Assembly: GCF_013394795.1 (NCBI RefSeq) | Contig: NZ_JABXYU010000001.1 | Location: forward strand, 992,001-1,056,000 | Length of the DNA: 64,000 bases | Direction of reading: 5' to 3' | Origin: Leptotrichia sp. oral taxon 223 | GTDB taxonomy: Bacteria > Fusobacteriota > Fusobacteriia > Fusobacteriales > Leptotrichiaceae | In this document: one piece after another, positions 1 to 64,000 of the stretch | Layout of the letters: each line of letters opens with the position of its first letter | How positions within the stretch are numbered: the first letter of the stretch is position 1 | Position numbers and translations under genes: made by a program | Notes under the pieces: model-generated | Databases searched by the model: none | Told to the model about the DNA's origin: nothing | The model's input: the letters and a program-made list of their open reading frames with translations, nothing else

Positions 1-226
1 AATCCTCCCCGCTTTTTCTCTTCTGTCCCACATGCGACTCATAAGCAAGCATAAAAGCATGTGCAATCTTCTCCATATCCACATCCAGTTTATTTTCTCT
101 AATCCTGTCCGCCAGCTGCTTAAACAGTTCGTCATAACTTTTATTTACAATTACAGGCACTCTCATATCTTCAATTTCATCATCCGTCATCTTCCAGTCA
201 TTTTTCAGCACTTTTCTCTCTTCCAT
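1..226 (-). CDS. Rel/SpoT-type (p)ppGpp synthetase/hydrolase, N-terminal part
   Basis: Only the first 75 codons are in the window; the gene runs off the left edge. The translated minus strand starts MEERKVLKND and ends with AYESHVGQKRKSGED. This matches the start of the HD hydrolase domain of Rel/SpoT enzymes, where a histidine is followed by GQxRKSGEPY. These proteins make and degrade the (p)ppGpp alarmone. The ATG at 226 has a purine-rich stretch (GAGAGGATGGG) upstream. It is divergent from yqeK across a 299-bp AT-rich gap. Whether this is the bifunctional long enzyme cannot be seen from the fragment, but the N-terminal HD segment favours it over a small alarmone synthetase. Confidence 0.8.
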   Translation of the reverse strand, partial: MEERKVLKNDWKMTDDEIEDMRVPVIVNKSYDELFKQLADRIRENKLDVDMEKIAHAFMLAYESHVGQKRKSGED

Positions 227-442
227 CTCGCATCCCATCCTCTCAGTATCAAATAAAACCTTCCCCAATTTTTTTATTCAATCACTTTTTCTTAAAATTA
301 TTTTACTATACATTTAAAAAAAAATCCATTATAAAGTGTGAATATTATTAATTATTTTTCTTTTGAGCGGCTAAATTGCCAAAAAAAATCTATTTATTTT
401 AATTTTACGACTTTTTCCTCCTGTCTAAATATAGCAGATTTG

Positions 443-471
443 TTGTTTTTTTCTTTGTCGTGTAGTATAAT
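443..471 (+). promoter_or_regulatory. sigma70-type promoter for yqeK
   Basis: TTGTTT, 17-nt spacer, TATAAT, ending 55 nt before the yqeK start. The rest of the 227-525 gap is AT-rich with no other recognisable feature; a promoter for the divergent Rel/SpoT gene must also lie here. Confidence 0.5.
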
Positions 472-525
472 AATATTAATATGCATATTTATGTATAAAA
501 TTATTTGCAAGCGAGGGGATAAGAT

Positions 526-1104
526 ATGATAGATATAAATAAAATCAAAAAAAATGTGAAAAAGTATTTGGATGAAAAAAGATACAATCATGTGGAAAGA
601 GTTGCAAAATGTGCTGTGAAACTGGCAAAAATTTATAATGCCGATGTGGAAAAAACAGAAGCTTCAGCCTGGCTGCATGATGTGGCAAAATTTTTTGACT
701 TGTCGGTTATGATTGACTTGACAAGGGGAAAATATCCTGAGATTGAGGATAAGTTGTCGAAATCTACGGCTGTACTGCATGGATTTGCAGGAGCTGAGTT
801 TGTACGGCAAAATTATGAACTGTTTGGAATTGACGACGAGGAAATTTTGGATGGAATAAAATATCATACAATTGGAAAGGAAAATATGAATACGCTTGCC
901 AAGATTATTTATCTTTCAGATGCAATTGAGGAAGGCAGAAGCTGGGAAGGTGTGGAAACAGCTAGAGAACTCGCAAAAACTGATTTAGATAAGGCAATAA
1001 AATTTGAAATAGAAGAAAAATTAAAATATTTACTTTCAAAGGATTCGATTATTCATCCCAATATTATAAAATTTAGAAATTCAATAATAGCGAATCAGCT
1101 CTAA
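526..1104 (+). CDS. yqeK: YqeK-family HD hydrolase (symmetrical Ap4A hydrolase)
   Basis: 192 residues, the usual size for YqeK. HD-domain metal ligands are visible in order: YNHVERV (about residue 20), WLHDVAKF (about 50), HGFAGAEF (about 87) and IKYHTIG (about 112), followed by LSDAIEEGR. YqeK enzymes cleave diadenosine tetraphosphate to two ADP and commonly sit beside nadD or rsfS, neither of which is visible here. The ATG at 526 has the strong site GAGGGGATAAG just upstream. It is a cytoplasmic protein with no signal peptide. The gene stands alone, with 230 bp before rnr. Confidence 0.85.
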   Translation: MIDINKIKKNVKKYLDEKRYNHVERVAKCAVKLAKIYNADVEKTEASAWLHDVAKFFDLSVMIDLTRGKYPEIEDKLSKSTAVLHGFAGAEFVRQNYELFGIDDEEILDGIKYHTIGKENMNTLAKIIYLSDAIEEGRSWEGVETARELAKTDLDKAIKFEIEEKLKYLLSKDSIIHPNIIKFRNSIIANQL

Positions 1105-1217
1105 AATTAAAAAAAATCAGATTTAATCTAAAAAATAAAAATTACTTTAGAATACATCTGAAAATTCATTGCTTTGTCAATTTATAGGTATATTTTACTA
1201 GAATTTTATAATTTAGA

Positions 1218-1303
1218 TTAATACTAAACTTCATTAAAAATAATAAATTATAATAATCACAAGAAATTTCAAATACTTGTTATTTAAATGAGAAATAGTA
1301 CAA
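1218..1303. repeat. short inverted-repeat (MITE-like) remnant
   Basis: The left end reads TAATACTAAACTTCATT and the right end, reverse-complemented, reads TGTACTATTTCTCATTTAAA, so the two ends form an imperfect inverted repeat. The motif ATTTAAATG..TTTAGTA recurs at 24834, 30602 and 37556. It lies between yqeK and rnr. Confidence 0.4.
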
Positions 1304-1334
1304 TTTGATACATTGAACAAGACAGAGGGAAAAT

Positions 1335-3602
1335 ATGGGAAATAAAAAAAAGAAAGAAAAACATAAAAATAAAAATATTGAAAATAATGAGAAAAATTTT
1401 CATAAGGGGAATAAATTTAATAATAAAAAAGAAAATCAGAAAACTCATAAGATGGAACTTAGGGAAGAGCGTGAATTAAAATATTTGCGACAAGTGCTGG
1501 CAGAATATGAGTTTACTTTTCAGGAAATATTGCAGCTGTTGGAATGGAGCCAGAAAAAGCGGAAAATGTATAAGCAGCTCTTGAATGCGTGGGAAGAAAG
1601 CGGCGATATTTATTTAAAAAGAAATGGAAAATATACCTTGCCTGAGAAGGAAGGTTTTGTGAAGGGAGAAATTTCCATTTCTAGCGGGAATTTTGGATTT
1701 CTTGATATTGACGGAGAAACCAGCGTTTTTATCCCTGGATCTTACCTAAATACGGCTATGAATAGCGATACTGTTTTAGTGCGTATTTTGAAGGAAAGTT
1801 CTGATGGAAAGAAGCGTGAAGGTGAAGTTTGCAAGGTTGTAAAAAGAAATCGCAATGTCATTGTTGGAGTTTTTGAACATAGTTTAAGTTTTGGCTTTGT
1901 ACGTCCAAGAAACTCACCAAAGGACATTTACATTCCGAAAAAATTGATAAAAGGCGCAAAAACTGGAGATTTAGTGGCTGTAAAGGTGGATTTCTGGGGA
2001 GATGAAGAAAGAAAGCCTGAAGGAGAGATTGTAAGTGTACTGGGGAGCCCAAAAGATACGGAAGCATTAATTTCATCGTTGCTTTTAAATGAAGGGATTG
2101 AGGAGAAATTTCCAAATGAAGTCTTGCAGGAACTGGATAAAATTGATGAGGATATTTCAGATGAACTAAAAAATCGTAAAGATTTGCGGCACCTTGATAT
2201 TATTACAATTGACGGCTCTGATGCAAAAGATTTGGATGATGCGGTTTATGTAGAAAAAACAGAAGAAGGGTATAAACTTTTTGTAAGCATTGCCGATGTA
2301 TCTTACTATGTGCGGGAAAATACCGAACTTGATACAGAAGCATTAAAACGTGGAAACTCAATTTATCTTGTAGACAGGGTAATCCCTATGCTGCCACAAA
2401 AATTATCAAACAATCTTTGTTCACTTAATCCGAACGAGGATAAACTAACTTTTACAGTAGAAATGGATTTGGACAAAAGAGGTAAAGTTGTGAAAAATGA
2501 TTTTTATAAATCAGTTATAAGATCAAAATACAGAATGACTTATGAAAATGTAAATACAATTCTGGAAAAAGATGAAGAATCGGAAGAATACAGAAACCTT
2601 TACGATAAATACAGAAAAGTTGATGAAATGCTAAAAAACATGCTGGAACTTTCTAAAATCATCAGAAACAACAAAAAGAGGCGTGGGAGCATTGATTTTG
2701 AATTGCCTGAGATAAAGGTAGACTTAGATGAAAATAAAGCCGTGAAGGACATTGTATTGCGTTCTAGAGGGGAAGCTGAAAGAATTATCGAAGACTTTAT
2801 GGTTATCGCAAATGAAACTGTGGCTGAAAAATTATTTTGGGAAGAAATTCCTGCAATTTACAGAGTCCATGAAGACCCTGACAAGGCAAAGGTTCAGGCA
2901 TTGAATGAAACTCTTATAAAATTTGGATATTCCCTAAAGGGACTGGAAGAAATACATCCCGGAAAATTCCAGAACATAATAGAAAGAACGACAGGACTGC
3001 CAGAAGGCTACCTGATTCATAAATTAATTTTACGGGCAATGCAGCGTGCAAGATACGCCAACAAAAATCTAGGACATTTTGGTCTAGCTTCCAAATACTA
3101 TTTGCACTTTACATCACCGATACGTCGTTATTCTGACTTAATTGTTCACAGAATGCTTGGACGTTCAATTGAAAAGTTTATGAGTGAAAAGGAAAAAGCA
3201 AAATATGCATCCAATTTTGAAGCAATCGCCTCAAGTATTTCAAGAACTGAAAGAGTAGCGGATAAACTGGAAGAAGACAGCGTAAAAATCAAGTTAATTG
3301 AATATATGCAAGATAAAATTGGACAAGTTTATACTGCCAGACTTAGCGGGATGAATAAAAATAAAATATTTATGGAGCTGGAAAATCACGTGGAAGTGAT
3401 TTACAATGTTACAACAGCACGTGATAACTTTATTTATGATGAGGAAAACTTTAAAATCGTGGATAAAAGAAATAACGAGTCGTACACCATGGGAAGCACA
3501 ATGAAAGTAAGCATTGTAAGTGCAAGTTATGCAAAAATGGAAATTGAGGTTATACCTTATGTGGAAGAGAAAGTAAAAATTGACGAAACCGAAGAAGAAT
3601 AA
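1335..3602 (+). CDS. rnr: ribonuclease R
   Basis: 755 residues, typical of RNase R/VacB. The Lys/Asn-rich N-terminal tail (residues 1-45) precedes a winged-helix region (ELKYLRQVLAEYEFT), cold-shock/OB domains, the RNB catalytic domain with DGSDAKDLDDAV near residue 295 (metal-binding aspartates), HFTSPIRRYSDL near 595, and a C-terminal S1-like domain. It is a processive 3'-5' exoribonuclease that degrades structured RNA. The ATG at 1335 follows AGAGGGAAAAT. smpB begins 26 nt downstream, so the two are probably co-transcribed. This fits their known partnership: SmpB-tmRNA recruits RNase R to degrade messages of stalled ribosomes. Confidence 0.95.
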   Translation: MGNKKKKEKHKNKNIENNEKNFHKGNKFNNKKENQKTHKMELREERELKYLRQVLAEYEFTFQEILQLLEWSQKKRKMYKQLLNAWEESGDIYLKRNGKYTLPEKEGFVKGEISISSGNFGFLDIDGETSVFIPGSYLNTAMNSDTVLVRILKESSDGKKREGEVCKVVKRNRNVIVGVFEHSLSFGFVRPRNSPKDIYIPKKLIKGAKTGDLVAVKVDFWGDEERKPEGEIVSVLGSPKDTEALISSLLLNEGIEEKFPNEVLQELDKIDEDISDELKNRKDLRHLDIITIDGSDAKDLDDAVYVEKTEEGYKLFVSIADVSYYVRENTELDTEALKRGNSIYLVDRVIPMLPQKLSNNLCSLNPNEDKLTFTVEMDLDKRGKVVKNDFYKSVIRSKYRMTYENVNTILEKDEESEEYRNLYDKYRKVDEMLKNMLELSKIIRNNKKRRGSIDFELPEIKVDLDENKAVKDIVLRSRGEAERIIEDFMVIANETVAEKLFWEEIPAIYRVHEDPDKAKVQALNETLIKFGYSLKGLEEIHPGKFQNIIERTTGLPEGYLIHKLILRAMQRARYANKNLGHFGLASKYYLHFTSPIRRYSDLIVHRMLGRSIEKFMSEKEKAKYASNFEAIASSISRTERVADKLEEDSVKIKLIEYMQDKIGQVYTARLSGMNKNKIFMELENHVEVIYNVTTARDNFIYDEENFKIVDKRNNESYTMGSTMKVSIVSASYAKMEIEVIPYVEEKVKIDETEEE

Positions 3603-3628
3603 AAAACAAAATAGCAAAAGGAGGGAAG

Positions 3629-4078
3629 ATGCCAGTATTAGCTAGGAATAAAAAGGCTTTTCACGATTATTTCATAGAAGATAAGCTAGAAGCTGGAATT
3701 GAGCTTGTGGGAACGGAAGTAAAATCGGTAAAAGCTGGAAAAGTCAGCATAAAAGAAAGTTTTATAAGAATTATACGGGATGAGGTTTTCGTAATGAATA
3801 TGCACATTACGCCTTATGAATTTGGAAATATCAACAATGTAGCAGAATCTCGTGTGAGAAAATTGCTTTTGAATAGACGTGAAATAAAAAAATGGAGCGA
3901 AAAAATTAAGGAACAGGGATATACCATTGTCCCAATTTCAGTTTATACAAAGCAAAGGCTTGTAAAAATGGAAATAGGGCTTGCAAAAGGTAAGAAAATG
4001 CATGATAAGAGGGAATCGCTGAAAAGAAAAGATATTGACAGGGATATGAAGAAAATTCAGAAGAATTTTACTAGGTAA
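3629..4078 (+). CDS. smpB: SsrA-binding protein SmpB
   Basis: 149 residues, the normal length. Conserved segments are NKKAFHDYFIEDKLEAGIEL, GTEVKSVKAGKVSI near residue 30, and the basic C-terminal tail with GLAKGKKMHDKR that enters the ribosomal decoding site. SmpB binds tmRNA and delivers it to stalled ribosomes for trans-translation. The start has AAAGGAGGGAAG directly upstream. It is the second gene after rnr. The tmRNA gene itself is not in the downstream gap. Confidence 0.95.
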   Translation: MPVLARNKKAFHDYFIEDKLEAGIELVGTEVKSVKAGKVSIKESFIRIIRDEVFVMNMHITPYEFGNINNVAESRVRKLLLNRREIKKWSEKIKEQGYTIVPISVYTKQRLVKMEIGLAKGKKMHDKRESLKRKDIDRDMKKIQKNFTR

Positions 4079-4095
4079 ATTTATTTCACAAAAAT

Positions 4096-4136
4096 AAAAA
4101 AGAAGGGGCTATTTCAAAATTAGTTTCTTCTTTTTT
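4096..4136 (+). terminator. intrinsic terminator after smpB
   Basis: A 10-bp stem, AAAAAAGAAG paired with CTTCTTTTTT, around a 21-nt loop, ending in a T run. The loop starts GGGGCTATTTCAAAATTAG, a sequence often seen at insertion-sequence ends, so it may also be an IS remnant. Confidence 0.5.
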
Positions 4137-4233
4137 ACTTTCTATATTCTAAAAAAGAATCGCTAGCTAATCCAATTGCCCCTAAATATTTTGTGCTAAA
4201 TCTCATTTAAATTATATTCTATCATTTTGACAA

Positions 4234-4276
4234 ATCCTTTAAAAAATGGTTTTAACTGATTTCTGCTATTTAAATG
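4234..4276. repeat. dispersed repeat, copy 1
   Basis: The 27-bp core at 4250-4276 (TTTTAACTGATTTCTGCTAT then TTAAATG) is exactly repeated in inverse orientation at 37636-37662, and similarity extends another 16 bp. Both copies lie about 18 nt beyond the 3' end of a minus-strand gene. Confidence 0.6.
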
Positions 4277-4294
4277 AAAAATAATAATATTCTA

Positions 4295-5089
4295 TTAAAG
4301 TTTAATCAGGTATCCCATTAATTCTTCAATCGTGTTAAAAACTGTACCATAATCCAAAACAGGACGCTTAATTGCCAAAATTGTAACGCCACATTCCTGA
4401 CAAGCCTCTATCTTTTGCAATTCCCCTCCAGTTTCACCACTTTCCTTTGTAATCAAATAATCAATTTTCAAATCCTGCAACATCACAACATTCATATTTT
4501 TTGAAAATGGCCCTTGCATAGCAATTATATTTTTAGGCAAATATCCCAACTCTTCTGCACTTTGTATCGAAGAAACTGTTGGCAAAATTCTCACAAACAA
4601 ATTGTTTTTTTCACTGATTTCCTTTATTTCAGCCAAAGTATTTGAACCCAGCGTACTAAGTACATTTTTATTTTCAAATTGCCGTAAAAACTTGATTATT
4701 TCCTGCAAATTCTGAAACTTAAATATATTTTTATTTCCGTAATCAACCATTTTTCTCTCAAATCTTATATATTTTAATTCTTTCTCCTGAATAATTTTCT
4801 CATTCAAGTAACTTACCAGCGAAATAACAGTATTACTGATATTCTTCGCATACGGATGACTCGCATCAATAATCAAATCAATATTTTCTTCTAAAATCAT
4901 CTCTTCAATTTGCAAAATACTCAATCTTTCTGAAATCACATGCACATTCTCATTCTTAGCTACATTCCCAAGTAATTTCCCGCCATACTCAGTAGCCGTG
5001 CTAACAATAATTTTATTTCCCCCAATTTTTAAAATTTTATCTAAAATATTCCTTGAATCTTTCGTTCCGCCAATTATCCAGATTTTCAT
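4295..5089 (-). CDS. cobK: precorrin-6A reductase, CobK/CbiJ family
   Basis: 264 residues, the normal family size. The N-terminal Rossmann start IWIIGGTKDSRNI and LIIDASHPYAKN near residue 90 are CobK/CbiJ hallmarks; MQGPFSKNMN and ITKESGETGG follow in the second half. The enzyme reduces precorrin-6A (or its cobalt form) in the corrin ring pathway to cobalamin. It lies 28 nt downstream of the histidine phosphatase gene on the same strand, probably in one operon. No other corrin-ring gene is present in the window, so the rest of the pathway must be elsewhere, or this is a leftover of a lost pathway. Confidence 0.8.
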   Translation of the reverse strand: MKIWIIGGTKDSRNILDKILKIGGNKIIVSTATEYGGKLLGNVAKNENVHVISERLSILQIEEMILEENIDLIIDASHPYAKNISNTVISLVSYLNEKIIQEKELKYIRFERKMVDYGNKNIFKFQNLQEIIKFLRQFENKNVLSTLGSNTLAEIKEISEKNNLFVRILPTVSSIQSAEELGYLPKNIIAMQGPFSKNMNVVMLQDLKIDYLITKESGETGGELQKIEACQECGVTILAIKRPVLDYGTVFNTIEELMGYLIKL

Positions 5090-5117
5090 TTAATTATTCT
5101 CCTTAGTTTTCTAATTA

Positions 5118-5750
5118 TCACTTACTATTTATGAAATATTTCCCATTTTCATACGTAAATACTTTATATTCCCCGTTTCCAATTAATTTTCTTTCATCCA
5201 GATCGTTAGCCTCCTTATTTTCAATATAATTAAAAAATAGCTCTAAGACAGTACCATGCGTAACTACTAACACATTTCCACTATTATTTTCTTCCACAAT
5301 TTTATTCAGTCCCCGTAAAAATCGCTTCAGCCCATCTTGCAATTCTTCCCCCTTCACATTCCCTGCACAATAATTTTTTACATCATAAAAATAATTATGA
5401 GCTTCTTCTGGAAATTTTACAAAAATTTCTGCAAATGTCATTCCTTGCCATTCCCCAAAATAAATCTCATTTAATTCACTCAGTTTCTGCAATTTCAATT
5501 TTTCATTATCATTTTTTCTTTTCTCATTATTATTACTTTCCAAAATAATTTCAGCTGTTCCAACTGTTCTTCCCAACTTACTTGTATAAACAGCCTCAAA
5601 TTCAATATCTGCAAGCTCAGTTGCCGTTTTCCTGATTTTAACTTTTCCTTCCTCTGTAAGCGGCGAGTTTAATTGCCCTTGAAACTTTTCTTGCACATTC
5701 CACTCAGTCTGCCCATGCCTAACAATATACAATTTCAATTTCTCTTTCAT
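5118..5750 (-). CDS. histidine phosphatase (CobC/phosphoglycerate mutase-like)
   Basis: 210 residues. The catalytic motif LYIVRHGQTEWN lies at residues 7-18, YTSKLGRTVGTAEI near 55, LNEIYFGEWQGM near 92 and the second histidine in VVTHGTVLEL near 162. This is the 2H-phosphatase fold shared by cofactor-dependent phosphoglycerate mutases and alpha-ribazole phosphatase CobC. Its position directly upstream of cobK suggests a CobC role in making the lower ligand of cobalamin, but many such proteins are general phosphatases. An insert of Asn/Glu/Lys-rich sequence (residues 70-85) is unusual but harmless-looking. Confidence 0.7.
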   Translation of the reverse strand: MKEKLKLYIVRHGQTEWNVQEKFQGQLNSPLTEEGKVKIRKTATELADIEFEAVYTSKLGRTVGTAEIILESNNNEKRKNDNEKLKLQKLSELNEIYFGEWQGMTFAEIFVKFPEEAHNYFYDVKNYCAGNVKGEELQDGLKRFLRGLNKIVEENNSGNVLVVTHGTVLELFFNYIENKEANDLDERKLIGNGEYKVFTYENGKYFINSK

Positions 5751-6144
5751 TTCTCTTTTTACGGTTTAACAACTACAGTAAACTTTTCTTAAATTTTTAT
5801 TCCCTAAAAAAACATACTGCTCCGATTTTCTTAGCCGCACTCTCCTTTCCGTACTTTTCTTATTTTATAATAACTTAACTCTATTTTAAAATCAATTCAT
5901 AAGTTAAAATCGTTTTATTCAAAATTTCAGCTTTAATATTTCAATCTTAAAAAGTCTCAAATAATTTAAATTATTATTCCCTAAAAATTAACTTAATTTT
6001 TAATTTCTGAATACTTTATATCACATCAAATAAACTTTTTCAACTCTTTTCTATTTCTTATTTTCAACTATAGTATTACAAAAAATAATCTTAAGAGTAA
6101 TTTAATTTCATTCTTTATAAATAAAATTTTTTAACAATAAAAAA
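5751..6144. other. AT-rich gap without a recognised gene
   Basis: About 400 bp. It must contain the promoter of the phosphatase-cobK operon. I looked for cobalamin-riboswitch landmarks on the minus strand and found none. Short open stretches are not convincing as genes. Confidence 0.5.
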
Positions 6145-6295
6145 GGGGCTGTCTCATAAAGTAAATAAAATTACTAAATCATAAATTTTATATATTTTAC
6201 TATATTTATAAAATCAATAAAAATAATATCTGTTGATTTTTAAAAATATATAACATTTATGTTAATAAAATTATTTTTGACTTATTAGACACCCT
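6145..6295. mobile_element. 151-bp MITE-like element with terminal inverted repeats
   Basis: The left end is GGGGCTGTCTCATAAAGT. The right end, reverse-complemented, is AGGGTGTCTAATAAGTC. The two align with one gap and few mismatches, and the interior is non-coding and about 85% AT. GGGGCTGTCTCATAA resembles the ends of several DDE-type insertion sequences, so this is probably a non-autonomous derivative of one. It abuts the transposase pseudogene but has a different type of end from that IS91-like family. Confidence 0.6.
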
Positions 6296-6318
6296 CGATT
6301 TTTTTGTATAATATATTT

Positions 6319-7234
6319 ATGACATACATTATACAAGATAAACTGAAATATATTTTCAGTAACAACAATATTTTACTAAATTCCTTAAAATTTTGCAAGA
6401 AAAATAATATCGCCAACAGTCACCTTGAATATATTAAGCTTTCTATTGATAAATTCCTTGCCTGCAGGGATATTTCAAAAGGTTTTGTCAAGTTCAAATG
6501 TCCTCACTGTCCTGTTACACACCTGTTCCCTATTACTTGCAAGTCTAAGCTCTGTCCTTCTTGCGGTTACAGGTATTCTATGACATGGACTGAAAAGATT
6601 CAAAAGCATATTCTCAATATTGAACATCGCCATGTCCTTTTTACTATCCCTGAAAAATGTAGAAAGTTCTTCTTTTATGACAGATCCCTTCTGTCAAAAC
6701 TTTCTGCCGCTGTTAACCAAGTATTCAAGTTCATCTTTCACAATATCAGCAGGAAAAGAAAAAGAAAAACCTTTTGTTTTTTCTTTAACGTTGGCAATGG
6801 TGATATTAACAGCACAAAAGGTATTATCAAATATCTTGGACGATACCTTGCACGTTCTCCCATTGCTGAATACAAGATTACTGACATTACTGACAAGGAG
6901 GTCACTTTCTTTTTTAACGACCTGGCTAATGATAAAAAGAAAACTTACATTGCCTTCTGAGAGATTTATTTCCCATATTTTAATTCATCTGCCCCCTAAA
7001 AACTTTAAGATGGTAAACCGCTACGGATTTTATTCAAGGCATATTTCTGACAGTCTTAAAGAGACAATTGATGCTTTCAGGAAAAACATTGCCGTGTCAA
7101 GATATTCATTTTATCAGAGGCAGATGTACAAGACTTTCGGGATGAATCCTTTTTACTGTCCAGTATGCAAGGTTAAAATGATTGTATGGGAATTTTATCA
7201 TTACAGATATCCGCCTCTCAAAAAATACTATTAA
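6319..7234 (+). pseudogene. degenerate IS91-family transposase
   Basis: The first part (from the ATG at 6319) carries the IS91-type zinc-binding domain: FKCPHCPVTHLFPITCKSKL then CPSCGYRY. Later come YLGRYLARSPIAEYKI and, after a frameshift near 6951, LPSERFISHILIHLPPKNFK and a C-terminal CPVC motif. The middle is missing: the sequence jumps from FCFFFNVGNG to NSTKGIIKYLGRY. The HUH and catalytic tyrosine region expected there, normally over 100 residues, is absent. With both an internal deletion and a frameshift, the element cannot encode an active transposase. Confidence 0.8.
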
Positions 7235-7385
7235 TATTTTATTAATCCAACTAGGTTGGATATTTTGTCGTAGACATTTATATATTTATTTGACAAAAGA
7301 AGAGGAAAAGAGGCTGATGCCTCTTTTAAAATTATCAAATATATCAGTAAATGCCTAAAAAATATGAATTTAATTTCCTTATAAA
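7235..7385. other. possible right-end hairpins of the IS91-like relic
   Basis: 7243-7259 is a perfect 7-bp stem, ATCCAAC-TAG-GTTGGAT. 7306-7327 is a perfect 9-bp stem, AAAAGAGGC-TGAT-GCCTCTTTT. IS91-type elements end in hairpins, so either may mark the old element end; the second could equally be a transcription terminator. Confidence 0.35.
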
Positions 7386-7429
7386 ACAAAAAAAGACAAA
7401 AAACCTTTTTAAACAAAGTTTTCTTGTCT
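7386..7429 (-). terminator. rRNA operon terminator
   Basis: On the minus strand AGACAAGAAAACTTT pairs with AAAGGTTTTTTGTCT (one mismatch, one wobble), followed by TTTTTTT. It lies 128 nt beyond tRNA-Asn, the last gene of the operon. Confidence 0.7.
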
Positions 7430-7556
7430 AGTTAACAATATTCTTGCAGTAATTTACTATCTTGATATTTACAACAGTTCTATTCATTAATACACTACTG
7501 TACAATACTTTATGCCTTTTTTCTTTAAATCCTCATGGAATTTTCACAAAAAAAAG

Positions 7557-7633
7557 TGGCGTCCCCGGTTGGACTCGAACCAACGACCCTCTGATTAACA
7601 GTCAGATGCTCTAACCGGCTGAGCTACGGAGAC
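7557..7633 (-). tRNA. tRNA-Asn(GTT)
   Basis: Cloverleaf read on the minus strand: acceptor GTCTCCG pairs with CGGGGAC, anticodon loop CTGTTAA with GTT, T loop GGTTCGAGTCC, and an encoded CCA end. It is the last gene of the rRNA operon, just after 5S rRNA. Confidence 0.97.
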
Positions 7634-7649
7634 ACACAAAAGAAAAAAA

Positions 7650-7763
7650 GTTTGGCAACTGCCTATTTTCCCGGGACGAATCCAAGTATCGTAGGCGTAA
7701 GCAGACTTAACTGCCGGGTTCGAAATGTGACCGGGTGTATCCCTGCTGCTAGCATCACCAAAC
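7650..7763 (-). rRNA. rrf: 5S ribosomal RNA
   Basis: About 114 nt. The ends GTTTGGTGATGC and GCAGTTGCCAAAC pair as helix I, and the loop contains CCGGTCACATTTCGAACCCG, the conserved 5S loop. It sits between 23S rRNA and tRNA-Asn. End positions are within a few bases. Confidence 0.95.
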
Positions 7764-7821
7764 TTAATTAAATTGTCAAGTTAAGACAATGAGAAATAAA
7801 TAGTAGCAGTAAAAGATCAAC

Positions 7822-10728
<2,907 letters not shown>

Positions 10729-10797
10729 GAATAACTTTTACTCCAGTTCATTGTAATCTTTTACCTACTATTCATTTCCCATTGTCCTGAACATAAT

Positions 10798-10873
10798 TGG
10801 TGGAGATAAGCGGGTTCGAACCGCTGACCTCTGCCTTGCAAGGGCAGCGCTCTCCCAACTGAGCTATATCCCC
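10798..10873 (-). tRNA. tRNA-Ala(TGC)
   Basis: Acceptor GGGGATA pairs with TATCTCC, the anticodon arm is CTGCCCTTGCAAGGGCAG with TGC, and CCA is encoded. It lies in the 16S-23S spacer next to tRNA-Ile, the commonest bacterial arrangement. Confidence 0.98.
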
Positions 10874-10885
10874 AAGACTTAAATA

Positions 10886-10962
<77 letters not shown>

Positions 10963-11004
10963 ATAAGACATATAAGAAGAAGCAGCTAGTGAACTGGCTC
11001 CTTA

Positions 11005-12515
<1,511 letters not shown>

Positions 12516-12667
12516 CAATATATCTTCATATATTTAATTTCACCTTTGTCTTGACGAGAATCTTATTTGCATAAGCATTCTTGACTTTTATCTATCTTTT
12601 ACACATTGTTGCTTCTTCTATTCTTATCTCAATTGTCCTTCGACACAATTTTGTATCGACAAGATAT

Positions 12668-12696
12668 ATATTACCATAATTGGATTTCTTTGTCAA
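12668..12696 (-). promoter_or_regulatory. rRNA operon promoter
   Basis: TTGACA, 17-nt spacer, TAATAT on the minus strand, about 150 nt upstream of mature 16S. The 12516-13059 gap otherwise holds the rRNA leader and the divergent promoter at 12960. Confidence 0.75.
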
Positions 12697-12959
12697 CTAC
12701 TTTTTTTCAAAAAATTTGCATTTTTTGTAATGGTGTACTGTATAATCAAGTGCAGCACTAAAATATATTAAAAAAACATAGTAAAAATGATATACTAATA
12801 TCTTCCACAAAATTAGAAAGAATTATTCTTGCTATTTTGGATTATAGCAGCACAATTTTGCGTAAAAAATTATTATAAATATCATTTTACTCGAATAAAA
12901 AAATTTACTAAACTTGACAATATTCTATTCATTTTTAGAAAATAATTTTATACTTTAAA

Positions 12960-12987
12960 TTGACTTATAATAAAATGAGGGTATAAT
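12960..12987 (+). promoter_or_regulatory. promoter of the TMEM43-like gene
   Basis: TTGACT, 16-nt spacer, TATAAT, ending 72 nt before the ATG at 13060. Confidence 0.6.
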
Positions 12988-13059
12988 TTAATTAAAGGAA
13001 ACATTAAAAATATTTACTGATTAATCTGATTTATAATTTAAAAATTGAGGAGGAAAATC

Positions 13060-13818
13060 ATGGGTAAAAAAAGAATCTTTTTTGGAATTTTGATGATTGT
13101 GTTCTTTTTTGTATTATTACCTGGTTTATTTAACGAGAGTAAGAATGACGGCGGCTTAAAAGGGGCAATCTATCTGGAAGAGCCTAAAATAAAACCTGAA
13201 AATGAAGGAAAAGTTGTAATCATTTCAGGAAAAGCAGATATTGTAGAAAATGCATATGATAACGAAATGGGATTACATTTTAAATATCCTGTTGTTTTCA
13301 GAAGAAAAGAAATCCGTAAAGAAAAACGTGTAGACGACAAAGTGGAAATAAAATGGGAGTTGGCGCCAGAAGGCTATACTAAGTTTTTTGGAATTATAAA
13401 ATTAGGTGATTTTAAAATCTCAAACGAATTTTTAAAACGTCTTTCCAATAGTGGAAAGAATCTAGATAAAAAAGATTTTAATCCAAATGAACTGAAAAAT
13501 CTCCCTTCAGGATTTCATGTAGATACGCCAATATTTGAGTTCTACATAACAAATGGAAATAGTATAGGAGATATCCGTATGCGCTATTCGTCAGTTCATG
13601 ATGGACCTCTTATTATGACATTGGCAGGAATTCAGAAAAATGGGGTTCTTGAATACAGCGACAAAATATCCTATTCTTTTTTTGAAAAAAAGGTTACATA
13701 TAAAGAGATGGTAAAAAAAGGAGAATCATCTACTTTTCTTACTTTCGGCTTTATGTTGTTAATAGCATTGATAGGACTTGCATTGTTAATATCTGGAATA
13801 CGTGATTCCAAAAAATAA
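13060..13818 (+). CDS. TMEM43-like membrane protein
   Basis: 252 residues from the ATG at 13060, which has GAGGAGG seven bases upstream; an in-frame TTG five codons earlier lies inside that site and is unlikely. There is one N-terminal transmembrane segment (FFGILMIVFFFVLLPGLF) and one near the C-terminus (FGFMLLIALIGLALLISGI), with a large region between them. NEGKVVIISGKADI and FRRKEIRKEKRV resemble the TMEM43 family, whose bacterial members have no agreed function. The family call rests on these short motifs, so it is tentative; that it is a two-span membrane protein is clear. It stands alone between the rRNA operon and apt. Confidence 0.6.
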   Translation: MGKKRIFFGILMIVFFFVLLPGLFNESKNDGGLKGAIYLEEPKIKPENEGKVVIISGKADIVENAYDNEMGLHFKYPVVFRRKEIRKEKRVDDKVEIKWELAPEGYTKFFGIIKLGDFKISNEFLKRLSNSGKNLDKKDFNPNELKNLPSGFHVDTPIFEFYITNGNSIGDIRMRYSSVHDGPLIMTLAGIQKNGVLEYSDKISYSFFEKKVTYKEMVKKGESSTFLTFGFMLLIALIGLALLISGIRDSKK

Positions 13819-13867
13819 TATTTAAAAAAAATAAATTCTAAAGAAACTAGAATTTCTTCCTAAAAAT

Positions 13868-13925
13868 AAAAAAGACCTTTGAAATTTCCAGTTTTTATTT
13901 TTAAATTTCTCAGGTCTATTTTTTA
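13868..13925. terminator. bidirectional terminator
   Basis: AGACCT..GAAATTT pairs with AAATTTC..AGGTCT, with A/T runs on both sides. It can end both the plus-strand TMEM43-like gene and the minus-strand apt. Confidence 0.65.
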
Positions 13926-13964
13926 TGGTTAAATTTTCTTAAATATTGAACCAGGTATTTAAAA

Positions 13965-14495
13965 TTAATATTTTAATTGTGAGTAAACTTCATAACCTTC
14001 AAGAAATTCCCGTCCTTTTAAATCGGATAATTCTATCATGAATGCTAATTCATACACTTTTGCTTCTAGTTTTTCGACTAATTGAACCATTGCTTTGGCA
14101 GTTCCTCCTGTGGCTAGCAAATCATCCACTATTAATATTGTTGAACCTTTTCCAAAGGCATCTTTGTGAATTTCAATACTATTTTTTCCATATTCTAATG
14201 AATATTCTACACTTTCTACTTCTGCAGGCAATTTACCAGGTTTTCTTGCGGGAACAAATCCTGCTCCAATATTGTAGGCTATTGCGGCTCCAAAAATAAA
14301 ACCTCTTGCGTCAGCCCCTACTACATAATCTATTCCTTTATCTTTATACCTGTCTGTAAAATCTTTTATAATAATTTTTAGTCCTTCCTTATCTTTTAAC
14401 GCTGTTGTAATATCTCTGAATATTACTCCTTTTTCTGGAAAATCTTCTACTGAACGGACTAATTTTTCTATTTTTTCTTTTTCTTCTATTTTCAT
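13965..14495 (-). CDS. apt: adenine phosphoribosyltransferase
   Basis: 176 residues, standard length. The PRPP-binding motif ILIVDDLLATGGTAKAM is near residue 120, preceded by the Apt signature FPEKGVIFRDITTALKD near 20 and VVGADARGFIFGAAIAY near 58. It converts adenine plus PRPP to AMP in the cytoplasm (purine salvage). It is the last gene of the minus-strand run that starts with recG, but 200 bp separate it from the Nudix gene, so it may have its own promoter. Confidence 0.95.
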   Translation of the reverse strand: MKIEEKEKIEKLVRSVEDFPEKGVIFRDITTALKDKEGLKIIIKDFTDRYKDKGIDYVVGADARGFIFGAAIAYNIGAGFVPARKPGKLPAEVESVEYSLEYGKNSIEIHKDAFGKGSTILIVDDLLATGGTAKAMVQLVEKLEAKVYELAFMIELSDLKGREFLEGYEVYSQLKY

Positions 14496-14545
14496 TTTTT
14501 ATTTTTCCTCTTTTCTAAAATTATATAATTAATAGCAACTCCACT

Positions 14546-14600
14546 AAAACTAAACTTAAAAGTTATTACTTTTCTTAAAATCCTAAATTTACTTAGTTTG
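14546..14600. repeat. dispersed intergenic repeat (AAACTTAAAAGTTAT family), copy 1
   Basis: The core CTAAACTTAAAAGTTAT then TACTTTTCTTAAAATCC is recognisably shared with 41507-41560 and 52588-52645. It lies upstream of apt. Confidence 0.4.
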
Positions 14601-14698
14601 TATCAGTTCAATTTTCAAAAAATTCAAATATATAATTAAACTTCTTAATTACAATAAATTATAAATTATGTATAAATTTTAAGTCTAAATATTTTTAA

Positions 14699-15151
14699 TC
14701 ATTCATTCCATAGACTTCCCAAATAAGTTTCAACTTTTTCTCCATCCATTAGCCTCAATAAATTTTCTTTAATATCTGGGTAAATTGTCATTGTTTTCAA
14801 TTCTTCTTTTGTTACAAATCTTAAATCTGCGAGAACTGCTTCTTCTCCTAATTTGATGATGTCATTGTTTTTATTGTTACGGTGTATTCTAAAAAATAAA
14901 TTTAAAATATGCCGCTCCTTGTCTGGAAAAATTGTTTCTGAAAAAAACAAAAATTCATCAACTTCTATATCCATATTTGTTTCTTCCTTATATTCCCGTA
15001 CAAGGGCTTCTTTAGAAGTTTCACCCCAGTCATTTCCGCCACCAGGGATAAGCCAGTATTTTTTATTATTTTTGTGATGCTGAATTAACAGAATTTTATC
15101 ATCTTCTATGAGAATTCCTGCCACACGTATTCGTGGTCTTATTTCTTCCAT
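14699..15151 (-). CDS. Nudix hydrolase
   Basis: 150 residues. The Nudix box begins with the GGGNDWGE segment, then REYKEETNMDI (about residues 38-63), fitting Gx5Ex7REUxEExGU except that Asn replaces the final Gly. RVAGILIEDDKILLIQHH before it is the usual first strand. Nudix enzymes hydrolyse nucleoside diphosphates linked to another group; the substrate cannot be told from sequence. The start lies 9 nt after the stop of the CorC-like gene upstream, so they form an operon. Confidence 0.85.
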   Translation of the reverse strand: MEEIRPRIRVAGILIEDDKILLIQHHKNNKKYWLIPGGGNDWGETSKEALVREYKEETNMDIEVDEFLFFSETIFPDKERHILNLFFRIHRNNKNNDIIKLGEEAVLADLRFVTKEELKTMTIYPDIKENLLRLMDGEKVETYLGSLWNE

Positions 15152-15160
15152 TTTTTCTCC

Positions 15161-16453
15161 TTATTTTTCTTTTTCTTCTTCCTGCTGTTCAATAATGATC
15201 GCCCTTACTCTCTCAACACGCTTATTATCGACGTCAGTAACTTTTAATACAAAATTATTGTCTTTTACCTGATCAAAGACATCGGCAACTTTTCCCAGCT
15301 TGTCTTGAATATACCCTGAAATAGTGTCGTATTCTTCAGATAACGGTATTTCTATTCCCAGCTTGTCATTGACTTCTTCGATAGGCGTGTCCCCTTTTAT
15401 ATCAAATATTTTTTCACGAATTTGCTGAATGTTTTCCTCTTCCTGATCAAATTCATCCCTTATTTCCCCAACAATTTCCTCCAGCAAGTCTTCAATCGTT
15501 ACAATTCCCTGTGTTCCGCCGTATTCATCAATAACTATTGCCATATGAAGCTGCTTTAATTTAAATTCTTCCAATAATTCAACTAACGGCTTTGTGATTG
15601 GAACAAAATAGGCTTCTTTCATAAAGTCCTTTATTGGCGGATTTTCCCCAGTCTGCTTATCGTAACGGAGTAAGTCCTTCATATGTACTGTTCCTACAAT
15701 TTTGTCAATTGTTTCAGTATAAATCGGGATACGTGTGAATCCTTGATCCAAAATCTCATTCCACACATCGTCAATTTTGCTTTCTGCTTCCAATGCAAAT
15801 ACATCTCTTCGAGGTGTAAGTATCTCCTTGACTGTCGTTTCTGAAAATTCAAAAATGCTGGTAATCATTTCCTCTTCGCCTTCTTCAAACACGCCGCTTT
15901 CTGTTCCAGCCTTTAAAAATGTCAAAATTTCATCTTCTGTTATTTCAAACATCTGATCTTTTACTTTTATCCTGAATATTCCGACAATAACTCTTGAAAT
16001 ATGTATAAATAACTTAATCAGCGGCTTTAATACAATCCGTACTGTGTTTAGCGGTATTATTAAAGTTTTGGAAACTCCATAAATATTATTTCTGGCTATT
16101 AGTCTTGGAATCATTTCAGAAAATAAAAGAATAAAAATAATTAACACAAAAAATGAAATTGCAACATAAAGATTTTCTGTATAAATTTTTTTTATTAAAT
16201 AAACTCCTGAAAAAACCATTGATGAATATGAAATTGTCTTTATAAATAACAGTGTCGTAAGTAATTCATTTGGATTTTCAAGCCAAAATTTTAAAAGCTC
16301 ACTTTCCTTAGTTTTTTCCTTTTCCTTTGAGTCACTTTTCAAATGAATCTGCTTTAATGATGACAATGCTGATTCAGCAGCGGATAGAAACGATGTAAGA
16401 AACAATAAAACCAATAATAGAATAACATTTAACAAAATCCTCTTCTCTTCCAA
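15161..16453 (-). CDS. HlyC/CorC-family CNNM-type transporter protein
   Basis: 430 residues with the usual three parts: a DUF21 membrane region (several hydrophobic spans, residues 1-150), a tandem CBS domain pair from EILTPRRDVFALE (near 212) to VTIEDLLEEIVGEI (near 325), and a C-terminal CorC_HlyC domain (IFDIKGDTPIEEVNDKLGI). Relatives are involved in magnesium or cobalt efflux; the name hemolysin is historical. It is an inner-membrane protein. It lies between accB and the Nudix gene on the same strand. Confidence 0.9.
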   Translation of the reverse strand: MEEKRILLNVILLLVLLFLTSFLSAAESALSSLKQIHLKSDSKEKEKTKESELLKFWLENPNELLTTLLFIKTISYSSMVFSGVYLIKKIYTENLYVAISFFVLIIFILLFSEMIPRLIARNNIYGVSKTLIIPLNTVRIVLKPLIKLFIHISRVIVGIFRIKVKDQMFEITEDEILTFLKAGTESGVFEEGEEEMITSIFEFSETTVKEILTPRRDVFALEAESKIDDVWNEILDQGFTRIPIYTETIDKIVGTVHMKDLLRYDKQTGENPPIKDFMKEAYFVPITKPLVELLEEFKLKQLHMAIVIDEYGGTQGIVTIEDLLEEIVGEIRDEFDQEEENIQQIREKIFDIKGDTPIEEVNDKLGIEIPLSEEYDTISGYIQDKLGKVADVFDQVKDNNFVLKVTDVDNKRVERVRAIIIEQQEEEKEK

Positions 16454-16559
16454 ATTTATCCCTTCTTTATTTTTTAAATTTATAACTTAGTGGTAAAATA
16501 ACTTTAAAACCAAACTCAAATAATCTTAATAAGATTTTACTTTTTTTATTTTTAAAATT

Positions 16560-17036
16560 TTACTCAATAATCATCAATGTCTGCCCTTTTTTTATACTAT
16601 CTTTGTCATTTACCAATATTTTTTTCACTTTCCCCGAAACTGTTGATTTTACTTCATTCATAAGTTTCATTGCCTCTACGATACAAAGTGTCTGCCCTTC
16701 TGTTACAGAATCCCCTTCTTTTACGAAGGGACCAGCTGTTGGAGATGGCGAGGCATAAAAAGTTCCAACCATAGGGGAAGTAATTTTTGTCCCTGAAATT
16801 TCTTCGGGAATGGCCACTGTTTCAACTGATGCCTCTGGTTCCTGAGTTTGTGCTTCTTTCTGGATATTTGCTGCCGCTACAGGTTGAGCCATTGGACTGC
16901 TAAAAATAACATTTCTTTCTTTTCTTTTTTTTGTTAATGAAACTTCAAAATTGTTATCTTCATACCTTACTGACTCAATCTTATTTTCATTCATACTTTC
17001 AGCTAATTTTTCAATAAATTTAATTTTATCTCTCAT
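16560..17036 (-). CDS. accB: biotin carboxyl carrier protein of acetyl-CoA carboxylase
   Basis: 158 residues from the ATG at 17036; an in-frame GTG four codons earlier is possible but BCCPs normally begin like MRDKIKFIEKL. The C-terminal biotinyl domain carries EAMKLMNEV with the target lysine, preceded by SPMVGTFYASPSPTAGPFV. An Ala/Pro/Glu-rich linker (residues 55-85) joins the two parts. It carries biotin for the carboxylation of acetyl-CoA in fatty acid synthesis. The other ACC subunits are not adjacent; the neighbour upstream is folD, 38 nt away. Confidence 0.9.
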   Translation of the reverse strand: MRDKIKFIEKLAESMNENKIESVRYEDNNFEVSLTKKRKERNVIFSSPMAQPVAAANIQKEAQTQEPEASVETVAIPEEISGTKITSPMVGTFYASPSPTAGPFVKEGDSVTEGQTLCIVEAMKLMNEVKSTVSGKVKKILVNDKDSIKKGQTLMIIE

Positions 17037-17074
17037 TAGTTTTCTCACTTTCTTTTTTATTTATTTTCAAAAAT

Positions 17075-17926
17075 TTAATTGTCTATTTTCTGTTTATAAG
17101 ACTTAAATGTATTTTTTATCAGCATTGCAATTGTCATTGGGCCAACACCGCCGGGAACTGGAGTAATAAAAGAGGCTTTTTTAGAAACTTCCTCAAAATC
17201 CACATCTCCGCACAGTTTTCCACCCACACGGTTTATTCCGACATCAATTACAACGGCGCCTTCCTTTACATCGGCTGCCTTCACTAATTTTGGAGAACCT
17301 GCGGCGGCTATCACTATATCAGCTTTCTGTAATTTTTCAGATAGATTTTTTGTTTTTGAATTACATACCTGAACCGTTGCACGTTTTTTTATAAGCAAAA
17401 GTGTCATTGGCTTTCCTACGATATTGCTTTGCCCAATTACAAGGACATCCTTTCCTTCCAAGTCAATATTGTATTCTTCAAACATCTGAATCACTCCAGC
17501 CGGTGTGCAAGATAAAAATCCTGTTTCATCTCCAATCATCATTTTACCAATGTTTGTTGTGTGAAAACCGTCAACATCCTTTTCGGCTGAAATTGCATTT
17601 ATAACCTTCAAATCATCAATATGCTTTGGAATTGGTAATTGTACCAAAATCCCGTCTATATTGCTATTATTATTTAATTTTTCAATTTCTAAAAGCAAAC
17701 TTTCTTCTGAAATATTTTCATCAAACCTAATTGTTTCAGAATGAAATCCAACTCTCTCACAAGCTCTTATTTTATTTCTTACATAAATTTGTGAAGCGGG
17801 ATTTTCTCCTGCCATAATTACTGCAAGTCCAGCTTTTCTGCCAGCTTTTTTTTCCAGTTCACTATGCTCTTTTTCAATTTCTTTCAAAACTTTTTCTGAA
17901 AGCGCCTTTCCATCAATTATAGTCAT
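17075..17926 (-). CDS. folD: bifunctional methylenetetrahydrofolate dehydrogenase/cyclohydrolase
   Basis: 283 residues from ATG 17926 (MTIIDGKALSEKV); GTG at 17938 is an alternative. Visible motifs are AGENPASQIYVRNKIRACER (substrate lysine near residue 55), DGILVQLPIPKH near 96, IGQSNIVGKPM near 165 and TPVGGVGPMT near 263. FolD interconverts methylene-, methenyl- and formyl-tetrahydrofolate with NADP. The start has no close Shine-Dalgarno sequence: AAAGGAGA lies over 20 nt upstream, so translation may be modest. It precedes accB and follows rex. Confidence 0.93.
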   Translation of the reverse strand: MTIIDGKALSEKVLKEIEKEHSELEKKAGRKAGLAVIMAGENPASQIYVRNKIRACERVGFHSETIRFDENISEESLLLEIEKLNNNSNIDGILVQLPIPKHIDDLKVINAISAEKDVDGFHTTNIGKMMIGDETGFLSCTPAGVIQMFEEYNIDLEGKDVLVIGQSNIVGKPMTLLLIKKRATVQVCNSKTKNLSEKLQKADIVIAAAGSPKLVKAADVKEGAVVIDVGINRVGGKLCGDVDFEEVSKKASFITPVPGGVGPMTIAMLIKNTFKSYKQKIDN

Positions 17927-17971
17927 AGCTTTTACCACTAAATCAGTTCTAGCAGTATCTCCTTTCGTTTT

Positions 17972-18637
17972 TTATATTTTCTGATTTGCATTATTTAACC
18001 GCCAAAAATTTAGTTCCTGTAACTTTGCAGAAATATCCATATCTACAACTTTTACATTTTCAGCCAATTCCAGCTTGTAAGTAGTCATGTTAAGAATCGC
18101 ACAGATACCACTTCTTACAAGCCCTTCTGCCGCAATTTGCGCCTGTTCCTTCACAACTGCCAAAATAGCCGTATCAATTCTTATGTCAAAATCATTTTTC
18201 ATATTTTTTATAAATTCATCAACATTTTGTATATCCTGAACGATTAAATTGTTTGCTGTTATTTTTCCAATTTTATTCTTATCCTTATCAAATATTCCAA
18301 CAATTTTAAATCCTTCACCTAGAACATCAAGATTTGAGGAAATCATTTCTCCCATTTTACCATGTCCTACAATTATAACATGGTTAATTTTATCAATTCC
18401 AAGAATTTTTGTAATAATTTCTATCAAATTATCAATATCATAACCCTTCCCTCGCACACCAAACTCGCCAAATGTCGATAAATCTTTACGTACCTGAGCG
18501 GAAGTGGTGTTCATAATTTTAGCAAGCTCAATGGAATTTATTTCGTTATACTGCTTTTGAGCTTCTTTTAGAATAGATAAATATTCTGTCAATCTTTGTA
18601 CAACTCTTTCAGAAATTTCCAATTTTTTTAATTTCAT
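17972..18637 (-). CDS. rex: redox-sensing transcriptional repressor Rex
   Basis: 221 residues. N-terminal winged helix (SERVVQRLTEYLSILKE; TSAQVRKDLSTFGEFGVRGK) followed by a Rossmann domain with VIIVGHGKMGEMIS (GxGxxG). Rex senses the NADH/NAD+ ratio and represses fermentation and respiration genes when NAD+ is high. The start has AGGAGGAAAT upstream. Its promoter region overlaps a dispersed repeat (18664-18766) that contains two TATAAT sequences. Confidence 0.95.
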   Translation of the reverse strand: MKLKKLEISERVVQRLTEYLSILKEAQKQYNEINSIELAKIMNTTSAQVRKDLSTFGEFGVRGKGYDIDNLIEIITKILGIDKINHVIIVGHGKMGEMISSNLDVLGEGFKIVGIFDKDKNKIGKITANNLIVQDIQNVDEFIKNMKNDFDIRIDTAILAVVKEQAQIAAEGLVRSGICAILNMTTYKLELAENVKVVDMDISAKLQELNFWRLNNANQKI

Positions 18638-18663
18638 ATTTCCTCCTATGAAAATTAGAAAAT

Positions 18664-18766
18664 TATAGTCAATCCATTTAAAAATTATAGCAAAAATATG
18701 TAAAAAGCAATGAATTGGCTAATACAGCCTAACTTTCTACTCTTGTTTTAAACTAGAACTGCTATA
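18664..18766 (-). repeat. dispersed TATAGC repeat overlapping the 3' end of fmt
   Basis: On the minus strand it runs from TATAGCAGTTCTAGTTTAAA to GGATTGACTATAA. The same element occurs on the plus strand at 40724-40811 and 53821-53911, sharing the ends, the inner ACAAGAGTAGAAAGTTA-like segment and CATTGCTTTTTACATATTTT. The ends form an imperfect inverted repeat. This copy covers the last ten or so codons and stop of fmt. Confidence 0.65.
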
Positions 18767-19702
18767 CAATAATTTTTCTCCAATTACCATTTTACGCCCA
18801 TTAATAATATCTACTCCCTTTTGAAGTTTTTTCCCTTCAAATTTTGCCTCCAAAATCAATAATCCTCCATTTGCAACTTTTACAACAGGCCCTTTTTTAT
18901 TGATAATTTCGACAATTGTACCATTTTCTGTTTCATCTTCATATTTTTTTTCAATTTTTTCGCTTTTGTAAATTTTTATGTTTTCGCCTTTTTCATTGGA
19001 AGTATGTGCCGCTGGAAATGGATTTAATCCACGAATCTGATTGTAAATAACTTCTTTTGTGTTATCCCAGTTGATTTTTGCCTGCTCCTTTGTAATAGGC
19101 TTTACTAAAGTGGCTTTGCTATCATCCTGCTTTTCTGCCTGAACTTCCCCATTTTCAATCAATTTTAACGCCTTTTTAAGTCCAGCTGCTCCCAAATCCT
19201 TTAATTTATCGTGCAGAGTTCCAAGCGTATCATCTTCTGTAATTTCACAATATTCCTTTAAAATCACATCTCCAGAATCAAGCCCTTCCTCAATGTACAT
19301 TATGCTCACGCCTGTTTCAACATCACCGTTTAAAATGGCAGAATGGATAGGCGAAGCTCCTCTATATTTTGGTAAAAGCGAGGAATGTACATTTATTATC
19401 CCATATTTTGGAATATCAATTATTTCTTTTGGCAAAATTTTCCCATAAGCTACAACCACAATTAAATCAGGATTTATTTCCTTAATTTTGTTTATAACTT
19501 CTTCATCCTTCATTTTTTGGGGCTGAATAATTTCAACATCATTGTCAATTCCAAACTGCTTCACAGGGGAAAATATAATTTTATTTCCTCTAGCATTTAT
19601 TTTATCCTCTTTTGTGAAAATAAGCCGCAAGTCAGTATTTTTAAACACAACTTCCAGACTTGGTATTGCAAATTCTGGCGTTCCCATAAATATTGTTTTC
19701 AT
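18737..19702 (-). CDS. fmt: methionyl-tRNA formyltransferase
   Basis: 321 residues. N-terminal MGTPEFAIPSLEVV, the catalytic and folate region INVHSSLLPKYRGASPIHSA near residue 108 and GLDSGDVI near 144, and an OB-type C-terminal domain with NPFPAAHT near 228. It formylates Met-tRNA for translation initiation. It follows def on the same strand, the classic def-fmt pair. The final residues (about YSSSSLKQE and the stop) come from a dispersed repeat, so the C-terminus differs from the ancestral one; the catalytic domain is unaffected. Confidence 0.95.
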   Translation of the reverse strand: MKTIFMGTPEFAIPSLEVVFKNTDLRLIFTKEDKINARGNKIIFSPVKQFGIDNDVEIIQPQKMKDEEVINKIKEINPDLIVVVAYGKILPKEIIDIPKYGIINVHSSLLPKYRGASPIHSAILNGDVETGVSIMYIEEGLDSGDVILKEYCEITEDDTLGTLHDKLKDLGAAGLKKALKLIENGEVQAEKQDDSKATLVKPITKEQAKINWDNTKEVIYNQIRGLNPFPAAHTSNEKGENIKIYKSEKIEKKYEDETENGTIVEIINKKGPVVKVANGGLLILEAKFEGKKLQKGVDIINGRKMVIGEKLLYSSSSLKQE

Positions 19703-19780
19703 TTAATTTTCCCACTTTCCTGACTTTTTTCAAAATCCATTCAATAACTTAATAATCTATATTTAAATAAAAATAATATC

Positions 19781-20296
19781 CTAATCCAACTCCCTGTAAA
19801 TTCTGCCTTTTGCAAAATCTTTTTTCAAGACATCTAATTTTTTTGCAACTAATCTTTTATTCATAATCGAAAGTTTGTCTGTAAACAGAATCCCTTCTAT
19901 GTGATCAAATTCGTGCTGAAATGCTCTAGCCCACATTTCGTCCAGTTCTTCAACAACTTCTTCTCCATTTTCATTCAAATATTTCACTTTGATTTTCGCA
20001 GGACGGTTTACTTTCTTAAAAACTCCTGGAATGCTCAAGCATCCTTCCTCCATATCTGTAATTTCCTCAGAAAACTCCAAAATTTCCGGATTAACAACCT
20101 TTTTCACAACTCCATCATGTTCCAGCACAAAAAATCTTTTGGCAATGTCCACCTGATTTGCAGCAAGCCCCACGCCATTAGCCTTTCTCATAAGGGCAAC
20201 CATTTCATCCAGAGTTTCCCTTACATTGTCGTCAACTGCATCAACTTTTTCTGATTTTTCACGTAAAGTTGGATGTCCATATAAAACTATTTTCAT
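19781..20296 (-). CDS. def: peptide deformylase
   Basis: 171 residues from the ATG at 20296, placed by AAGGAGA upstream; an ATG ten codons earlier lies before that site. All three motifs are intact: GVGLAANQ (GxGxAAxQ), EEGCLSIPG, and FQHEFDHIEG (HExDH metal-binding). It removes the formyl group from nascent proteins using a metal ion. It lies 78 nt upstream of fmt in the same direction. Confidence 0.96.
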   Translation of the reverse strand: MKIVLYGHPTLREKSEKVDAVDDNVRETLDEMVALMRKANGVGLAANQVDIAKRFFVLEHDGVVKKVVNPEILEFSEEITDMEEGCLSIPGVFKKVNRPAKIKVKYLNENGEEVVEELDEMWARAFQHEFDHIEGILFTDKLSIMNKRLVAKKLDVLKKDFAKGRIYRELD

Positions 20297-20396
20297 TTTT
20301 GTTTTTTCTCTCCTTATTAAACTCATTAGTATCCATTTTATTTTATCATATTATTTGATAAATTTTAATACAAAACATCAATTAATTTTTTATTTA

Positions 20397-21281
20397 TTAT
20401 TCCTCAATTTTCTTAAGTCCCAATTTCGTTTCCGACACAAGCACCGCAAAAAGAACCAGTCCAGCCCCAACTGCCACTCTAAGCGATAATCTCTCACTTA
20501 GTATAAAAAATGCAAAAAGTGGCGCAAAGAGCGATTCCGTTGACATTAATATCGAGGCTCTTGTGGAAGTTGTGTATTTTTGGCAAAATGTCTGCAACAC
20601 TGTTGGTATCGCTGTTGAAAAGATTGTTAAATAAATTATTGCAATTAGTGTCATTCCGGCAGGCTTTTGAATTTTACTCACATCTGAAAAAATAAAAAGA
20701 TTTACAGCAAACAATATTCCAGCCGCAAACATCTGTATAACAACAAGCTTTAACGGCTCAACTTTTTTGCTGAAATATCCATTTGTAGCAATCTGTCCTG
20801 CAAAAAATACTGCACTTATAATCGTCAGAATATCCCCAAAATTAAGATTTGCAATATTCAGCTTCCTGTCAAAACTTATCACAGCAACTCCCATTACACA
20901 AATAACTGAAGCCAAAAATGCAAAAATATCAGGACGCTTTTTATGCAAAAACCAAAAAATATAGGGAACAATTACAACGTTAATCGATGTAAAAAAGGCA
21001 TTTTTACTGGCAGTTGTGAGCATTGCCCCATAAGTCTGGAAAGCATATCCAAAAAATTGAAAAATTCCAACAATTACTCCAGCCAAAATATCCTTTTTCG
21101 TAAATTTACCAACTTTTCTAAAGAAAATTCCATAAAGAATAAGCCCTCCCACAAGAAATCTAACCGCTGATAAATAAAACGGATCAACTCCTGTATTCAG
21201 CCCAAGCTTCACAAATACAAACCCAAGTCCCCAAAATATCCCCACAAAAAGTAGTCCAAAATCTGCTAAATACTGTTTCAC
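20397..21281 (-). CDS. EamA/DMT-family transporter
   Basis: 294 residues, about ten hydrophobic spans in two EamA repeats: repeat one from LLFVGIFWGLGFVFVKLGL, repeat two from FGDILTIISAVFFAGQIATN and ending with ILSERLSLRVAVGAGLVL. Family members export amino acids, metabolites or drugs by proton antiport; the substrate is not predictable. Inner membrane. It lies between recG and def on the same strand. It is not closely similar to the other DMT protein at 50722. Confidence 0.88.
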   Translation of the reverse strand: MKQYLADFGLLFVGIFWGLGFVFVKLGLNTGVDPFYLSAVRFLVGGLILYGIFFRKVGKFTKKDILAGVIVGIFQFFGYAFQTYGAMLTTASKNAFFTSINVVIVPYIFWFLHKKRPDIFAFLASVICVMGVAVISFDRKLNIANLNFGDILTIISAVFFAGQIATNGYFSKKVEPLKLVVIQMFAAGILFAVNLFIFSDVSKIQKPAGMTLIAIIYLTIFSTAIPTVLQTFCQKYTTSTRASILMSTESLFAPLFAFFILSERLSLRVAVGAGLVLFAVLVSETKLGLKKIEE

Positions 21282-21303
21282 AAAATTCTCTCCTTACTGT
21301 ACT

Positions 21304-23376
21304 TTAATCTGCATTATTAAAAAACTTCCTATAAATATCCATTTTCAAAAACTCATTTTTTATTTTTCCATCATTCTTTTCCAAATATTCCATTACAAAA
21401 TCATGCACAAGTTTGATTTCCTTCACATTTTTTACAATGTCCGTAAAAAGCATATCAGATACTCCACTTTGCCTTGTTCCCAAAATTTCTCCTGAATTAC
21501 GTAATTTCAAGTCTTCTTCGGCAATTTTAAATCCATCTGTTGTTTCTTCCATAACTTCCAATCTTTTTGCTGAAATTTCATTTGTTGTTTCGGATTCTAA
21601 AAAGCAGTAGGACTGGTATTTTCCACGACCAACTCTTCCTCGCAGCTGATGAAGTGAAGAAAGTCCGAATCTTTGGGCGTCACGGATTACCATAATTGAG
21701 GCATTTGGAACATTTACTCCGACTTCGATTACTGTTGTGGAAACTAGAATGTCAAGTTCGTGATTTTTAAACTGTTCCATAACTTTCTGCTTTTCCTTGT
21801 AAGTTTGCCGTCCGTGCATAAGTCCTACTTTTCTATTTGGAAAAATTGAAATGTATTCTTCGTATGTTTCCTGTGCCGATTTTACATTCAGGCTCTCACT
21901 TTCCTCAATTAATGGCGACACTATGTACACTTGCCGTCCATCTTTCATTTTCTTTTCCATAAAGTTATACATTTTTTGTCTGTCAATTTCATTTTGTATC
22001 CATTTTGTCTTAATCGGACTTCTTCCAGCAGGCAACTCATCAATAATCGATACATCCAAATCTCCATAAATTGTAAGTGCAAGCGAACGTGGAATCGGAG
22101 TGGCACTCATAACAATTAAATTGGCAAGATTTCCCTTGTCACGTAAAAGTTTTCGCTGTGTTACCCCAAACCTGTGCTGTTCATCAATTACAATCAGCCC
22201 AAGATTTTTGAAAATTACATTGTCCTCTATTAGAGAATGTGTTCCAATCACAATATCAACAAGCCCTTCTTTTATCTCATTTAACAGTTTTTCCTTTTTC
22301 TTTCCCTTCACACTTCCAGTCAAAAGCTCCACTCGTATGTCAAGATTCATAAATTCATCTACAATTCCTAGATAATGCTGTGTTGCAAGAATTTCTGTCG
22401 GTGCCATAATTACACCTTGATAATTGTTTTCCACCATATAAAGAAGCATTATAAACGAAACAATCGTCTTTCCAGAACCAACATCCCCCTGAATAAGCCT
22501 ATTTACAATCTTTCCAGCCTTTAATTCAGAATAAATCTCCTTTATCACACGTTTCTGGGCTTTTGTCAATTCATAATCCAAACCCTTTATAAATTTGCTC
22601 ACAAGACTTTTGTTGTCCTCAAGTTTATAAATATTCTTATTTGCCTTGTCAACACTAAAACGATTTTGCAAAATTCCCATTTCCAGAAGTAAAATTTCCT
22701 CCAGCATAAATCTTTTACGTGCTTTGCTTTGTTTTTCCTCATTTTCTGGAAAATGAATATTTAAAACCGCCTCTTTTCTTCCGAGCAGCTTCTCCTTCTG
22801 CAAAAATTCCTTTGGTAGATTTTCCTGCAACAAATATCCGTAATCCATCAAGGCATTTTCCATAACTTTTCTGATTGCCTGCTGTCTGAGCGACTCTGTA
22901 GACGGATAAATGGGTAATATCTGCTTTTGTTCCTGCATATCAAAACTAGCTTGATTGATTTTTTTATATTCAGGATTTACAAGCTGAAATTTTACAGCCT
23001 TTCTCACTTTCCCATAAACCATAATCTCATCGCCAATATGAATCCCATTTTTCACAAACCTGTTATTAAACCACACAAGCTCAATCATCCCGCTATCATC
23101 ACTCAAAACCGCACGAAACATAGTTCTCCCAGCCTTTATATACTGATTAACCACATTCACAATTGTCCCCTGCAAAATCACAAATTCATCCGCCAGAATT
23201 TCCGAAATTTTCTTATGATTGCTCCTATTCTCATAAGCCCTTGGGAAAAAATAAAGCAAGTCATATAGTGTAAAAACTCCCAATTTCCTAAATTTTGAAA
23301 TGTTTGCTTTTGTAACTCCTTTTATTTTCACATTTTCTAAATTTTCATAAAGCAAGTTATATGTCTTCATATCCAT
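21304..23376 (-). CDS. recG: ATP-dependent DNA helicase RecG
   Basis: 690 residues. N-terminal wedge domain with an OB fold (residues 60-150), Walker A GDVGSGKT near 290, DEQHRFGV box near 395, MSATPIPRSLALTIYGDLD near 425 and the C-terminal helicase motif QLRGRVGRG near 580, with the TRQSGVSD-type tail. RecG remodels stalled forks and Holliday junctions. Its start has AAGGCGG upstream, with two possible ATGs two codons apart. It heads the long minus-strand gene run. Confidence 0.96.
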   Translation of the reverse strand: MDMKTYNLLYENLENVKIKGVTKANISKFRKLGVFTLYDLLYFFPRAYENRSNHKKISEILADEFVILQGTIVNVVNQYIKAGRTMFRAVLSDDSGMIELVWFNNRFVKNGIHIGDEIMVYGKVRKAVKFQLVNPEYKKINQASFDMQEQKQILPIYPSTESLRQQAIRKVMENALMDYGYLLQENLPKEFLQKEKLLGRKEAVLNIHFPENEEKQSKARKRFMLEEILLLEMGILQNRFSVDKANKNIYKLEDNKSLVSKFIKGLDYELTKAQKRVIKEIYSELKAGKIVNRLIQGDVGSGKTIVSFIMLLYMVENNYQGVIMAPTEILATQHYLGIVDEFMNLDIRVELLTGSVKGKKKEKLLNEIKEGLVDIVIGTHSLIEDNVIFKNLGLIVIDEQHRFGVTQRKLLRDKGNLANLIVMSATPIPRSLALTIYGDLDVSIIDELPAGRSPIKTKWIQNEIDRQKMYNFMEKKMKDGRQVYIVSPLIEESESLNVKSAQETYEEYISIFPNRKVGLMHGRQTYKEKQKVMEQFKNHELDILVSTTVIEVGVNVPNASIMVIRDAQRFGLSSLHQLRGRVGRGKYQSYCFLESETTNEISAKRLEVMEETTDGFKIAEEDLKLRNSGEILGTRQSGVSDMLFTDIVKNVKEIKLVHDFVMEYLEKNDGKIKNEFLKMDIYRKFFNNAD

Positions 23377-23646
23377 TTCCGCCTTATTTTAATATCTCCA
23401 AACAAAAAACAATTAATAAATAACATAATTTTTATGTTTGAATTTTAATAATATTTTTCAATGTTTGTGTTTTTTATTACTGTTTCTTCTATATCATTAC
23501 TAATAATAATACCACAATTTATGGAAATTTTCCATATTTTGAAAAATAAAAACTGCTCTAAGTTTTAAGACAGTTTAACTAATTTTTTCATTTATAAGCA
23601 TCTTTTTTTCGCAAAAGAATTATATCAAAAAAATTTATTAATTAAT

Positions 23647-23675
23647 TTGAAAAAATTTTGTCAATAATGTAAAAT
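23647..23675 (+). promoter_or_regulatory. promoter of the exported protein gene at 23775
   Basis: TTGAAA, 17-nt spacer, TAAAAT. The remaining 23377-23646 gap is AT-rich with nothing else recognised. Confidence 0.5.
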
Positions 23676-23774
23676 ATAGTAAAAATTCTTAAAAATTAAG
23701 AAATGTATTTTTGACTTTAAGAGAAAAAATATGCATGTTTATAATAAACAAAAAATTGAAAGGAAATAAACAAG

Positions 23775-24650
23775 ATGAAAAAATTAACTGCTATTTTATT
23801 ATTTTTAACATTTGGAATTTTTGGAAATGCAGAAAGCATAAGTGATATTATCTATAAAAAACTGAGTGCAAAAGGGATTAAACGTGAAATTATTGAAGAA
23901 ACTATTAAACTTGATGAAGAAATTGGCGATGGACTGCTTTTTGAAACTTCGGATATTGATGGAGCGGAATATTTGAAAAAACTGGAAAAATTGCTTGAAA
24001 AGGATAGAAATAATTATATTGTGGCTGGGAAAATCGCTGAAACTTATTTGGCAAGCCTTTACTTGAAAAATATAAGAAATGGAAAAAAATATATGGACAT
24101 TTTTGAAAAGGCTAATCCAGCAGATTATGAAATTTGGAGCATGAAAGTCAGTTATTATGGGAATATTGAAGATATAGACGAGAAAAACAAAATTATTAAT
24201 CAAATAAATAAAAAATATCCAAATTCTTTATTTTTAAAACTTATAAAATTACAGGAAGAATCCAATGATAATGGCGTGAAAAACTTAAAGCATGAAATAG
24301 ATGAAACTCTAAAACTTTTGAGCAATAAAAATGAAACTGACAAATTTACAATGTCAGATGAAGAAATCTACTCCTACAAGTTAAGTTTACATTTTTTAAA
24401 TATTCGGAATTTTGTTGAAAAAAATGAATTTCAAAAGGGAATTGACTATTATTTAAATAATATTGCAACACTTTCTGCAAGTAATGAGGTGAAAAACTAC
24501 AACTTGGGGCAGGAAAAATTTTTATTTATGATGATAACTACAATAAATAATAATATTGAAAACAAAAGTCAAAAGAAAAGAAATGTAGAAAAGCTCAAAA
24601 ATACTGATATTTTTAAAAAAATTGATAGAAACAGGGAAATTGAATTATAA
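23775..24650 (+). CDS. exported protein, paralogue of the 46059 gene
   Basis: 291 residues. The signal peptide MKKLTAILLFLTFGIFGNA is followed by mostly helical, charged sequence. It aligns along its whole length with the 292-residue protein at 46059: both share a KGIKxxIIEET-like start, an NYIV segment near residue 75, MSDEEIYSYKLSLHFL against MTDEEVHSMNLTYTL near 200, and an ASNEVKxYN motif near 240. The repeated helix pattern recalls TPR-like scaffolds, but I see no clear TPR consensus. I do not recognise a function. The site AGGAAATAAACAAG precedes the ATG. It is a single-gene unit. Confidence 0.7.
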   Translation: MKKLTAILLFLTFGIFGNAESISDIIYKKLSAKGIKREIIEETIKLDEEIGDGLLFETSDIDGAEYLKKLEKLLEKDRNNYIVAGKIAETYLASLYLKNIRNGKKYMDIFEKANPADYEIWSMKVSYYGNIEDIDEKNKIINQINKKYPNSLFLKLIKLQEESNDNGVKNLKHEIDETLKLLSNKNETDKFTMSDEEIYSYKLSLHFLNIRNFVEKNEFQKGIDYYLNNIATLSASNEVKNYNLGQEKFLFMMITTINNNIENKSQKKRNVEKLKNTDIFKKIDRNREIEL

Positions 24651-24719
24651 AAATTTTAATCAAAAAGAAAGCTGTTTACTAAAGTGATAAAACCAACAAA
24701 TTAATAAAATAAACATTTT

Positions 24720-24884
24720 AGGAGCAACTCAAATTTCTCATAGATTATGTTAAACTGCATTTAAATAACAAATTTTTTAAAAACTTTTTCAACAAGAAAT
24801 AGAAAATTCAATATTTCTAAGTAATTAAATTTCGTTATTTAAATGGAGAATCGTATTAATACAAGAAATTTGAGATTGTTTCCT
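24720..24884. mobile_element. 165-bp MITE-like element with ~50-bp inverted repeats
   Basis: The left arm AGGAGCAACTCAAATTTCT and the right arm, reverse-complemented, AGGAAACAATCTCAAATTTC, continue to a shared CATTTAAATAAC, giving about 50-bp imperfect arms around a 60-bp core. No coding capacity. It fills most of the 24651-24973 gap between the exported-protein gene and the ECF cluster. Confidence 0.6.
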
Positions 24885-24973
24885 ACTTAACCCTATTTTT
24901 TCTCTATCTGTTACTTTAGAATTAAAATCTTAACTATTTTAATTTGTATCATTTTTTATTTTACTCAAGACAA

Positions 24974-25783
24974 CTAACGCATATTTTCATAATTTCCCAC
25001 AAATTCCTCCACAGACAAAACCTTTCCATCCATTTCCATTTCCTTAGCCAGATCACTGATATACGGCTGTTTCACCATGCTTTTCTCCAATGTGTCAAAT
25101 TGCCAGAAAATATCACGTTTATCTCCATCAACGATAACTTTTCCATTTGTCATCACAATTACCCTGTCAAAATTTTTTACTACAAATTCCATATCATGAG
25201 TTATTGTAATAATTGTCTTCCCCTGCTTTTGAAGTTCGTCAATCAAGTTATGCAAAACTCTTATTCCTCTAAAATCCTGCCCTGCTGTTGGCTCATCCAT
25301 TACAATAACGTCTGAACCCATTGCAATTACTGCGGCAATTGTAACAAATTTTCTCAAGGAATACGGTAAATTGTACGGATTTTCCTTTTGATATTTTTCA
25401 AGTTCCGTTAATTTTATGGCATTTTCTACCATTTTTTTTGTTTCATCAGGAGAATATTTTAATTTTTTTGCTCCAAAGGCTATTTCATCGTAAACATTGT
25501 TATGAAATATCTGATCCATTGGATTTTGAAAGACATATCCGACTTTTCGGCTCATTTTGGCAACGGTATATTTCTTTGTATTCCAGTCATCTACAACAAC
25601 ATCTCCGCTTACTGGCTTTAACAATCCATTCAACATTTTTACCATCGTTGTTTTCCCAGCGCCATTTTGCCCAATAATTGCGACTTTTTCCCCTTTTTTA
25701 ACTTCAAGAGAAACATCATTAAGCACATTTTCAGTTCCGCTCGGATATTTAAAACTCAAATTTTTTACAGTAATAAAACTCAT
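24974..25783 (-). CDS. ECF-type ABC transporter ATPase with aberrant signature motif
   Basis: 269 residues. Walker A GQNGAGKTT near 38, Q-loop FQNPMDQIF near 85, Walker B VIVMDEPTAGQD near 160 and a switch histidine in ITHDMEF. The signature LSGGQ is replaced: the position reads NPYNLPYSLRKFVTIAA. It is most similar to EcfA/CbiO ATPases. The gene is last in the minus-strand cluster that starts with the S component at 30003, and would pair with the canonical EcfA at 27821 or with other ECF modules. The start has AAAGGAGACAAAACT upstream. ATPase activity of this subunit may be reduced or asymmetric. Confidence 0.8.
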   Translation of the reverse strand: MSFITVKNLSFKYPSGTENVLNDVSLEVKKGEKVAIIGQNGAGKTTMVKMLNGLLKPVSGDVVVDDWNTKKYTVAKMSRKVGYVFQNPMDQIFHNNVYDEIAFGAKKLKYSPDETKKMVENAIKLTELEKYQKENPYNLPYSLRKFVTIAAVIAMGSDVIVMDEPTAGQDFRGIRVLHNLIDELQKQGKTIITITHDMEFVVKNFDRVIVMTNGKVIVDGDKRDIFWQFDTLEKSMVKQPYISDLAKEMEMDGKVLSVEEFVGNYENMR

Positions 25784-25834
25784 AGTTTTGTCTCCTTTAA
25801 AAATTTTATTAAATAATTATCTTTAATAATTATT

Positions 25835-26365
25835 TTATTGTTCCAGCTCTTCTTTTTTCTTCTTCATATATTCTGTAACTGCTCTAAAACTAAAAAAAGT
25901 CCCAAATATTATAAAAGTTACTGATACTATTAATAAATTTTTATAAAAAAAACGTTGATTGAAAACTTCATTTACCGAATAAAAAAACTCTGCTGTAAAT
26001 TTTGTTTTCTCAGATGAACTTATAAAATATGCCAGTTCAGTCACATTTCCAAGATAAATTGTTATAATTGCTGGAATATATGCGAGAAAAAGGGCTGACA
26101 GTAATTCTTTATTTAACGGCTCTTTCTTTTCTTTTGGTTCAAATCTGCTTCTATTCTTATCCTTTTCATTTTCAAAATTTTTTTTATCATATCTATTTAG
26201 TCCGTATGTCCAGCCACTACATATTCCTAAAAAAATCAGTGCTTCAAAAAAAGGTATGTATTTATTAACAAATATTTTAAAAAGGCAATATAGGCAATAA
26301 ACAATTGTCATCACAAAAAATAACAAAATAATTCCTAATAAGCCTGACAAGCATCTTTTCATCAA
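25835..26365 (-). CDS. membrane protein of unknown function
   Basis: 176 residues with four likely transmembrane spans: residues 5-30, 38-52, about 92-110 and about 142-162. A charged loop (NRYDKKNFENEKDKNRSRFE) sits between the second and third. I do not recognise a family. It is separated by 36 nt from the next upstream gene and 51 nt from the ATPase downstream, on the same strand, so it is probably part of the ECF-macrodomain transcript. Confidence 0.6.
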   Translation of the reverse strand: MMKRCLSGLLGIILLFFVMTIVYCLYCLFKIFVNKYIPFFEALIFLGICSGWTYGLNRYDKKNFENEKDKNRSRFEPKEKKEPLNKELLSALFLAYIPAIITIYLGNVTELAYFISSSEKTKFTAEFFYSVNEVFNQRFFYKNLLIVSVTFIIFGTFFSFRAVTEYMKKKKEELEQ

Positions 26366-26401
26366 AATTTCCCTTTCTTACTTTCCAAATTTTCTTATTT
26401 T

Positions 26402-27214
26402 CTAATAGAATTTAGGATATTTTTTATCAAAATTTTCTATTAAGTTTTTTAATAAAATTTCCTGACAAATTACTGTATTTTTAGCTTCAATTTCAAGAAT
26501 CGTATTCTTTTTCAGATCACTTACTGTAATTGTGCCAATTTCAAATTCAATATTATAATTTTTCCAATCATAAATCTCATTATCAAATGTTACAGATTTA
26601 TTCGATACTTGTATTTTGGGTGAACCTTCAAAAATCTGAGTCAATTCCTGCAATCCTTCTTCACTTGAAAATAAAAATTTATTTTTCACAAAACCTTGAT
26701 TTTGAAATGGAAAAATCTCAACTCCGCCATTTTCAATATTTTCTACTGCTTTTGAAAAATTCTTTTCTAAAAAACATTTTTGAAATACTGAAAATAAATC
26801 ATAATCATACCCGCTTCCATCTATCTTTTTCCAATTACCGCCATCGGGTTTATACAAAATTTTAGAAAACTTCTTCATTTGAAATAATCTATTGTCCTTA
26901 AAGAAAAAATATTTTAATTTTTCATAATACACTTTCTCTTTTTTGAAAATAAAATAATCATCATAAAATTCTATATTAGGAAATTTATTTTTATAATAAA
27001 AAATAAACAATCCATTTAATAAGATAAATAATATAAATAAAACTATTGAAGTTGAAACAGAAGATACGCTAAAGCCTTTTTCCATTTTTTTTGTTACTGA
27101 GAAAAGCAACATTATATCCAAAAATATCAAAATTCCTAAAATTTGTATTCTTGGTTTGGAATAAAATATAGTCCAGTCTATTTTTATAATTTTTTTCAGT
27201 TTCCCTTCCTTCAT
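26402..27214 (-). CDS. membrane protein of unknown function
   Basis: 270 residues. Two N-terminal transmembrane segments ([18 protein letters not shown] and [20 protein letters not shown]) are followed by a soluble domain starting [20 protein letters not shown], a pattern seen in membrane-anchored PH-like domains. I cannot assign it further. Its start ATG overlaps the stop of the macrodomain gene by 4 nt (ATGA), so the two are translationally coupled and probably work together or are regulated as one. Confidence 0.6.
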
Positions 27215-27774
27215 AAAATCCCTTTCTCTTTCAGTAATTTTTGATAAATCTCAAAATTTTCATTTTCAAAACATACAAAATTTACTTTTTCTATAAAATC
27301 ATTTTTCTCCAAATATTCTATCACAGCGTTAATAGCCGTTTTTGCAGCTAAATCTTTTGGAAATCTATAAACTCCTGTCGAGATATTTGGAAAGGAAATA
27401 TTTTTCAGTTTATTTTTTTCAGCCAATTCTAAACTTGAAATATAGGCATTTTTTAACAATTTTTCTGCAAATAATTTTACTTCATTATTTTTTCCTGACT
27501 GCCAGACAGGCCCAACTGTATGAATTACATTTTTAAATGGCATATTTCCTGCTCTTGTAATAACAGCTTCCCCAACATTGCATTTCCCTTGAGAAGCACG
27601 TATTTTCATACAATCTTCTGTTATTTCTTTTCCGCCTTTTCTATGAATTGCACCATCAACACCACTGCCTCCTAGTAAAGAAGAATTTGCGGCATTGACA
27701 ATCACATCAGCAGGATATTCGGTAATATCGCCTTTTACAAGAACAATTCTATTTTTCAAATTTTTTGGTTTCAT
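27211..27774 (-). CDS. macrodomain ADP-ribose hydrolase (MacroD type)
   Basis: 187 residues covering one macrodomain. [20 protein letters not shown] and [14 protein letters not shown] match the MacroD/YmdB active-site loop; [13 protein letters not shown] is the second phosphate-binding loop. These enzymes remove ADP-ribose from proteins or deacetylate O-acetyl-ADP-ribose. It sits 46 nt downstream of the ECF ATPase gene and overlaps a membrane-protein gene. A link to the transporter is suggested only by position. Confidence 0.9.
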
Positions 27775-27820
27775 AATTTTTCCTTTTAAATAAATATTTT
27801 TAAGATTTGCTTAACAATTT

Positions 27821-28660
27821 TTATTTTTTCAATAATTCCACTATCTTTTCCTTGGTTATAGGAATTTCTTCAAACTCAGCTTTTCTCGCTTTTTCAAGTT
27901 CATAGGCAAGCATTGAATACTGTGTCATTCCAATTTCCTTTTCTAGCAAAATTTTATTATTTAAAACTTCTTCCGCTTTTCCACTCAAAATTATTTCCCC
28001 TTCATCAAGGACAAGGATATTTTCGGCATATTCTGCAATAAGTTCAAGTTTATGCTCAACCAAAATTATTGTTTTTCCTTCATTTGCCATTAAATTTATA
28101 ATTTTGAAAATATCTTCTGTTCCTTTTGGATCAAGCTGTGAAGTTGGCTCGTCAATAACTAGAATATCAGGATCCATTGCGATAATTGAGGCAAGTGCCA
28201 CTCTTTGCTTTTGTCCGCCAGACAAGTCATATGGATTTCTATCACGCAGCTTTTCAATTTCAAGCAGTTTCAATATTTTTTCAACTTTGGAAATTATCTC
28301 CTCTTTTTCTAAACCTAAATTTTCAAGTCCATAAGCAATTTCCTCAAAAACAGTATCTTTTACTCCGCTAATTTGTGTAAACGGATTCTGAAATACAAAC
28401 CCAATTTTCTGCACAAGTTCCTTTTGAGAATAATCTTTTAGTTCTTTATCTTCCAGCGTTATTTCCCCTGTCAGTTCCCCTTTATAAAAATCAGGTACAA
28501 ACCGCCTTAACATATTACAAAACGTCGTTTTCCCGCTCCCATTTTTTCCAATTACAGCCCAAAATTCGCCTTTTTTTATCTCGATATTAATATTTTTCAA
28601 GACTTGTTTGTTTTCAAGCGGATATTTATAGTTCACATTTTCTATTTTAAAATAACCCAT
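27821..28660 (-). CDS. ecfA: ECF transporter ATPase, canonical
   Basis: 279 residues from the ATG at 28660, chosen for GGAGG 5 nt upstream; an ATG seven codons earlier is less favoured. Walker A GKNGSGKTT, Q-loop FQNPFTQI, intact signature LSGGQKQRV and Walker B ILVIDEPTSQLD are all present, and the switch histidine is in VEHKLEL. It energises vitamin or micronutrient uptake with EcfT. The start lies inside the end of ecfT (19-nt overlap), so they are coupled. Confidence 0.92.
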   Translation of the reverse strand: MGYFKIENVNYKYPLENKQVLKNINIEIKKGEFWAVIGKNGSGKTTFCNMLRRFVPDFYKGELTGEITLEDKELKDYSQKELVQKIGFVFQNPFTQISGVKDTVFEEIAYGLENLGLEKEEIISKVEKILKLLEIEKLRDRNPYDLSGGQKQRVALASIIAMDPDILVIDEPTSQLDPKGTEDIFKIINLMANEGKTIILVEHKLELIAEYAENILVLDEGEIILSGKAEEVLNNKILLEKEIGMTQYSMLAYELEKARKAEFEEIPITKEKIVELLKK

Positions 28661-29397
28661 AACACCCTCCACACAATACACAGCACTACAAAAATAGCCA
28701 GCATAATTTTCATAATCTTATCATTTTTTGTTTCTTCTATATCGTGCAATATTGTTCGCTTTTCCCCAATGGAAAATCCTCTCGACTCAAGTGTAATCGC
28801 ACGCTCTTCGGTATTTATTATGGATGACAACACCATTGGAATAAATATTGGAATAAGTGCCTTAAATCTTACGAATACATTTCCTTCCATTTCTACTCCC
28901 CTTGCCTTTTGTGAATCCATAATTATATCTGACTGTTTTTTCATTTCAGGAATCATTTGAAGTGATAAAAGCAAGATAAATGCCGCTTTAGGATTAAGTC
29001 CTTTTTTTTCAAGAGCCACTGTGAACTCTTTAGCTTTTGATATTAGTGTCAACATTGTTATAGTAGAAACTAGAGCTGCAATTTTGGAAGTCAATCTTAC
29101 CGCAGTTATTATCCCAGTCTTATATACTGTAATAAAACCAAATTTTGCCATAATATCATTAGAAGGAATCATCAGCCCCTGTACAGCAAATATAATCAAA
29201 GTTAGAAAAAACAGGCTAAAAAACACTCTTTTCAAGTATATTCCCAACTTTTCATAAAAATAGGCAACAATTCCGCAAATTGCTATCAATAAATATCCAT
29301 AAGTATAGTTTGGCAATATAAATGCTGATATTAACAATACTGCAGCTAAATAGAACTTCGTAAGAGGATACAAGTTTCTAAAAAAATTTTTAATCAT
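28642..29397 (-). CDS. ecfT: ECF transporter transmembrane subunit EcfT
   Basis: 251 residues with about five transmembrane spans (for example LAAVLLISAFILPNY and LLIAICGIVAYF). The EcfT coupling helices are represented by SQKARGVEMEG near residue 166 and ESRGFSIGEKR near 208, the two Ala-Arg-Gly-like motifs that touch the ATPases. It links the substrate-binding S component to the ATPases. It overlaps the ATPase gene and follows the S component after 6 nt. Confidence 0.9.
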   Translation of the reverse strand: MIKNFFRNLYPLTKFYLAAVLLISAFILPNYTYGYLLIAICGIVAYFYEKLGIYLKRVFFSLFFLTLIIFAVQGLMIPSNDIMAKFGFITVYKTGIITAVRLTSKIAALVSTITMLTLISKAKEFTVALEKKGLNPKAAFILLLSLQMIPEMKKQSDIIMDSQKARGVEMEGNVFVRFKALIPIFIPMVLSSIINTEERAITLESRGFSIGEKRTILHDIEETKNDKIMKIMLAIFVVLCIVWRVLWVILK

Positions 29398-29403
29398 AAC
29401 TTC

Positions 29404-30003
29404 CTATTCTCCATTTTTCTTATAGATATAATTTTCTCCATATTTAAATTTTATTAAATATCTATCTGACATGCTTTTTATAATTAATATAGAAATTACT
29501 GTTGTTACAATTTTATCAGCCGCTTCTGTAAGCATAGTGGCTATCGCAACTGCTTGTTCCAAACTAAATCCTATGCTTTTAAATAATACTACCACTGTAG
29601 ATGAAGCGTTTCCTGTAAATCCTCCATAAACTTTAATAATTATAGGAATAGATACAATTATTGAAGCCGAAGCCAGTGCCAAACTTACTATAATTGTTTT
29701 TATTACTAAATTCTTAGTTCTCATTTTTGCAAGAATTCCTACAACCAAGGCATTACATATTGCTACAGGTATAAATGCAAAATATTCTGGAGAAAAACTT
29801 CCTGTAATCAGACTCGTAATAACTGCTGTTACTGTCCCCACCCAAGGCCCTGCAATAAGACTAATAAACACCGATCCAATTGAATCAAGAAATATAGGCA
29901 ACTGTAAAAATTTTGCAATCCCAAATCCTGTAAAATTAATAGCCACTGCTACTGGTATCAACAAACTTGACATTAAAGAAAAATCCTCTTTTAAACTTTT
30001 CAT
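29404..30003 (-). CDS. ECF transporter substrate-binding (S) component
   Basis: 199 residues, about six hydrophobic spans. FLQLPIFLDSIGSVFISLIA and GPWVGTVTAVITSLITGSF resemble S components, which bind a vitamin or other micronutrient in the membrane. I cannot assign the substrate: clear thiamine, riboflavin or biotin signatures are not visible. It is the first gene of the cluster, with AAGGAGGC 5-6 nt upstream. The leader holds AACTTTCCTCCAAAGG, whose CCTCC could pair with the ribosome-binding site, but no known riboswitch fold was recognised. Confidence 0.8.
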   Translation of the reverse strand: MKSLKEDFSLMSSLLIPVAVAINFTGFGIAKFLQLPIFLDSIGSVFISLIAGPWVGTVTAVITSLITGSFSPEYFAFIPVAICNALVVGILAKMRTKNLVIKTIIVSLALASASIIVSIPIIIKVYGGFTGNASSTVVVLFKSIGFSLEQAVAIATMLTEAADKIVTTVISILIIKSMSDRYLIKFKYGENYIYKKNGE

Positions 30004-30239
30004 TTTTCTGCCTCCTTAAAATTTTATTTACTATATTTTAAAACATATTTTTCAATATTTCAACCTTTGGAGGAAAGTTTTGTTATTTTTTTAACAATTA
30101 TATTAAATTTATCTTTTAAATATTTATCTGGATTTTTATTTTGGTTATTTTCACATATAAGTTTATTTTAAGGAGTAAGATCAGACAACATCTCTTTTCG
30201 CAATAACAGTTATTTTAATATCTTTAATTGATTATTACT

Positions 30240-30626
30240 TAATAATGGCGAAAGTTCTACTAATTACTTCCTCTCGAGGCAAAACTTTCTTAATAGAATA
30301 AAATTTTCTTAACAAAGTTTCTATTTTCTAATGGGGTTTAGTATTGGATTATTTTATTTAATATCAGTTTTTTACTATTGTTATTCGTTTTTTTCTTTTT
30401 TTCGCAGGATTGCTCATTGCCGCAAATCCTGCACCTATGGCTAGACTACGACTTTTATTTGCCCAACTCCGAAACTCCTTCTTCCAGTCGTCAAACAGTC
30501 GTAGTTGAACAAATAAAAGCTCCGTCGGTCTATAATTATATTTTAATTATTTTGAAATACTAGGTTTTTATCCTTTGTTGGAAAAGTTTGTAATAAATCC
30601 GTTATTTAAATGGGGTTTAGTATTAA
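30240..30626 (+). repeat. structured dispersed repeats (two adjacent units)
   Basis: The region between the S component and the phosphatase gene is non-coding. Unit one (30270-30348) has GGCAAAACTTTCTTAATAGA, related to the sequence after the hairpins at 37085 and 43498. Unit two has hairpin GCAGGATTGC-TCATTGCC-GCAAATCCTGC (30404-30432), then a second stem CTTTTATTTG / CAAATAAAAG (30452-30461 and 30510-30519) with further internal pairing. Both units end near TAATGGGGTTTAGTATT or TTTAAATGGGGTTTAGTATT. Confidence 0.6.
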
Positions 30627-30697
30627 ATAAAAATAGTAGAAAAGATATACTATTTGTATATATATTGTAGTCATATATTTCTATACTTTTTCCAAAA

Positions 30698-30729
30698 TAA
30701 AAATCAGAAGTATCTTTTTATACTTCTGA
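30698..30729 (-). terminator. terminator of the AphA-like gene
   Basis: A perfect 10-bp stem, TCAGAAGTAT / ATACTTCTGA, followed on the minus strand by TTTTTATTTT. Confidence 0.75.
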
Positions 30730-30750
30730 AAATATATGTTATAATTTTTT

Positions 30751-31473
30751 TTACCATGCAGAATTTATTAGAACTTCTTCTCCATAGCCACCGTTCATTT
30801 TTTGTGGATTTGTTGAGTTATAAGCTCTTTGGACTCTTATTCCTCTGATTCCTAACTCTCTTGCGGCTAGGATATCGTCGTCACTGTCACCGTAGTGGAT
30901 TGAAACGTTGTGTTTCTTGATGTAGAATGACTTATCGTATTTGTAGCCACCTGTTGGAGTGTCAGCTGTGTATTCTACGTAAACTTCTTTTGGCAGTTCA
31001 AAGTATCTTTGCAATGTTTTGGAAAGTTTTGTAGAAGTGTAGTTTTTGGCTTTTGAATGTTTTGTTCTTCCTGTGATGAAAAATACGTTGTCTCCTCTTT
31101 CCAAGTGCATTTTGATCAGATCTTTTGCAGATTGTTTTGGAATTGAATGTTCATCTCCGTTTTCAGCTACATAGTCCCAGAATTTCTGATTATACAGGTA
31201 ACTTACGGCACCTCTCTTATCTCCTGGAATTTGGAAATAATGCTGTCCGTAGATAAAGTATCCGCTTGAATGAAGCAATGTGTCATCAATGTCAAAACTT
31301 ACATTAATCGGCCCTTTTCCCTCTAGACTTTTCTTAATGTCGTCAACAGACACAAAATGAACAGCCTTCTGAACTTTATCTGTCGAATAAAATCCCTCAT
31401 GAGTGTAAGGAACTTTTGGCCCTGCTGCAAATACTACAGATGCAGCAAATAAAAATAATAATGCTTTTTTCAT
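30751..31473 (-). CDS. class B acid phosphatase, AphA-like (HAD superfamily)
   Basis: 240 residues. The signal peptide MKKALLFLFAASVVFAAG points to a periplasmic enzyme. The HAD nucleophile motif INVSFDIDDTLLHSS is near residue 58, motif II FFITGRTKHS near 134 and motif IV IHYGDSDDDILAA near 193. It matches the AphA pattern, in which a signal peptide precedes FDIDDT. Such enzymes release phosphate from nucleotides and other small phosphates outside the inner membrane. AGGAGGAAATGTT precedes the ATG. It has its own terminator. Confidence 0.9.
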   Translation of the reverse strand: MKKALLFLFAASVVFAAGPKVPYTHEGFYSTDKVQKAVHFVSVDDIKKSLEGKGPINVSFDIDDTLLHSSGYFIYGQHYFQIPGDKRGAVSYLYNQKFWDYVAENGDEHSIPKQSAKDLIKMHLERGDNVFFITGRTKHSKAKNYTSTKLSKTLQRYFELPKEVYVEYTADTPTGGYKYDKSFYIKKHNVSIHYGDSDDDILAARELGIRGIRVQRAYNSTNPQKMNGGYGEEVLINSAW

Positions 31474-31546
31474 AACATTTCCTCCTATATATTTTTTTAT
31501 TTTTTTAGATATAATTTTATTCTGTTTTTAAAAAATTATTTTTTTG

Positions 31547-31705
31547 CTATTTTATAGGTTCACACCCTATAAACTCTCCCTTTGCTGTATAAGTGCATAT
31601 ATTCCCTGCTTTTCTTCCAGTTTTTTTGGGAATTTTAAAATAGGAACAACTTACAGCTGCTAATGCAGATAAAACCAATATTAAAAACATTCTTACCTTT
31701 TTCAT
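31547..31705 (-). CDS. small lipoprotein (52 residues)
   Basis: The minus strand reads MKKVRMFLILVLSALAAVSC, then a mature part with KIPKKTGRKAGNICTYTAKG and ending FIGCEPIK. The start is a lipoprotein signal peptide with the lipobox AVSC, and CAGGAGG precedes the ATG by 8 nt. The mature peptide has two more cysteines that could form a disulfide. I do not recognise a family. It lies between gapN and the AphA-like gene on the same strand, after gapN's terminator, so it probably has its own promoter or relies on read-through. Confidence 0.65.
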   Translation of the reverse strand: MKKVRMFLILVLSALAAVSCSYFKIPKKTGRKAGNICTYTAKGEFIGCEPIK

Positions 31706-31746
31706 GGAAAAACCTCCTGTAAAATAGCTTTTTTATCTAAATTTTT

Positions 31747-31782
31747 CAAAAAAAAGATGTTCTCCCAAAAGAAAACATCTTT
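31747..31782 (-). terminator. gapN terminator
   Basis: A 9-bp stem, AAAGATGTT / AACATCTTT, followed on the minus strand by a T run, 8 nt after the gapN stop. Confidence 0.75.
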
Positions 31783-31789
31783 CCAATTC

Positions 31790-33208
31790 TTATATATCAA
31801 ATACAATAGATTTAACTCTTGTCATGCTTTCTATGCTATATTTTATCCCTTGAACTCCTGCTCCTGAACCTTTAATTCCTAAGAACGGAAAACTGTCAGG
31901 CCCTCTTTGAGTTTTATTATTTATATGTACTGTTCCTACTTCCAGTTTTTCAGCGATTTCAAATGCCAATGGGAAATTTTTTGTAAATACTGCTGACTGC
32001 AGTCCATATTCTGATTTATTTGCAATTTCTACTGCTTCATCCACAGATTTTACTCTGATAATTGGCAATACTGGTCCAAATGGCTCTTCCCACGCAATTC
32101 TCATATCAGTTGTCACATTGTCAAAAACTACTGGCCATATTAAGTTTTTCTCTCTTTTTACTGTTGTCAATGCTTTTGCACCTTTTTCCTGAGCATCTTT
32201 TATCAGTCCTTCAATAAAGTCTGCTGACGGAGTGTCAATTACTGTTGTAATATCAGCGTTGTCAAAGGGATCTCCCACAGTTAATTTTTCAACTTCCGCT
32301 TTTATCAAGTTAGCCAATTTATCTGCAACAGAGTCCATTACAAGCACTCTTTTAATTGCAGTACATCTTTGTCCAGAATAGCTGAATGCTCCTGCCACTA
32401 TATTTTTTGCGGCTTTTTCCAAATCAGCGTCCTCCAATACGATTCCAGCGTCTTTTCCACCTAATTCAAGCATAATTGGACGCATTCCAGCAAGTTTTCC
32501 AATTTTTTTGCCAATTGGCGTGCTTCCTGTAAAGTTTATAAAGTTCACTTCCTTATGTTCAATCAGATAATCTCCAATTTCAGAACCTTTTCCAGTTACA
32601 GAGTTAAACACTCCTGCCGGAATTCCAGCTTCTGCAAACACTTGTGTCAATAATAGTCCACTAATTGAACCTTGTGTAGGTGGCTTGAAAATTACTACGT
32701 TTCCTCCTATTAACGCTGGTGCGATTTTAGATGCCGACAAGTTTACTGGATAGTTAAATGGCGCAATTGCAAGCACAACACCAACTGGCTCTCTTTTTAC
32801 TGCCCCATATTTTCTCTTGCTTCCAGCTTCAAATCCACCGCCATTTACAAATTCGCCTGTGATTCTAAGCCCTTCTTCCGCAGCGTATCTAATCAAATCC
32901 GCAGTTCTCACAACTTCTGAAATAGCGGCCTTAATCCCTTTTGCTACTTCCTTTGCCAAATTTTCCCCGATTTTATCCTTATCTCTTTCAAGAATATCTG
33001 CAGCCTTATTCAAATAAGACGCTCTTTCCACAGCCGACAATGCTCTCCAGGCAGGCAAAGCCTTTCTGGCAGATTCCATAGCATAATCAACTTCTTCTCT
33101 TGACATGGCTGGCACAGTTCCAAGCTCTTCCCCATTTATAGGCGAATAAATAATTATTGTATTTTTAGAGTTTTTCCATTCTCCATTCACTAAATTTTGA
33201 TAATTCAT
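31790..33208 (-). CDS. gapN: NADP-dependent non-phosphorylating glyceraldehyde-3-phosphate dehydrogenase
   Basis: 472 residues from the ATG at 33208, which has AGGAGG 7 nt upstream; an in-frame TTG one codon earlier is not needed. It is an aldehyde dehydrogenase with LELGGKDAGIVLEDADL (catalytic Glu, near 250), SGQRCTAIKRVLV (catalytic Cys, near 284) and EEPFGPVLPI near 376. The GQRCTAIKR context is typical of GapN rather than general ALDHs. It oxidises glyceraldehyde-3-phosphate directly to 3-phosphoglycerate and yields NADPH, bypassing one ATP-forming step of glycolysis. Confidence 0.9.
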   Translation of the reverse strand: MNYQNLVNGEWKNSKNTIIIYSPINGEELGTVPAMSREEVDYAMESARKALPAWRALSAVERASYLNKAADILERDKDKIGENLAKEVAKGIKAAISEVVRTADLIRYAAEEGLRITGEFVNGGGFEAGSKRKYGAVKREPVGVVLAIAPFNYPVNLSASKIAPALIGGNVVIFKPPTQGSISGLLLTQVFAEAGIPAGVFNSVTGKGSEIGDYLIEHKEVNFINFTGSTPIGKKIGKLAGMRPIMLELGGKDAGIVLEDADLEKAAKNIVAGAFSYSGQRCTAIKRVLVMDSVADKLANLIKAEVEKLTVGDPFDNADITTVIDTPSADFIEGLIKDAQEKGAKALTTVKREKNLIWPVVFDNVTTDMRIAWEEPFGPVLPIIRVKSVDEAVEIANKSEYGLQSAVFTKNFPLAFEIAEKLEVGTVHINNKTQRGPDSFPFLGIKGSGAGVQGIKYSIESMTRVKSIVFDI

Positions 33209-33332
33209 CAAAATGCCTCCTTATTTTCATTTTTCTATATTTTATATTTTAGCATATATTTTTCATAATTAATATAGTTTTTTCACATATTTTTCATATT
33301 TTCCATTTTCTGAAAAAGTAATAGAAATTTGA

Positions 33333-33361
33333 TTGACTGATAAAATAGAATGTGATATAAC
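33333..33361 (+). promoter_or_regulatory. promoter of a small-RNA unit
   Basis: TTGACT, 17-nt spacer, TATAAC. It is followed only 56 nt later by a terminator hairpin, with no open reading frame of note between. Confidence 0.55.
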
Positions 33362-33366
33362 AAATG

Positions 33367-33450
33367 TACGTAAAAAACGGAGAAAAACATTCTGTATTAA
33401 CAAAAAGGTGAAAAAAATGCTCTACTCATAATTGATTAGAGTATTTTTTA
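33367..33450 (+). ncRNA. candidate small RNA of about 80 nt
   Basis: A promoter (33333-33361) and a terminator stem ATGCTCTA / TAGAGTAT (33417-33444) followed by TTTTT delimit a short transcript. The only ATG in it opens a four-codon frame. It lies directly in front of the small hydrophobic peptide gene and its terminator overlaps that gene's promoter. Confidence 0.45.
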
Positions 33451-33459
33451 TGTTATAAT
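33432..33459 (+). promoter_or_regulatory. promoter of the hydrophobic peptide gene
   Basis: TTGATT, 16-nt spacer, TATAAT. The -35 box lies in the stem-loop of the preceding terminator, so the two transcription units are interlocked. Confidence 0.6.
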
Positions 33460-33504
33460 ACTTTGGGCTTCACCGCCCAGTTGATACAGGATAGAGGTGA
33501 GATT

Positions 33505-33573
33505 GTGATAAGCGGAGATTTCATCTTTGTTGCTATTATAGCCATAATTTTCTATTTCTATTTTAGCAAATAA
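33505..33573 (+). CDS. 22-residue hydrophobic peptide, type I toxin-like
   Basis: GTG start with GAGGTGA 4-5 nt upstream. The peptide begins MISGDFIFVAIIAII and ends FYFYFSK: one membrane-spanning stretch with a single lysine at the end. Its message has its own promoter, a short 5' hairpin (TGGGC / GCCCA, 33474-33489), and a terminator 28 nt after the stop. AAGCGGAGATT at the start of the frame can pair with AATCTCCGTTT in the 3' untranslated part (33588-33598), giving an 11-bp long-range duplex. This layout fits type I toxin mRNAs. No family was recognised, and a KdpF-like small subunit is possible. Confidence 0.5.
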   Translation: MISGDFIFVAIIAIIFYFYFSK

Positions 33574-33600
33574 TAATTTTATCCTCCAATCTCCGTTTGC

Positions 33601-33628
33601 CCACAGATATAGTAATCTGTGGTTTTTT
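33601..33628 (+). terminator. terminator of the hydrophobic peptide mRNA
   Basis: A perfect 8-bp stem, CCACAGAT / ATCTGTGG, followed by TTTTTT. Confidence 0.8.
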
Positions 33629-33688
33629 ACTTATTGACACCTAAAGACGTTTTCACTTCCTGCTTATCTACAAGAAAAAAATTTGTAA

Positions 33689-33717
33689 TTGCAAAAAAAA
33701 TAATATTATATTATAAT
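33689..33717 (+). promoter_or_regulatory. promoter of the alpha/beta hydrolase gene
   Basis: TTGCAA, 17-nt spacer, TATAAT, 71 nt before the ATG at 33788. Confidence 0.6.
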
Positions 33718-33787
33718 GAATATGTGTACTTATTTAAAATTAGTGAAAGACTGAATATTTGATAATATTTTTTCAGAAAGGAACATA

Positions 33788-34678
33788 ATGGAAAAGCAAT
33801 ATTTTGAAAGTTTTGATAATAAAAAAATCCCTTATTTATTTTTTGAGTCAAAAAGAGAAAAATATAAAAATAATGTCGTGATATTTCATGGGATGACAGA
33901 GCCTGTCGACAGATATGCCGAATTTGGGGAATTTTTGGCTTCCAACGGATACAATGTGTTTGTTATGGAAATTCGAGGGCACGGTGAACTGAAAAAGGAT
34001 GAAATCGGAGATTTTGGAAAAGGCGGGATAAAATCCGTATTTAAGGATATCGATAACTTTTTTGCAAAAATTTTGAGCAAAGTTGGAGCAACTCCAAGCA
34101 ACACAACGATTTTTGGACATAGCATGGGTTCTCTTATTGGAACACGATGGGGAATTAAAAATAAATATAAATATTTTATTTTATCAGGGTTTCCATTGAA
34201 AAATCAGCTGGTAGCCTTAGGCGGACATTTTGTCACTCTTCTGGAAAGAATGATTTTCAAAAAAGTTTCTGTATTTAATAAATTTATGGAAAAATGCAAC
34301 GCAAATTTTGAGCCAAATAAAACCAAATTTGACTGGCTGACAAGAGATGAAACTGAAAATAAAAAATACGAAGGCAGCAAACTTTGCGGATATCCTGTCA
34401 CACCAAAATTTTATTCCGGAATTTTTGCCACAATGGAATTTGTCAACAGAAATTACAAAAAATTAGACAAGCGTGCAAAAATATTAGCCGTTTACGGAAC
34501 TGACGATAAAGTGATCAACATTCCGTATATCAGTAAAATTTTTAATATGCTAAGAAAGAAAAAAAGAAGAATAAATATTCTTGAAAATAAGAACGGACGA
34601 CATGAATCCCTTAATGAAACAAATAAGCACGAAATTTATGATGAAATTTTAAAATGGCTAAATGCAAAGGATTTTTAA
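33788..34678 (+). CDS. alpha/beta hydrolase (lysophospholipase/monoacylglycerol lipase type)
   Basis: 296 residues. VVIFHGMTEPVDRYAEFGEF near residue 30 is the oxyanion region, TIFGHSMGSLIGTRWG near 108 holds the nucleophile serine, VYGTDDKVIN near 238 the acid and NGRHESLNE near 270 the histidine. The order and spacing match Hydrolase_4 (lysophospholipase) proteins. There is no signal peptide, so it is cytoplasmic. AGAAAGGAACATA precedes the ATG. It is followed by mreB with its own promoter. Confidence 0.85.
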   Translation: MEKQYFESFDNKKIPYLFFESKREKYKNNVVIFHGMTEPVDRYAEFGEFLASNGYNVFVMEIRGHGELKKDEIGDFGKGGIKSVFKDIDNFFAKILSKVGATPSNTTIFGHSMGSLIGTRWGIKNKYKYFILSGFPLKNQLVALGGHFVTLLERMIFKKVSVFNKFMEKCNANFEPNKTKFDWLTRDETENKKYEGSKLCGYPVTPKFYSGIFATMEFVNRNYKKLDKRAKILAVYGTDDKVINIPYISKIFNMLRKKKRRINILENKNGRHESLNETNKHEIYDEILKWLNAKDF

Positions 34679-34829
34679 CTTATATTTTTAATAAATTTAA
34701 ATACTTTAGTTAATATATTTTACAAAAAATAATAATATAAACAAAAAATTTAAAAAAATTGCAAAAAATAATAAATTTTTATCGAAAAGTATGATATAAT
34801 TAAGAAAGTTAATTTTAATAGGAGGAAAA

Positions 34830-35861
34830 ATGGGAGCATTTGATTTTGTAAAAATATTTAGAGTAAATAAAAGTATCTCAATAGATTTGGGAACTGCAAA
34901 CATATTAATTTATGATAAGCAAAGAAAAAAAATAGTATTAAATGAGCCATCTGTGGTTGCAAGAGATAGAAAAACTGGAAAATTAATCGCAGTTGGAAGA
35001 GAAGCTAGGGAAATGTTAGGAAAAACTCCTGACAGCATTCAAGCTATCAAGCCTCTGCAAGATGGAGTTATCGCAGATATTGACTCAACAAAGGAAATGA
35101 TTACATACTTTATTCATAAAATTTATGGAAATTCATTATTCAAACCGGAAGTAATGATCTGTGTGCCAATCGAAGTTACAAGTGTGGAAAGAAAAGCCTT
35201 GTTTGATGCAGTAAAAGGTGCTAAAAAGACATATATTATTGAAGAAGGGAGAGCTGCCATCATCGGTTCAGGTGTAAATATTTCACAACCTGAAGGAAGC
35301 ATGGTAATTGATATAGGTGGAGGTTCTACTGATATTGCAATTCTTTCACTTGATGAAATTATCGCAAGCAAGTCAATCAGAATCGCTGGAAACAGATTTG
35401 ACGAAGATATTGTAAGATATGTAAAAAGAAAATACAACTTATTAATCGGGGATAGAACTGCTGAAAAAATTAAAAAGGAAATGGCTACAGCATTAAAAGT
35501 TCAGTCACCTGAAATTATGGAAATAAAAGGTAGGGATTTGGAATCCGGTATTCCTAACACAGTAGAAATTAACGCAAATGAAATTTATGAAGCAATTGAA
35601 GATTCATTATACCAGGTAGTGAACTCAACAAAAGAAGTTCTTGAAAAATGCCCGCCTGAGCTTGCCGCAGATATTCTAGATAATGGAATTGTAATGACTG
35701 GTGGAGGTTCATTAATCAAAAACTTTGTTGACATGATGGAAAAAGAAGTTGGAATCAAAGTGTTCTTATCTCCAAATCCACTTGATTCAGTAGTTTTAGG
35801 TGGAGGAGCTGCATTTGACAACAAAAAATTATTAAGAACTCTTCAAATGAAAGAAAATTAA
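34830..35861 (+). CDS. mreB: rod shape-determining protein MreB
   Basis: 343 residues, normal length. Actin-fold phosphate loops are ISIDLGTANILIY near 16 and VIDIGGGSTDIAILSL near 158; the adenosine motif GIVMTGGGSLIKNF is near 287. MreB polymerises under the membrane and guides wall elongation in rods, which fits a Leptotrichia-like cell. AGGAGGAAAA precedes the ATG. An extended -10 (TGATATAAT) ends at 34800. No mreC or mreD follows; the next gene is holB 41 nt downstream. Confidence 0.96.
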   Translation: MGAFDFVKIFRVNKSISIDLGTANILIYDKQRKKIVLNEPSVVARDRKTGKLIAVGREAREMLGKTPDSIQAIKPLQDGVIADIDSTKEMITYFIHKIYGNSLFKPEVMICVPIEVTSVERKALFDAVKGAKKTYIIEEGRAAIIGSGVNISQPEGSMVIDIGGGSTDIAILSLDEIIASKSIRIAGNRFDEDIVRYVKRKYNLLIGDRTAEKIKKEMATALKVQSPEIMEIKGRDLESGIPNTVEINANEIYEAIEDSLYQVVNSTKEVLEKCPPELAADILDNGIVMTGGGSLIKNFVDMMEKEVGIKVFLSPNPLDSVVLGGGAAFDNKKLLRTLQMKEN

Positions 35862-35902
35862 TAATATCTGTTGTTAATCTAAAAAAGAGAAAATGAGAAA
35901 AA

Positions 35903-36856
35903 ATGAAATTACAGGAAATAACTGAAAAATTTAACAATGAAATAAATCAGGATAAAATAAGTGCAAGTTATCTCTTTTATGGTGATAAGAGAGTTGACTT
36001 GCTTTCTTATGCACTAATGTTTTCAAAAATGATTATGACAAAGGATGTGCAGAATGACTCTGAAAAAGAGAAAATAGAACGGCTTATTAATAATTTCCAG
36101 CATCCTGACATTGAAATAATAAATAAAAGCAATGAAAACATAAAAATTGACGAAGTTCGGGAAATCATCTACTCATCAATAGAATCTTCCTTTAATTCGC
36201 CAAAAAAAATATTTATCCTGTGCGGAATCGAAAACTTGCGAAAAGAATCTTCAAACGCTCTTTTAAAAATTTTGGAAGAACCCCCACAAAATGTATACTT
36301 CATACTTTTATCAAGAACATTAAACATCATTTCCACAATAAAATCCCGCACAATCAAATTTCATCTGTCTGGAATGAACAATGATGAACTGGGAGTCAGC
36401 AAAGAAATTTATTATTTTTTTGACGGAAATGAAAATGATATTTTGGAATTTAAAAAACAAAATCTCTCACTTGATGATATTGAATTTAAAATTAATACTG
36501 TAGAAGATATTTTACAAATTATTTTTGAGATGAAAAATTATGCAACTGGAGAGCTGGTTATAAAAAATAATCTGGATTTGACGATAAAATATAATAAAAG
36601 TATTGAGTTGCTGGCACATCGAATACGTTTTTGGGATATCGAAAATGTATATTTTTTTATAAATGAAATCGAAAGCGAACTGAAAAAGGAGAAAGAATTT
36701 CTGATAAATTTTCTTTCAAAAATCATTATAAACGTGAAGTATTCTGTGGAATCAAATGAATTAAAAAAACTGATAAATTTGAAAAATAGCATTAGAAGCA
36801 ATGTAAACGTAAAAAGTGTGATTTTTAACTTTTTTGATATTTTACAAAATTCTTAA
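35903..36856 (+). CDS. holB: DNA polymerase III subunit delta-prime
   Basis: 317 residues. SYLFYGDKRVDLLSYALMFS near the start and KKIFILCGIENLRKESSNAL then LLKILEEPPQNVYFILLSR near residue 110 are typical of delta-prime and other clamp-loader proteins. The Walker A motif and the usual zinc cysteines are absent: GDKRVDLLS stands where GxxGxGK would be in the ATPase-active tau subunit, consistent with the non-catalytic delta-prime role. The AT-rich C-terminal half is poorly conserved. It follows mreB closely, so the two are probably co-transcribed. Confidence 0.82.
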   Translation: MKLQEITEKFNNEINQDKISASYLFYGDKRVDLLSYALMFSKMIMTKDVQNDSEKEKIERLINNFQHPDIEIINKSNENIKIDEVREIIYSSIESSFNSPKKIFILCGIENLRKESSNALLKILEEPPQNVYFILLSRTLNIISTIKSRTIKFHLSGMNNDELGVSKEIYYFFDGNENDILEFKKQNLSLDDIEFKINTVEDILQIIFEMKNYATGELVIKNNLDLTIKYNKSIELLAHRIRFWDIENVYFFINEIESELKKEKEFLINFLSKIIINVKYSVESNELKKLINLKNSIRSNVNVKSVIFNFFDILQNS

Positions 36857-36991
36857 AAAGAATAAATTAACACTATTTCTCATTTAAAGACCAAATATCA
36901 AAAATTCATGAAATTAAAGTCATTTTTTACAATATTATGCTATTATACAATCTATGTAAATATTAAAATATCCTTTAATTAAATTTTATCA

Positions 36992-37494
36992 TTAAGTATC
37001 CATCTTAAAGGCTTTTATAATTTTATTTATAAGTATTATGATTCATAATAGTTTTTTCTATTTTTTTATTCAATTTTTTTTAACGTAAGGGCATCAGACG
37101 CCATGCCCTTACAACCCCGCTTAACGCAAAACTTTCTTATAAAGAAAAAATAAAACTCGCTTCGTAAAACTACGCTCAGACAGTTATTTTTCCTTTAAAG
37201 AAATTTTGCTTATTTAATATTTTCCAAATGCAAAAGCCTAGAATTTAAATATAATAATCTATATAATTTAGTACAGAATGTCGTGATTTTTTTGGAATGA
37301 AAACGACTGTCTGAGCGTTAGCGAGTTTCGTTTTTATTTCAAAAAAATGCTTAGACGAGCCAGGGTTGCAAGGGAAATGGCGACTGATTTCCCTTGCTTT
37401 ATGAAAAGAAAAAACATAAGATTATGAAAAAATATTTATTAATAATAAACAGTTTTTCATAATCTAAATAAAAATCCCTTATATGGATACTTAA
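36992..37494. repeat. ~500-bp imperfect palindromic element with two mirrored hairpins
   Basis: The ends TTAAGTATCCAT (36992-37003) and ATGGATACTTAA (37483-37494) are exact inverted copies, and similarity extends on both sides. Inside, hairpin GTAAGGGCAT-CAGACGCC-ATGCCCTTAC (37085-37112) is mirrored by GCAAGGGAAAT-GGCGACTG-ATTTCCCTTGC (37368-37397). The repeat centres coincide near 37241. Toward the centre both halves carry CTCGC..ACGCTCAGACAGT. A further perfect 13-bp stem lies at 37419-37465. It fills most of the gap 36857-37698 after holB and has no coding frame. Confidence 0.75.
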
Positions 37495-37587
37495 GAATTA
37501 AATTTGATTTTTTTAATAAAGCTATCGAATTACTTATTGTAAAATTTTATTTCTATTATTTAAATGGGGTTTAGTATAATAAAGATA

Positions 37588-37630
37588 AAATGGGAAATAA
37601 ACTGTGTATTCAGAATATCTCCCATTTTTT
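37588..37630. terminator. bidirectional terminator downstream of the AraC-type gene
   Basis: AAATGGGA..ATA..CTG pairs with CAG..TAT..TCCCATTT, with T runs on either strand. Confidence 0.6.
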
Positions 37631-37635
37631 TATAA

Positions 37636-37680
37636 CATTTAAATAGCAGAAATCAGTTAAAATAATTTTTTAAAAGATTT
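37636..37680. repeat. dispersed repeat, copy 2 (inverse of 4234-4276)
   Basis: CATTTAAATAGCAGAAATCA then GTTAAAA is the exact inverse of 4250-4276. It is located 18 nt beyond the AraC-type gene's stop. Confidence 0.6.
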
Positions 37681-37698
37681 AGAGAAAATATTATAAAT

Positions 37699-38559
37699 TT
37701 AATTTTTATCTTTTACTATCGGAACCCAAAGTTCCATTTCATAGTCAGAACTATACATATCCCCTTCACCATAAACTTCAAAATCAGGTGTTCCAGCGTG
37801 TCTGTAACCTTGTTCTGGGAAAAATGTCCCTGTCACATATTTCCAGCCTTCATGAATGCAATTTGGAACAATTCCCTTCAATTTTACTACAGCATATTCA
37901 GCTTCTGGAACTTCAAGTATATTAAGTCCCAAATCGTTTGCTTCGGTAACATTTTGAATATCGTATCCAGCCATATAGTTTACAGTAAACTTGCTTTCAC
38001 AATTTTCATTTTTCTCAATTTCATAGCAAGCTCCATAACTTTGTCCATTTCCTAAATTTTCTAATTTTTCTGGAGATACTTTTTTAAAAAGTTTATTCCA
38101 GACATTAGGAAAATCACCACCTTCTTCAACTCTTTCCACCAATCCTGCAATTTTAAAAGCCGATTTTTTCATAACTTTGATGTCCATATTTTTTCCTCCT
38201 TCAATACTTAAAGATAATCTTATAGGAGAAAAAATTTGAAATGCACTTCCTTTTCTGACTTCCTTTGGCGTGTGCCCATGAAATTTTTTGAATGCCAAGG
38301 AAAATGAATCTTGAGATTCATAACCGTATTTAAAGGCTATTTCTATTATCTTTTCATCACTTTCACGTAAATCTATCGCAGCACAGCTCAACTTTCTAAA
38401 GCGAACATACTCACTTAACGGATAATCCACCATAATTGAAAACATTCTGCTAAACAGCGGATACGAATACCCAGAAAGCAATGCAATCTTTCTCTCGTCA
38501 ATTCTGTCAGTCAAGGTTTCTTCGATATATTTCATCGTTTCATTAAATGCCTTAATCAT
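37699..38559 (-). CDS. AraC-family regulator with GyrI-like effector domain
   Basis: 286 residues. N-terminal AraC-type DNA-binding domain: KIALLSGYSYPLFSRMFS and FKYGYESQDSFSLAFKKFHG then HTPKEVRKG within residues 20-105. From about residue 120 comes a GyrI/SOUL-like small-molecule domain (MKKSAFKIAGLVERVEEGGD, ending YEMELWVPI). Such fusions sense amphipathic compounds or antibiotics and activate efflux genes. No obvious efflux target adjoins. AAGGAGGGAAAATAT precedes the ATG. Confidence 0.9.
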   Translation of the reverse strand: MIKAFNETMKYIEETLTDRIDERKIALLSGYSYPLFSRMFSIMVDYPLSEYVRFRKLSCAAIDLRESDEKIIEIAFKYGYESQDSFSLAFKKFHGHTPKEVRKGSAFQIFSPIRLSLSIEGGKNMDIKVMKKSAFKIAGLVERVEEGGDFPNVWNKLFKKVSPEKLENLGNGQSYGACYEIEKNENCESKFTVNYMAGYDIQNVTEANDLGLNILEVPEAEYAVVKLKGIVPNCIHEGWKYVTGTFFPEQGYRHAGTPDFEVYGEGDMYSSDYEMELWVPIVKDKN

Positions 38560-38638
38560 ATATTTTCCCTCCTTACACTAAAAGTATATATGATTTTTCG
38601 ACTTTTTTCCCGATAATTCCTGTACAAATTTTATAGTT

Positions 38639-39457
38639 TTAAAATTCAAAAAACTCCTCAATCGTAGTTTTCAGCCCATGCTCCACATTCGATGTCGAAA
38701 CAAATTTAGCTATTTCCTTAATTTCAGGAATTGCATTTTCCACAGCCACAGGCATTCCCACGTACTCCAGCAACGGCTTATCGTTGGCACTATCACCAAC
38801 CGCAATCATTTCCTCAGGTTTTATATTTTCAATTTCTCCCAATTTTTTTAATGTTTTCCCTTTATCCACATTTTTGTTAGCAATTTCTAGGAAGATTGGT
38901 TTTGAAATGGCGATAAAATAATCGTTCCCATGAACTTTATTCATATGTTCTTCTGCCATTAATACTTCTTCTGGTGTTCCAATAATCATACATTTTGTAG
39001 TTTTGTCTATTCCTTTTTTTTCTAAATCTTCAAGTGAATCAAATTTTTGGAATTTCATTTTACATTGATTTGTTTCGTACATTACCCCATCTGTCGCTTC
39101 TGTCCCATAAATCGTATCCCCAACGTACAAAATCATCGGAACATTTATTTCTTTTGAAACTTTATAAACATTTTCAATATCCTTTTTCCCCAGTCCCTCG
39201 TGAAAAATTACTTCATTTGTCTTCATATCAATTAATTCTCCACCGTTAAATGCCAAAACATAACCTTCATACTTATCCATTTGAAGCTCTTTTGCATATT
39301 CAAACATCGCATAACTAGGTCTACCGCTCGCAAGCACAAACTTAACTCCTTTTTCCTTCTGAACTTTAATAATCGCCTCAACATTTTCCTTTGTTATCCC
39401 ATGCTCCTCATCAAGCAATGTCCCATCCATATCAGTCGCAATCAATTTATAATTCAT
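38639..39457 (-). CDS. Cof-type HAD phosphatase
   Basis: 272 residues. HAD motif I IATDMDGTLLDEEHGI at residues 5-20, motif II VLASGRPSY near 43, the conserved lysine in NKNVDKGKTLKKL and motif IV AVGDSANDKPLLEYVGMPVA near 221. This is the Cof-type IIB subfamily, whose members dephosphorylate sugar phosphates, FMN or other small metabolites. Cytoplasmic. It lies 22 nt after the threonine aldolase gene on the same strand, so they form an operon. Confidence 0.9.
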   Translation of the reverse strand: MNYKLIATDMDGTLLDEEHGITKENVEAIIKVQKEKGVKFVLASGRPSYAMFEYAKELQMDKYEGYVLAFNGGELIDMKTNEVIFHEGLGKKDIENVYKVSKEINVPMILYVGDTIYGTEATDGVMYETNQCKMKFQKFDSLEDLEKKGIDKTTKCMIIGTPEEVLMAEEHMNKVHGNDYFIAISKPIFLEIANKNVDKGKTLKKLGEIENIKPEEMIAVGDSANDKPLLEYVGMPVAVENAIPEIKEIAKFVSTSNVEHGLKTTIEEFFEF

Positions 39458-39479
39458 AAAATCCTCTCGCTTTCTCTAT

Positions 39480-40505
39480 TTATAATAATTTTACTAATTC
39501 ATTCAAATCTTTTTTCGTAGTTGCCCAGCTTGTTGCTAGCCTTATCACTGTATAGTTTTCATCATATTTTTCCCAGAATGAAAAACTTACGTTTTTTGCC
39601 AGTTCTTCCATTTTTGTATTTTTAATTATGATAAACTGTTGATTTGTAGGTGATTCTAGATAAAATCTGTAATTTTTTTTGTGCAGAATATTTTTTAATT
39701 TTTCAGCTAAATCTATTGCATGTTTTCCAATCCTTTTGTACAAGTCATCTGAAAATAATGTGTCAAACTGTACTCCAAGCAGCCTTCCCTTTGCGAGCAA
39801 TGCCCCATGTTGTTTTATTCTTGTTACAAAATTCTTTGGTGTATTATTTTTTGTAAAAACAACCGCTTCCCCAAGCAATGCTCCAGCTTTTGTCCCTCCA
39901 AAATAAAAAACATCACAAAGCCGTGCAACATCTGGAAGTGTAACATCCGTATCCTTTGCCATAAGCCCGTATGCCAACCTTGCTCCATCTAAAAATAACG
40001 GAATCTTATATTTTTTACAAATTTCTGAAATTTCTGTTAATTCGTTTTTGGTATACAAAGTTCCATATTCTGTTGGATGTGAAATATAAACCATTCCAGG
40101 AAAAACCATATGTTCGTGATTTTCATCTGTATAAAATGTCTGTAAATATCCCTTTAATTCATTAACATTGATTTTTCCATTATGATGTGGCAAAGTCAAA
40201 ACTTTATGCCCAGTTAATTCAATTGCTCCGGCTTCATGCACGCTAATATGCCCTGTTTCAGCCGCAATTACCCCTTCATAAGACTGCAGTATCGAATTTA
40301 TCACAACTGCATTAGTTTGTGTTCCACCAACTAAAAAATAAACATCTGCATTTTCCACTTCACAAGCTCTCCTAATTTTTACTTTTGCACTTTCACAATA
40401 TTTATCAGCCCCATATCCAGACAAATTCTCAAAATTAGTCTTAACAATCGCATCCAAAATCTCCTGACAAGCCCCTTGCGTATAATCATTTGCAAAATAC
40501 AGCAT
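39480..40505 (-). CDS. ltaE: low-specificity threonine aldolase
   Basis: 341 residues from the ATG at 40505, which has CAGGAAGGGGAAATTT upstream; a longer reading to 40574 precedes that site. The fold-type I PLP enzyme motifs are FANDYTQGACQEIL at the start, AETGHISVHEAGAIELTGHK near 88, LDGARLAYGLM near 172 and the cofactor lysine in YFGGTKAGALLGEA near 205. It cleaves threonine or allo-threonine to glycine and acetaldehyde. It is the first gene of the pair with the Cof phosphatase. Confidence 0.9.
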   Translation of the reverse strand: MLYFANDYTQGACQEILDAIVKTNFENLSGYGADKYCESAKVKIRRACEVENADVYFLVGGTQTNAVVINSILQSYEGVIAAETGHISVHEAGAIELTGHKVLTLPHHNGKINVNELKGYLQTFYTDENHEHMVFPGMVYISHPTEYGTLYTKNELTEISEICKKYKIPLFLDGARLAYGLMAKDTDVTLPDVARLCDVFYFGGTKAGALLGEAVVFTKNNTPKNFVTRIKQHGALLAKGRLLGVQFDTLFSDDLYKRIGKHAIDLAEKLKNILHKKNYRFYLESPTNQQFIIIKNTKMEELAKNVSFSFWEKYDENYTVIRLATSWATTKKDLNELVKLL

Positions 40506-40723
40506 AAATTTCCCCTTCCTGCAAAACTGGCACTTTATATTGATATTATACAGGAAATAAGGGAAAAAGTCCATATAAACGGAAATAGAAAAAATGCAAT
40601 ATTAGTAATTCAGAAAGACTGGTTTTATGGAATGTATCCAACTGATGGGAATGGAGAAGATGCTACATGGAAAAAATACAAAAGTATTTCTAGATTGGAT
40701 ATTTCACCATGCTAATTAAATTT

Positions 40724-40811
40724 TATAGCAATTCTAGCCTAAAACGAGAGCAGAAGCCGATTCATTGCTTTTTACATATTTTTATTCCAATTTTTAAGTG
40801 AATTGCCTATA
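40724..40811 (+). repeat. dispersed TATAGC repeat, copy 2
   Basis: It starts TATAGCAATTCTAGCCTAAA and ends TTTTAAGTGAATTGCCTATA, with ends forming an imperfect inverted repeat. CATTGCTTTTTACATATTTT is shared with 53821-53911 and, on the other strand, 18664-18766. The rest of the 40506-41050 gap holds no convincing gene. Confidence 0.65.
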
Positions 40812-40948
40812 ATATCAGAAACTTTCAAAACATTTCTGTTTACTGATGAAATAAAACGGTTATAAATTTTAGGACTGGGAAAAATTTCAGTTCTCTTCTC
40901 TATTATTGTTTTTTCATAAATTTCTTTAATTTTACTAAATTTAATAAT

Positions 40949-40981
40949 AAAAAAACAAGAGATACAATCAAAATCCCTTGT
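40949..40981 (-). terminator. terminator of the Arg-rich protein gene
   Basis: The stem ACAAG.GAT / ATC.CTTGT is followed on the minus strand by TTTTTTTATT. Confidence 0.6.
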
Positions 40982-41050
40982 CTTTACTATATTTAACTTT
41001 TATAAAAGCTGAAAAATCGAATGAACTAAAGCTTTTTATTAAACAAAAAA

Positions 41051-41311
41051 TTATCTTCTTCTAGTGGCTCTTCTTCTTCCAGCAGCTATTCTTGCACGTC
41101 TTTGTCTGTGAGATGGTTCTCTTTTCACATATACGGTTTTTTTTCTTCTTGGAACTCTTATAAAGATGTATCTTCTTCTTATTATTCTTCTTGGCTCCCT
41201 TTTTACATATACGATTCTATTGTGTCTTCTAGTCACCGCAAAGGAAGTAATTGAGATTCCGAGTATTCCTAATACTAAAATCAATTTTTTCATAAAGTTT
41301 CTGACATTCAT
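41051..41311 (-). CDS. small exported arginine-rich protein
   Basis: 86 residues. A signal peptide (FMKKLILVLGILGISITSFA) is followed by an extremely basic mature part of about 60 residues. VYVKREPRRIIRRRYIFIRV and VYVKREPSHRQRRARIAAGR show a duplicated YVKREP unit. About 28 of the mature residues are Arg or Lys. The first ATG is chosen for AAGGAGATAATACA upstream. I know no family. It could bind nucleic acid, lipopolysaccharide or other anionic surface polymer outside the inner membrane, but this is only charge-based inference. It is a monocistronic gene with its own terminator. Confidence 0.65.
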   Translation of the reverse strand: MNVRNFMKKLILVLGILGISITSFAVTRRHNRIVYVKREPRRIIRRRYIFIRVPRRKKTVYVKREPSHRQRRARIAAGRRRATRRR

Positions 41312-41506
41312 TGTATTATCTCCTTCTTTTTAATTTAATACAGATTTGCTTGGAGGATTATTTTCCCAAAAAATCATATTAAGTAGATTATAGCATTGCT
41401 TTATTTTAAAATATTGTAAAATTTATTTGAAATTTATTTTTTTATAAAATTTTATTTTTTTAGTGCTTTTTTTAAAAATCAAGTTATAATTATAGTAATA
41501 ATACTT

Positions 41507-41560
41507 AAATCAAACTTAAAAGTTATGACTATTTTGCTTAAACCCTGAGTTTAATTAACT
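41507..41560. repeat. dispersed intergenic repeat (AAACTTAAAAGTTAT family), copy 2
   Basis: CAAACTTAAAAGTTATGACT then ATTTTGCTTAAACCCTGAG resembles 14546-14600 and 52588-52645. It lies upstream of the 5'-nucleotidase gene within the otherwise featureless 41312-41608 gap. Confidence 0.4.
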
Positions 41561-41608
41561 TTTATCCGATTGATTTTAGACAAATAAATTTTTTAAGGAG
41601 GAAATATT

Positions 41609-43402
41609 ATGAAAAAATTACTATTATTGGGACTGGCAGCCTCATTATTTTCTGTAGTAAGTTTGGAAGCAAAACCTGCTCGAAAAACAAATAAACAAGG
41701 CTCATCAAGCAGTTCATTCGAACTAAATGTCGCCCATATTAACGATCACCATTCACATCTGGAAGAGGAAACAATGCCTTTAAAACTGAATGGAAAGACT
41801 GTTACAGTGCATATTGGAGGATTGCCAAGAGTGGGACAGGAAATCAAAAATTTTAGACAGAATAACAAAAACACTCTGGTGCTTCATGCAGGAGATGCTG
41901 TAACAGGAACGCTATATTACACATTATTTGAAGGGAAAGCCGATGCTAAGCTTATGAATGCAATAAATTTTGACGTTTACACACTGGGAAACCATGAATT
42001 TGATGATGGAAACAAATTTTTGAAATCATTTCTGGATGCTTTAACTATACCTATAATTTCAGCAAATGTTGTGCCTGACAAGGGAAGCATTCTAGAAGGG
42101 AAATGGAAACCTTACATTATCAAAACTATTGGCGGTCAGAAAGTCGGAATTATCGGAATTGATGTTGTGAAAAAAACGAAAGAATCTTCCAGTCCTGGAG
42201 ATGATATAAAATTTACAGATGAAGTCGAAACAGCCAGAAAATATACAAAAGAATTACAGGATCAGGGAATAAACAAAATAATACTGCTATCTCATGCAGG
42301 ATATGAAAAAAATGTTGAAATTGGAGAAAAAGTCGACGGAATTGATTTAATTATATCTGGAGATACACATTATTTGTTAGGAAAAGAATTTAAGCAATTT
42401 GGACTAGTTCCAGAAAAAGAGGATTATCCTAGAAAAGTAAACTCACCTAACGGAAATCCCGTTTACATTGCGGAAGCATGGAATTATTCATATTTATTAG
42501 GGCAAATGAAAGTAAAATTTGACAAGAATGGAGTAATTACAGAATTAATTCCCACACCAAAAGTTCTAATTGGAGATGACTTTTTTGAAGTGAAAAATGC
42601 TGAAGGAAAATCAGTTCAACTAAATGCAAAAGAAAAAAATGAAATTTTAAATTCAATAAAAAATAATAAAAACATAGTTGCCATCAAAAATGATCCAACT
42701 TTATCAAAACTTCTTGAAAGATACCAAAAAGAAAAAACAGAATTAGGAAAACGGACAGTTGGTAAAATTACAGAAGAAATTCCAGGAGGATCAGACAACA
42801 GGGTTCCAGGTCCTCATAACAAAGACGGCTCTTTTGCAACAACGCTTGTAGCCGAATCAGTTTTACATAAATTAAGAAATACAGGAACAGGAAATATTGA
42901 CTTTGTAATAGGAAATGCAGGAAATGTAAGAATTACGCTAAATCCTGGAAATTTCACTTATGATCAAGCCTACTCGCTATTGCCATTTACATCAAACACA
43001 GTATTCATAACAGATATTACAGGAGCCGAAGTGAAACAGACATTGGAAGATGCAATTGACTACGTACTAAATGGAGGTTCAAGCGGAGCATTCCCTTACG
43101 GTGCAGGAATCAGATATGAAGCCACAAAAGAAGGAAAACTTGGAACAAGAGTCAAAAAAATAGAAGTATTTGACTTTAAAGCAAACAAATGGGTACCAAT
43201 CGATGCTAAAAAAACCTACATGCTAGCTGTAAACTCCTACATCGCCAAAGGAAAAGACGGTTACACAACATTAGGAAAAATCACAGCTCAAAAACGTGGA
43301 ACAGACACTCATTTAAGTGATACAAAAATATTTATTGATTATTTGAAAGAGAAAAAAGAAATAGGAAAACCAAAATCCACAAACGTAATCTTCAAATATT
43401 AA
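41609..43402 (+). CDS. periplasmic 5'-nucleotidase (UshA/YfkN-type)
   Basis: 597 residues. The signal peptide MKKLLLLGLAASLFSVVSLE is followed by a calcineurin-like metallophosphatase domain: VAHINDHHSHL, LHAGDAVTGTLY, TLGNHEFDDG, LSHAGYEKN and ISGDTHYLLG. A 5'-nucleotidase C-terminal domain follows, with VIGNAGNVRITLNPG and NTVFITDITGAEVKQTLEDA. It hydrolyses extracellular nucleotides so nucleosides can be taken up. AAGGAGGAAATATT precedes the ATG. Together with the second enzyme at 44340 and the AphA-like phosphatase it suggests active nucleotide and phosphate scavenging. Confidence 0.92.
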   Translation: MKKLLLLGLAASLFSVVSLEAKPARKTNKQGSSSSSFELNVAHINDHHSHLEEETMPLKLNGKTVTVHIGGLPRVGQEIKNFRQNNKNTLVLHAGDAVTGTLYYTLFEGKADAKLMNAINFDVYTLGNHEFDDGNKFLKSFLDALTIPIISANVVPDKGSILEGKWKPYIIKTIGGQKVGIIGIDVVKKTKESSSPGDDIKFTDEVETARKYTKELQDQGINKIILLSHAGYEKNVEIGEKVDGIDLIISGDTHYLLGKEFKQFGLVPEKEDYPRKVNSPNGNPVYIAEAWNYSYLLGQMKVKFDKNGVITELIPTPKVLIGDDFFEVKNAEGKSVQLNAKEKNEILNSIKNNKNIVAIKNDPTLSKLLERYQKEKTELGKRTVGKITEEIPGGSDNRVPGPHNKDGSFATTLVAESVLHKLRNTGTGNIDFVIGNAGNVRITLNPGNFTYDQAYSLLPFTSNTVFITDITGAEVKQTLEDAIDYVLNGGSSGAFPYGAGIRYEATKEGKLGTRVKKIEVFDFKANKWVPIDAKKTYMLAVNSYIAKGKDGYTTLGKITAQKRGTDTHLSDTKIFIDYLKEKKEIGKPKSTNVIFKY

Positions 43403-43497
43403 TTTTTTAAAAAATTTGAAAATAAATGATACTTTTATTACAGATTTTTTTTGATTAATAAATATTTTTTATTTTATTTAATATTAGTTTTTTTAAT

Positions 43498-43690
43498 GCA
43501 GAGGTATCAAACGCCATACCTCTGCACTCCCGCTTTACGCAAAACTTTCTTATAAAGAAGAAATAAAACTCGATTTTGAACCAAGATTATTTTAACTGAA
43601 ATAACTGTGTATAATTTAAAACATATTTCAAAATCTCAAACAGTTATTTTTTCTTTAACGAAATTTTGCTTGATTCATGTTTTAGTAAAA
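43498..43690 (+). repeat. structured dispersed repeat with conserved-loop hairpin
   Basis: Hairpin GCAGAGGTAT-CAAACGCC-ATACCTCTGC (43498-43525) is followed by CCCGCTTTACGCAAAACTTT and CTTATAAAGAAGAAATAAAA, nearly the same as after the 37085 hairpin. The far end CAGTTATTTTTTCTTTAACG then AAATTTTGCTT is the inverse of that stretch, making a long imperfect second hairpin. It fills the 43403-43823 gap. Confidence 0.65.
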
Positions 43691-43823
43691 CTATCTTGTT
43701 GTAAATAAACTAAAAACATAAAAATTATAAAAAAAATTCATTAATAACAGTATATTGTGTAAAATAAAAACATTAATTTTAAGTATTTATACCAAAGAAT
43801 TTAGAAAAGAAGGAGGTAGTTTT

Positions 43824-44222
43824 ATGAATAAAAAAAATAATAACAGTGATGATATGACTCTTAAAGAAGTACAATATTTAATAAAAAGAATAGAAAAAGG
43901 AACTCTGGATGAAACAAAAGACGATAAGAGTCCTCAGCAGAAAAGAGAAAATGGACAAAGGCTTGTTTTAAAACTTATTGAGGAATTTGGAGAACTTGCT
44001 GAAAATATTAGAAAAAATGTCAGATACGATGGAAAAAATATAAAGGGGACAATTGAAGAGGAAGTATTTGACGTTTTTTATTATATTATTGCGATTGCAA
44101 ATGATTATGAAATTGACTTGGAAAAAATTTTTTATATAAAAGACGAATTGAATGAAATAAAATATGATAGGGAATTTTCGATTTATGAAGCTAGGGACAA
44201 ATGGAAAAGTATGAAAAAATAA
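43824..44222 (+). CDS. MazG-like nucleotide pyrophosphohydrolase
   Basis: 132 residues from the ATG at 43824, with AAGGAGGTAGTTTT upstream; an earlier in-frame ATG at 43755 lacks a site. The MazG metal-binding pattern is visible: LKLIEEFGELAENIRKNVRY near 55 (ExxE) and IEEEVFDVFYYIIAIAND near 82 (ExxD). Single-domain MazG-like enzymes hydrolyse (d)NTPs or related nucleotides to monophosphates, a house-cleaning role. It lies between the two 5'-nucleotidase-type genes. Confidence 0.85.
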   Translation: MNKKNNNSDDMTLKEVQYLIKRIEKGTLDETKDDKSPQQKRENGQRLVLKLIEEFGELAENIRKNVRYDGKNIKGTIEEEVFDVFYYIIAIANDYEIDLEKIFYIKDELNEIKYDREFSIYEARDKWKSMKK

Positions 44223-44339
44223 TTTTATGAAACAGGAATATCTGTTTAAATAAACATTTTATCTATTTTTTTTGAAAAAATTTGAATATGGTAAAAAAAT
44301 TTTAAATATGGAAAATTAAAAAAGAAAAGGAAATATAAA

Positions 44340-45995
44340 ATGACAGCAAAAAATACGAATACTTCTTTTAAAAAAAAGGAAGTAAGTATAAAAATATTGG
44401 GAACAAGCGATGTTCATGGAAGGGTACTTGCATGGAACTATGCGGCTGATGAAGAGGATAAGTCAGGTTCTTATGCACAGATTTCGACATTGGTGAAAAA
44501 AATCAGGAAAAAAAATAAAAATGTGATCTTGGTTGAAGTCGGGGATGCGATTCAGGACAACTGGATAGAAAAATTTGCAATGGTACCAAAACATCCTATT
44601 CCAGAAATATTAAATTACATGGGCTATGATATTTTTGTTCCAGGAAATCATGAGTTTAACTTTGGAATGCCGACTTTATCGAATATCTTGCGGGATATGA
44701 AATTCAAGAAATTAACCGCCAATTTGTATTACCGCAAAAATGCTGAAAATGATACTAATTTTTCAAAAGATAAAAGCAGATATCTGGATGCAGCTGCAAT
44801 TATTGAAAAAGATGGCGTAAAAATAGGGATTATCGGGCTATCTACCCCAATGTCAGCACAGTTTGAAGAAGATACTGGCTATCTGAACGATTTTTATTTT
44901 GTATCACCTGTAAAAGAAACTCAAAGACAAATAAAAAAACTGAAAGAAGAAGGTGCAAATGCCATTGTTGTCGTGGCTCATATGGGAATTGAAAATGAGA
45001 ATGGTATTCCTGAAACTGGAGTTAAGGACTTGGCAAATGCTGTGCCTGAAATTGATGTGATTGTCGCAGGACATATGCACCAGAACATACCAAAGGAAAT
45101 AATTAACGGAGTTCTTATTACAGAGCCTCACAGATATGGAACTGTTATTTCAGAAGTAGACTTAAAATTTGAAGTTATTGGCGAAAACATAAAATTGATA
45201 AGCAAGGATTCTACGACTATTCCCGTTAAAAATGAAAAATCTGACAAAAAAATTGAAGAAATTTATAAACCGTTCCATCATAGGCTTTGTGTAATTGCAG
45301 ATGAAAAAATTGGTGAAACGTTAAATGATATGGTTCCAGAGGAAAAACATCACGGCGTATCGGCTGCATTTGGAAAAGACACAGGAATGTCCTCGTTCAT
45401 AACGGATGTAGAGCTTTATTACAGCGGTGCCGACGTTGTTTCATTTGCATATAATTATGAAACTGTAAAACTGGATAAAGGGGAAATCAAGAGAAAAGAC
45501 ATAGTTTATAACTACCGTTACACAGGCGGAGATGTTACAATTTACGAAATGACTGGAAGACAGCTAAAAGACTATATGGAATGGGCTGCCGACTATTTTG
45601 ACACAATTCAGCCTGGAGATACTGAATACCGTTATAATCCAGAACGTTCCAACGCAAAATATGTAACATTTGATATTTTTGGCGGAGTGAAATACAAAAT
45701 TGATCTAAGAAACGAAAAAGGCAATAAAATTACCAATCTGATGCTAGTCAACGGAACTAAAATAACGCCTGAAATGAAACTAAAAGTTGGAATGAACGCT
45801 TACAGATTTGAACAGCTGGCTAGAAAAGGCGGTATTTTTGATGGGCAAAAAATTCCAGCACTGTGGGCATCTAAAGAAGCAATTGGAAATATAAAGGGAA
45901 CTATCCAGAATATGATGATTGATTATATCCGAAATGTAAAAAATGGCGTAATTGAAGGAAAGAGCCATAATAACTGGGAAATAATCGGATTATAA
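44340..45995 (+). CDS. 2',3'-cyclic nucleotide phosphodiesterase/5'-nucleotidase-family enzyme without signal peptide
   Basis: 551 residues. Metallophosphatase motifs are ILGTSDVHGRVLAW, VEVGDAIQDN, FVPGNHEFNFG, VVAHMGIE and VAGHMHQN, followed by a 5'-nucleotidase C-terminal domain (MSSFITDVELYYSGADVVSF, then GDVTIYEMTGRQLKDYMEWA). It is closest to CpdB/YfkN-type bifunctional enzymes. Unlike the paralogous enzyme at 41609, it begins MTAKNTNTSFKKKEVSIKI with no hydrophobic signal peptide, so it seems cytoplasmic. AAAAGGAAATATAAA precedes the ATG. Confidence 0.88.
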   Translation: MTAKNTNTSFKKKEVSIKILGTSDVHGRVLAWNYAADEEDKSGSYAQISTLVKKIRKKNKNVILVEVGDAIQDNWIEKFAMVPKHPIPEILNYMGYDIFVPGNHEFNFGMPTLSNILRDMKFKKLTANLYYRKNAENDTNFSKDKSRYLDAAAIIEKDGVKIGIIGLSTPMSAQFEEDTGYLNDFYFVSPVKETQRQIKKLKEEGANAIVVVAHMGIENENGIPETGVKDLANAVPEIDVIVAGHMHQNIPKEIINGVLITEPHRYGTVISEVDLKFEVIGENIKLISKDSTTIPVKNEKSDKKIEEIYKPFHHRLCVIADEKIGETLNDMVPEEKHHGVSAAFGKDTGMSSFITDVELYYSGADVVSFAYNYETVKLDKGEIKRKDIVYNYRYTGGDVTIYEMTGRQLKDYMEWAADYFDTIQPGDTEYRYNPERSNAKYVTFDIFGGVKYKIDLRNEKGNKITNLMLVNGTKITPEMKLKVGMNAYRFEQLARKGGIFDGQKIPALWASKEAIGNIKGTIQNMMIDYIRNVKNGVIEGKSHNNWEIIGL

Positions 45996-46058
45996 TTTTA
46001 AATCAATGTAAAGAAATTAAAATTTTAAAATTAAAAATACAAAAATGGAGAATAGCTT

Positions 46059-46937
46059 ATGAAAAAATTAATAATAATATTTTTACTATTGAGCAGTCTG
46101 AGCTTTGCTTACACAAGAAAAGATCAAATTCAGGAAAATCTCTCAAAAATTGGGATAAAGCAGTCAATAATTGATGAAACGCAAAAAATTGATTATGAAA
46201 TAAGAGATATTGTGGCTTTTGAAAATGATGAAACTGTAATTGGCAAAAAATTGAATAAACTTCTTGCCATCTTGAAAAAAGATGAGCGGAATTACATTGT
46301 ATCAGAAGATATTATCACAATTTATGAGTCTAAAATCGGAAAAGACTATGAAAAATACTTGGATTTATTCACAAAATACACTCCTTACGAGTATGAAAAA
46401 TTATTTGCAAAAATGGTGTATTATCGTGGAACTGGGCAAAAAGACAAAAGCGACAGCTATTACAAAGAAATAGAAAAAAAATATAACAATACTCCTGCTA
46501 TGGAAATTGTAAAAATATTTAACATTGCAAACGAAAATAATAGGCAGATTCAAATAAAGAAAGTTTTAAATTTATTAAAAAGTGAAGATGTAAAAAGACA
46601 GATTGGAATGACAGATGAAGAAGTTCATTCAATGAATTTGACTTACACATTAGCAGAAGTGAGAAAATACTATAACGACGGCAAAATCGAAAAAGCAGTT
46701 TCAGAATACATAAACAACGTCGTAAATGCCAATGCATCAAATGAAGTCCGTGAATATAACCGCCGGAAAGAAACATTGCTGCTATTAAACGCTTTGATGG
46801 TTAATGAAGAAATTACAAATAAAAAGTTACGTGAACAAAATAAGCAAAAGTTGGAAAGCACTTATATTTCTAAGGAAATAAAGAAAGCAACTGCAAAGGA
46901 TGCAGATTATTTAAATAAATATTTGAATGAGATGTAG
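46059..46937 (+). CDS. exported protein, paralogue of the 23775 gene
   Basis: 292 residues. Signal peptide MKKLIIIFLLLSSLSFA, then charged helical sequence. It aligns end to end with the 23775 protein: GIKQSIIDETQKIDYEI near 32, RNYIVSEDI near 77, MTDEEVHSMNLTYTLAEVRK near 187 and VVNANASNEVREYNRR near 222. Function unknown; the two paralogues define a family of about 290 residues. It starts a row of three exported-protein genes with gaps of 15 nt each, probably an operon. Confidence 0.7.
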   Translation: MKKLIIIFLLLSSLSFAYTRKDQIQENLSKIGIKQSIIDETQKIDYEIRDIVAFENDETVIGKKLNKLLAILKKDERNYIVSEDIITIYESKIGKDYEKYLDLFTKYTPYEYEKLFAKMVYYRGTGQKDKSDSYYKEIEKKYNNTPAMEIVKIFNIANENNRQIQIKKVLNLLKSEDVKRQIGMTDEEVHSMNLTYTLAEVRKYYNDGKIEKAVSEYINNVVNANASNEVREYNRRKETLLLLNALMVNEEITNKKLREQNKQKLESTYISKEIKKATAKDADYLNKYLNEM

Positions 46938-46952
46938 TTAGGAAAATTGAAT

Positions 46953-47450
46953 ATGAAAAAAAGATTTTTATTTATATGCTTAATCTTGATGTTTATTTCC
47001 TGTGGGAAATCTGACAGAAAAAAATACAGTAAAAAAGATTTTAAAAATATAGATTTTAATAAAAATTATGATTTTAAGCATAAGGAATCTTTTATGGGGG
47101 AAGCAAGTTCAGTATATTATGAATGGAATCTTGAATGCGTAGAATTAAATTGCAGTATTTCCTATTTAAATAAAGAAAAAAACTATTCAAACAAAGTTGC
47201 TTTAGTTTTAAAAGATTACAAACAAAAAAATAATATAATTAAGAAAATAATAAATGGGATGAAAAATCCAAATGAAAATGTAGTAATTAATGACTATTAT
47301 CCAAAAAGCAAGATTATAATTTATGACAAAAATAAATATTATTCTTTTGATTCAAATGTTGAAAATAAGGACTTTTATAAAATATTGGATAATTTGTTTG
47401 GAGAAAATCATGAGAAATTATTGAAAGAATTAGAAAAAGCAAAAAAATAA
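46953..47450 (+). CDS. lipoprotein of unknown function
   Basis: 165 residues from the ATG at 46953, with AGGAAAA about 6 nt upstream. The signal ends in the lipobox MFISC (cysteine near residue 17), so the protein is probably membrane-anchored on the periplasmic side. The mature part is rich in Lys, Asn and Tyr. I see no known domain. It is the middle gene of the three-gene exported set. Confidence 0.65.
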   Translation: MKKRFLFICLILMFISCGKSDRKKYSKKDFKNIDFNKNYDFKHKESFMGEASSVYYEWNLECVELNCSISYLNKEKNYSNKVALVLKDYKQKNNIIKKIINGMKNPNENVVINDYYPKSKIIIYDKNKYYSFDSNVENKDFYKILDNLFGENHEKLLKELEKAKK

Positions 47451-47464
47451 GAAAGTGAGTTTTT

Positions 47465-47980
47465 ATGAAAAAAGTTTTTATTTTAATGATGTTGATTTTT
47501 TCGACATTTGCGTTTGGTAATAATATAAGCAAAAGTTATGGGGAAAGCATTACAGAAAAAGTAAAGTTTGGAATGACAAAGGAGGAGCTTCAAAACGCAA
47601 TACAAAAAACACCTTTGCCAAAATCTAAGGAAGATGGAAGGTATTCAATTTTTTACTATTCAGAAGTGGAAGATCCTATTGGCATATCAAGAACTGCCGC
47701 TACTTTCACTTTAACTGACAATAAAGTTACTTCCTCGGTTTTCAGCACAAAAACAACAGAAGATGAGCATAGACAAATCATAAAAGCATATTCAGAAAAT
47801 CGGGATAAATTATCTAACAAGAAAATGAAAAAAATAGAAAAACAGAAAAGCCTTTTTTTATACAATAGTAAAAAAATGATAGAAGTTTACAGAATTATGG
47901 GCTACACCTATATTATTATACAGCCTGCAACATCCAAGAATATAAAAGCCAAGTCTGGCTTATTTAGATTTTTTAAATAA
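47465..47980 (+). CDS. exported protein, possibly SmpA/OmlA-like
   Basis: 171 residues. Signal peptide MKKVFILMMLIFSTFAFG, then VKFGMTKEELQNAIQKTPLP. A GMTKEEV-like helix followed by a strand-rich part (YSIFYYSEVE, TAATFTLTDNKVTSSVFST) is the pattern of SmpA/OmlA (BamE-like) and related small periplasmic domains. The match is only in this motif, so I leave the function open. AGAAAGTGAG precedes the ATG. Last gene of the exported set; eno follows with its own promoter. Confidence 0.6.
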   Translation: MKKVFILMMLIFSTFAFGNNISKSYGESITEKVKFGMTKEELQNAIQKTPLPKSKEDGRYSIFYYSEVEDPIGISRTAATFTLTDNKVTSSVFSTKTTEDEHRQIIKAYSENRDKLSNKKMKKIEKQKSLFLYNSKKMIEVYRIMGYTYIIIQPATSKNIKAKSGLFRFFK

Positions 47981-48056
47981 AAATTACAAAAAACAGCAAA
48001 TTTATGTAAACTTAACGGAATTTGATAAAAAATTTTTAAAAAATAAAAATTTTGTT

Positions 48057-48085
48057 TTGAAAATAAGCAAACATTGTGGTATAAT
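48057..48085 (+). promoter_or_regulatory. eno promoter
   Basis: TTGAAA, 17-nt spacer, TATAAT, 47 nt before the ATG. Confidence 0.75.
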
Positions 48086-48126
48086 TAACACAAGAAATAT
48101 ACAATTAAATAAATTTATGGAGGTAA

Positions 48127-49443
<1,317 letters not shown>

Positions 49444-49465
49444 TAGTACATAAAAGTTAAAAATG

Positions 49466-49508
49466 TCTCTTTTGAAGGTAATAAATTACATTTAGAAGAG
49501 ATATTTTT
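49466..49508 (+). terminator. eno terminator
   Basis: GTCTCTT..pairs with AAGAGAT.. through a partly paired inner loop (GTAAT / ATTAC), followed by ATTTTTA. Confidence 0.6.
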
Positions 49509-49517
49509 AAATAAAAA

Positions 49518-49546
49518 TTGACAATTATTAACAAATGATATATAAT
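49518..49546 (+). promoter_or_regulatory. consensus promoter of the fadA-like pair
   Basis: TTGACA, 17-nt spacer, TATAAT: a perfect sigma70 consensus, which points to strong expression of the adhesin-like proteins. Confidence 0.85.
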
Positions 49547-49590
49547 ATAAAAGATAATTAAAACTAATAACTAATTTAGGAGGCAAAATA

Positions 49591-49998
49591 ATGAAAAAAG
49601 TTGGAATTTTATTTGTACTTTTGAGTGCTTTATCATTCTCAGCTGCTTCTTCAAAATCTTCAAAAACAACAGCAAACCAAACAGTAACTGGTAGATTTAA
49701 TCAACTTGAAGCAGAATATGAAAGATTAGTAAATATGGAAAATCAAGAGTATAATAAATTAAAAGCAAATGCTGAAGCAGCAGCTAACAAATTAGCAGAA
49801 AAAGAAGCTCAAAAAGCTCAAATTGAAGAAAGAATTGCTAAAATCGAAGCAGCAGCAGATTCAAAAGCATTTAAAGCTCAATATTCTGAGTTAGCAAAAC
49901 AATACAAGACTGTAGTTAAAGCATTAGATTCAGAAATCAAATCTTTAAACACAACAGTTGAAAACTTTGCAGCTATAGAAGCATTAAAAGGTAATTAA
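49591..49998 (+). CDS. FadA-like adhesin, first of tandem pair
   Basis: 135 residues. Signal peptide MKKVGILFVLLSALSFSAA, then a continuous helical hairpin: LEAEYERLVNMENQEYNKLK, a run of AEAAANKLAEKEAQKAQIEE, then KAQYSELAKQYKTVVKALDS and AAIEALKGN. The heptad pattern, length and the closing F..I.AL match FadA of Fusobacterium nucleatum (about 129 residues), a filament-forming adhesin. TAGGAGGCAAAATA precedes the ATG. The very strong promoter suggests abundant product. Binding targets cannot be inferred. Confidence 0.85.
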   Translation: MKKVGILFVLLSALSFSAASSKSSKTTANQTVTGRFNQLEAEYERLVNMENQEYNKLKANAEAAANKLAEKEAQKAQIEERIAKIEAAADSKAFKAQYSELAKQYKTVVKALDSEIKSLNTTVENFAAIEALKGN

Positions 49999-50043
49999 TC
50001 AAAATCAAATTAATGAAAGGAGATACGGGAAATAAAAAATAAA

Positions 50044-50076
50044 ATGCAAAAAATTTTATTTGGTTCTCGTGTATAA
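50044..50076 (+). CDS. possible 10-residue upstream ORF before second FadA-like gene
   Basis: MQKILFGSRV then TAA, four bases before the ATG of the second FadA-like gene. The strong site AAAGGAGATACGGG lies at 50018-50031, about 50 nt upstream of the main start, which has no site of its own. Reinitiation or coupling is possible; chance is not excluded. Confidence 0.25.
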   Translation: MQKILFGSRV

Positions 50077-50079
50077 AAA

Positions 50080-50490
50080 ATGAAAAAGAAATTAGCAGTA
50101 TTATTAGGAGTTTTAGTATTAAGCAGCGTTTCATTCGCAGCTCCAAAAACAAAAGCGGCAGCTAAACCTGCGGGTGGATCAATTGAAAGCAGCTTAAACA
50201 ATTTGGAAAATCAATTAATCAAATTACAACAAATGGAAGATGCAAAATTCAAAGAACAAGAAGCTCAAGCAAACGCAGCAGCTCAAAGATTAAGCAACTA
50301 TACAGCAATGCAAGCTAAAATTGACGAAAGAATTGCTGAAATCGAAGCAAATGCAGATACTAGTATTTTCGGAAAAGAATTTAAAGCAAAAATTACTGAA
50401 TACAAAAACTTAAGAAACCAATTAGACAAAGAAATCGCTAGAGAGCAACAAGTTCTTGATAACTTTGAATTAATTAAATCTTTAAGATAA
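50080..50490 (+). CDS. FadA-like adhesin, second of tandem pair
   Basis: 136 residues. Signal peptide MKKKLAVLLGVLVLSSVSFA, a short Pro/Ala/Lys-rich segment, then the same coiled hairpin as the first copy: LENQLIKLQQMEDAKFKEQE, AQANAAAQRLSNYTAMQAKI, EFKAKITEYKNLRNQLDKEI and DNFELIKSL. The two copies are clear paralogues but diverged, so they may assemble together rather than being a recent duplication. The ATG has no Shine-Dalgarno sequence close by; the site at 50018 is about 50 nt away. Confidence 0.85.
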   Translation: MKKKLAVLLGVLVLSSVSFAAPKTKAAAKPAGGSIESSLNNLENQLIKLQQMEDAKFKEQEAQANAAAQRLSNYTAMQAKIDERIAEIEANADTSIFGKEFKAKITEYKNLRNQLDKEIAREQQVLDNFELIKSLR

Positions 50491-50501
50491 TAATTAAAGT
50501 T

Positions 50502-50540
50502 AATATAAAAAAGGTGCTTTTACAAGTTACTTGGAAAGGC
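50502..50540 (+). terminator. terminator of the fadA-like pair
   Basis: AAAAAGGTGCTTTT pairs imperfectly with GGAAAGGCATTTTTTTT and ends in a T run. Confidence 0.6.
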
Positions 50541-50721
50541 ATTTTTTTTATGTCTGATTTTTATTTTTTGAGATATGCTCAAAGTTCTCAAGAAGAAAAA
50601 GCAAATTAAATAAATCTAAGGCTTTAAAGATACAGAATTCCATTTTTAAATGGATTTTACTATATTTGTACTAAAAAAATAATATAACTATTTACCAGTT
50701 AAACTAAAAGGAGATATGTGT

Positions 50722-51612
50722 ATGCAAATACAAAAAAAATTACATGGAGTGGTATTGGCTAGTTTAGCTTCCAGCCTATGGGCTGTTTCAGGAATTTCTG
50801 GAGAAATTCTCTTTAAAAAATTTAATTTTTCATCAGATTGGCTTGTTTCAACAAGAACATTGATTTCGGGGGTATTGCTGTTTGCAATTGTTATTTTTAT
50901 TGAAAAAAAATCTATCTTAAAGCCATTAAAAAACAAAAAGGATTGCATTGGAATAATGTTATTTGGAACAGCAGGAATGTACCTGGTTCAATATACGTAT
51001 TTTAAGACAATTGAGTTAAGTAATGTTTCATTTGCTACAATTTTACAATTTATTGCTCCATTTTTTATATTTATTTATGAATCTATAAAAAATAAAAAAG
51101 TACCATCTTTTACAACAGTCATCTTATTATTTATGACAATTTTAGGAGTCGTATTTATTGCAACAAAAGGAAACTTTTCAAATTTATCAGTTTCAGCACA
51201 AGCATTATTACTAGGAATTATTTCAGCTATTATGATAGCCTTCTATTCAACATACCCAAAAAAACTTCTAAAAAAATATGGAAGTATTACGGTAGTTGGC
51301 TGGGGAATGATAATCGGAAGCATCATTTCAAATATTATTCATCCAATTTGGAAAATTGAAGGCAATGTGAATACAAAATCCATTATTCAAGTGATAATTG
51401 TCGTAATTCTAGGAACTTCCATAGCTTACCTAATTTACATTGCAAGCCTGAATTACATCTCATCTTCCCTTGCAGGAATTTTAACAGCCTTTGAGCCTGT
51501 ACTTGCAGCAATACTATCGGTTATTATTTTTGGATTAAAATTTTCTTTTATTGAAATAGTTGGTTTTGTTCTAGTTTTTATTTCAATATTTATTTTAGAA
51601 AAAAGATTATAA
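50722..51612 (+). CDS. EamA/DMT-family transporter
   Basis: 296 residues from the ATG at 50722, which has AAAAGGAGAT at good distance; an ATG two codons earlier is too close to it. Ten hydrophobic spans in two EamA repeats, starting GVVLASLASSLWAVSGISGE and ending LSVIIFGLKFSFIEIVGFVL. Likely an inner-membrane exporter of metabolites or amino acids; substrate unknown. A single gene between the FadA pair and the META protein. Confidence 0.88.
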   Translation: MQIQKKLHGVVLASLASSLWAVSGISGEILFKKFNFSSDWLVSTRTLISGVLLFAIVIFIEKKSILKPLKNKKDCIGIMLFGTAGMYLVQYTYFKTIELSNVSFATILQFIAPFFIFIYESIKNKKVPSFTTVILLFMTILGVVFIATKGNFSNLSVSAQALLLGIISAIMIAFYSTYPKKLLKKYGSITVVGWGMIIGSIISNIIHPIWKIEGNVNTKSIIQVIIVVILGTSIAYLIYIASLNYISSSLAGILTAFEPVLAAILSVIIFGLKFSFIEIVGFVLVFISIFILEKRL

Positions 51613-51710
51613 AATTTTGAAAAATTTTCTATAATTTTTTAAATTTTCTCATTTTTCTTTAATGTAAATGTGATATTATTAATTAACAAAAATGAAAAGA
51701 GGTATTTAAA

Positions 51711-52496
51711 ATGAAAAAAGTATTTGTCTTAATCGGAATTTTTACAATGTTTATGGTTAATTCTTTTATTTTAAGTGCAGCTCAAACTGTCAATTTAAAT
51801 GGTACTTCATGGGAATTATCAGGAATTAAGCAGAATGGTTTAAATTTACAGATTCCAGGAAATTCTAAAATAACAGTTAGTTTTTCAGGAAATAAGATAA
51901 GTGGATTTTCAGGAATAAACAGATACAATGGGACTTATCGAATTGGAAACAAGTCCTTGTCAACTGATATAAGTACAACATTAATGGGTGGTTCTGACGA
52001 ATTAATGAACTTTGAAATGGCATTCTTGGATATTTTGCAATCTTCTCCAAAAATAACTTACAGTAAAAGCATGCTTACTTTAAAAAATAGAAACGGTGAT
52101 ACTTTGACTTTTAAGAGAAGTTCAAATTCAAGTAACCAGTCAGATGAAAATTCCTTGTCACGTTTAACTAAAGAACTATCTGGAACAAATTGGAAGCTTG
52201 TTAATATGAATGGAAAAGACGTAAGAAATATTGGAATTACAATTTCATTTTCAGGAAATAAAATAAATGGTAATTCAGGAATTAACAGTTATTTTTCTGA
52301 TTATATAATAACAGCGGGAAATATCACAATAGGAACTGTTGGAAGTACAGAAATGGCTGGTTCTGACAGTCTAATGAAAACTGAAAGACAATACATAGAA
52401 CTTTTACAGAATGCTAAAAAAATTGAATTAATAAACAAAACATCTTTAGTGTTAACGACAGATAAAAGAAAGACTTTAACATTTGAAAAAATATAA
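51711..52496 (+). CDS. exported protein with two META domains
   Basis: 261 residues. The signal peptide (FVLIGIFTMFMVNSFILSAA) is followed by two META/HslJ-type domains. The first starts LNGTSWELSGIKQNG and the second LSGTNWKLVNMNGKDV near residue 155; each contains SFSGNKI.G.SGIN and a closing strand LTLKNRNGDTLTFKR or LVLTTDKRKTLTFEK. META domains occur in heat-shock protein HslJ and in surface proteins; the precise role is unknown. GAAAAGAGGTATTTAAA precedes the ATG. Single-gene unit. Confidence 0.85.
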   Translation: MKKVFVLIGIFTMFMVNSFILSAAQTVNLNGTSWELSGIKQNGLNLQIPGNSKITVSFSGNKISGFSGINRYNGTYRIGNKSLSTDISTTLMGGSDELMNFEMAFLDILQSSPKITYSKSMLTLKNRNGDTLTFKRSSNSSNQSDENSLSRLTKELSGTNWKLVNMNGKDVRNIGITISFSGNKINGNSGINSYFSDYIITAGNITIGTVGSTEMAGSDSLMKTERQYIELLQNAKKIELINKTSLVLTTDKRKTLTFEKI

Positions 52497-52587
52497 TTTA
52501 TAAAAGATTCTTGTTTTTTCAAAAATAATTTATTTTTTATTAATTTACTTTTTTCAAAATTAATGATACAATTAATACATAGCAAAT

Positions 52588-52645
52588 TACTTTAAAACCG
52601 AACTCAAAAGTTATGTCTATTCTATTTAAATTCAATATTACTTAA
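52588..52645. repeat. dispersed intergenic repeat (AAACTTAAAAGTTAT family), copy 3
   Basis: ACTTTAAAACCGAACTCAAA then AGTTATGTCTATTCTATTTAAA resembles 14546-14600 and 41507-41560; ACTTTAAAACCAAACTCAAA at 16498-16517 is a partial fourth match. It lies upstream of the NlpC/P60 gene. Confidence 0.4.
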
Positions 52646-52727
52646 TTTTAATAGTTCGATATAAAAAAGTTCGAGTATGCATAAAAATACCACATAAAAA
52701 ACTAATTTTGAAAGGAATAAAAAATAT

Positions 52728-53375
52728 ATGAGAAAAAACAAGTTTTTAACAGCAGTATGCATGTTATCAGCTTTTGTAGGTTCAAATCTACATGCAAAAA
52801 CAGCAAAAACTAAAAAAACTAGCAAGCTTAAAACATCTCACAAACCTGTAAATAATAAGAAAAGCCATAGCGGCAGCAATACTGGAATTTACGGTATTTC
52901 GTCAAATAATAAAAACGCTCTTATTGAAACAAAAATGACGGAATTACGGCAAAGACATGCTAAAGCTATGGCTTCAGGTACTGCTCAGGAAAGAAAAAGG
53001 GCAGCCGTTGAAAGAAAACTTTTGACATCTTACAGCAGATGGAGAGGTACGAAATACGCATTGGGCGGAGATTCTAAAAATGGAATTGACTGTTCAGCCT
53101 TAACACGTAGAGTTTACCGTGAAGCTTTTAACAAGGAGCTTCCTAGAGTTTCACAGCAACAGATAAAAAAAGGTACGAGAGTTTCAGCAAAGAATTTGAA
53201 ATCAGGGGACATTGTTTACTTTACACCAGGAAATAGAACAAGCCATACAGCTGTTTATGTTGGAAATTCGCTGTTTATAAATGCTTCGTCTTCAAAAGGC
53301 GTGGTTATGTCCTCGCTAAAAAGCCCTTATTGGAGAAAATATTTTAAATATGGGGTAAGAGTTCACAATGCCTAA
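52728..53375 (+). CDS. NlpC/P60 cell-wall endopeptidase
   Basis: 215 residues. Hydrophobic signal (FLTAVCMLSAFVGSNLHA), a Lys/Ser/Asn-rich linker, then a C-terminal NlpC/P60 domain: YALGGDSKNGIDCSALTRRV (catalytic Cys near residue 125), LKSGDIVYFTPGNRTSHTAV (His near 182) and INASSSKGVVM (polar third residue). These enzymes cut peptide bridges in peptidoglycan. Exported to the periplasm. The next small exported gene starts 18 nt downstream, so the two form an operon. Confidence 0.92.
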   Translation: MRKNKFLTAVCMLSAFVGSNLHAKTAKTKKTSKLKTSHKPVNNKKSHSGSNTGIYGISSNNKNALIETKMTELRQRHAKAMASGTAQERKRAAVERKLLTSYSRWRGTKYALGGDSKNGIDCSALTRRVYREAFNKELPRVSQQQIKKGTRVSAKNLKSGDIVYFTPGNRTSHTAVYVGNSLFINASSSKGVVMSSLKSPYWRKYFKYGVRVHNA

Positions 53376-53393
53376 AAAGAAAGTAGGAATTTT

Positions 53394-53762
53394 ATGAAAT
53401 TAACTGGAAAACTAATGACAATAATAGTAGGAGCTTTATTATTAGGAAGTTCGTTAAATGGAGTTGCAGCAAATGGACAAATAAAAATAAAAAGAAAACA
53501 TCCAGTAATAAATGACAGACGGAAAGCTATTATTTCACAAAAATTTAACTGCGACGGAAAGCAATATGTTGTAAACTATATTACAATCGACAAGGTTCAA
53601 TTGGTAGATGTTGCATCAAACGCCAAATTTCAATTGGATCAAGTTGTATCTGCAAGTGGTTCACGATACAGCAACGGAAAAATTGAAATTCACATAAAAG
53701 GCAATGAAGCCTTACTTAATCGAGATGATAAAGATATTTCCTGCAATCTTATAAAAGAATAA
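53394..53762 (+). CDS. small exported protein of unknown function
   Basis: 122 residues. Signal peptide (MKLTGKLMTIIVGALLLGSS then LNGVAA), followed by a basic stretch and a strand-rich part: KFNCDGKQYVVNYITIDKVQ and IHIKGNEALLNRDDKDISCN. Two cysteines (in FNCDG and ISCNL) could form a disulfide. No family recognised. It follows the NlpC/P60 gene and precedes a shared terminator. Confidence 0.65.
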   Translation: MKLTGKLMTIIVGALLLGSSLNGVAANGQIKIKRKHPVINDRRKAIISQKFNCDGKQYVVNYITIDKVQLVDVASNAKFQLDQVVSASGSRYSNGKIEIHIKGNEALLNRDDKDISCNLIKE

Positions 53763-53764
53763 TA

Positions 53765-53810
53765 TAAAAACAAGGACTGTACCTAAATTTTTAAGTCAGT
53801 CCTCTTTTAT
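53765..53810. terminator. bidirectional terminator
   Basis: The stem AGGACTG / CAGTCCT has T-rich flanks on both strands, so it can end both the plus-strand pair and the minus-strand autotransporter gene. Confidence 0.65.
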
Positions 53811-53820
53811 TTGTTTAAAT

Positions 53821-53911
53821 TATAGCAATTCCAGTTTGAAACGAGAGCAGGAAGTTAAGCCAATCCATTGCTTTTTACATATTTTTTATAATTTTAAGTG
53901 GACTAGCTATA
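53821..53911 (+). repeat. dispersed TATAGC repeat, copy 3
   Basis: It starts TATAGCAATTCCAGTTTGAA and ends TTTTAAGTGGACTAGCTATA; the ends are an imperfect inverted repeat. It matches 40724-40811 and, inverted, 18664-18766. It ends 3 nt from the autotransporter stop. Confidence 0.7.
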
Positions 53912-53913
53912 AT

Positions 53914-56892
53914 TTAAAAATTAAATCTAACTCCAGTCGTAAACACATTGTTATTTCCTTTACCTTTTCCGCTGTCAATAGAGCCGTCATAGTTTACGTA
54001 CCATCCAAATCCAGAATTTACTTCTGTCAATGCTCCAACTCCTACCCAAGTTCTATTCTTGGAAAGTCCTATACCTTTTACCTTGAATGTTGCTCCTGGT
54101 AGTCCAGTATATCTTGCATCAAAGCTCAAATCCTGATCATTGAAGGCTCTCTGATGTGTTACGTAACCTTGGAATGTAGTCTTGCTTCCACCGTTCCAGT
54201 TTACAGCCTTTCCAATTCTAAGCCCAAGTAATGCCGCTGTCTGATTGTAGTTCTTCTTGTCGGCAGTCAATCCAAACTGGCTCTTTTCTTCTGAGAATGA
54301 ACCTCTTACAACTGTATCGTGAGTTAATCCCACAAATGGTGTTACAACAAAGTCGCCATTACCATTTTTAATATCATATCCTGTTTCCAAATATCCAGAA
54401 TATACTTTGTCATTATGATTAATCTTTGCTCTTGTAAAGTCATTGTTACTTAAAATAATATCTCTTTCAACATCACTGTCAACAAATCCTATTCCAAAAC
54501 GTCCTTGCAAGTAGAACGGAACATTTTTGTTGCCTAATCTTCCATATAGTGAAACTCCGAAGTTGTTTGCATCAGATTTTCCACCATATCTGTCAAATTT
54601 AACGTCAGCTTTTGAATAAGATAACGCAGTACCTAAAATCAAGTTTTCACCAAACTGCTTATCAACTCCAACTTGTCCACCAGCAACTTTAGTATCTCCT
54701 TTACCGTATCCATCCTGTTTTAACTTACCATTAGCGCCAAATCCAGAAATCCACAGTCCAAAATTATCTCCGACGTTGTCAAGTGTTCCCAGCATAACCA
54801 ATCTGTTTGACAAGTCCTTGTTTACAGTATGTGAGTGCTGGAATGTAAGTGCCTGTGCAGAAGCGTAAATTTGTCCAGATAGACTGTCCAAAACTGCTGC
54901 CCTGTTTGAAGAAGTAAGTGCTTGAAGTTTTGCGGCTTTTCTTTCAAATTGGGCTACATTTCCAGCCGTTCCATCTTCAATGTTTTGATCTAACTTTTGG
55001 AATGCAGTTTCCAAGTTTTGTGCAGTAGTTTTTTGCATTTCGTCAGATTCCGCTATTTTTTCTACATAATCCACCATATTTTTTCTGATTAATTTTACAT
55101 TTACCTTATTATCGACAGTTTCCACAGCCCCATTTATCAATTCAGGAGTTTCCACCTTATCAAAACTTCCATTAATTCCTTTTTCAGCTTCAATTACAGT
55201 TGAAGACAAAGGTTTTGCGGTAATATATCTTCCATTGCTTAATGTCTGTAAAGTTGCATTACCACCATTTAAGTTTACAGTTCCTTTTACTATAAGTTTT
55301 GATCCTATTTGAGCTTTTGTCACAGAACCTGCAGTTGCTTCATAGTTTCCAGTTATAACTGCTCCAGAACCTCTATTTTCTAAAGTTCCACCTTCATTTT
55401 TTACATTTACTGGCGAAAAATTTCCGCTATAATTTCTTAATCCTATTACAGTTGTAGAAGTAGTTACTAAAGTCCCACCTGATTTTATAGTTATTGGTGA
55501 TCCATTTTCCTTTTGTATTCCTAAAGTTCCACCTTCTATAGTAGTGGCACCTTGATAATCATTATTTCCAGCCAATATTAATGTACCATTACCAGATTTT
55601 TTTAAACCACCTAAACCTGTAATATCATTTTCAAATTTTGAAGTTATATTATTTCCAATATTTGCATTAAATTCTCCTCTTGCACCATGGCTTGCAGCAG
55701 ATTCGCCAACAAGTAATTCACTGCTAAATGCAGCAGGCCCTTTTAATGCTTTTTCTTCATTTAAAAGTCCCCATCCAAATTTAGTATCTACTCCTGGATC
55801 ACCTAAATCTGTTGCAGTTGTTAATATTGTCTGCTGTATTTCATGTCCAGTCATCCATGGAAATTTCTCTTTTAATTTGGCTGCTGTTGCAGATACTTTT
55901 GGAGTAGCAAAAGATGAACCATATTCTGTACATCCTGGCAATCCACATTCTCCACTTGCAGCTACAGTCCACCATTTAGCCCCTCCTGCTCTCGGAAGAT
56001 GAGGATTATATTCACTTCCATCTGGACGTACTCCCATTACGGCAATCCATCCTTTATATAATGATGGAATGTAATGAGGTAACCCTGCTTGAATACTTAC
56101 TTCATCCATAGTTTGCCCGCCAACTTTTCTATTTCCAGCAGCCCATATAAATAATGAACCTTGATTTACTGCATTTCTATAAAAGTTTGTTAAGGCATCA
56201 ACTCTATTGTCATTTTCTGGTATAGTAATCGTTTCGCCAAGTTTTCTTAAATATATTCTATACGGCTCTTTATAATTACTGTATGTCCTAAATCCTTCTT
56301 GTGTTCCAAAAGAATGGCTATATATTCTAATTCCTCTATTTTGAAGTTCCTGATATTTATTTACATCTAAATAAAATCCACTTCCTTGACTAACACTTAC
56401 ACCATGAATTTTTGCACCTGTTGCACCAGTCCCGCTATTTCCACCCAAAATAGTCGCAACAAGTATTCCATGATCGTTTTTACTTAAATAAGTCGTATTC
56501 GCCATTGGTTCCTTAACAAATCTATCTTTAAATTCTTTATCTATTATCTCATCAATATAACTTTGTTTATTATACAATTGGTTAGTATGAACATCTGATG
56601 ATAAAAAATCACTATCCAGTACAGCAACATCTACTCCTCTTCCAGTAAAGTTGACATCTTGAGGATTTTGTGGTGATAGATTCCCACCATTATTTGATGA
56701 TCCAGGTTGTATTTTACTAGAATGGTTCGGATTAGTTGGATTATTTGGATTTTGAGAACCACTTTCATCTCTTGGATTAGATGGTGAAGGTAAAGGCGTT
56801 GGTGAACTTGAATTATTTCCACCTCCTCCGCCACCACCACCACAGCTTGATAAAGCAGTGATAAGGCTGATTAATAACAAAATTTTTTTCAT
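53914..56892 (-). CDS. autotransporter subtilase (S8 serine protease) with lipoprotein signal
   Basis: 992 residues. The signal MKKILLLISLITALSSCGGG has a lipobox at Cys17 followed by eight glycines, then a Pro/Ser/Asn-rich linker. The subtilase domain has the triad Asp93 (VAVLDSD), His141 (KNDHGILVATILGG) and Ser327 (YGSSFATPKVSA), with oxyanion Asn254. From about residue 420 come autotransporter-type strand repeats (LKKSGNGTLILAGNN, GGTLGIQKENG). The C-terminal 270 residues form the beta-barrel, ending VRFNF with the terminal Phe recognised by outer-membrane assembly. It is likely a surface protease. Low-complexity Gly codons could vary in number. Confidence 0.92.
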   Translation of the reverse strand: MKKILLLISLITALSSCGGGGGGGGNNSSSPTPLPSPSNPRDESGSQNPNNPTNPNHSSKIQPGSSNNGGNLSPQNPQDVNFTGRGVDVAVLDSDFLSSDVHTNQLYNKQSYIDEIIDKEFKDRFVKEPMANTTYLSKNDHGILVATILGGNSGTGATGAKIHGVSVSQGSGFYLDVNKYQELQNRGIRIYSHSFGTQEGFRTYSNYKEPYRIYLRKLGETITIPENDNRVDALTNFYRNAVNQGSLFIWAAGNRKVGGQTMDEVSIQAGLPHYIPSLYKGWIAVMGVRPDGSEYNPHLPRAGGAKWWTVAASGECGLPGCTEYGSSFATPKVSATAAKLKEKFPWMTGHEIQQTILTTATDLGDPGVDTKFGWGLLNEEKALKGPAAFSSELLVGESAASHGARGEFNANIGNNITSKFENDITGLGGLKKSGNGTLILAGNNDYQGATTIEGGTLGIQKENGSPITIKSGGTLVTTSTTVIGLRNYSGNFSPVNVKNEGGTLENRGSGAVITGNYEATAGSVTKAQIGSKLIVKGTVNLNGGNATLQTLSNGRYITAKPLSSTVIEAEKGINGSFDKVETPELINGAVETVDNKVNVKLIRKNMVDYVEKIAESDEMQKTTAQNLETAFQKLDQNIEDGTAGNVAQFERKAAKLQALTSSNRAAVLDSLSGQIYASAQALTFQHSHTVNKDLSNRLVMLGTLDNVGDNFGLWISGFGANGKLKQDGYGKGDTKVAGGQVGVDKQFGENLILGTALSYSKADVKFDRYGGKSDANNFGVSLYGRLGNKNVPFYLQGRFGIGFVDSDVERDIILSNNDFTRAKINHNDKVYSGYLETGYDIKNGNGDFVVTPFVGLTHDTVVRGSFSEEKSQFGLTADKKNYNQTAALLGLRIGKAVNWNGGSKTTFQGYVTHQRAFNDQDLSFDARYTGLPGATFKVKGIGLSKNRTWVGVGALTEVNSGFGWYVNYDGSIDSGKGKGNNNVFTTGVRFNF

Positions 56893-57053
56893 ATGTATTT
56901 TTCTCCTTTGTATATTATTTGTTTAAAATTAATTTTTCATTCATTATAATTATATCATATAAAATGAGAAAAATATTTAAAATATAAGCATTTTTTATAT
57001 CAATTTTATCATATTTTCTTAAAATATTGATACTTTTTCTAAAATATTAGCAA

Positions 57054-57082
57054 CAAAAAATGGCAAACAAAAAATTTGCCAT
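57054..57082 (-). terminator. terminator of the DUF333 gene
   Basis: ATGGCAAA / TTTGCCAT stem, followed on the minus strand by TTTTTTG. Confidence 0.75.
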
Positions 57083-57125
57083 CTTTAACAAAGAGTATTA
57101 TAAAATTTAAATTAAACTTTGATTA

Positions 57126-57587
57126 TTAATTGTTTTGTCTGTAATAATCCCATTCGTCAATTTGTGTACCATTTTTAAATTTACATACACCTCTTTCATT
57201 ACCTTTTCTATCTTTAACAGTAACAGATTGTCCACCTTTATCTACACAGAATTTTGCAGCAGGATTTGGTGTCCCTTTGATTATTTCAGATTCGAGGCTT
57301 TGTGGAGTGTTATGTTGTTTATAATATTCCCATTCTTCAACAGTTGTTCCATCTCTTAATTGACAAACTCCGTATTCACCTTTGCTGCCTTTTACAATAA
57401 TGGACTTTCCACCTTGTTTTTCACAATAAACTGAAGCAGGATTTGCCTTTCTTGTAGCAGGAACAGTTTTTGCTGTAGAAGTACCGCTATCTTTCTTTTT
57501 CTTTCTAAACATTTTGAAATTTGCAGCCATTCCAGTAATAGATATAGCCAGCATAAGTGTAATTCCAATCACTTTTAATTTTTTCAT
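57126..57587 (-). CDS. exported protein with two DUF333 motifs
   Basis: 153 residues. Signal peptide (KKLKVIGITLMLAISITGMA), then two copies of a 40-50-residue unit: NPASVYCEKQGGKSIIVKGS..GVCQLRDGTTVEEWEYY and NPAAKFCVDKGGQSVTVKDR..GVCKFKNGTQIDEWDYY. Each unit has two cysteines and is a DUF333 domain, found in small exported proteins sometimes labelled putative hemolysins. Function unknown. AGGAGAATAAAA precedes the ATG. Monocistronic with its own terminator. Confidence 0.85.
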   Translation of the reverse strand: MKKLKVIGITLMLAISITGMAANFKMFRKKKKDSGTSTAKTVPATRKANPASVYCEKQGGKSIIVKGSKGEYGVCQLRDGTTVEEWEYYKQHNTPQSLESEIIKGTPNPAAKFCVDKGGQSVTVKDRKGNERGVCKFKNGTQIDEWDYYRQNN

Positions 57588-57711
57588 TTTTATTCTCCTT
57601 TTTTGCTTTTCTTTACTGACACTATAACATAAAAAAATTTGATTTTTGTGTATTTATTATTATTTTTATATTTTAAAATTGAAAAATCTAAAAAAATTAA
57701 AATTATTGCAA

Positions 57712-57902
57712 TTAATTAGCTACAGCCATTGTTCTACACTTATTGTGCGGATTTACAATTACTACTTTTTTAAGTTTTGTGTCATAAGCATAGGCAAATC
57801 TGTATCATCTCCCACTTCTCTAAGAAATACTTTCTTTTCCATCTTTAATCTTACTTTTTCTTCTTTTACTGAACCAGAACTATCTTGTTCAGATGATTTC
57901 AT
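57712..57902 (-). pseudogene. frameshifted remnant of a small gene
   Basis: From the ATG at 57902 the minus strand reads MKSSEQDSSGSVKEEKVRLK and continues to VFLREVGDD. In another frame from there it reads YRFAYAYDTKLKKVVIVNPH then NKCRTMAVAN and stops at 57712. The two pieces read naturally as one protein after a single-base shift near 57790. No family recognised. The rest of the 57588-58029 gap has nothing clear. Confidence 0.35.
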
Positions 57903-58029
57903 CAGTATACCGTGTTATGTAATACCTCTTGCTATCTTTCTAGATTTTGAAACTATCCGATGTATCTGGATAATCAAATCCTAAGTTTATATAATTTTTA
58001 TTCGCTTTGCTTTAAACATGTTTAAATAT

Positions 58030-58788
58030 TCATATTGAATAAACATCCGTTTCATTCTCATAGTATCTTCTTAGGAAGTTTTGCAATCTTTCACTTCCAG
58101 AATTTTTAAAAATTTCTTCTGGCTTCCCTTCTATTATAATTGTTCCAGCATCCATAAATACTATATAATCTGAAACCTCCCTTGCAAACTGCATTTCATG
58201 GGTAACAATTATCATTGTCATATTTTCTTTTACCATATCCTTTATAACTTTCAGAACTTCTCCGATAAGTTCAGGATCAAGTGCCGAAGTTGGCTCATCA
58301 AGTAAAATTACTTCTGGACTCATTGCAGCCGCCCTTGCGATTCCCACTCTTTGCTGCTGCCCTCCAGAAAGCTGATTTGGATAAAATTCGGCTTTATCTT
58401 TTAACCCCACTTTTTCAAGCATTTTCAATCCGATTTCTATCGCTTCGTCTCTATTTATTTTTTTTATAATTAAAAGACCTTCAATTACATTTTCCAAAGC
58501 AGTTTTGTTTTTGAATAAATTATAATTCTGAAAAACCATTGTCGTATTTTTTCTAAGCCTGTTTATATCTTTTTTATTTATTTTGCTCAAGTCAAAAGTT
58601 TCATTTCCAAAAGTTATTGTTCCCGATGAAGCTGTTTCAAGAAAGTTAAGGCTTCGTAAAAATGTTGATTTTCCAGATCCACTCGGTCCTATAATGCTTA
58701 TTACCTGTCCTTTTTCTATTTTAAAGTTTATTCCTTTCAAAACTTCGTTTTTTCCAAAAGACAATTTTAGATTTTCAACCTTTATCAT
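58030..58788 (-). CDS. polar amino-acid ABC transporter ATPase
   Basis: 252 residues from the ATG at 58788, with AGGTGG 8 nt upstream; a GTG four codons earlier would overlap that site. Walker A GPSGSGKST near 33, signature LSGGQQQRVGIARA near 140, Walker B VILLDEPTSALDPE near 160 and THEMQFAREVSD near 195 match the GlnQ/TcyC group. It powers uptake with the permease upstream, whose stop lies 1 nt before this start. Third and last gene of the transport operon. Confidence 0.93.
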   Translation of the reverse strand: MIKVENLKLSFGKNEVLKGINFKIEKGQVISIIGPSGSGKSTFLRSLNFLETASSGTITFGNETFDLSKINKKDINRLRKNTTMVFQNYNLFKNKTALENVIEGLLIIKKINRDEAIEIGLKMLEKVGLKDKAEFYPNQLSGGQQQRVGIARAAAMSPEVILLDEPTSALDPELIGEVLKVIKDMVKENMTMIIVTHEMQFAREVSDYIVFMDAGTIIIEGKPEEIFKNSGSERLQNFLRRYYENETDVYSI

Positions 58789-58789
58789 T

Positions 58790-59503
58790 CTACAGTCCAC
58801 CTACTCTCAATTTCTTTTCCACAATTCCCATGACTTTTTCCACAATTATGCAAACAACCCAGTAAATTCCAGCGACAACGATATATGCCTCAAAAATGTC
58901 CAGTCCTGAAGCTGATATTATTTTTGCTTTTCCCATCATTTCCACAATTGAAACTGTAAAAGCAAGTGAGGAATCCTTTATCAGACTTATAAAAGTATTT
59001 CCAAAATTAGGAAAAGTTATTATAATCGCCTGTGGAAGCACAATTCTTCTCATTGCCTGCCATTTTGTCATTCCAATAGACAATGCAGCTTCAACTTGCC
59101 CTTTATCCACCGACTGAATTGCCGCCCTGAATGTTTCCGACAGATAACCTGATATGTTTAAAATAAATGCCACGTAAACAAAGATAATCGCAGGAATATT
59201 ATTCACATCTATATTAAATCCATACTTTAAATGTATATAATCTAATATTTTAGGCAATCCATAATAGGCAAGGTAAATTTGAACTAAAAGAGGTGTCCCT
59301 CTTATAAAGGACACATAAATTGTAGCAAGCCTTGTCAGCACAGGAATTTTATTTATTCTCACAAGTGCGATAAAAAAACTAAGTATTAGTGAAAATATCA
59401 TCGTAACAATTGCAATATTCAAAGTCATCGGCAATGCTTTCAGTATTTCTGGAATAGCTCTTACCATAAATCCCCAGTTTAAAAAAGGTACATTATTATT
59501 CAT
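58790..59503 (-). CDS. polar amino-acid ABC transporter permease
   Basis: 237 residues with about five transmembrane spans. The PAAT-family permease motifs are FIRGTPLLVQIYLAYYGLP near 88 and SGYLSETFRAAIQSVDKGQV then EAALSIGMTKWQAMRRIVLPQA near 135-175, the loop that contacts the ATPase. Inner membrane; one permease gene suggests a homodimer. It follows the binding protein by 21 nt. Confidence 0.93.
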   Translation of the reverse strand: MNNNVPFLNWGFMVRAIPEILKALPMTLNIAIVTMIFSLILSFFIALVRINKIPVLTRLATIYVSFIRGTPLLVQIYLAYYGLPKILDYIHLKYGFNIDVNNIPAIIFVYVAFILNISGYLSETFRAAIQSVDKGQVEAALSIGMTKWQAMRRIVLPQAIIITFPNFGNTFISLIKDSSLAFTVSIVEMMGKAKIISASGLDIFEAYIVVAGIYWVVCIIVEKVMGIVEKKLRVGGL

Positions 59504-59524
59504 TACTTTTCTCCTGTTTATAAA

Positions 59525-60316
59525 TTATTTTGTATAATCTCCACCAAACCATTTTTCTGATATTTTGGCAAGCGTTCCATCAGCTTTCATTTCAGCTAGT
59601 GCTTTATTTACTTTATTTTTCAATTCTTCGCTATCTTTTCTAAATGTGAAATATACAGGTGTTTTCGTTACAGGCTCTCCTACGATTTCTACAAGATTTC
59701 CTCTTTGTTTTGTGAAATATCCTACTGTCAATCTGTCATTTAAAGTAGCATCTGCTTTTCCTTGTGCAATTTCCTCAAGCGCAATTGAAACATTTCCATC
59801 AAAATAAGCATAATTTATTTCCTTATTTTTGTCAAAATCAGTCAAAGTCTTGTTATAATTGCTTCCTACTCCAGTCATAACCTTTTTACCTTTTAAATCC
59901 TCAAGTGTCTTAATATCAGTTCTTCCTTTTTTAACGATAATTTGAGCAGCTGATACTAAATAATCATCAGAGAAAGTATATTTTTTCTCTCTTTCAGGAT
60001 TTTTAGCAATTTCATTTGCAATAAAGTCAAATTTTTTCGATTCCAGTCCTAAAAACATACTATCCCAAGGTGTAGGCACAAACTCTATATCTAAATTTGC
60101 TCTTTTCCCAATTTCTTCCACAACTTCCACATCGTATCCAGTTAATTTGCCACTTCCATCAGTAAACGTAAACGGTGCATAAACTCCTTCTGTTCCAACT
60201 TTCACTTTTTGTTTTCTTTCATCGTTCCCACTTTTACCGTTTTCCTGCTTTCCACCACAGCTGATAAGAATCAGTCCTAGTAATAAAATTCCTGTTATTT
60301 TCAAAATTTTTCTCAT
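59525..60316 (-). CDS. amino-acid ABC transporter substrate-binding lipoprotein (cystine-like)
   Basis: 263 residues. Lipobox LILISCGG (Cys20), then a family-3 solute-binding domain: VGTEGVYAPFTFTDGSGKLT, GYDVEVVEEIGKRAN, PTPWDSMFLGLESKKFDFIA and GKADATLNDRLTVGYFTKQ. The order and the TEGxYAPF..D..GKLTGYDVEV start are closest to cystine-binding proteins such as FliY/TcyA, so cystine is the best guess among polar amino acids. First gene of the operon, preceded by GGGAGGAAAAAC. A terminator hairpin and possible leader peptide lie upstream. Confidence 0.85.
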   Translation of the reverse strand: MRKILKITGILLLGLILISCGGKQENGKSGNDERKQKVKVGTEGVYAPFTFTDGSGKLTGYDVEVVEEIGKRANLDIEFVPTPWDSMFLGLESKKFDFIANEIAKNPEREKKYTFSDDYLVSAAQIIVKKGRTDIKTLEDLKGKKVMTGVGSNYNKTLTDFDKNKEINYAYFDGNVSIALEEIAQGKADATLNDRLTVGYFTKQRGNLVEIVGEPVTKTPVYFTFRKDSEELKNKVNKALAEMKADGTLAKISEKWFGGDYTK

Positions 60317-60392
60317 GTTTTTCCTCCCAAAATTTTTATATTTTTTATTTATATTAATTTATACTAAATCCTATTAAAAAATTTATCTTGTA

Positions 60393-60424
60393 AAGAAAAA
60401 AGCCGAATAAGATTATCCGGCTTT
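60393..60424 (-). terminator. terminator or attenuator in the leader of the ABC operon
   Basis: AAAGCCG..CGGCTTT stem followed by TTTTTC on the minus strand, 77 nt before the binding-protein start. A second hairpin, CTCATTTT / AAAATGAG, lies at 60437-60469. It is either the end of a short upstream transcript or an attenuator. Confidence 0.6.
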
Positions 60425-60511
60425 CTGGCATGCAATCTCATTTTTTCAATTTATTCACTTTAAAATGAGCTTACATCTAAAACTATTTTTCAGTTAATTT
60501 TAAAATAAACT

Positions 60512-60562
60512 CTACAAATTCATACACATCATCATGTCTATTTTTTTCATAATATTTTTCAT
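60512..60562 (-). CDS. candidate Met-rich leader peptide
   Basis: 16 codons reading MKNIMKKIDMMMCMNL: six methionines, three in a row, and one cysteine. It starts about 35 nt after the inferred transcription start and is followed by two hairpins, the second terminator-like. The same bases in another frame give YYEKNRHDDVYEFVEFILKL, which looks like the tail of an old protein gene, so the leader reading is uncertain. Confidence 0.3.
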   Translation of the reverse strand: MKNIMKKIDMMMCMNL

Positions 60563-60603
60563 TTTTATAACTCTCTTTCTTAATTATATTTGTATGTAAA
60601 AAT

Positions 60604-60632
60604 ATTATACTATAAAAATTTTAATTTGTAAA
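60604..60632 (-). promoter_or_regulatory. promoter of the ABC transporter operon leader
   Basis: TTTACA, 17-nt spacer, TATAAT on the minus strand, about 290 nt upstream of the binding-protein gene. This implies a long structured leader. The rest of 60633-60804 is described under the glycoside hydrolase findings. Confidence 0.6.
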
Positions 60633-60804
60633 GTTTTATTTTTGTATATACATGTATTTTTTTTACTAATGATATTTTTCTTACTTTATTTACTCTAGCC
60701 ATCGCCATCCTGTATACATCATTAGCAATTTAAGCTGATCTTCAAGTTGCCTAAAAGTACATGAAATCAAGCACGTTTAAGCAACCCGAAATAGAGTGGC
60801 ATCA

Positions 60805-63800
60805 CTATTTTTGATACAAACGCACATAATCAATCTCTGTGGTTTGAACTGGGAATGGAGCTGCATCAGAAGGCGGATTTAAGCCAGGTTCCCATTCTAC
60901 ATAGTCATTAATAATGAAATGCCATCTATCATTTTCGAATCCTTGTTTAACCAAAGAAGAAGGAATATTTAACTTACTATAATCTTCATCTGGCATAGTT
61001 GAAAGATAACTTCCATACTGATCGTATCGAGTACTGTCAACTACACTGATACGTCTAGCATCTTGAATACGATAATGAACTACAGGAGCCAATCTTCCAT
61101 CCATATAATAACGTACTTTGGTTCCATCATACTCAATTGTCCAAACGTGCCATTCATCTGTTAACGGTTTAGAACCCGAACCAACACGGTTTTCTAAACG
61201 ATGCGTAAATCCACGAGGAGTCCATTCATGATTAGTTTGGCTATAATAACAGCTGATGTTAGATGCAGGCCATCCATAATCAGGTGTAGACGCAAACCAT
61301 TCCAAAATCAATAGTGAACCATAGGGAGCATTTCCACCAGGAACTTTGCAGGCAGGTGTGTCCACATCGTTTCGCTGTTTCTGCATCCAAAGAGCTGTAC
61401 GCATTCCTTGCAAATGATTCCAATTCATTTTAGCTCGTATTTCTGCACGGAATGGTTTAGAGGCATCCACAATATTACCAGATTCTAGTCTACCACTTGA
61501 ATATTGAGTAACTTTACCTGCAGGACATACACCTGTAGTGGCATTTGCATCGGTTAAAGGATCACCTTTTCTGTTAACACAATGACGTCGCGTAGTAAGT
61601 ATTGCGTGATCACCATCTAAACTGATACTGCTTGGCAAATAAGTCAAATGGCTATCCAAATGATTGATAATTCTTTTACCTACCCAGTCAGAAGGAATAT
61701 TTCTGTCTTTAAATTCCCAACATTTTACACTCTTCCATTGTCCTGAAGCATCAGTTGCACTATCACATCCATTTGTAAGTGGAGCTGGAGTAGGTGCTGG
61801 TGCTGGATGATTATTATTAATGAATCTTCGGATTACATCCACTGCTTTTTTTTCAGTGCCATCTGATTTCCAAATTCCAAAATAATTTTCAGGATCTGCT
61901 GCATCCAGTATATCAGGACGTCCATTATGATCAGTATCAATGTTCGCATCAGGAACGCCATCTCCATTTGTATCAATATTTACGTCAAGCCAGCCATCGC
62001 CATTACTGTCCCTATCTAATATTCCTGAAGTAATGTAAGGTTTTCTGTCTTTTGCCTGATAAAAAATAAGAGGTCCATATATATTTGATTTTTGATATTG
62101 ATCTAAAATTTTACTTATCACATTAGCTTGTTTTGTTTCTTCAACACCAGAGTAAGCAGCATCTATTCCTACTTCTGTTATCCATATTTTTTTATTTCCA
62201 TCACCGTGTTCTGACATTATCTGATATAATGTTTTTTCTCCTCCTCCAGGTGCTACAACGTCGCCTATCATGTTTGCCCATCCATTATCTCGAAAAGTTC
62301 TGGCATAAATCCCGTAAGGATGGTGCGACAAACCATCAAAATAGCCTTTTGCACCAGCTCTATACATTCTTTCTAAAAATTCCATAGGTCCAACATATCC
62401 TGTTGCACTATTACTAGCACCTACCGTCATTCCACCCGCCATAACATTTACATCATTATGAGCATCATGTGCTGCTGTATACGCTATTTTTAGTAAATCA
62501 GTATAATGTTCAGGATTCGGTCTAGGATTTTGAATAGTGTCATGCCAAAATTCTGGATTTCCTGGTTCATTCCAAAATTCATAGTCTATTACTCCCTTTG
62601 GAGCATATCTTTTTACTAATGCGCTTACAAAATTTGAGAACTCATTATTATACTGTGGAAGCGGTGCAAACGAAGCAACCCACATTTTTCTTGCATTTAA
62701 TGCATTTTTTTGAGCAGCTGAAAGACTGTCCGCTCCTGTCGCCCATTCTGGAGCACCACTTATCTGCATTAAAACTTTTAAGTTATATTTTCTTGCAAGA
62801 GCAATGGCGTCATCTACATCCTGCCAGTCATATCCTCCATTTTTCTGAGATTGAATTCTATTCCACGAAGCTGTGATTCTTACCCATTGAAATCCCACTC
62901 TTGCTGCTTTTGAATAAGAGTCTTCCGCTTCTTGAAGATTACTTCTCCAAAATGGATTAACAGGTTGTATTCCAATTCCTCTCACATTATGTATTTTTGA
63001 ATCGTCTTTCTTCTGCTTTTTAGGATTGGAGGCATCATCTTTTCCGCCACCAGCTTTTGGAGGCTTAGAATTACCGTCTTTTCCACCTCCAGCTTTTGGA
63101 GGCCTAGAACTGCCACTTCCACCTCCACCGTGGTGTCCAATTCCGCCAACAATTGCTCCGACAGCAGAAGCTCCCGCTACTCCGCCGATAATAGGCCCAA
63201 CAGGAACTTTCCCTCCTATATTGCCTCCTAAAGATCCTATATTTCCTTTTGGCTGTCCTATATTTCCAATAATATTACCGGCTTTTTCCGCTGTATCTGA
63301 ACAGTTCAATATTACCGCATCGCTATTTTCTGGATTATCTGGAAATACTTTATTCCCGTCAACAACTCTAACTATATTTGAACATTTTAAAGTTATTTCA
63401 TTTGAATTAGCTGTTCCGCCGTTATTTATCGCTGTTTCATTTTTTGGCAGATTTTCAGATACACTGGAACATTTTAATATTATATCATTTGAACCGCCAC
63501 TGTCTGATAACGGTATTTCAGCTTTATTTACATTTTTTACTGTATTTGAACATTTCAGCTGTATTCCCTTAATGCTTCCAGTTTTATCCGTTTGAAATAA
63601 TTCATTTGCATTAATTATTCTAACTATATTTGAACATTTCAGTATTTTTTCATCAGAATTTCCATTTTTTTCTGCTTCACCTGCTGTATTTTCACTTGTA
63701 TTTAAGCATTCCAGCAGTATATCTTTGGAATTAACTTTATTTGTTCCAATCAGATTCTCACTGCTGTTTTCAGAATTTAGACATTTTAAAAATATATTAT

Positions 63801-63984
63801 TGCCATTATTTACAGCTGTTCCCATTCCCTGTGCAGTTTCTCCTGCCATATTTGAACATTTTAATAATATTTCGCTGTTATTTTTTATTTCACTTGCTGA
63901 AGACGTTACATTTCCTGCATTTTCAGCCATTATTGAAAAACTTGTAAAAATAAAGAGCAAAACCTCAACTATAAATCTTTTCAT
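60805..63984 (-). CDS. large exported multidomain glycoside hydrolase (clan GH-A domain plus GH16-like domain)
   Basis: 1059 residues. Signal peptide (residues 1-20). Residues 38-230 hold eight repeats of 24-29 residues, each centred on a single-cysteine motif like ILLKCSN (Cys43, 68, 93, 117, 145, 172, 201, 228). A Gly-rich stretch and two PPKAGGGKD units follow (235-325). Residues 335-725 are a GH-A barrel: acid/base Glu473 in EFWNEPGNP, nucleophile Glu604 in IWITEVGID. Inside it, residues 655-695 carry three DxDxNGDG-like calcium loops. Residues 745-1059 resemble GH16 (YSSGRLESGNIV, WHVWTIEYDGTKVRYYMDG), but the catalytic E-x-D-x-x-E is replaced by SLLILE. AAAGGAGATACAG precedes the ATG. 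Substrate unknown. Confidence 0.8.
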   Translation of the reverse strand: MKRFIVEVLLFIFTSFSIMAENAGNVTSSASEIKNNSEILLKCSNMAGETAQGMGTAVNNGNNIFLKCLNSENSSENLIGTNKVNSKDILLECLNTSENTAGEAEKNGNSDEKILKCSNIVRIINANELFQTDKTGSIKGIQLKCSNTVKNVNKAEIPLSDSGGSNDIILKCSSVSENLPKNETAINNGGTANSNEITLKCSNIVRVVDGNKVFPDNPENSDAVILNCSDTAEKAGNIIGNIGQPKGNIGSLGGNIGGKVPVGPIIGGVAGASAVGAIVGGIGHHGGGGSGSSRPPKAGGGKDGNSKPPKAGGGKDDASNPKKQKKDDSKIHNVRGIGIQPVNPFWRSNLQEAEDSYSKAARVGFQWVRITASWNRIQSQKNGGYDWQDVDDAIALARKYNLKVLMQISGAPEWATGADSLSAAQKNALNARKMWVASFAPLPQYNNEFSNFVSALVKRYAPKGVIDYEFWNEPGNPEFWHDTIQNPRPNPEHYTDLLKIAYTAAHDAHNDVNVMAGGMTVGASNSATGYVGPMEFLERMYRAGAKGYFDGLSHHPYGIYARTFRDNGWANMIGDVVAPGGGEKTLYQIMSEHGDGNKKIWITEVGIDAAYSGVEETKQANVISKILDQYQKSNIYGPLIFYQAKDRKPYITSGILDRDSNGDGWLDVNIDTNGDGVPDANIDTDHNGRPDILDAADPENYFGIWKSDGTEKKAVDVIRRFINNNHPAPAPTPAPLTNGCDSATDASGQWKSVKCWEFKDRNIPSDWVGKRIINHLDSHLTYLPSSISLDGDHAILTTRRHCVNRKGDPLTDANATTGVCPAGKVTQYSSGRLESGNIVDASKPFRAEIRAKMNWNHLQGMRTALWMQKQRNDVDTPACKVPGGNAPYGSLLILEWFASTPDYGWPASNISCYYSQTNHEWTPRGFTHRLENRVGSGSKPLTDEWHVWTIEYDGTKVRYYMDGRLAPVVHYRIQDARRISVVDSTRYDQYGSYLSTMPDEDYSKLNIPSSLVKQGFENDRWHFIINDYVEWEPGLNPPSDAAPFPVQTTEIDYVRLYQK

Positions 63985-64000
63985 TCTGTATCTCCTTTCT

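What the first reader, a model, noticed from the sequence alone, without database searches (positions are those of the whole stretch)
33333..33628. Compact locus resembling a type I toxin-antitoxin system
Two back-to-back plus-strand units lie within 300 bp. The first is a small-RNA unit with promoter and terminator but no usable frame. The second has promoter TTGATT-16-TATAAT, a 5' hairpin, a 22-residue single-span peptide (GTG start, good ribosome site), an 11-bp pairing between the start region and the 3' untranslated region, and a strong terminator. The promoter of the second lies in the terminator of the first. Short hydrophobic peptides on structured mRNAs are typical type I toxins; Fusobacteriota examples are not known to me. 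The antisense partner is not identified; the upstream RNA is the nearest candidate.
Basis: partly seen in the sequence, partly recalled or inferred. Interest (0 to 1): 0.7.

Follow-up and report, generated by a model that had tools for sequence, protein, structure and literature searches.

The report
Tandem RNA-silenced membrane-peptide toxin family
A 300-base stretch in a Leptotrichia genome carries a predicted 22-residue membrane-peptide toxin and, directly upstream on the same strand, a small RNA built to silence it; the pair belongs to a large, fast-diversifying and apparently undescribed family that would be the first type I toxin-antitoxin system in the Fusobacteriota.

Summary
The upstream plus-strand RNA (about 33367-33449) pairs with the toxin mRNA in two blocks: 33389-33401 with the leader just 5' of the ribosome site (33480-33492, 13 bp) and 33407-33412 with the 5' hairpin loop (33469-33474). 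The predicted duplex is -24.2 kcal/mol against -9.1 +/- 2.5 for shuffled RNA (0 of 3000). Related loci occur in all 13 Leptotrichia genomes held and four other Leptotrichiaceae genera, not convincingly in Fusobacteriaceae. The window's genome has 13 intact copies, four in one tandem array. Pairing segments change completely between copies, yet each RNA fits its own mRNA (mean -30.4 cognate, -16.6 non-cognate; 22 of 23 ranked first). In one relative the toxin is unchanged but RNA and leader were replaced together by another matching pair. The 3' UTR is complementary to the ribosome site and start region throughout. Two small plasmids carry intact copies. Best explained as a new type I toxin-antitoxin family with an unusual co-directional arrangement. 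Transcription, toxicity and neutralisation are untested, and a few loci have a toxin frame without a nearby RNA.

The parts
33333..33361 (+). Promoter of the antitoxin RNA: TTGACT, 17 bp, TATAAC
   Evidence: Sequence; TATAAT in the G011 orthologue. Across 51 family loci the promoter at this place scores 10.4 of 12 against 8.2 for shuffles.
33367..33449 (+). Predicted antitoxin small RNA, about 83 nt (ends inferred)
   Evidence: Fold z -4.4; cognate duplex with the toxin leader -24.2 kcal/mol, 0 of 3000 shuffles as good.
33389..33401 (+). Antitoxin recognition block 1, AUUCUGUAUUAAC; pairs with 33480-33492
   Evidence: 13 consecutive pairs, 2 of them G-U; block co-varies with the target across paralogues.
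33407..33412 (+). Antitoxin recognition block 2, GGUGAA; pairs with the hairpin loop 33469-33474
   Evidence: Optimal duplex; co-varies with the loop: GGTGA/TCACC, TGTGAA/TTCACA, GGTCA/TGACC, TAGCG/CGCTA, TGCGA/TCGCA.
33412..33449 (+). Intrinsic terminator of the antitoxin RNA, containing the toxin -35
   Evidence: Fold; same interleaving in the relatives.
33432..33459 (+). Toxin promoter TTGATT-16-TATAAT
   Evidence: conserved in the family, 9.7 against 7.3 for shuffles.
33465..33478 (+). 5' hairpin of the toxin mRNA; loop UUCACC is an antitoxin target
   Evidence: Fold; stem covariation: 83% of cells paired, 15 double changes against 6.0 shuffled, 0 of 500 shuffles as high.
33480..33492 (+). 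Antitoxin target in the toxin leader, GUUGAUACAGGAU
   Evidence: mostly unpaired in the predicted full-length mRNA.
33494..33499 (+). Ribosome-binding site GAGGTG
   Evidence: Sequence; aligned across the family.
33505..33573 (+). Predicted toxin, 22 aa, GTG start, one hydrophobic span
   Evidence: Model R1 score 105 bits; family pN/pS 0.06-0.48; no Pfam or NCBIfam family.
33588..33598 (+). 3' UTR segment AATCTCCGTTT that pairs with the start region 33510-33520
   Evidence: 3' UTR to ribosome-site/start pairing of -14.8 to -36.1 kcal/mol at the 24 loci examined, cognate stronger than swapped, p = 0.0004.
33601..33628 (+). Toxin mRNA terminator

Best explanation
This is a type I toxin-antitoxin unit of a family not found described. 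The toxin gene makes a short, structured mRNA for a 22-residue single-span membrane peptide. In the complete mRNA the 3' UTR folds back on the ribosome site and start region, so the message is predicted to be silent or nearly so. The leader between the 5' hairpin and the ribosome site, and the hairpin loop, stay largely exposed. The antitoxin is an 83-nt RNA transcribed from its own promoter just upstream on the same strand. It binds the leader (13 bp) and the hairpin loop (6 bp), next to the ribosome site, and so blocks translation; duplex cleavage by RNase III is a plausible second step. Loss of the short-lived RNA, for instance with a plasmid or after deletion, would free the mRNA, and the peptide would then damage the membrane. 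Shown at sequence level: two promoters and terminators, cognate co-varying pairing, specificity of copies, 3' UTR to start-region pairing, selection on the peptide, plasmid copies, tandem arrays and decay. Inferred: transcript ends, silencing, RNA turnover, toxicity.
For: Window duplex -24.2 kcal/mol against null -9.1 +/- 2.5, 0 of 3000. In 23 non-redundant loci the cognate mean is -30.4 and the non-cognate mean -16.6; 22 of 23 RNAs prefer their own mRNA; no permutation in 100,000 as good. Class C gives the same trend (p about 1e-5), including loci in other genera: G041, 15 bp; G017, 16 bp; G022; G042. The single failure, array unit 1, is explained: its leader fits the RNA of the decayed unit just upstream (17 bp, -21.8). 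The G006 orthologue keeps the toxin frame and 3' UTR but has another RNA and leader that fit each other (14 bp plus 7 bp). Four near-identical toxins sit in one 292-bp-unit array with divergent RNA/leader pairs. 3' UTR to start-region pairing. Hairpin covariation. pN/pS 0.06 in the array. Intact copies on a 5.4-kb and an 8.2-kb plasmid with Mob_Pre and Rep genes. In close relative G010 a deletion removed the antitoxin body and toxin together, leaving the antitoxin promoter.
Against: No transcript, toxicity or neutralisation data. Three loci have an intact toxin frame and no antitoxin nearby: L012 and L014 (RNA deleted, weak ribosome site) and L115 in draft genome G010, where a genome-wide search found no RNA with the matching segment. 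Some class C loci are not ranked first: L159 and L160 are weak, L162 has an in-frame stop, and array unit 2's RNA scores better on unit 1's leader than on its own. The two-block pairing is predicted from energies, not probed. A regulated small membrane protein that is not toxic would look much the same.
Confidence: 0.82

Rival explanations
1. The peptide is a small, non-toxic membrane regulator whose synthesis is set by a linked small RNA; the pair is a regulatory module, not a toxin-antitoxin system.
For: No toxicity data; some loci keep the peptide frame without the RNA; in L003 the antitoxin-controlled leader is fused to an ordinary larger membrane protein, showing that the RNA module can come to govern other genes.
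Against: Up to 13 intact pairs in one genome, tandem arrays, small-plasmid copies, presence/absence between close relatives, many broken toxin frames (L054, L113, L118, L162) and no conserved neighbour are typical of toxin-antitoxin loci and odd for a housekeeping regulator.
Confidence: 0.13
2. A cis-antisense RNA from the minus strand is the real antitoxin and the upstream RNA is incidental.
For: A weak minus-strand promoter-like site lies at 33603-33576 in the window (9 of 12).
Against: Minus-strand promoter scores over the family (8.75) hardly exceed shuffles (8.16), while both plus-strand promoters are clearly conserved (10.4 against 8.2; 9.7 against 7.3). It would not explain the co-variation of the upstream RNA with the leader.
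Confidence: 0.03
3. The upstream RNA is only the 5' part of one long transcript (attenuator or leader) that reads into the toxin, and the complementarity is an intramolecular stem.
For: RNA and leader lie about 80 nt apart on the same strand, so the same complementarity could form in cis in a read-through transcript.
Against: A conserved terminator and a second conserved promoter separate them; in the array, unit 1's leader fits the RNA of another unit, which implies action in trans.
Confidence: 0.05

Closest known systems
zorO/orzO and zorP/orzP (E. coli O157:H7), with tisB/istR-1, shoB/ohsC, dinQ/agrB
   Same: Small hydrophobic peptide (ZorO 29 aa); non-overlapping antitoxin RNA with limited complementarity (18 nt) to the 5' UTR; duplicated loci with cognate specificity (PMC3919570).
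   Different: There the antitoxin gene is divergent (PMC4147584, PMC3919570); here it is co-directional and directly upstream, its terminator carrying the toxin -35. Here pairing has two blocks (leader and hairpin loop). No Pfam or NCBIfam link of the peptides.
aapA/IsoA (Helicobacter) and hok/sok
   Same: Multicopy peptide toxins whose full-length mRNA hides the ribosome site by 5'-3' long-distance pairing (PMC6733600); the 3' UTR to start-region pairing here is the same design.
   Different: IsoA is a cis-overlapping antisense RNA (PMC6733600) and Sok likewise lies opposite its target (own knowledge); here the antitoxin is on the same strand without overlap.
ldr/rdl and ibs/sib repeats (E. 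coli)
   Same: Tandem repeats, each with a short hydrophobic peptide and its own antitoxin RNA (ldr/rdl: PMC4147584; ibs/sib from my own knowledge).
   Different: Opposite-strand antitoxins; no sequence relation found.
timP/timR (enterobacteria)
   Same: Toxin mRNA with a sequestered ribosome site; the small RNA acts on a structured leader (PMC11228461).
   Different: TimR disrupts a pseudoknot in timP; no pseudoknot was tested here, and no sequence relation was found.

Membership tests
Type I toxin-antitoxin systems (general) | Short hydrophobic peptide, usually under 60 aa, with one membrane span | tested here: met
   22 aa, best 15-mer FIFVAIIAIIFYFYF hydropathy 2.78; frame under selection in the family.
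Type I toxin-antitoxin systems (general) | RNA antitoxin with complementarity to the toxin mRNA | tested here: met
   Cognate pairing above shuffles and, in 22 of 23 loci, above every non-cognate target; sequence level only.
Type I toxin-antitoxin systems (general) | Antitoxin transcribed separately from its own promoter | tested here: inconclusive
   Conserved promoter and terminator; transcription not measured.
Type I toxin-antitoxin systems (general) | Antitoxin encoded on the opposite strand, overlapping or nearby (usual description, PMC12390103) | tested here: not met
   Antitoxin and toxin lie on the same strand in all intact loci read; hence a variant.
Type I toxin-antitoxin systems (general) | Structured toxin mRNA that hides its ribosome site | tested here: met
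   MFE fold; 3' UTR to start-region pairing at the 24 loci examined.
Type I toxin-antitoxin systems (general) | Overproduced peptide is toxic and the RNA neutralises it | not testable with these tools
   Needs bench work.
Known type I toxin families held as profiles (Pfam, NCBIfam) | Significant profile match of the peptide | tested here: not met
   No match above cut-off for nine family peptides; tblastn of one class B peptide in plasmid and phage records empty.
Rfam antitoxin RNA families | Covariance-model match of the small RNA or mRNA | tested here: not met
   Nothing at gathering score over this locus; only chance-level hits at relaxed threshold.
Type III toxin-antitoxin systems (co-directional RNA upstream of the toxin gene) | Repeat RNA that binds a protein ribonuclease toxin | tested here: not met
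   No tandem short repeats in the RNA and a 22-aa hydrophobic product; only the gene order is similar.

The most novel reading that the evidence does not exclude
A previously unknown, Leptotrichiaceae-wide type I toxin-antitoxin superfamily in which the antitoxin RNA gene sits co-directionally upstream of the toxin and the two-block recognition code diversifies by swapping RNA plus leader as one cassette. One genome thereby holds about 13 largely specific toxin-antitoxin pairs, a natural set of orthogonal RNA switches.
Probability: 0.7. Interest if true: 0.8.

Novelty: new variant of a known kind. Interest (0 to 1): 0.72.

Why it matters
Type I systems were reported only from Proteobacteria, Firmicutes and Tenericutes, with one 2025 cyanobacterial case (PMC12390103). 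This would add Fusobacteriota, with dozens of loci, and a gene order that searches for opposite-strand antitoxins would miss. The many cognate pairs with swapped recognition segments make the question of how RNA antitoxins keep specificity directly testable by swapping and compensatory mutation. The pairs could also serve as orthogonal RNA regulators, and as plasmid maintenance modules in a little-studied oral genus.

Tried and rejected
DNA hits at thrC (L004, L015, L037, L038, L042) and at another gene (L016, L034, L035) carry only the terminator/promoter part, not the toxin; set aside. G038 115-bp repeats matched by BLAST but encode no such unit. Hits in Fusobacteriaceae stayed at chance level (E about 0.001-0.01). 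The hairpin loop as an anti-ribosome-site element: it fits in part of class A, but elsewhere the loop follows the small RNA rather than the ribosome site, so dropped. 3' UTR pairing with the leader alone: no cognate signal (p 0.43). Antitoxin pairing with the 3' UTR: weak (p 0.01), not used. Trans-acting RNA for the orphan toxins: none found in G010; the weak G003/G022 matches were not examined further. First-pass alignment A4 had two wrong minus-strand coordinates and was redone as A5. One search was a failed script, redone. Searches for prior reports in Leptotrichia or Fusobacterium found none.

Full report
Setting. The window lies in a Leptotrichia genome (G000): G008 is marked as the same genus, and an exact class B DNA motif returned Leptotrichia hongkongensis JMUB5056, whose chromosome length (2,261,073) equals that of G008 contig 1. 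The locus lies between an aldehyde dehydrogenase gene on the minus strand (31790-33211) and an alpha/beta hydrolase gene on the plus strand (33788-34678).

Observation. Both RNAs fold better than 200 shuffles (z -4.4 and -3.8).

The antitoxin. The upstream RNA contains AUUCUGUAUUAAC (33389-33401), which pairs over 13 consecutive positions with GUUGAUACAGGAU (33480-33492), immediately before the ribosome site. It also contains GGUGAA (33407-33412), which pairs with the hairpin loop UUCACC (33469-33474). Predicted energy is -24.2 kcal/mol; 3000 dinucleotide shuffles of the RNA gave -9.1 +/- 2.5 and none as good, nor a block as long. In the predicted mRNA fold the loop is open and the leader target is mostly unpaired.

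Family. DNA and covariance-model searches found related loci in every Leptotrichia genome held (13 of 13) and, for class C, in genera g6, g9, g10 and g11 of the same family, with nothing above chance in Fusobacteriaceae. I read more than 60 loci. The usual layout is: antitoxin promoter, recognition block 1, block 2, terminator overlapping the toxin promoter, 5' hairpin, leader, ribosome site, a 19-24-residue peptide, 3' UTR complementary to the ribosome site, terminator. The peptides fall into classes: A, M-I-x-x-D, the window's own; B, NWDLTVL; D, NQDW; E, NWDFT; C, DDIIRLLIILYIIYRITR and shorter MDNV/MENV forms.

Cognate specificity. Recognition segments differ completely between copies but match within each. 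Examples (RNA / leader): TTATAATATGGC / GCCATGTTATAA (L006), CTATAGTAAGT / ACTTACTATAG (L030), CCATTTTGAGGT / ACCTCGAAATGG (L041), CTATAAATATTAATA / TATTAATATTTATAG (G041). The second block follows suit: GGTGA/TCACC, TGTGAA/TTCACA, GGTCA/TGACC, TGCGA/TCGCA. In a 23 x 23 matrix, cognate pairs average -30.4 and non-cognate -16.6 kcal/mol; 22 RNAs rank their own mRNA first and no permutation in 100,000 was as good. With class C units included, 21 of 24 rank first. Class C alone, 19 non-redundant loci, gives 13 of 19 first and p about 1e-5; its weak cases include a locus with no recognisable RNA (L160) and one with a broken toxin frame (L162).

Three natural experiments. (1) In G006 the orthologous locus keeps the toxin frame unchanged and the 3' UTR nearly so, but antitoxin and leader are replaced by a different pair that again fits (GTCTGTATTTGGTT / AACCAAATACGGAT plus TAGTGAA / TTCACTA). 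(2) In G000 a 292-bp-unit array holds four toxins that are nearly identical in protein (pN/pS 0.06) with divergent RNA/leader segments. Unit 1's leader does not fit its neighbouring RNA but fits the RNA of the decayed unit 0 over 17 bp, so the only failure is explained and action in trans is implied. Specificity inside the array is good for units 3 and 4 but not perfect: unit 2's RNA scores better on unit 1's leader than on its own. (3) In G010, whose flanking hydrolase is 95% identical, a deletion took the antitoxin body and the toxin together and left the antitoxin promoter as a scar.

mRNA self-control. At the 24 loci examined the 3' UTR is complementary to the ribosome site and start region (-14.8 to -36.1 kcal/mol), and the match is stronger within a locus than between loci (p 0.0004). 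The hairpin stem shows covariation beyond shuffles. This is the long-distance lock known from aapA/IsoA and hok (PMC6733600).

Mobility and decay. Intact copies lie on two small plasmids with Mob_Pre and Rep genes (5,413 and 8,150 bp). Broken toxin frames occur in L054, L113, L118 and L162. In L003 the toxin is gone and the antitoxin-controlled leader is fused to the start of a larger membrane protein gene; pairing is kept (-25.8). Against the model, L012, L014 and L115 keep a toxin frame without an adjacent RNA.

No cis-antisense. Both plus-strand promoters are conserved above shuffles; a minus-strand promoter is not.

Comparison. The peptides match no Pfam or NCBIfam family and the RNAs no Rfam family. 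In mechanism the locus most resembles zorO/orzO (non-overlapping RNA, limited 5' UTR pairing, duplicated specific pairs; PMC3919570) combined with the aapA-type 3' UTR lock. The co-directional arrangement differs from the usual description of type I antitoxins as encoded on the opposite strand (PMC12390103, PMC4147584). Type I systems have been reported from Proteobacteria, Firmicutes, Tenericutes and one cyanobacterium (PMC12390103); I found no report in Fusobacteriota, and a word search of the F. nucleatum transcriptome paper shows none. The paper library is not complete.

Verdict. The RNA-mRNA pairing and its co-evolution are close to certain at sequence level. That the peptide is a toxin is likely (about 0.8) but unproven.

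Noticed in passing
L125 (G000:C1:1942800-1945600): Tandem array of 292-bp toxin-antitoxin units (four intact, two decayed) lies between 84-nt inverted repeats, 99% complementary, 2575 nt apart, possibly a mobile element.
   Followed up: partly
L003 (G000:C1:590694), compare L031, L033, L039: The antitoxin-controlled leader is fused in place to the start of a larger membrane protein (MNKLIQNFNYK...); relatives keep a toxin remnant in between. A natural transfer of RNA control to another gene.
   Followed up: partly
L004, L015, L037, L038, L040, L042: The small-RNA terminator plus toxin promoter survives upstream of a threonine-synthase-like gene in several Leptotrichia genomes and may now drive it.
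   Followed up: no
L133 (G006:C4) and L134 (G003:C4): Small Mob_Pre/Rep plasmids of 5.4 and 8.2 kb, each with one intact unit.
   Followed up: yes
L012 (G003) and L014 (G022, another genus): Nearly identical toxin loci and flanks in two genera, both with the antitoxin RNA deleted; suggests recent transfer of an already crippled locus.
   Followed up: partly
L029 (G011:C21) and L032 (G001): L029 looks chimeric: its RNA is of the L002 type while its leader fits the RNA left at L032, whose toxin is lost.
   Followed up: partly
L115 (G010:C12:60317): Intact toxin frame with promoter but unrelated sequence where the antitoxin should be; no matching RNA found in the draft genome.
   Followed up: partly
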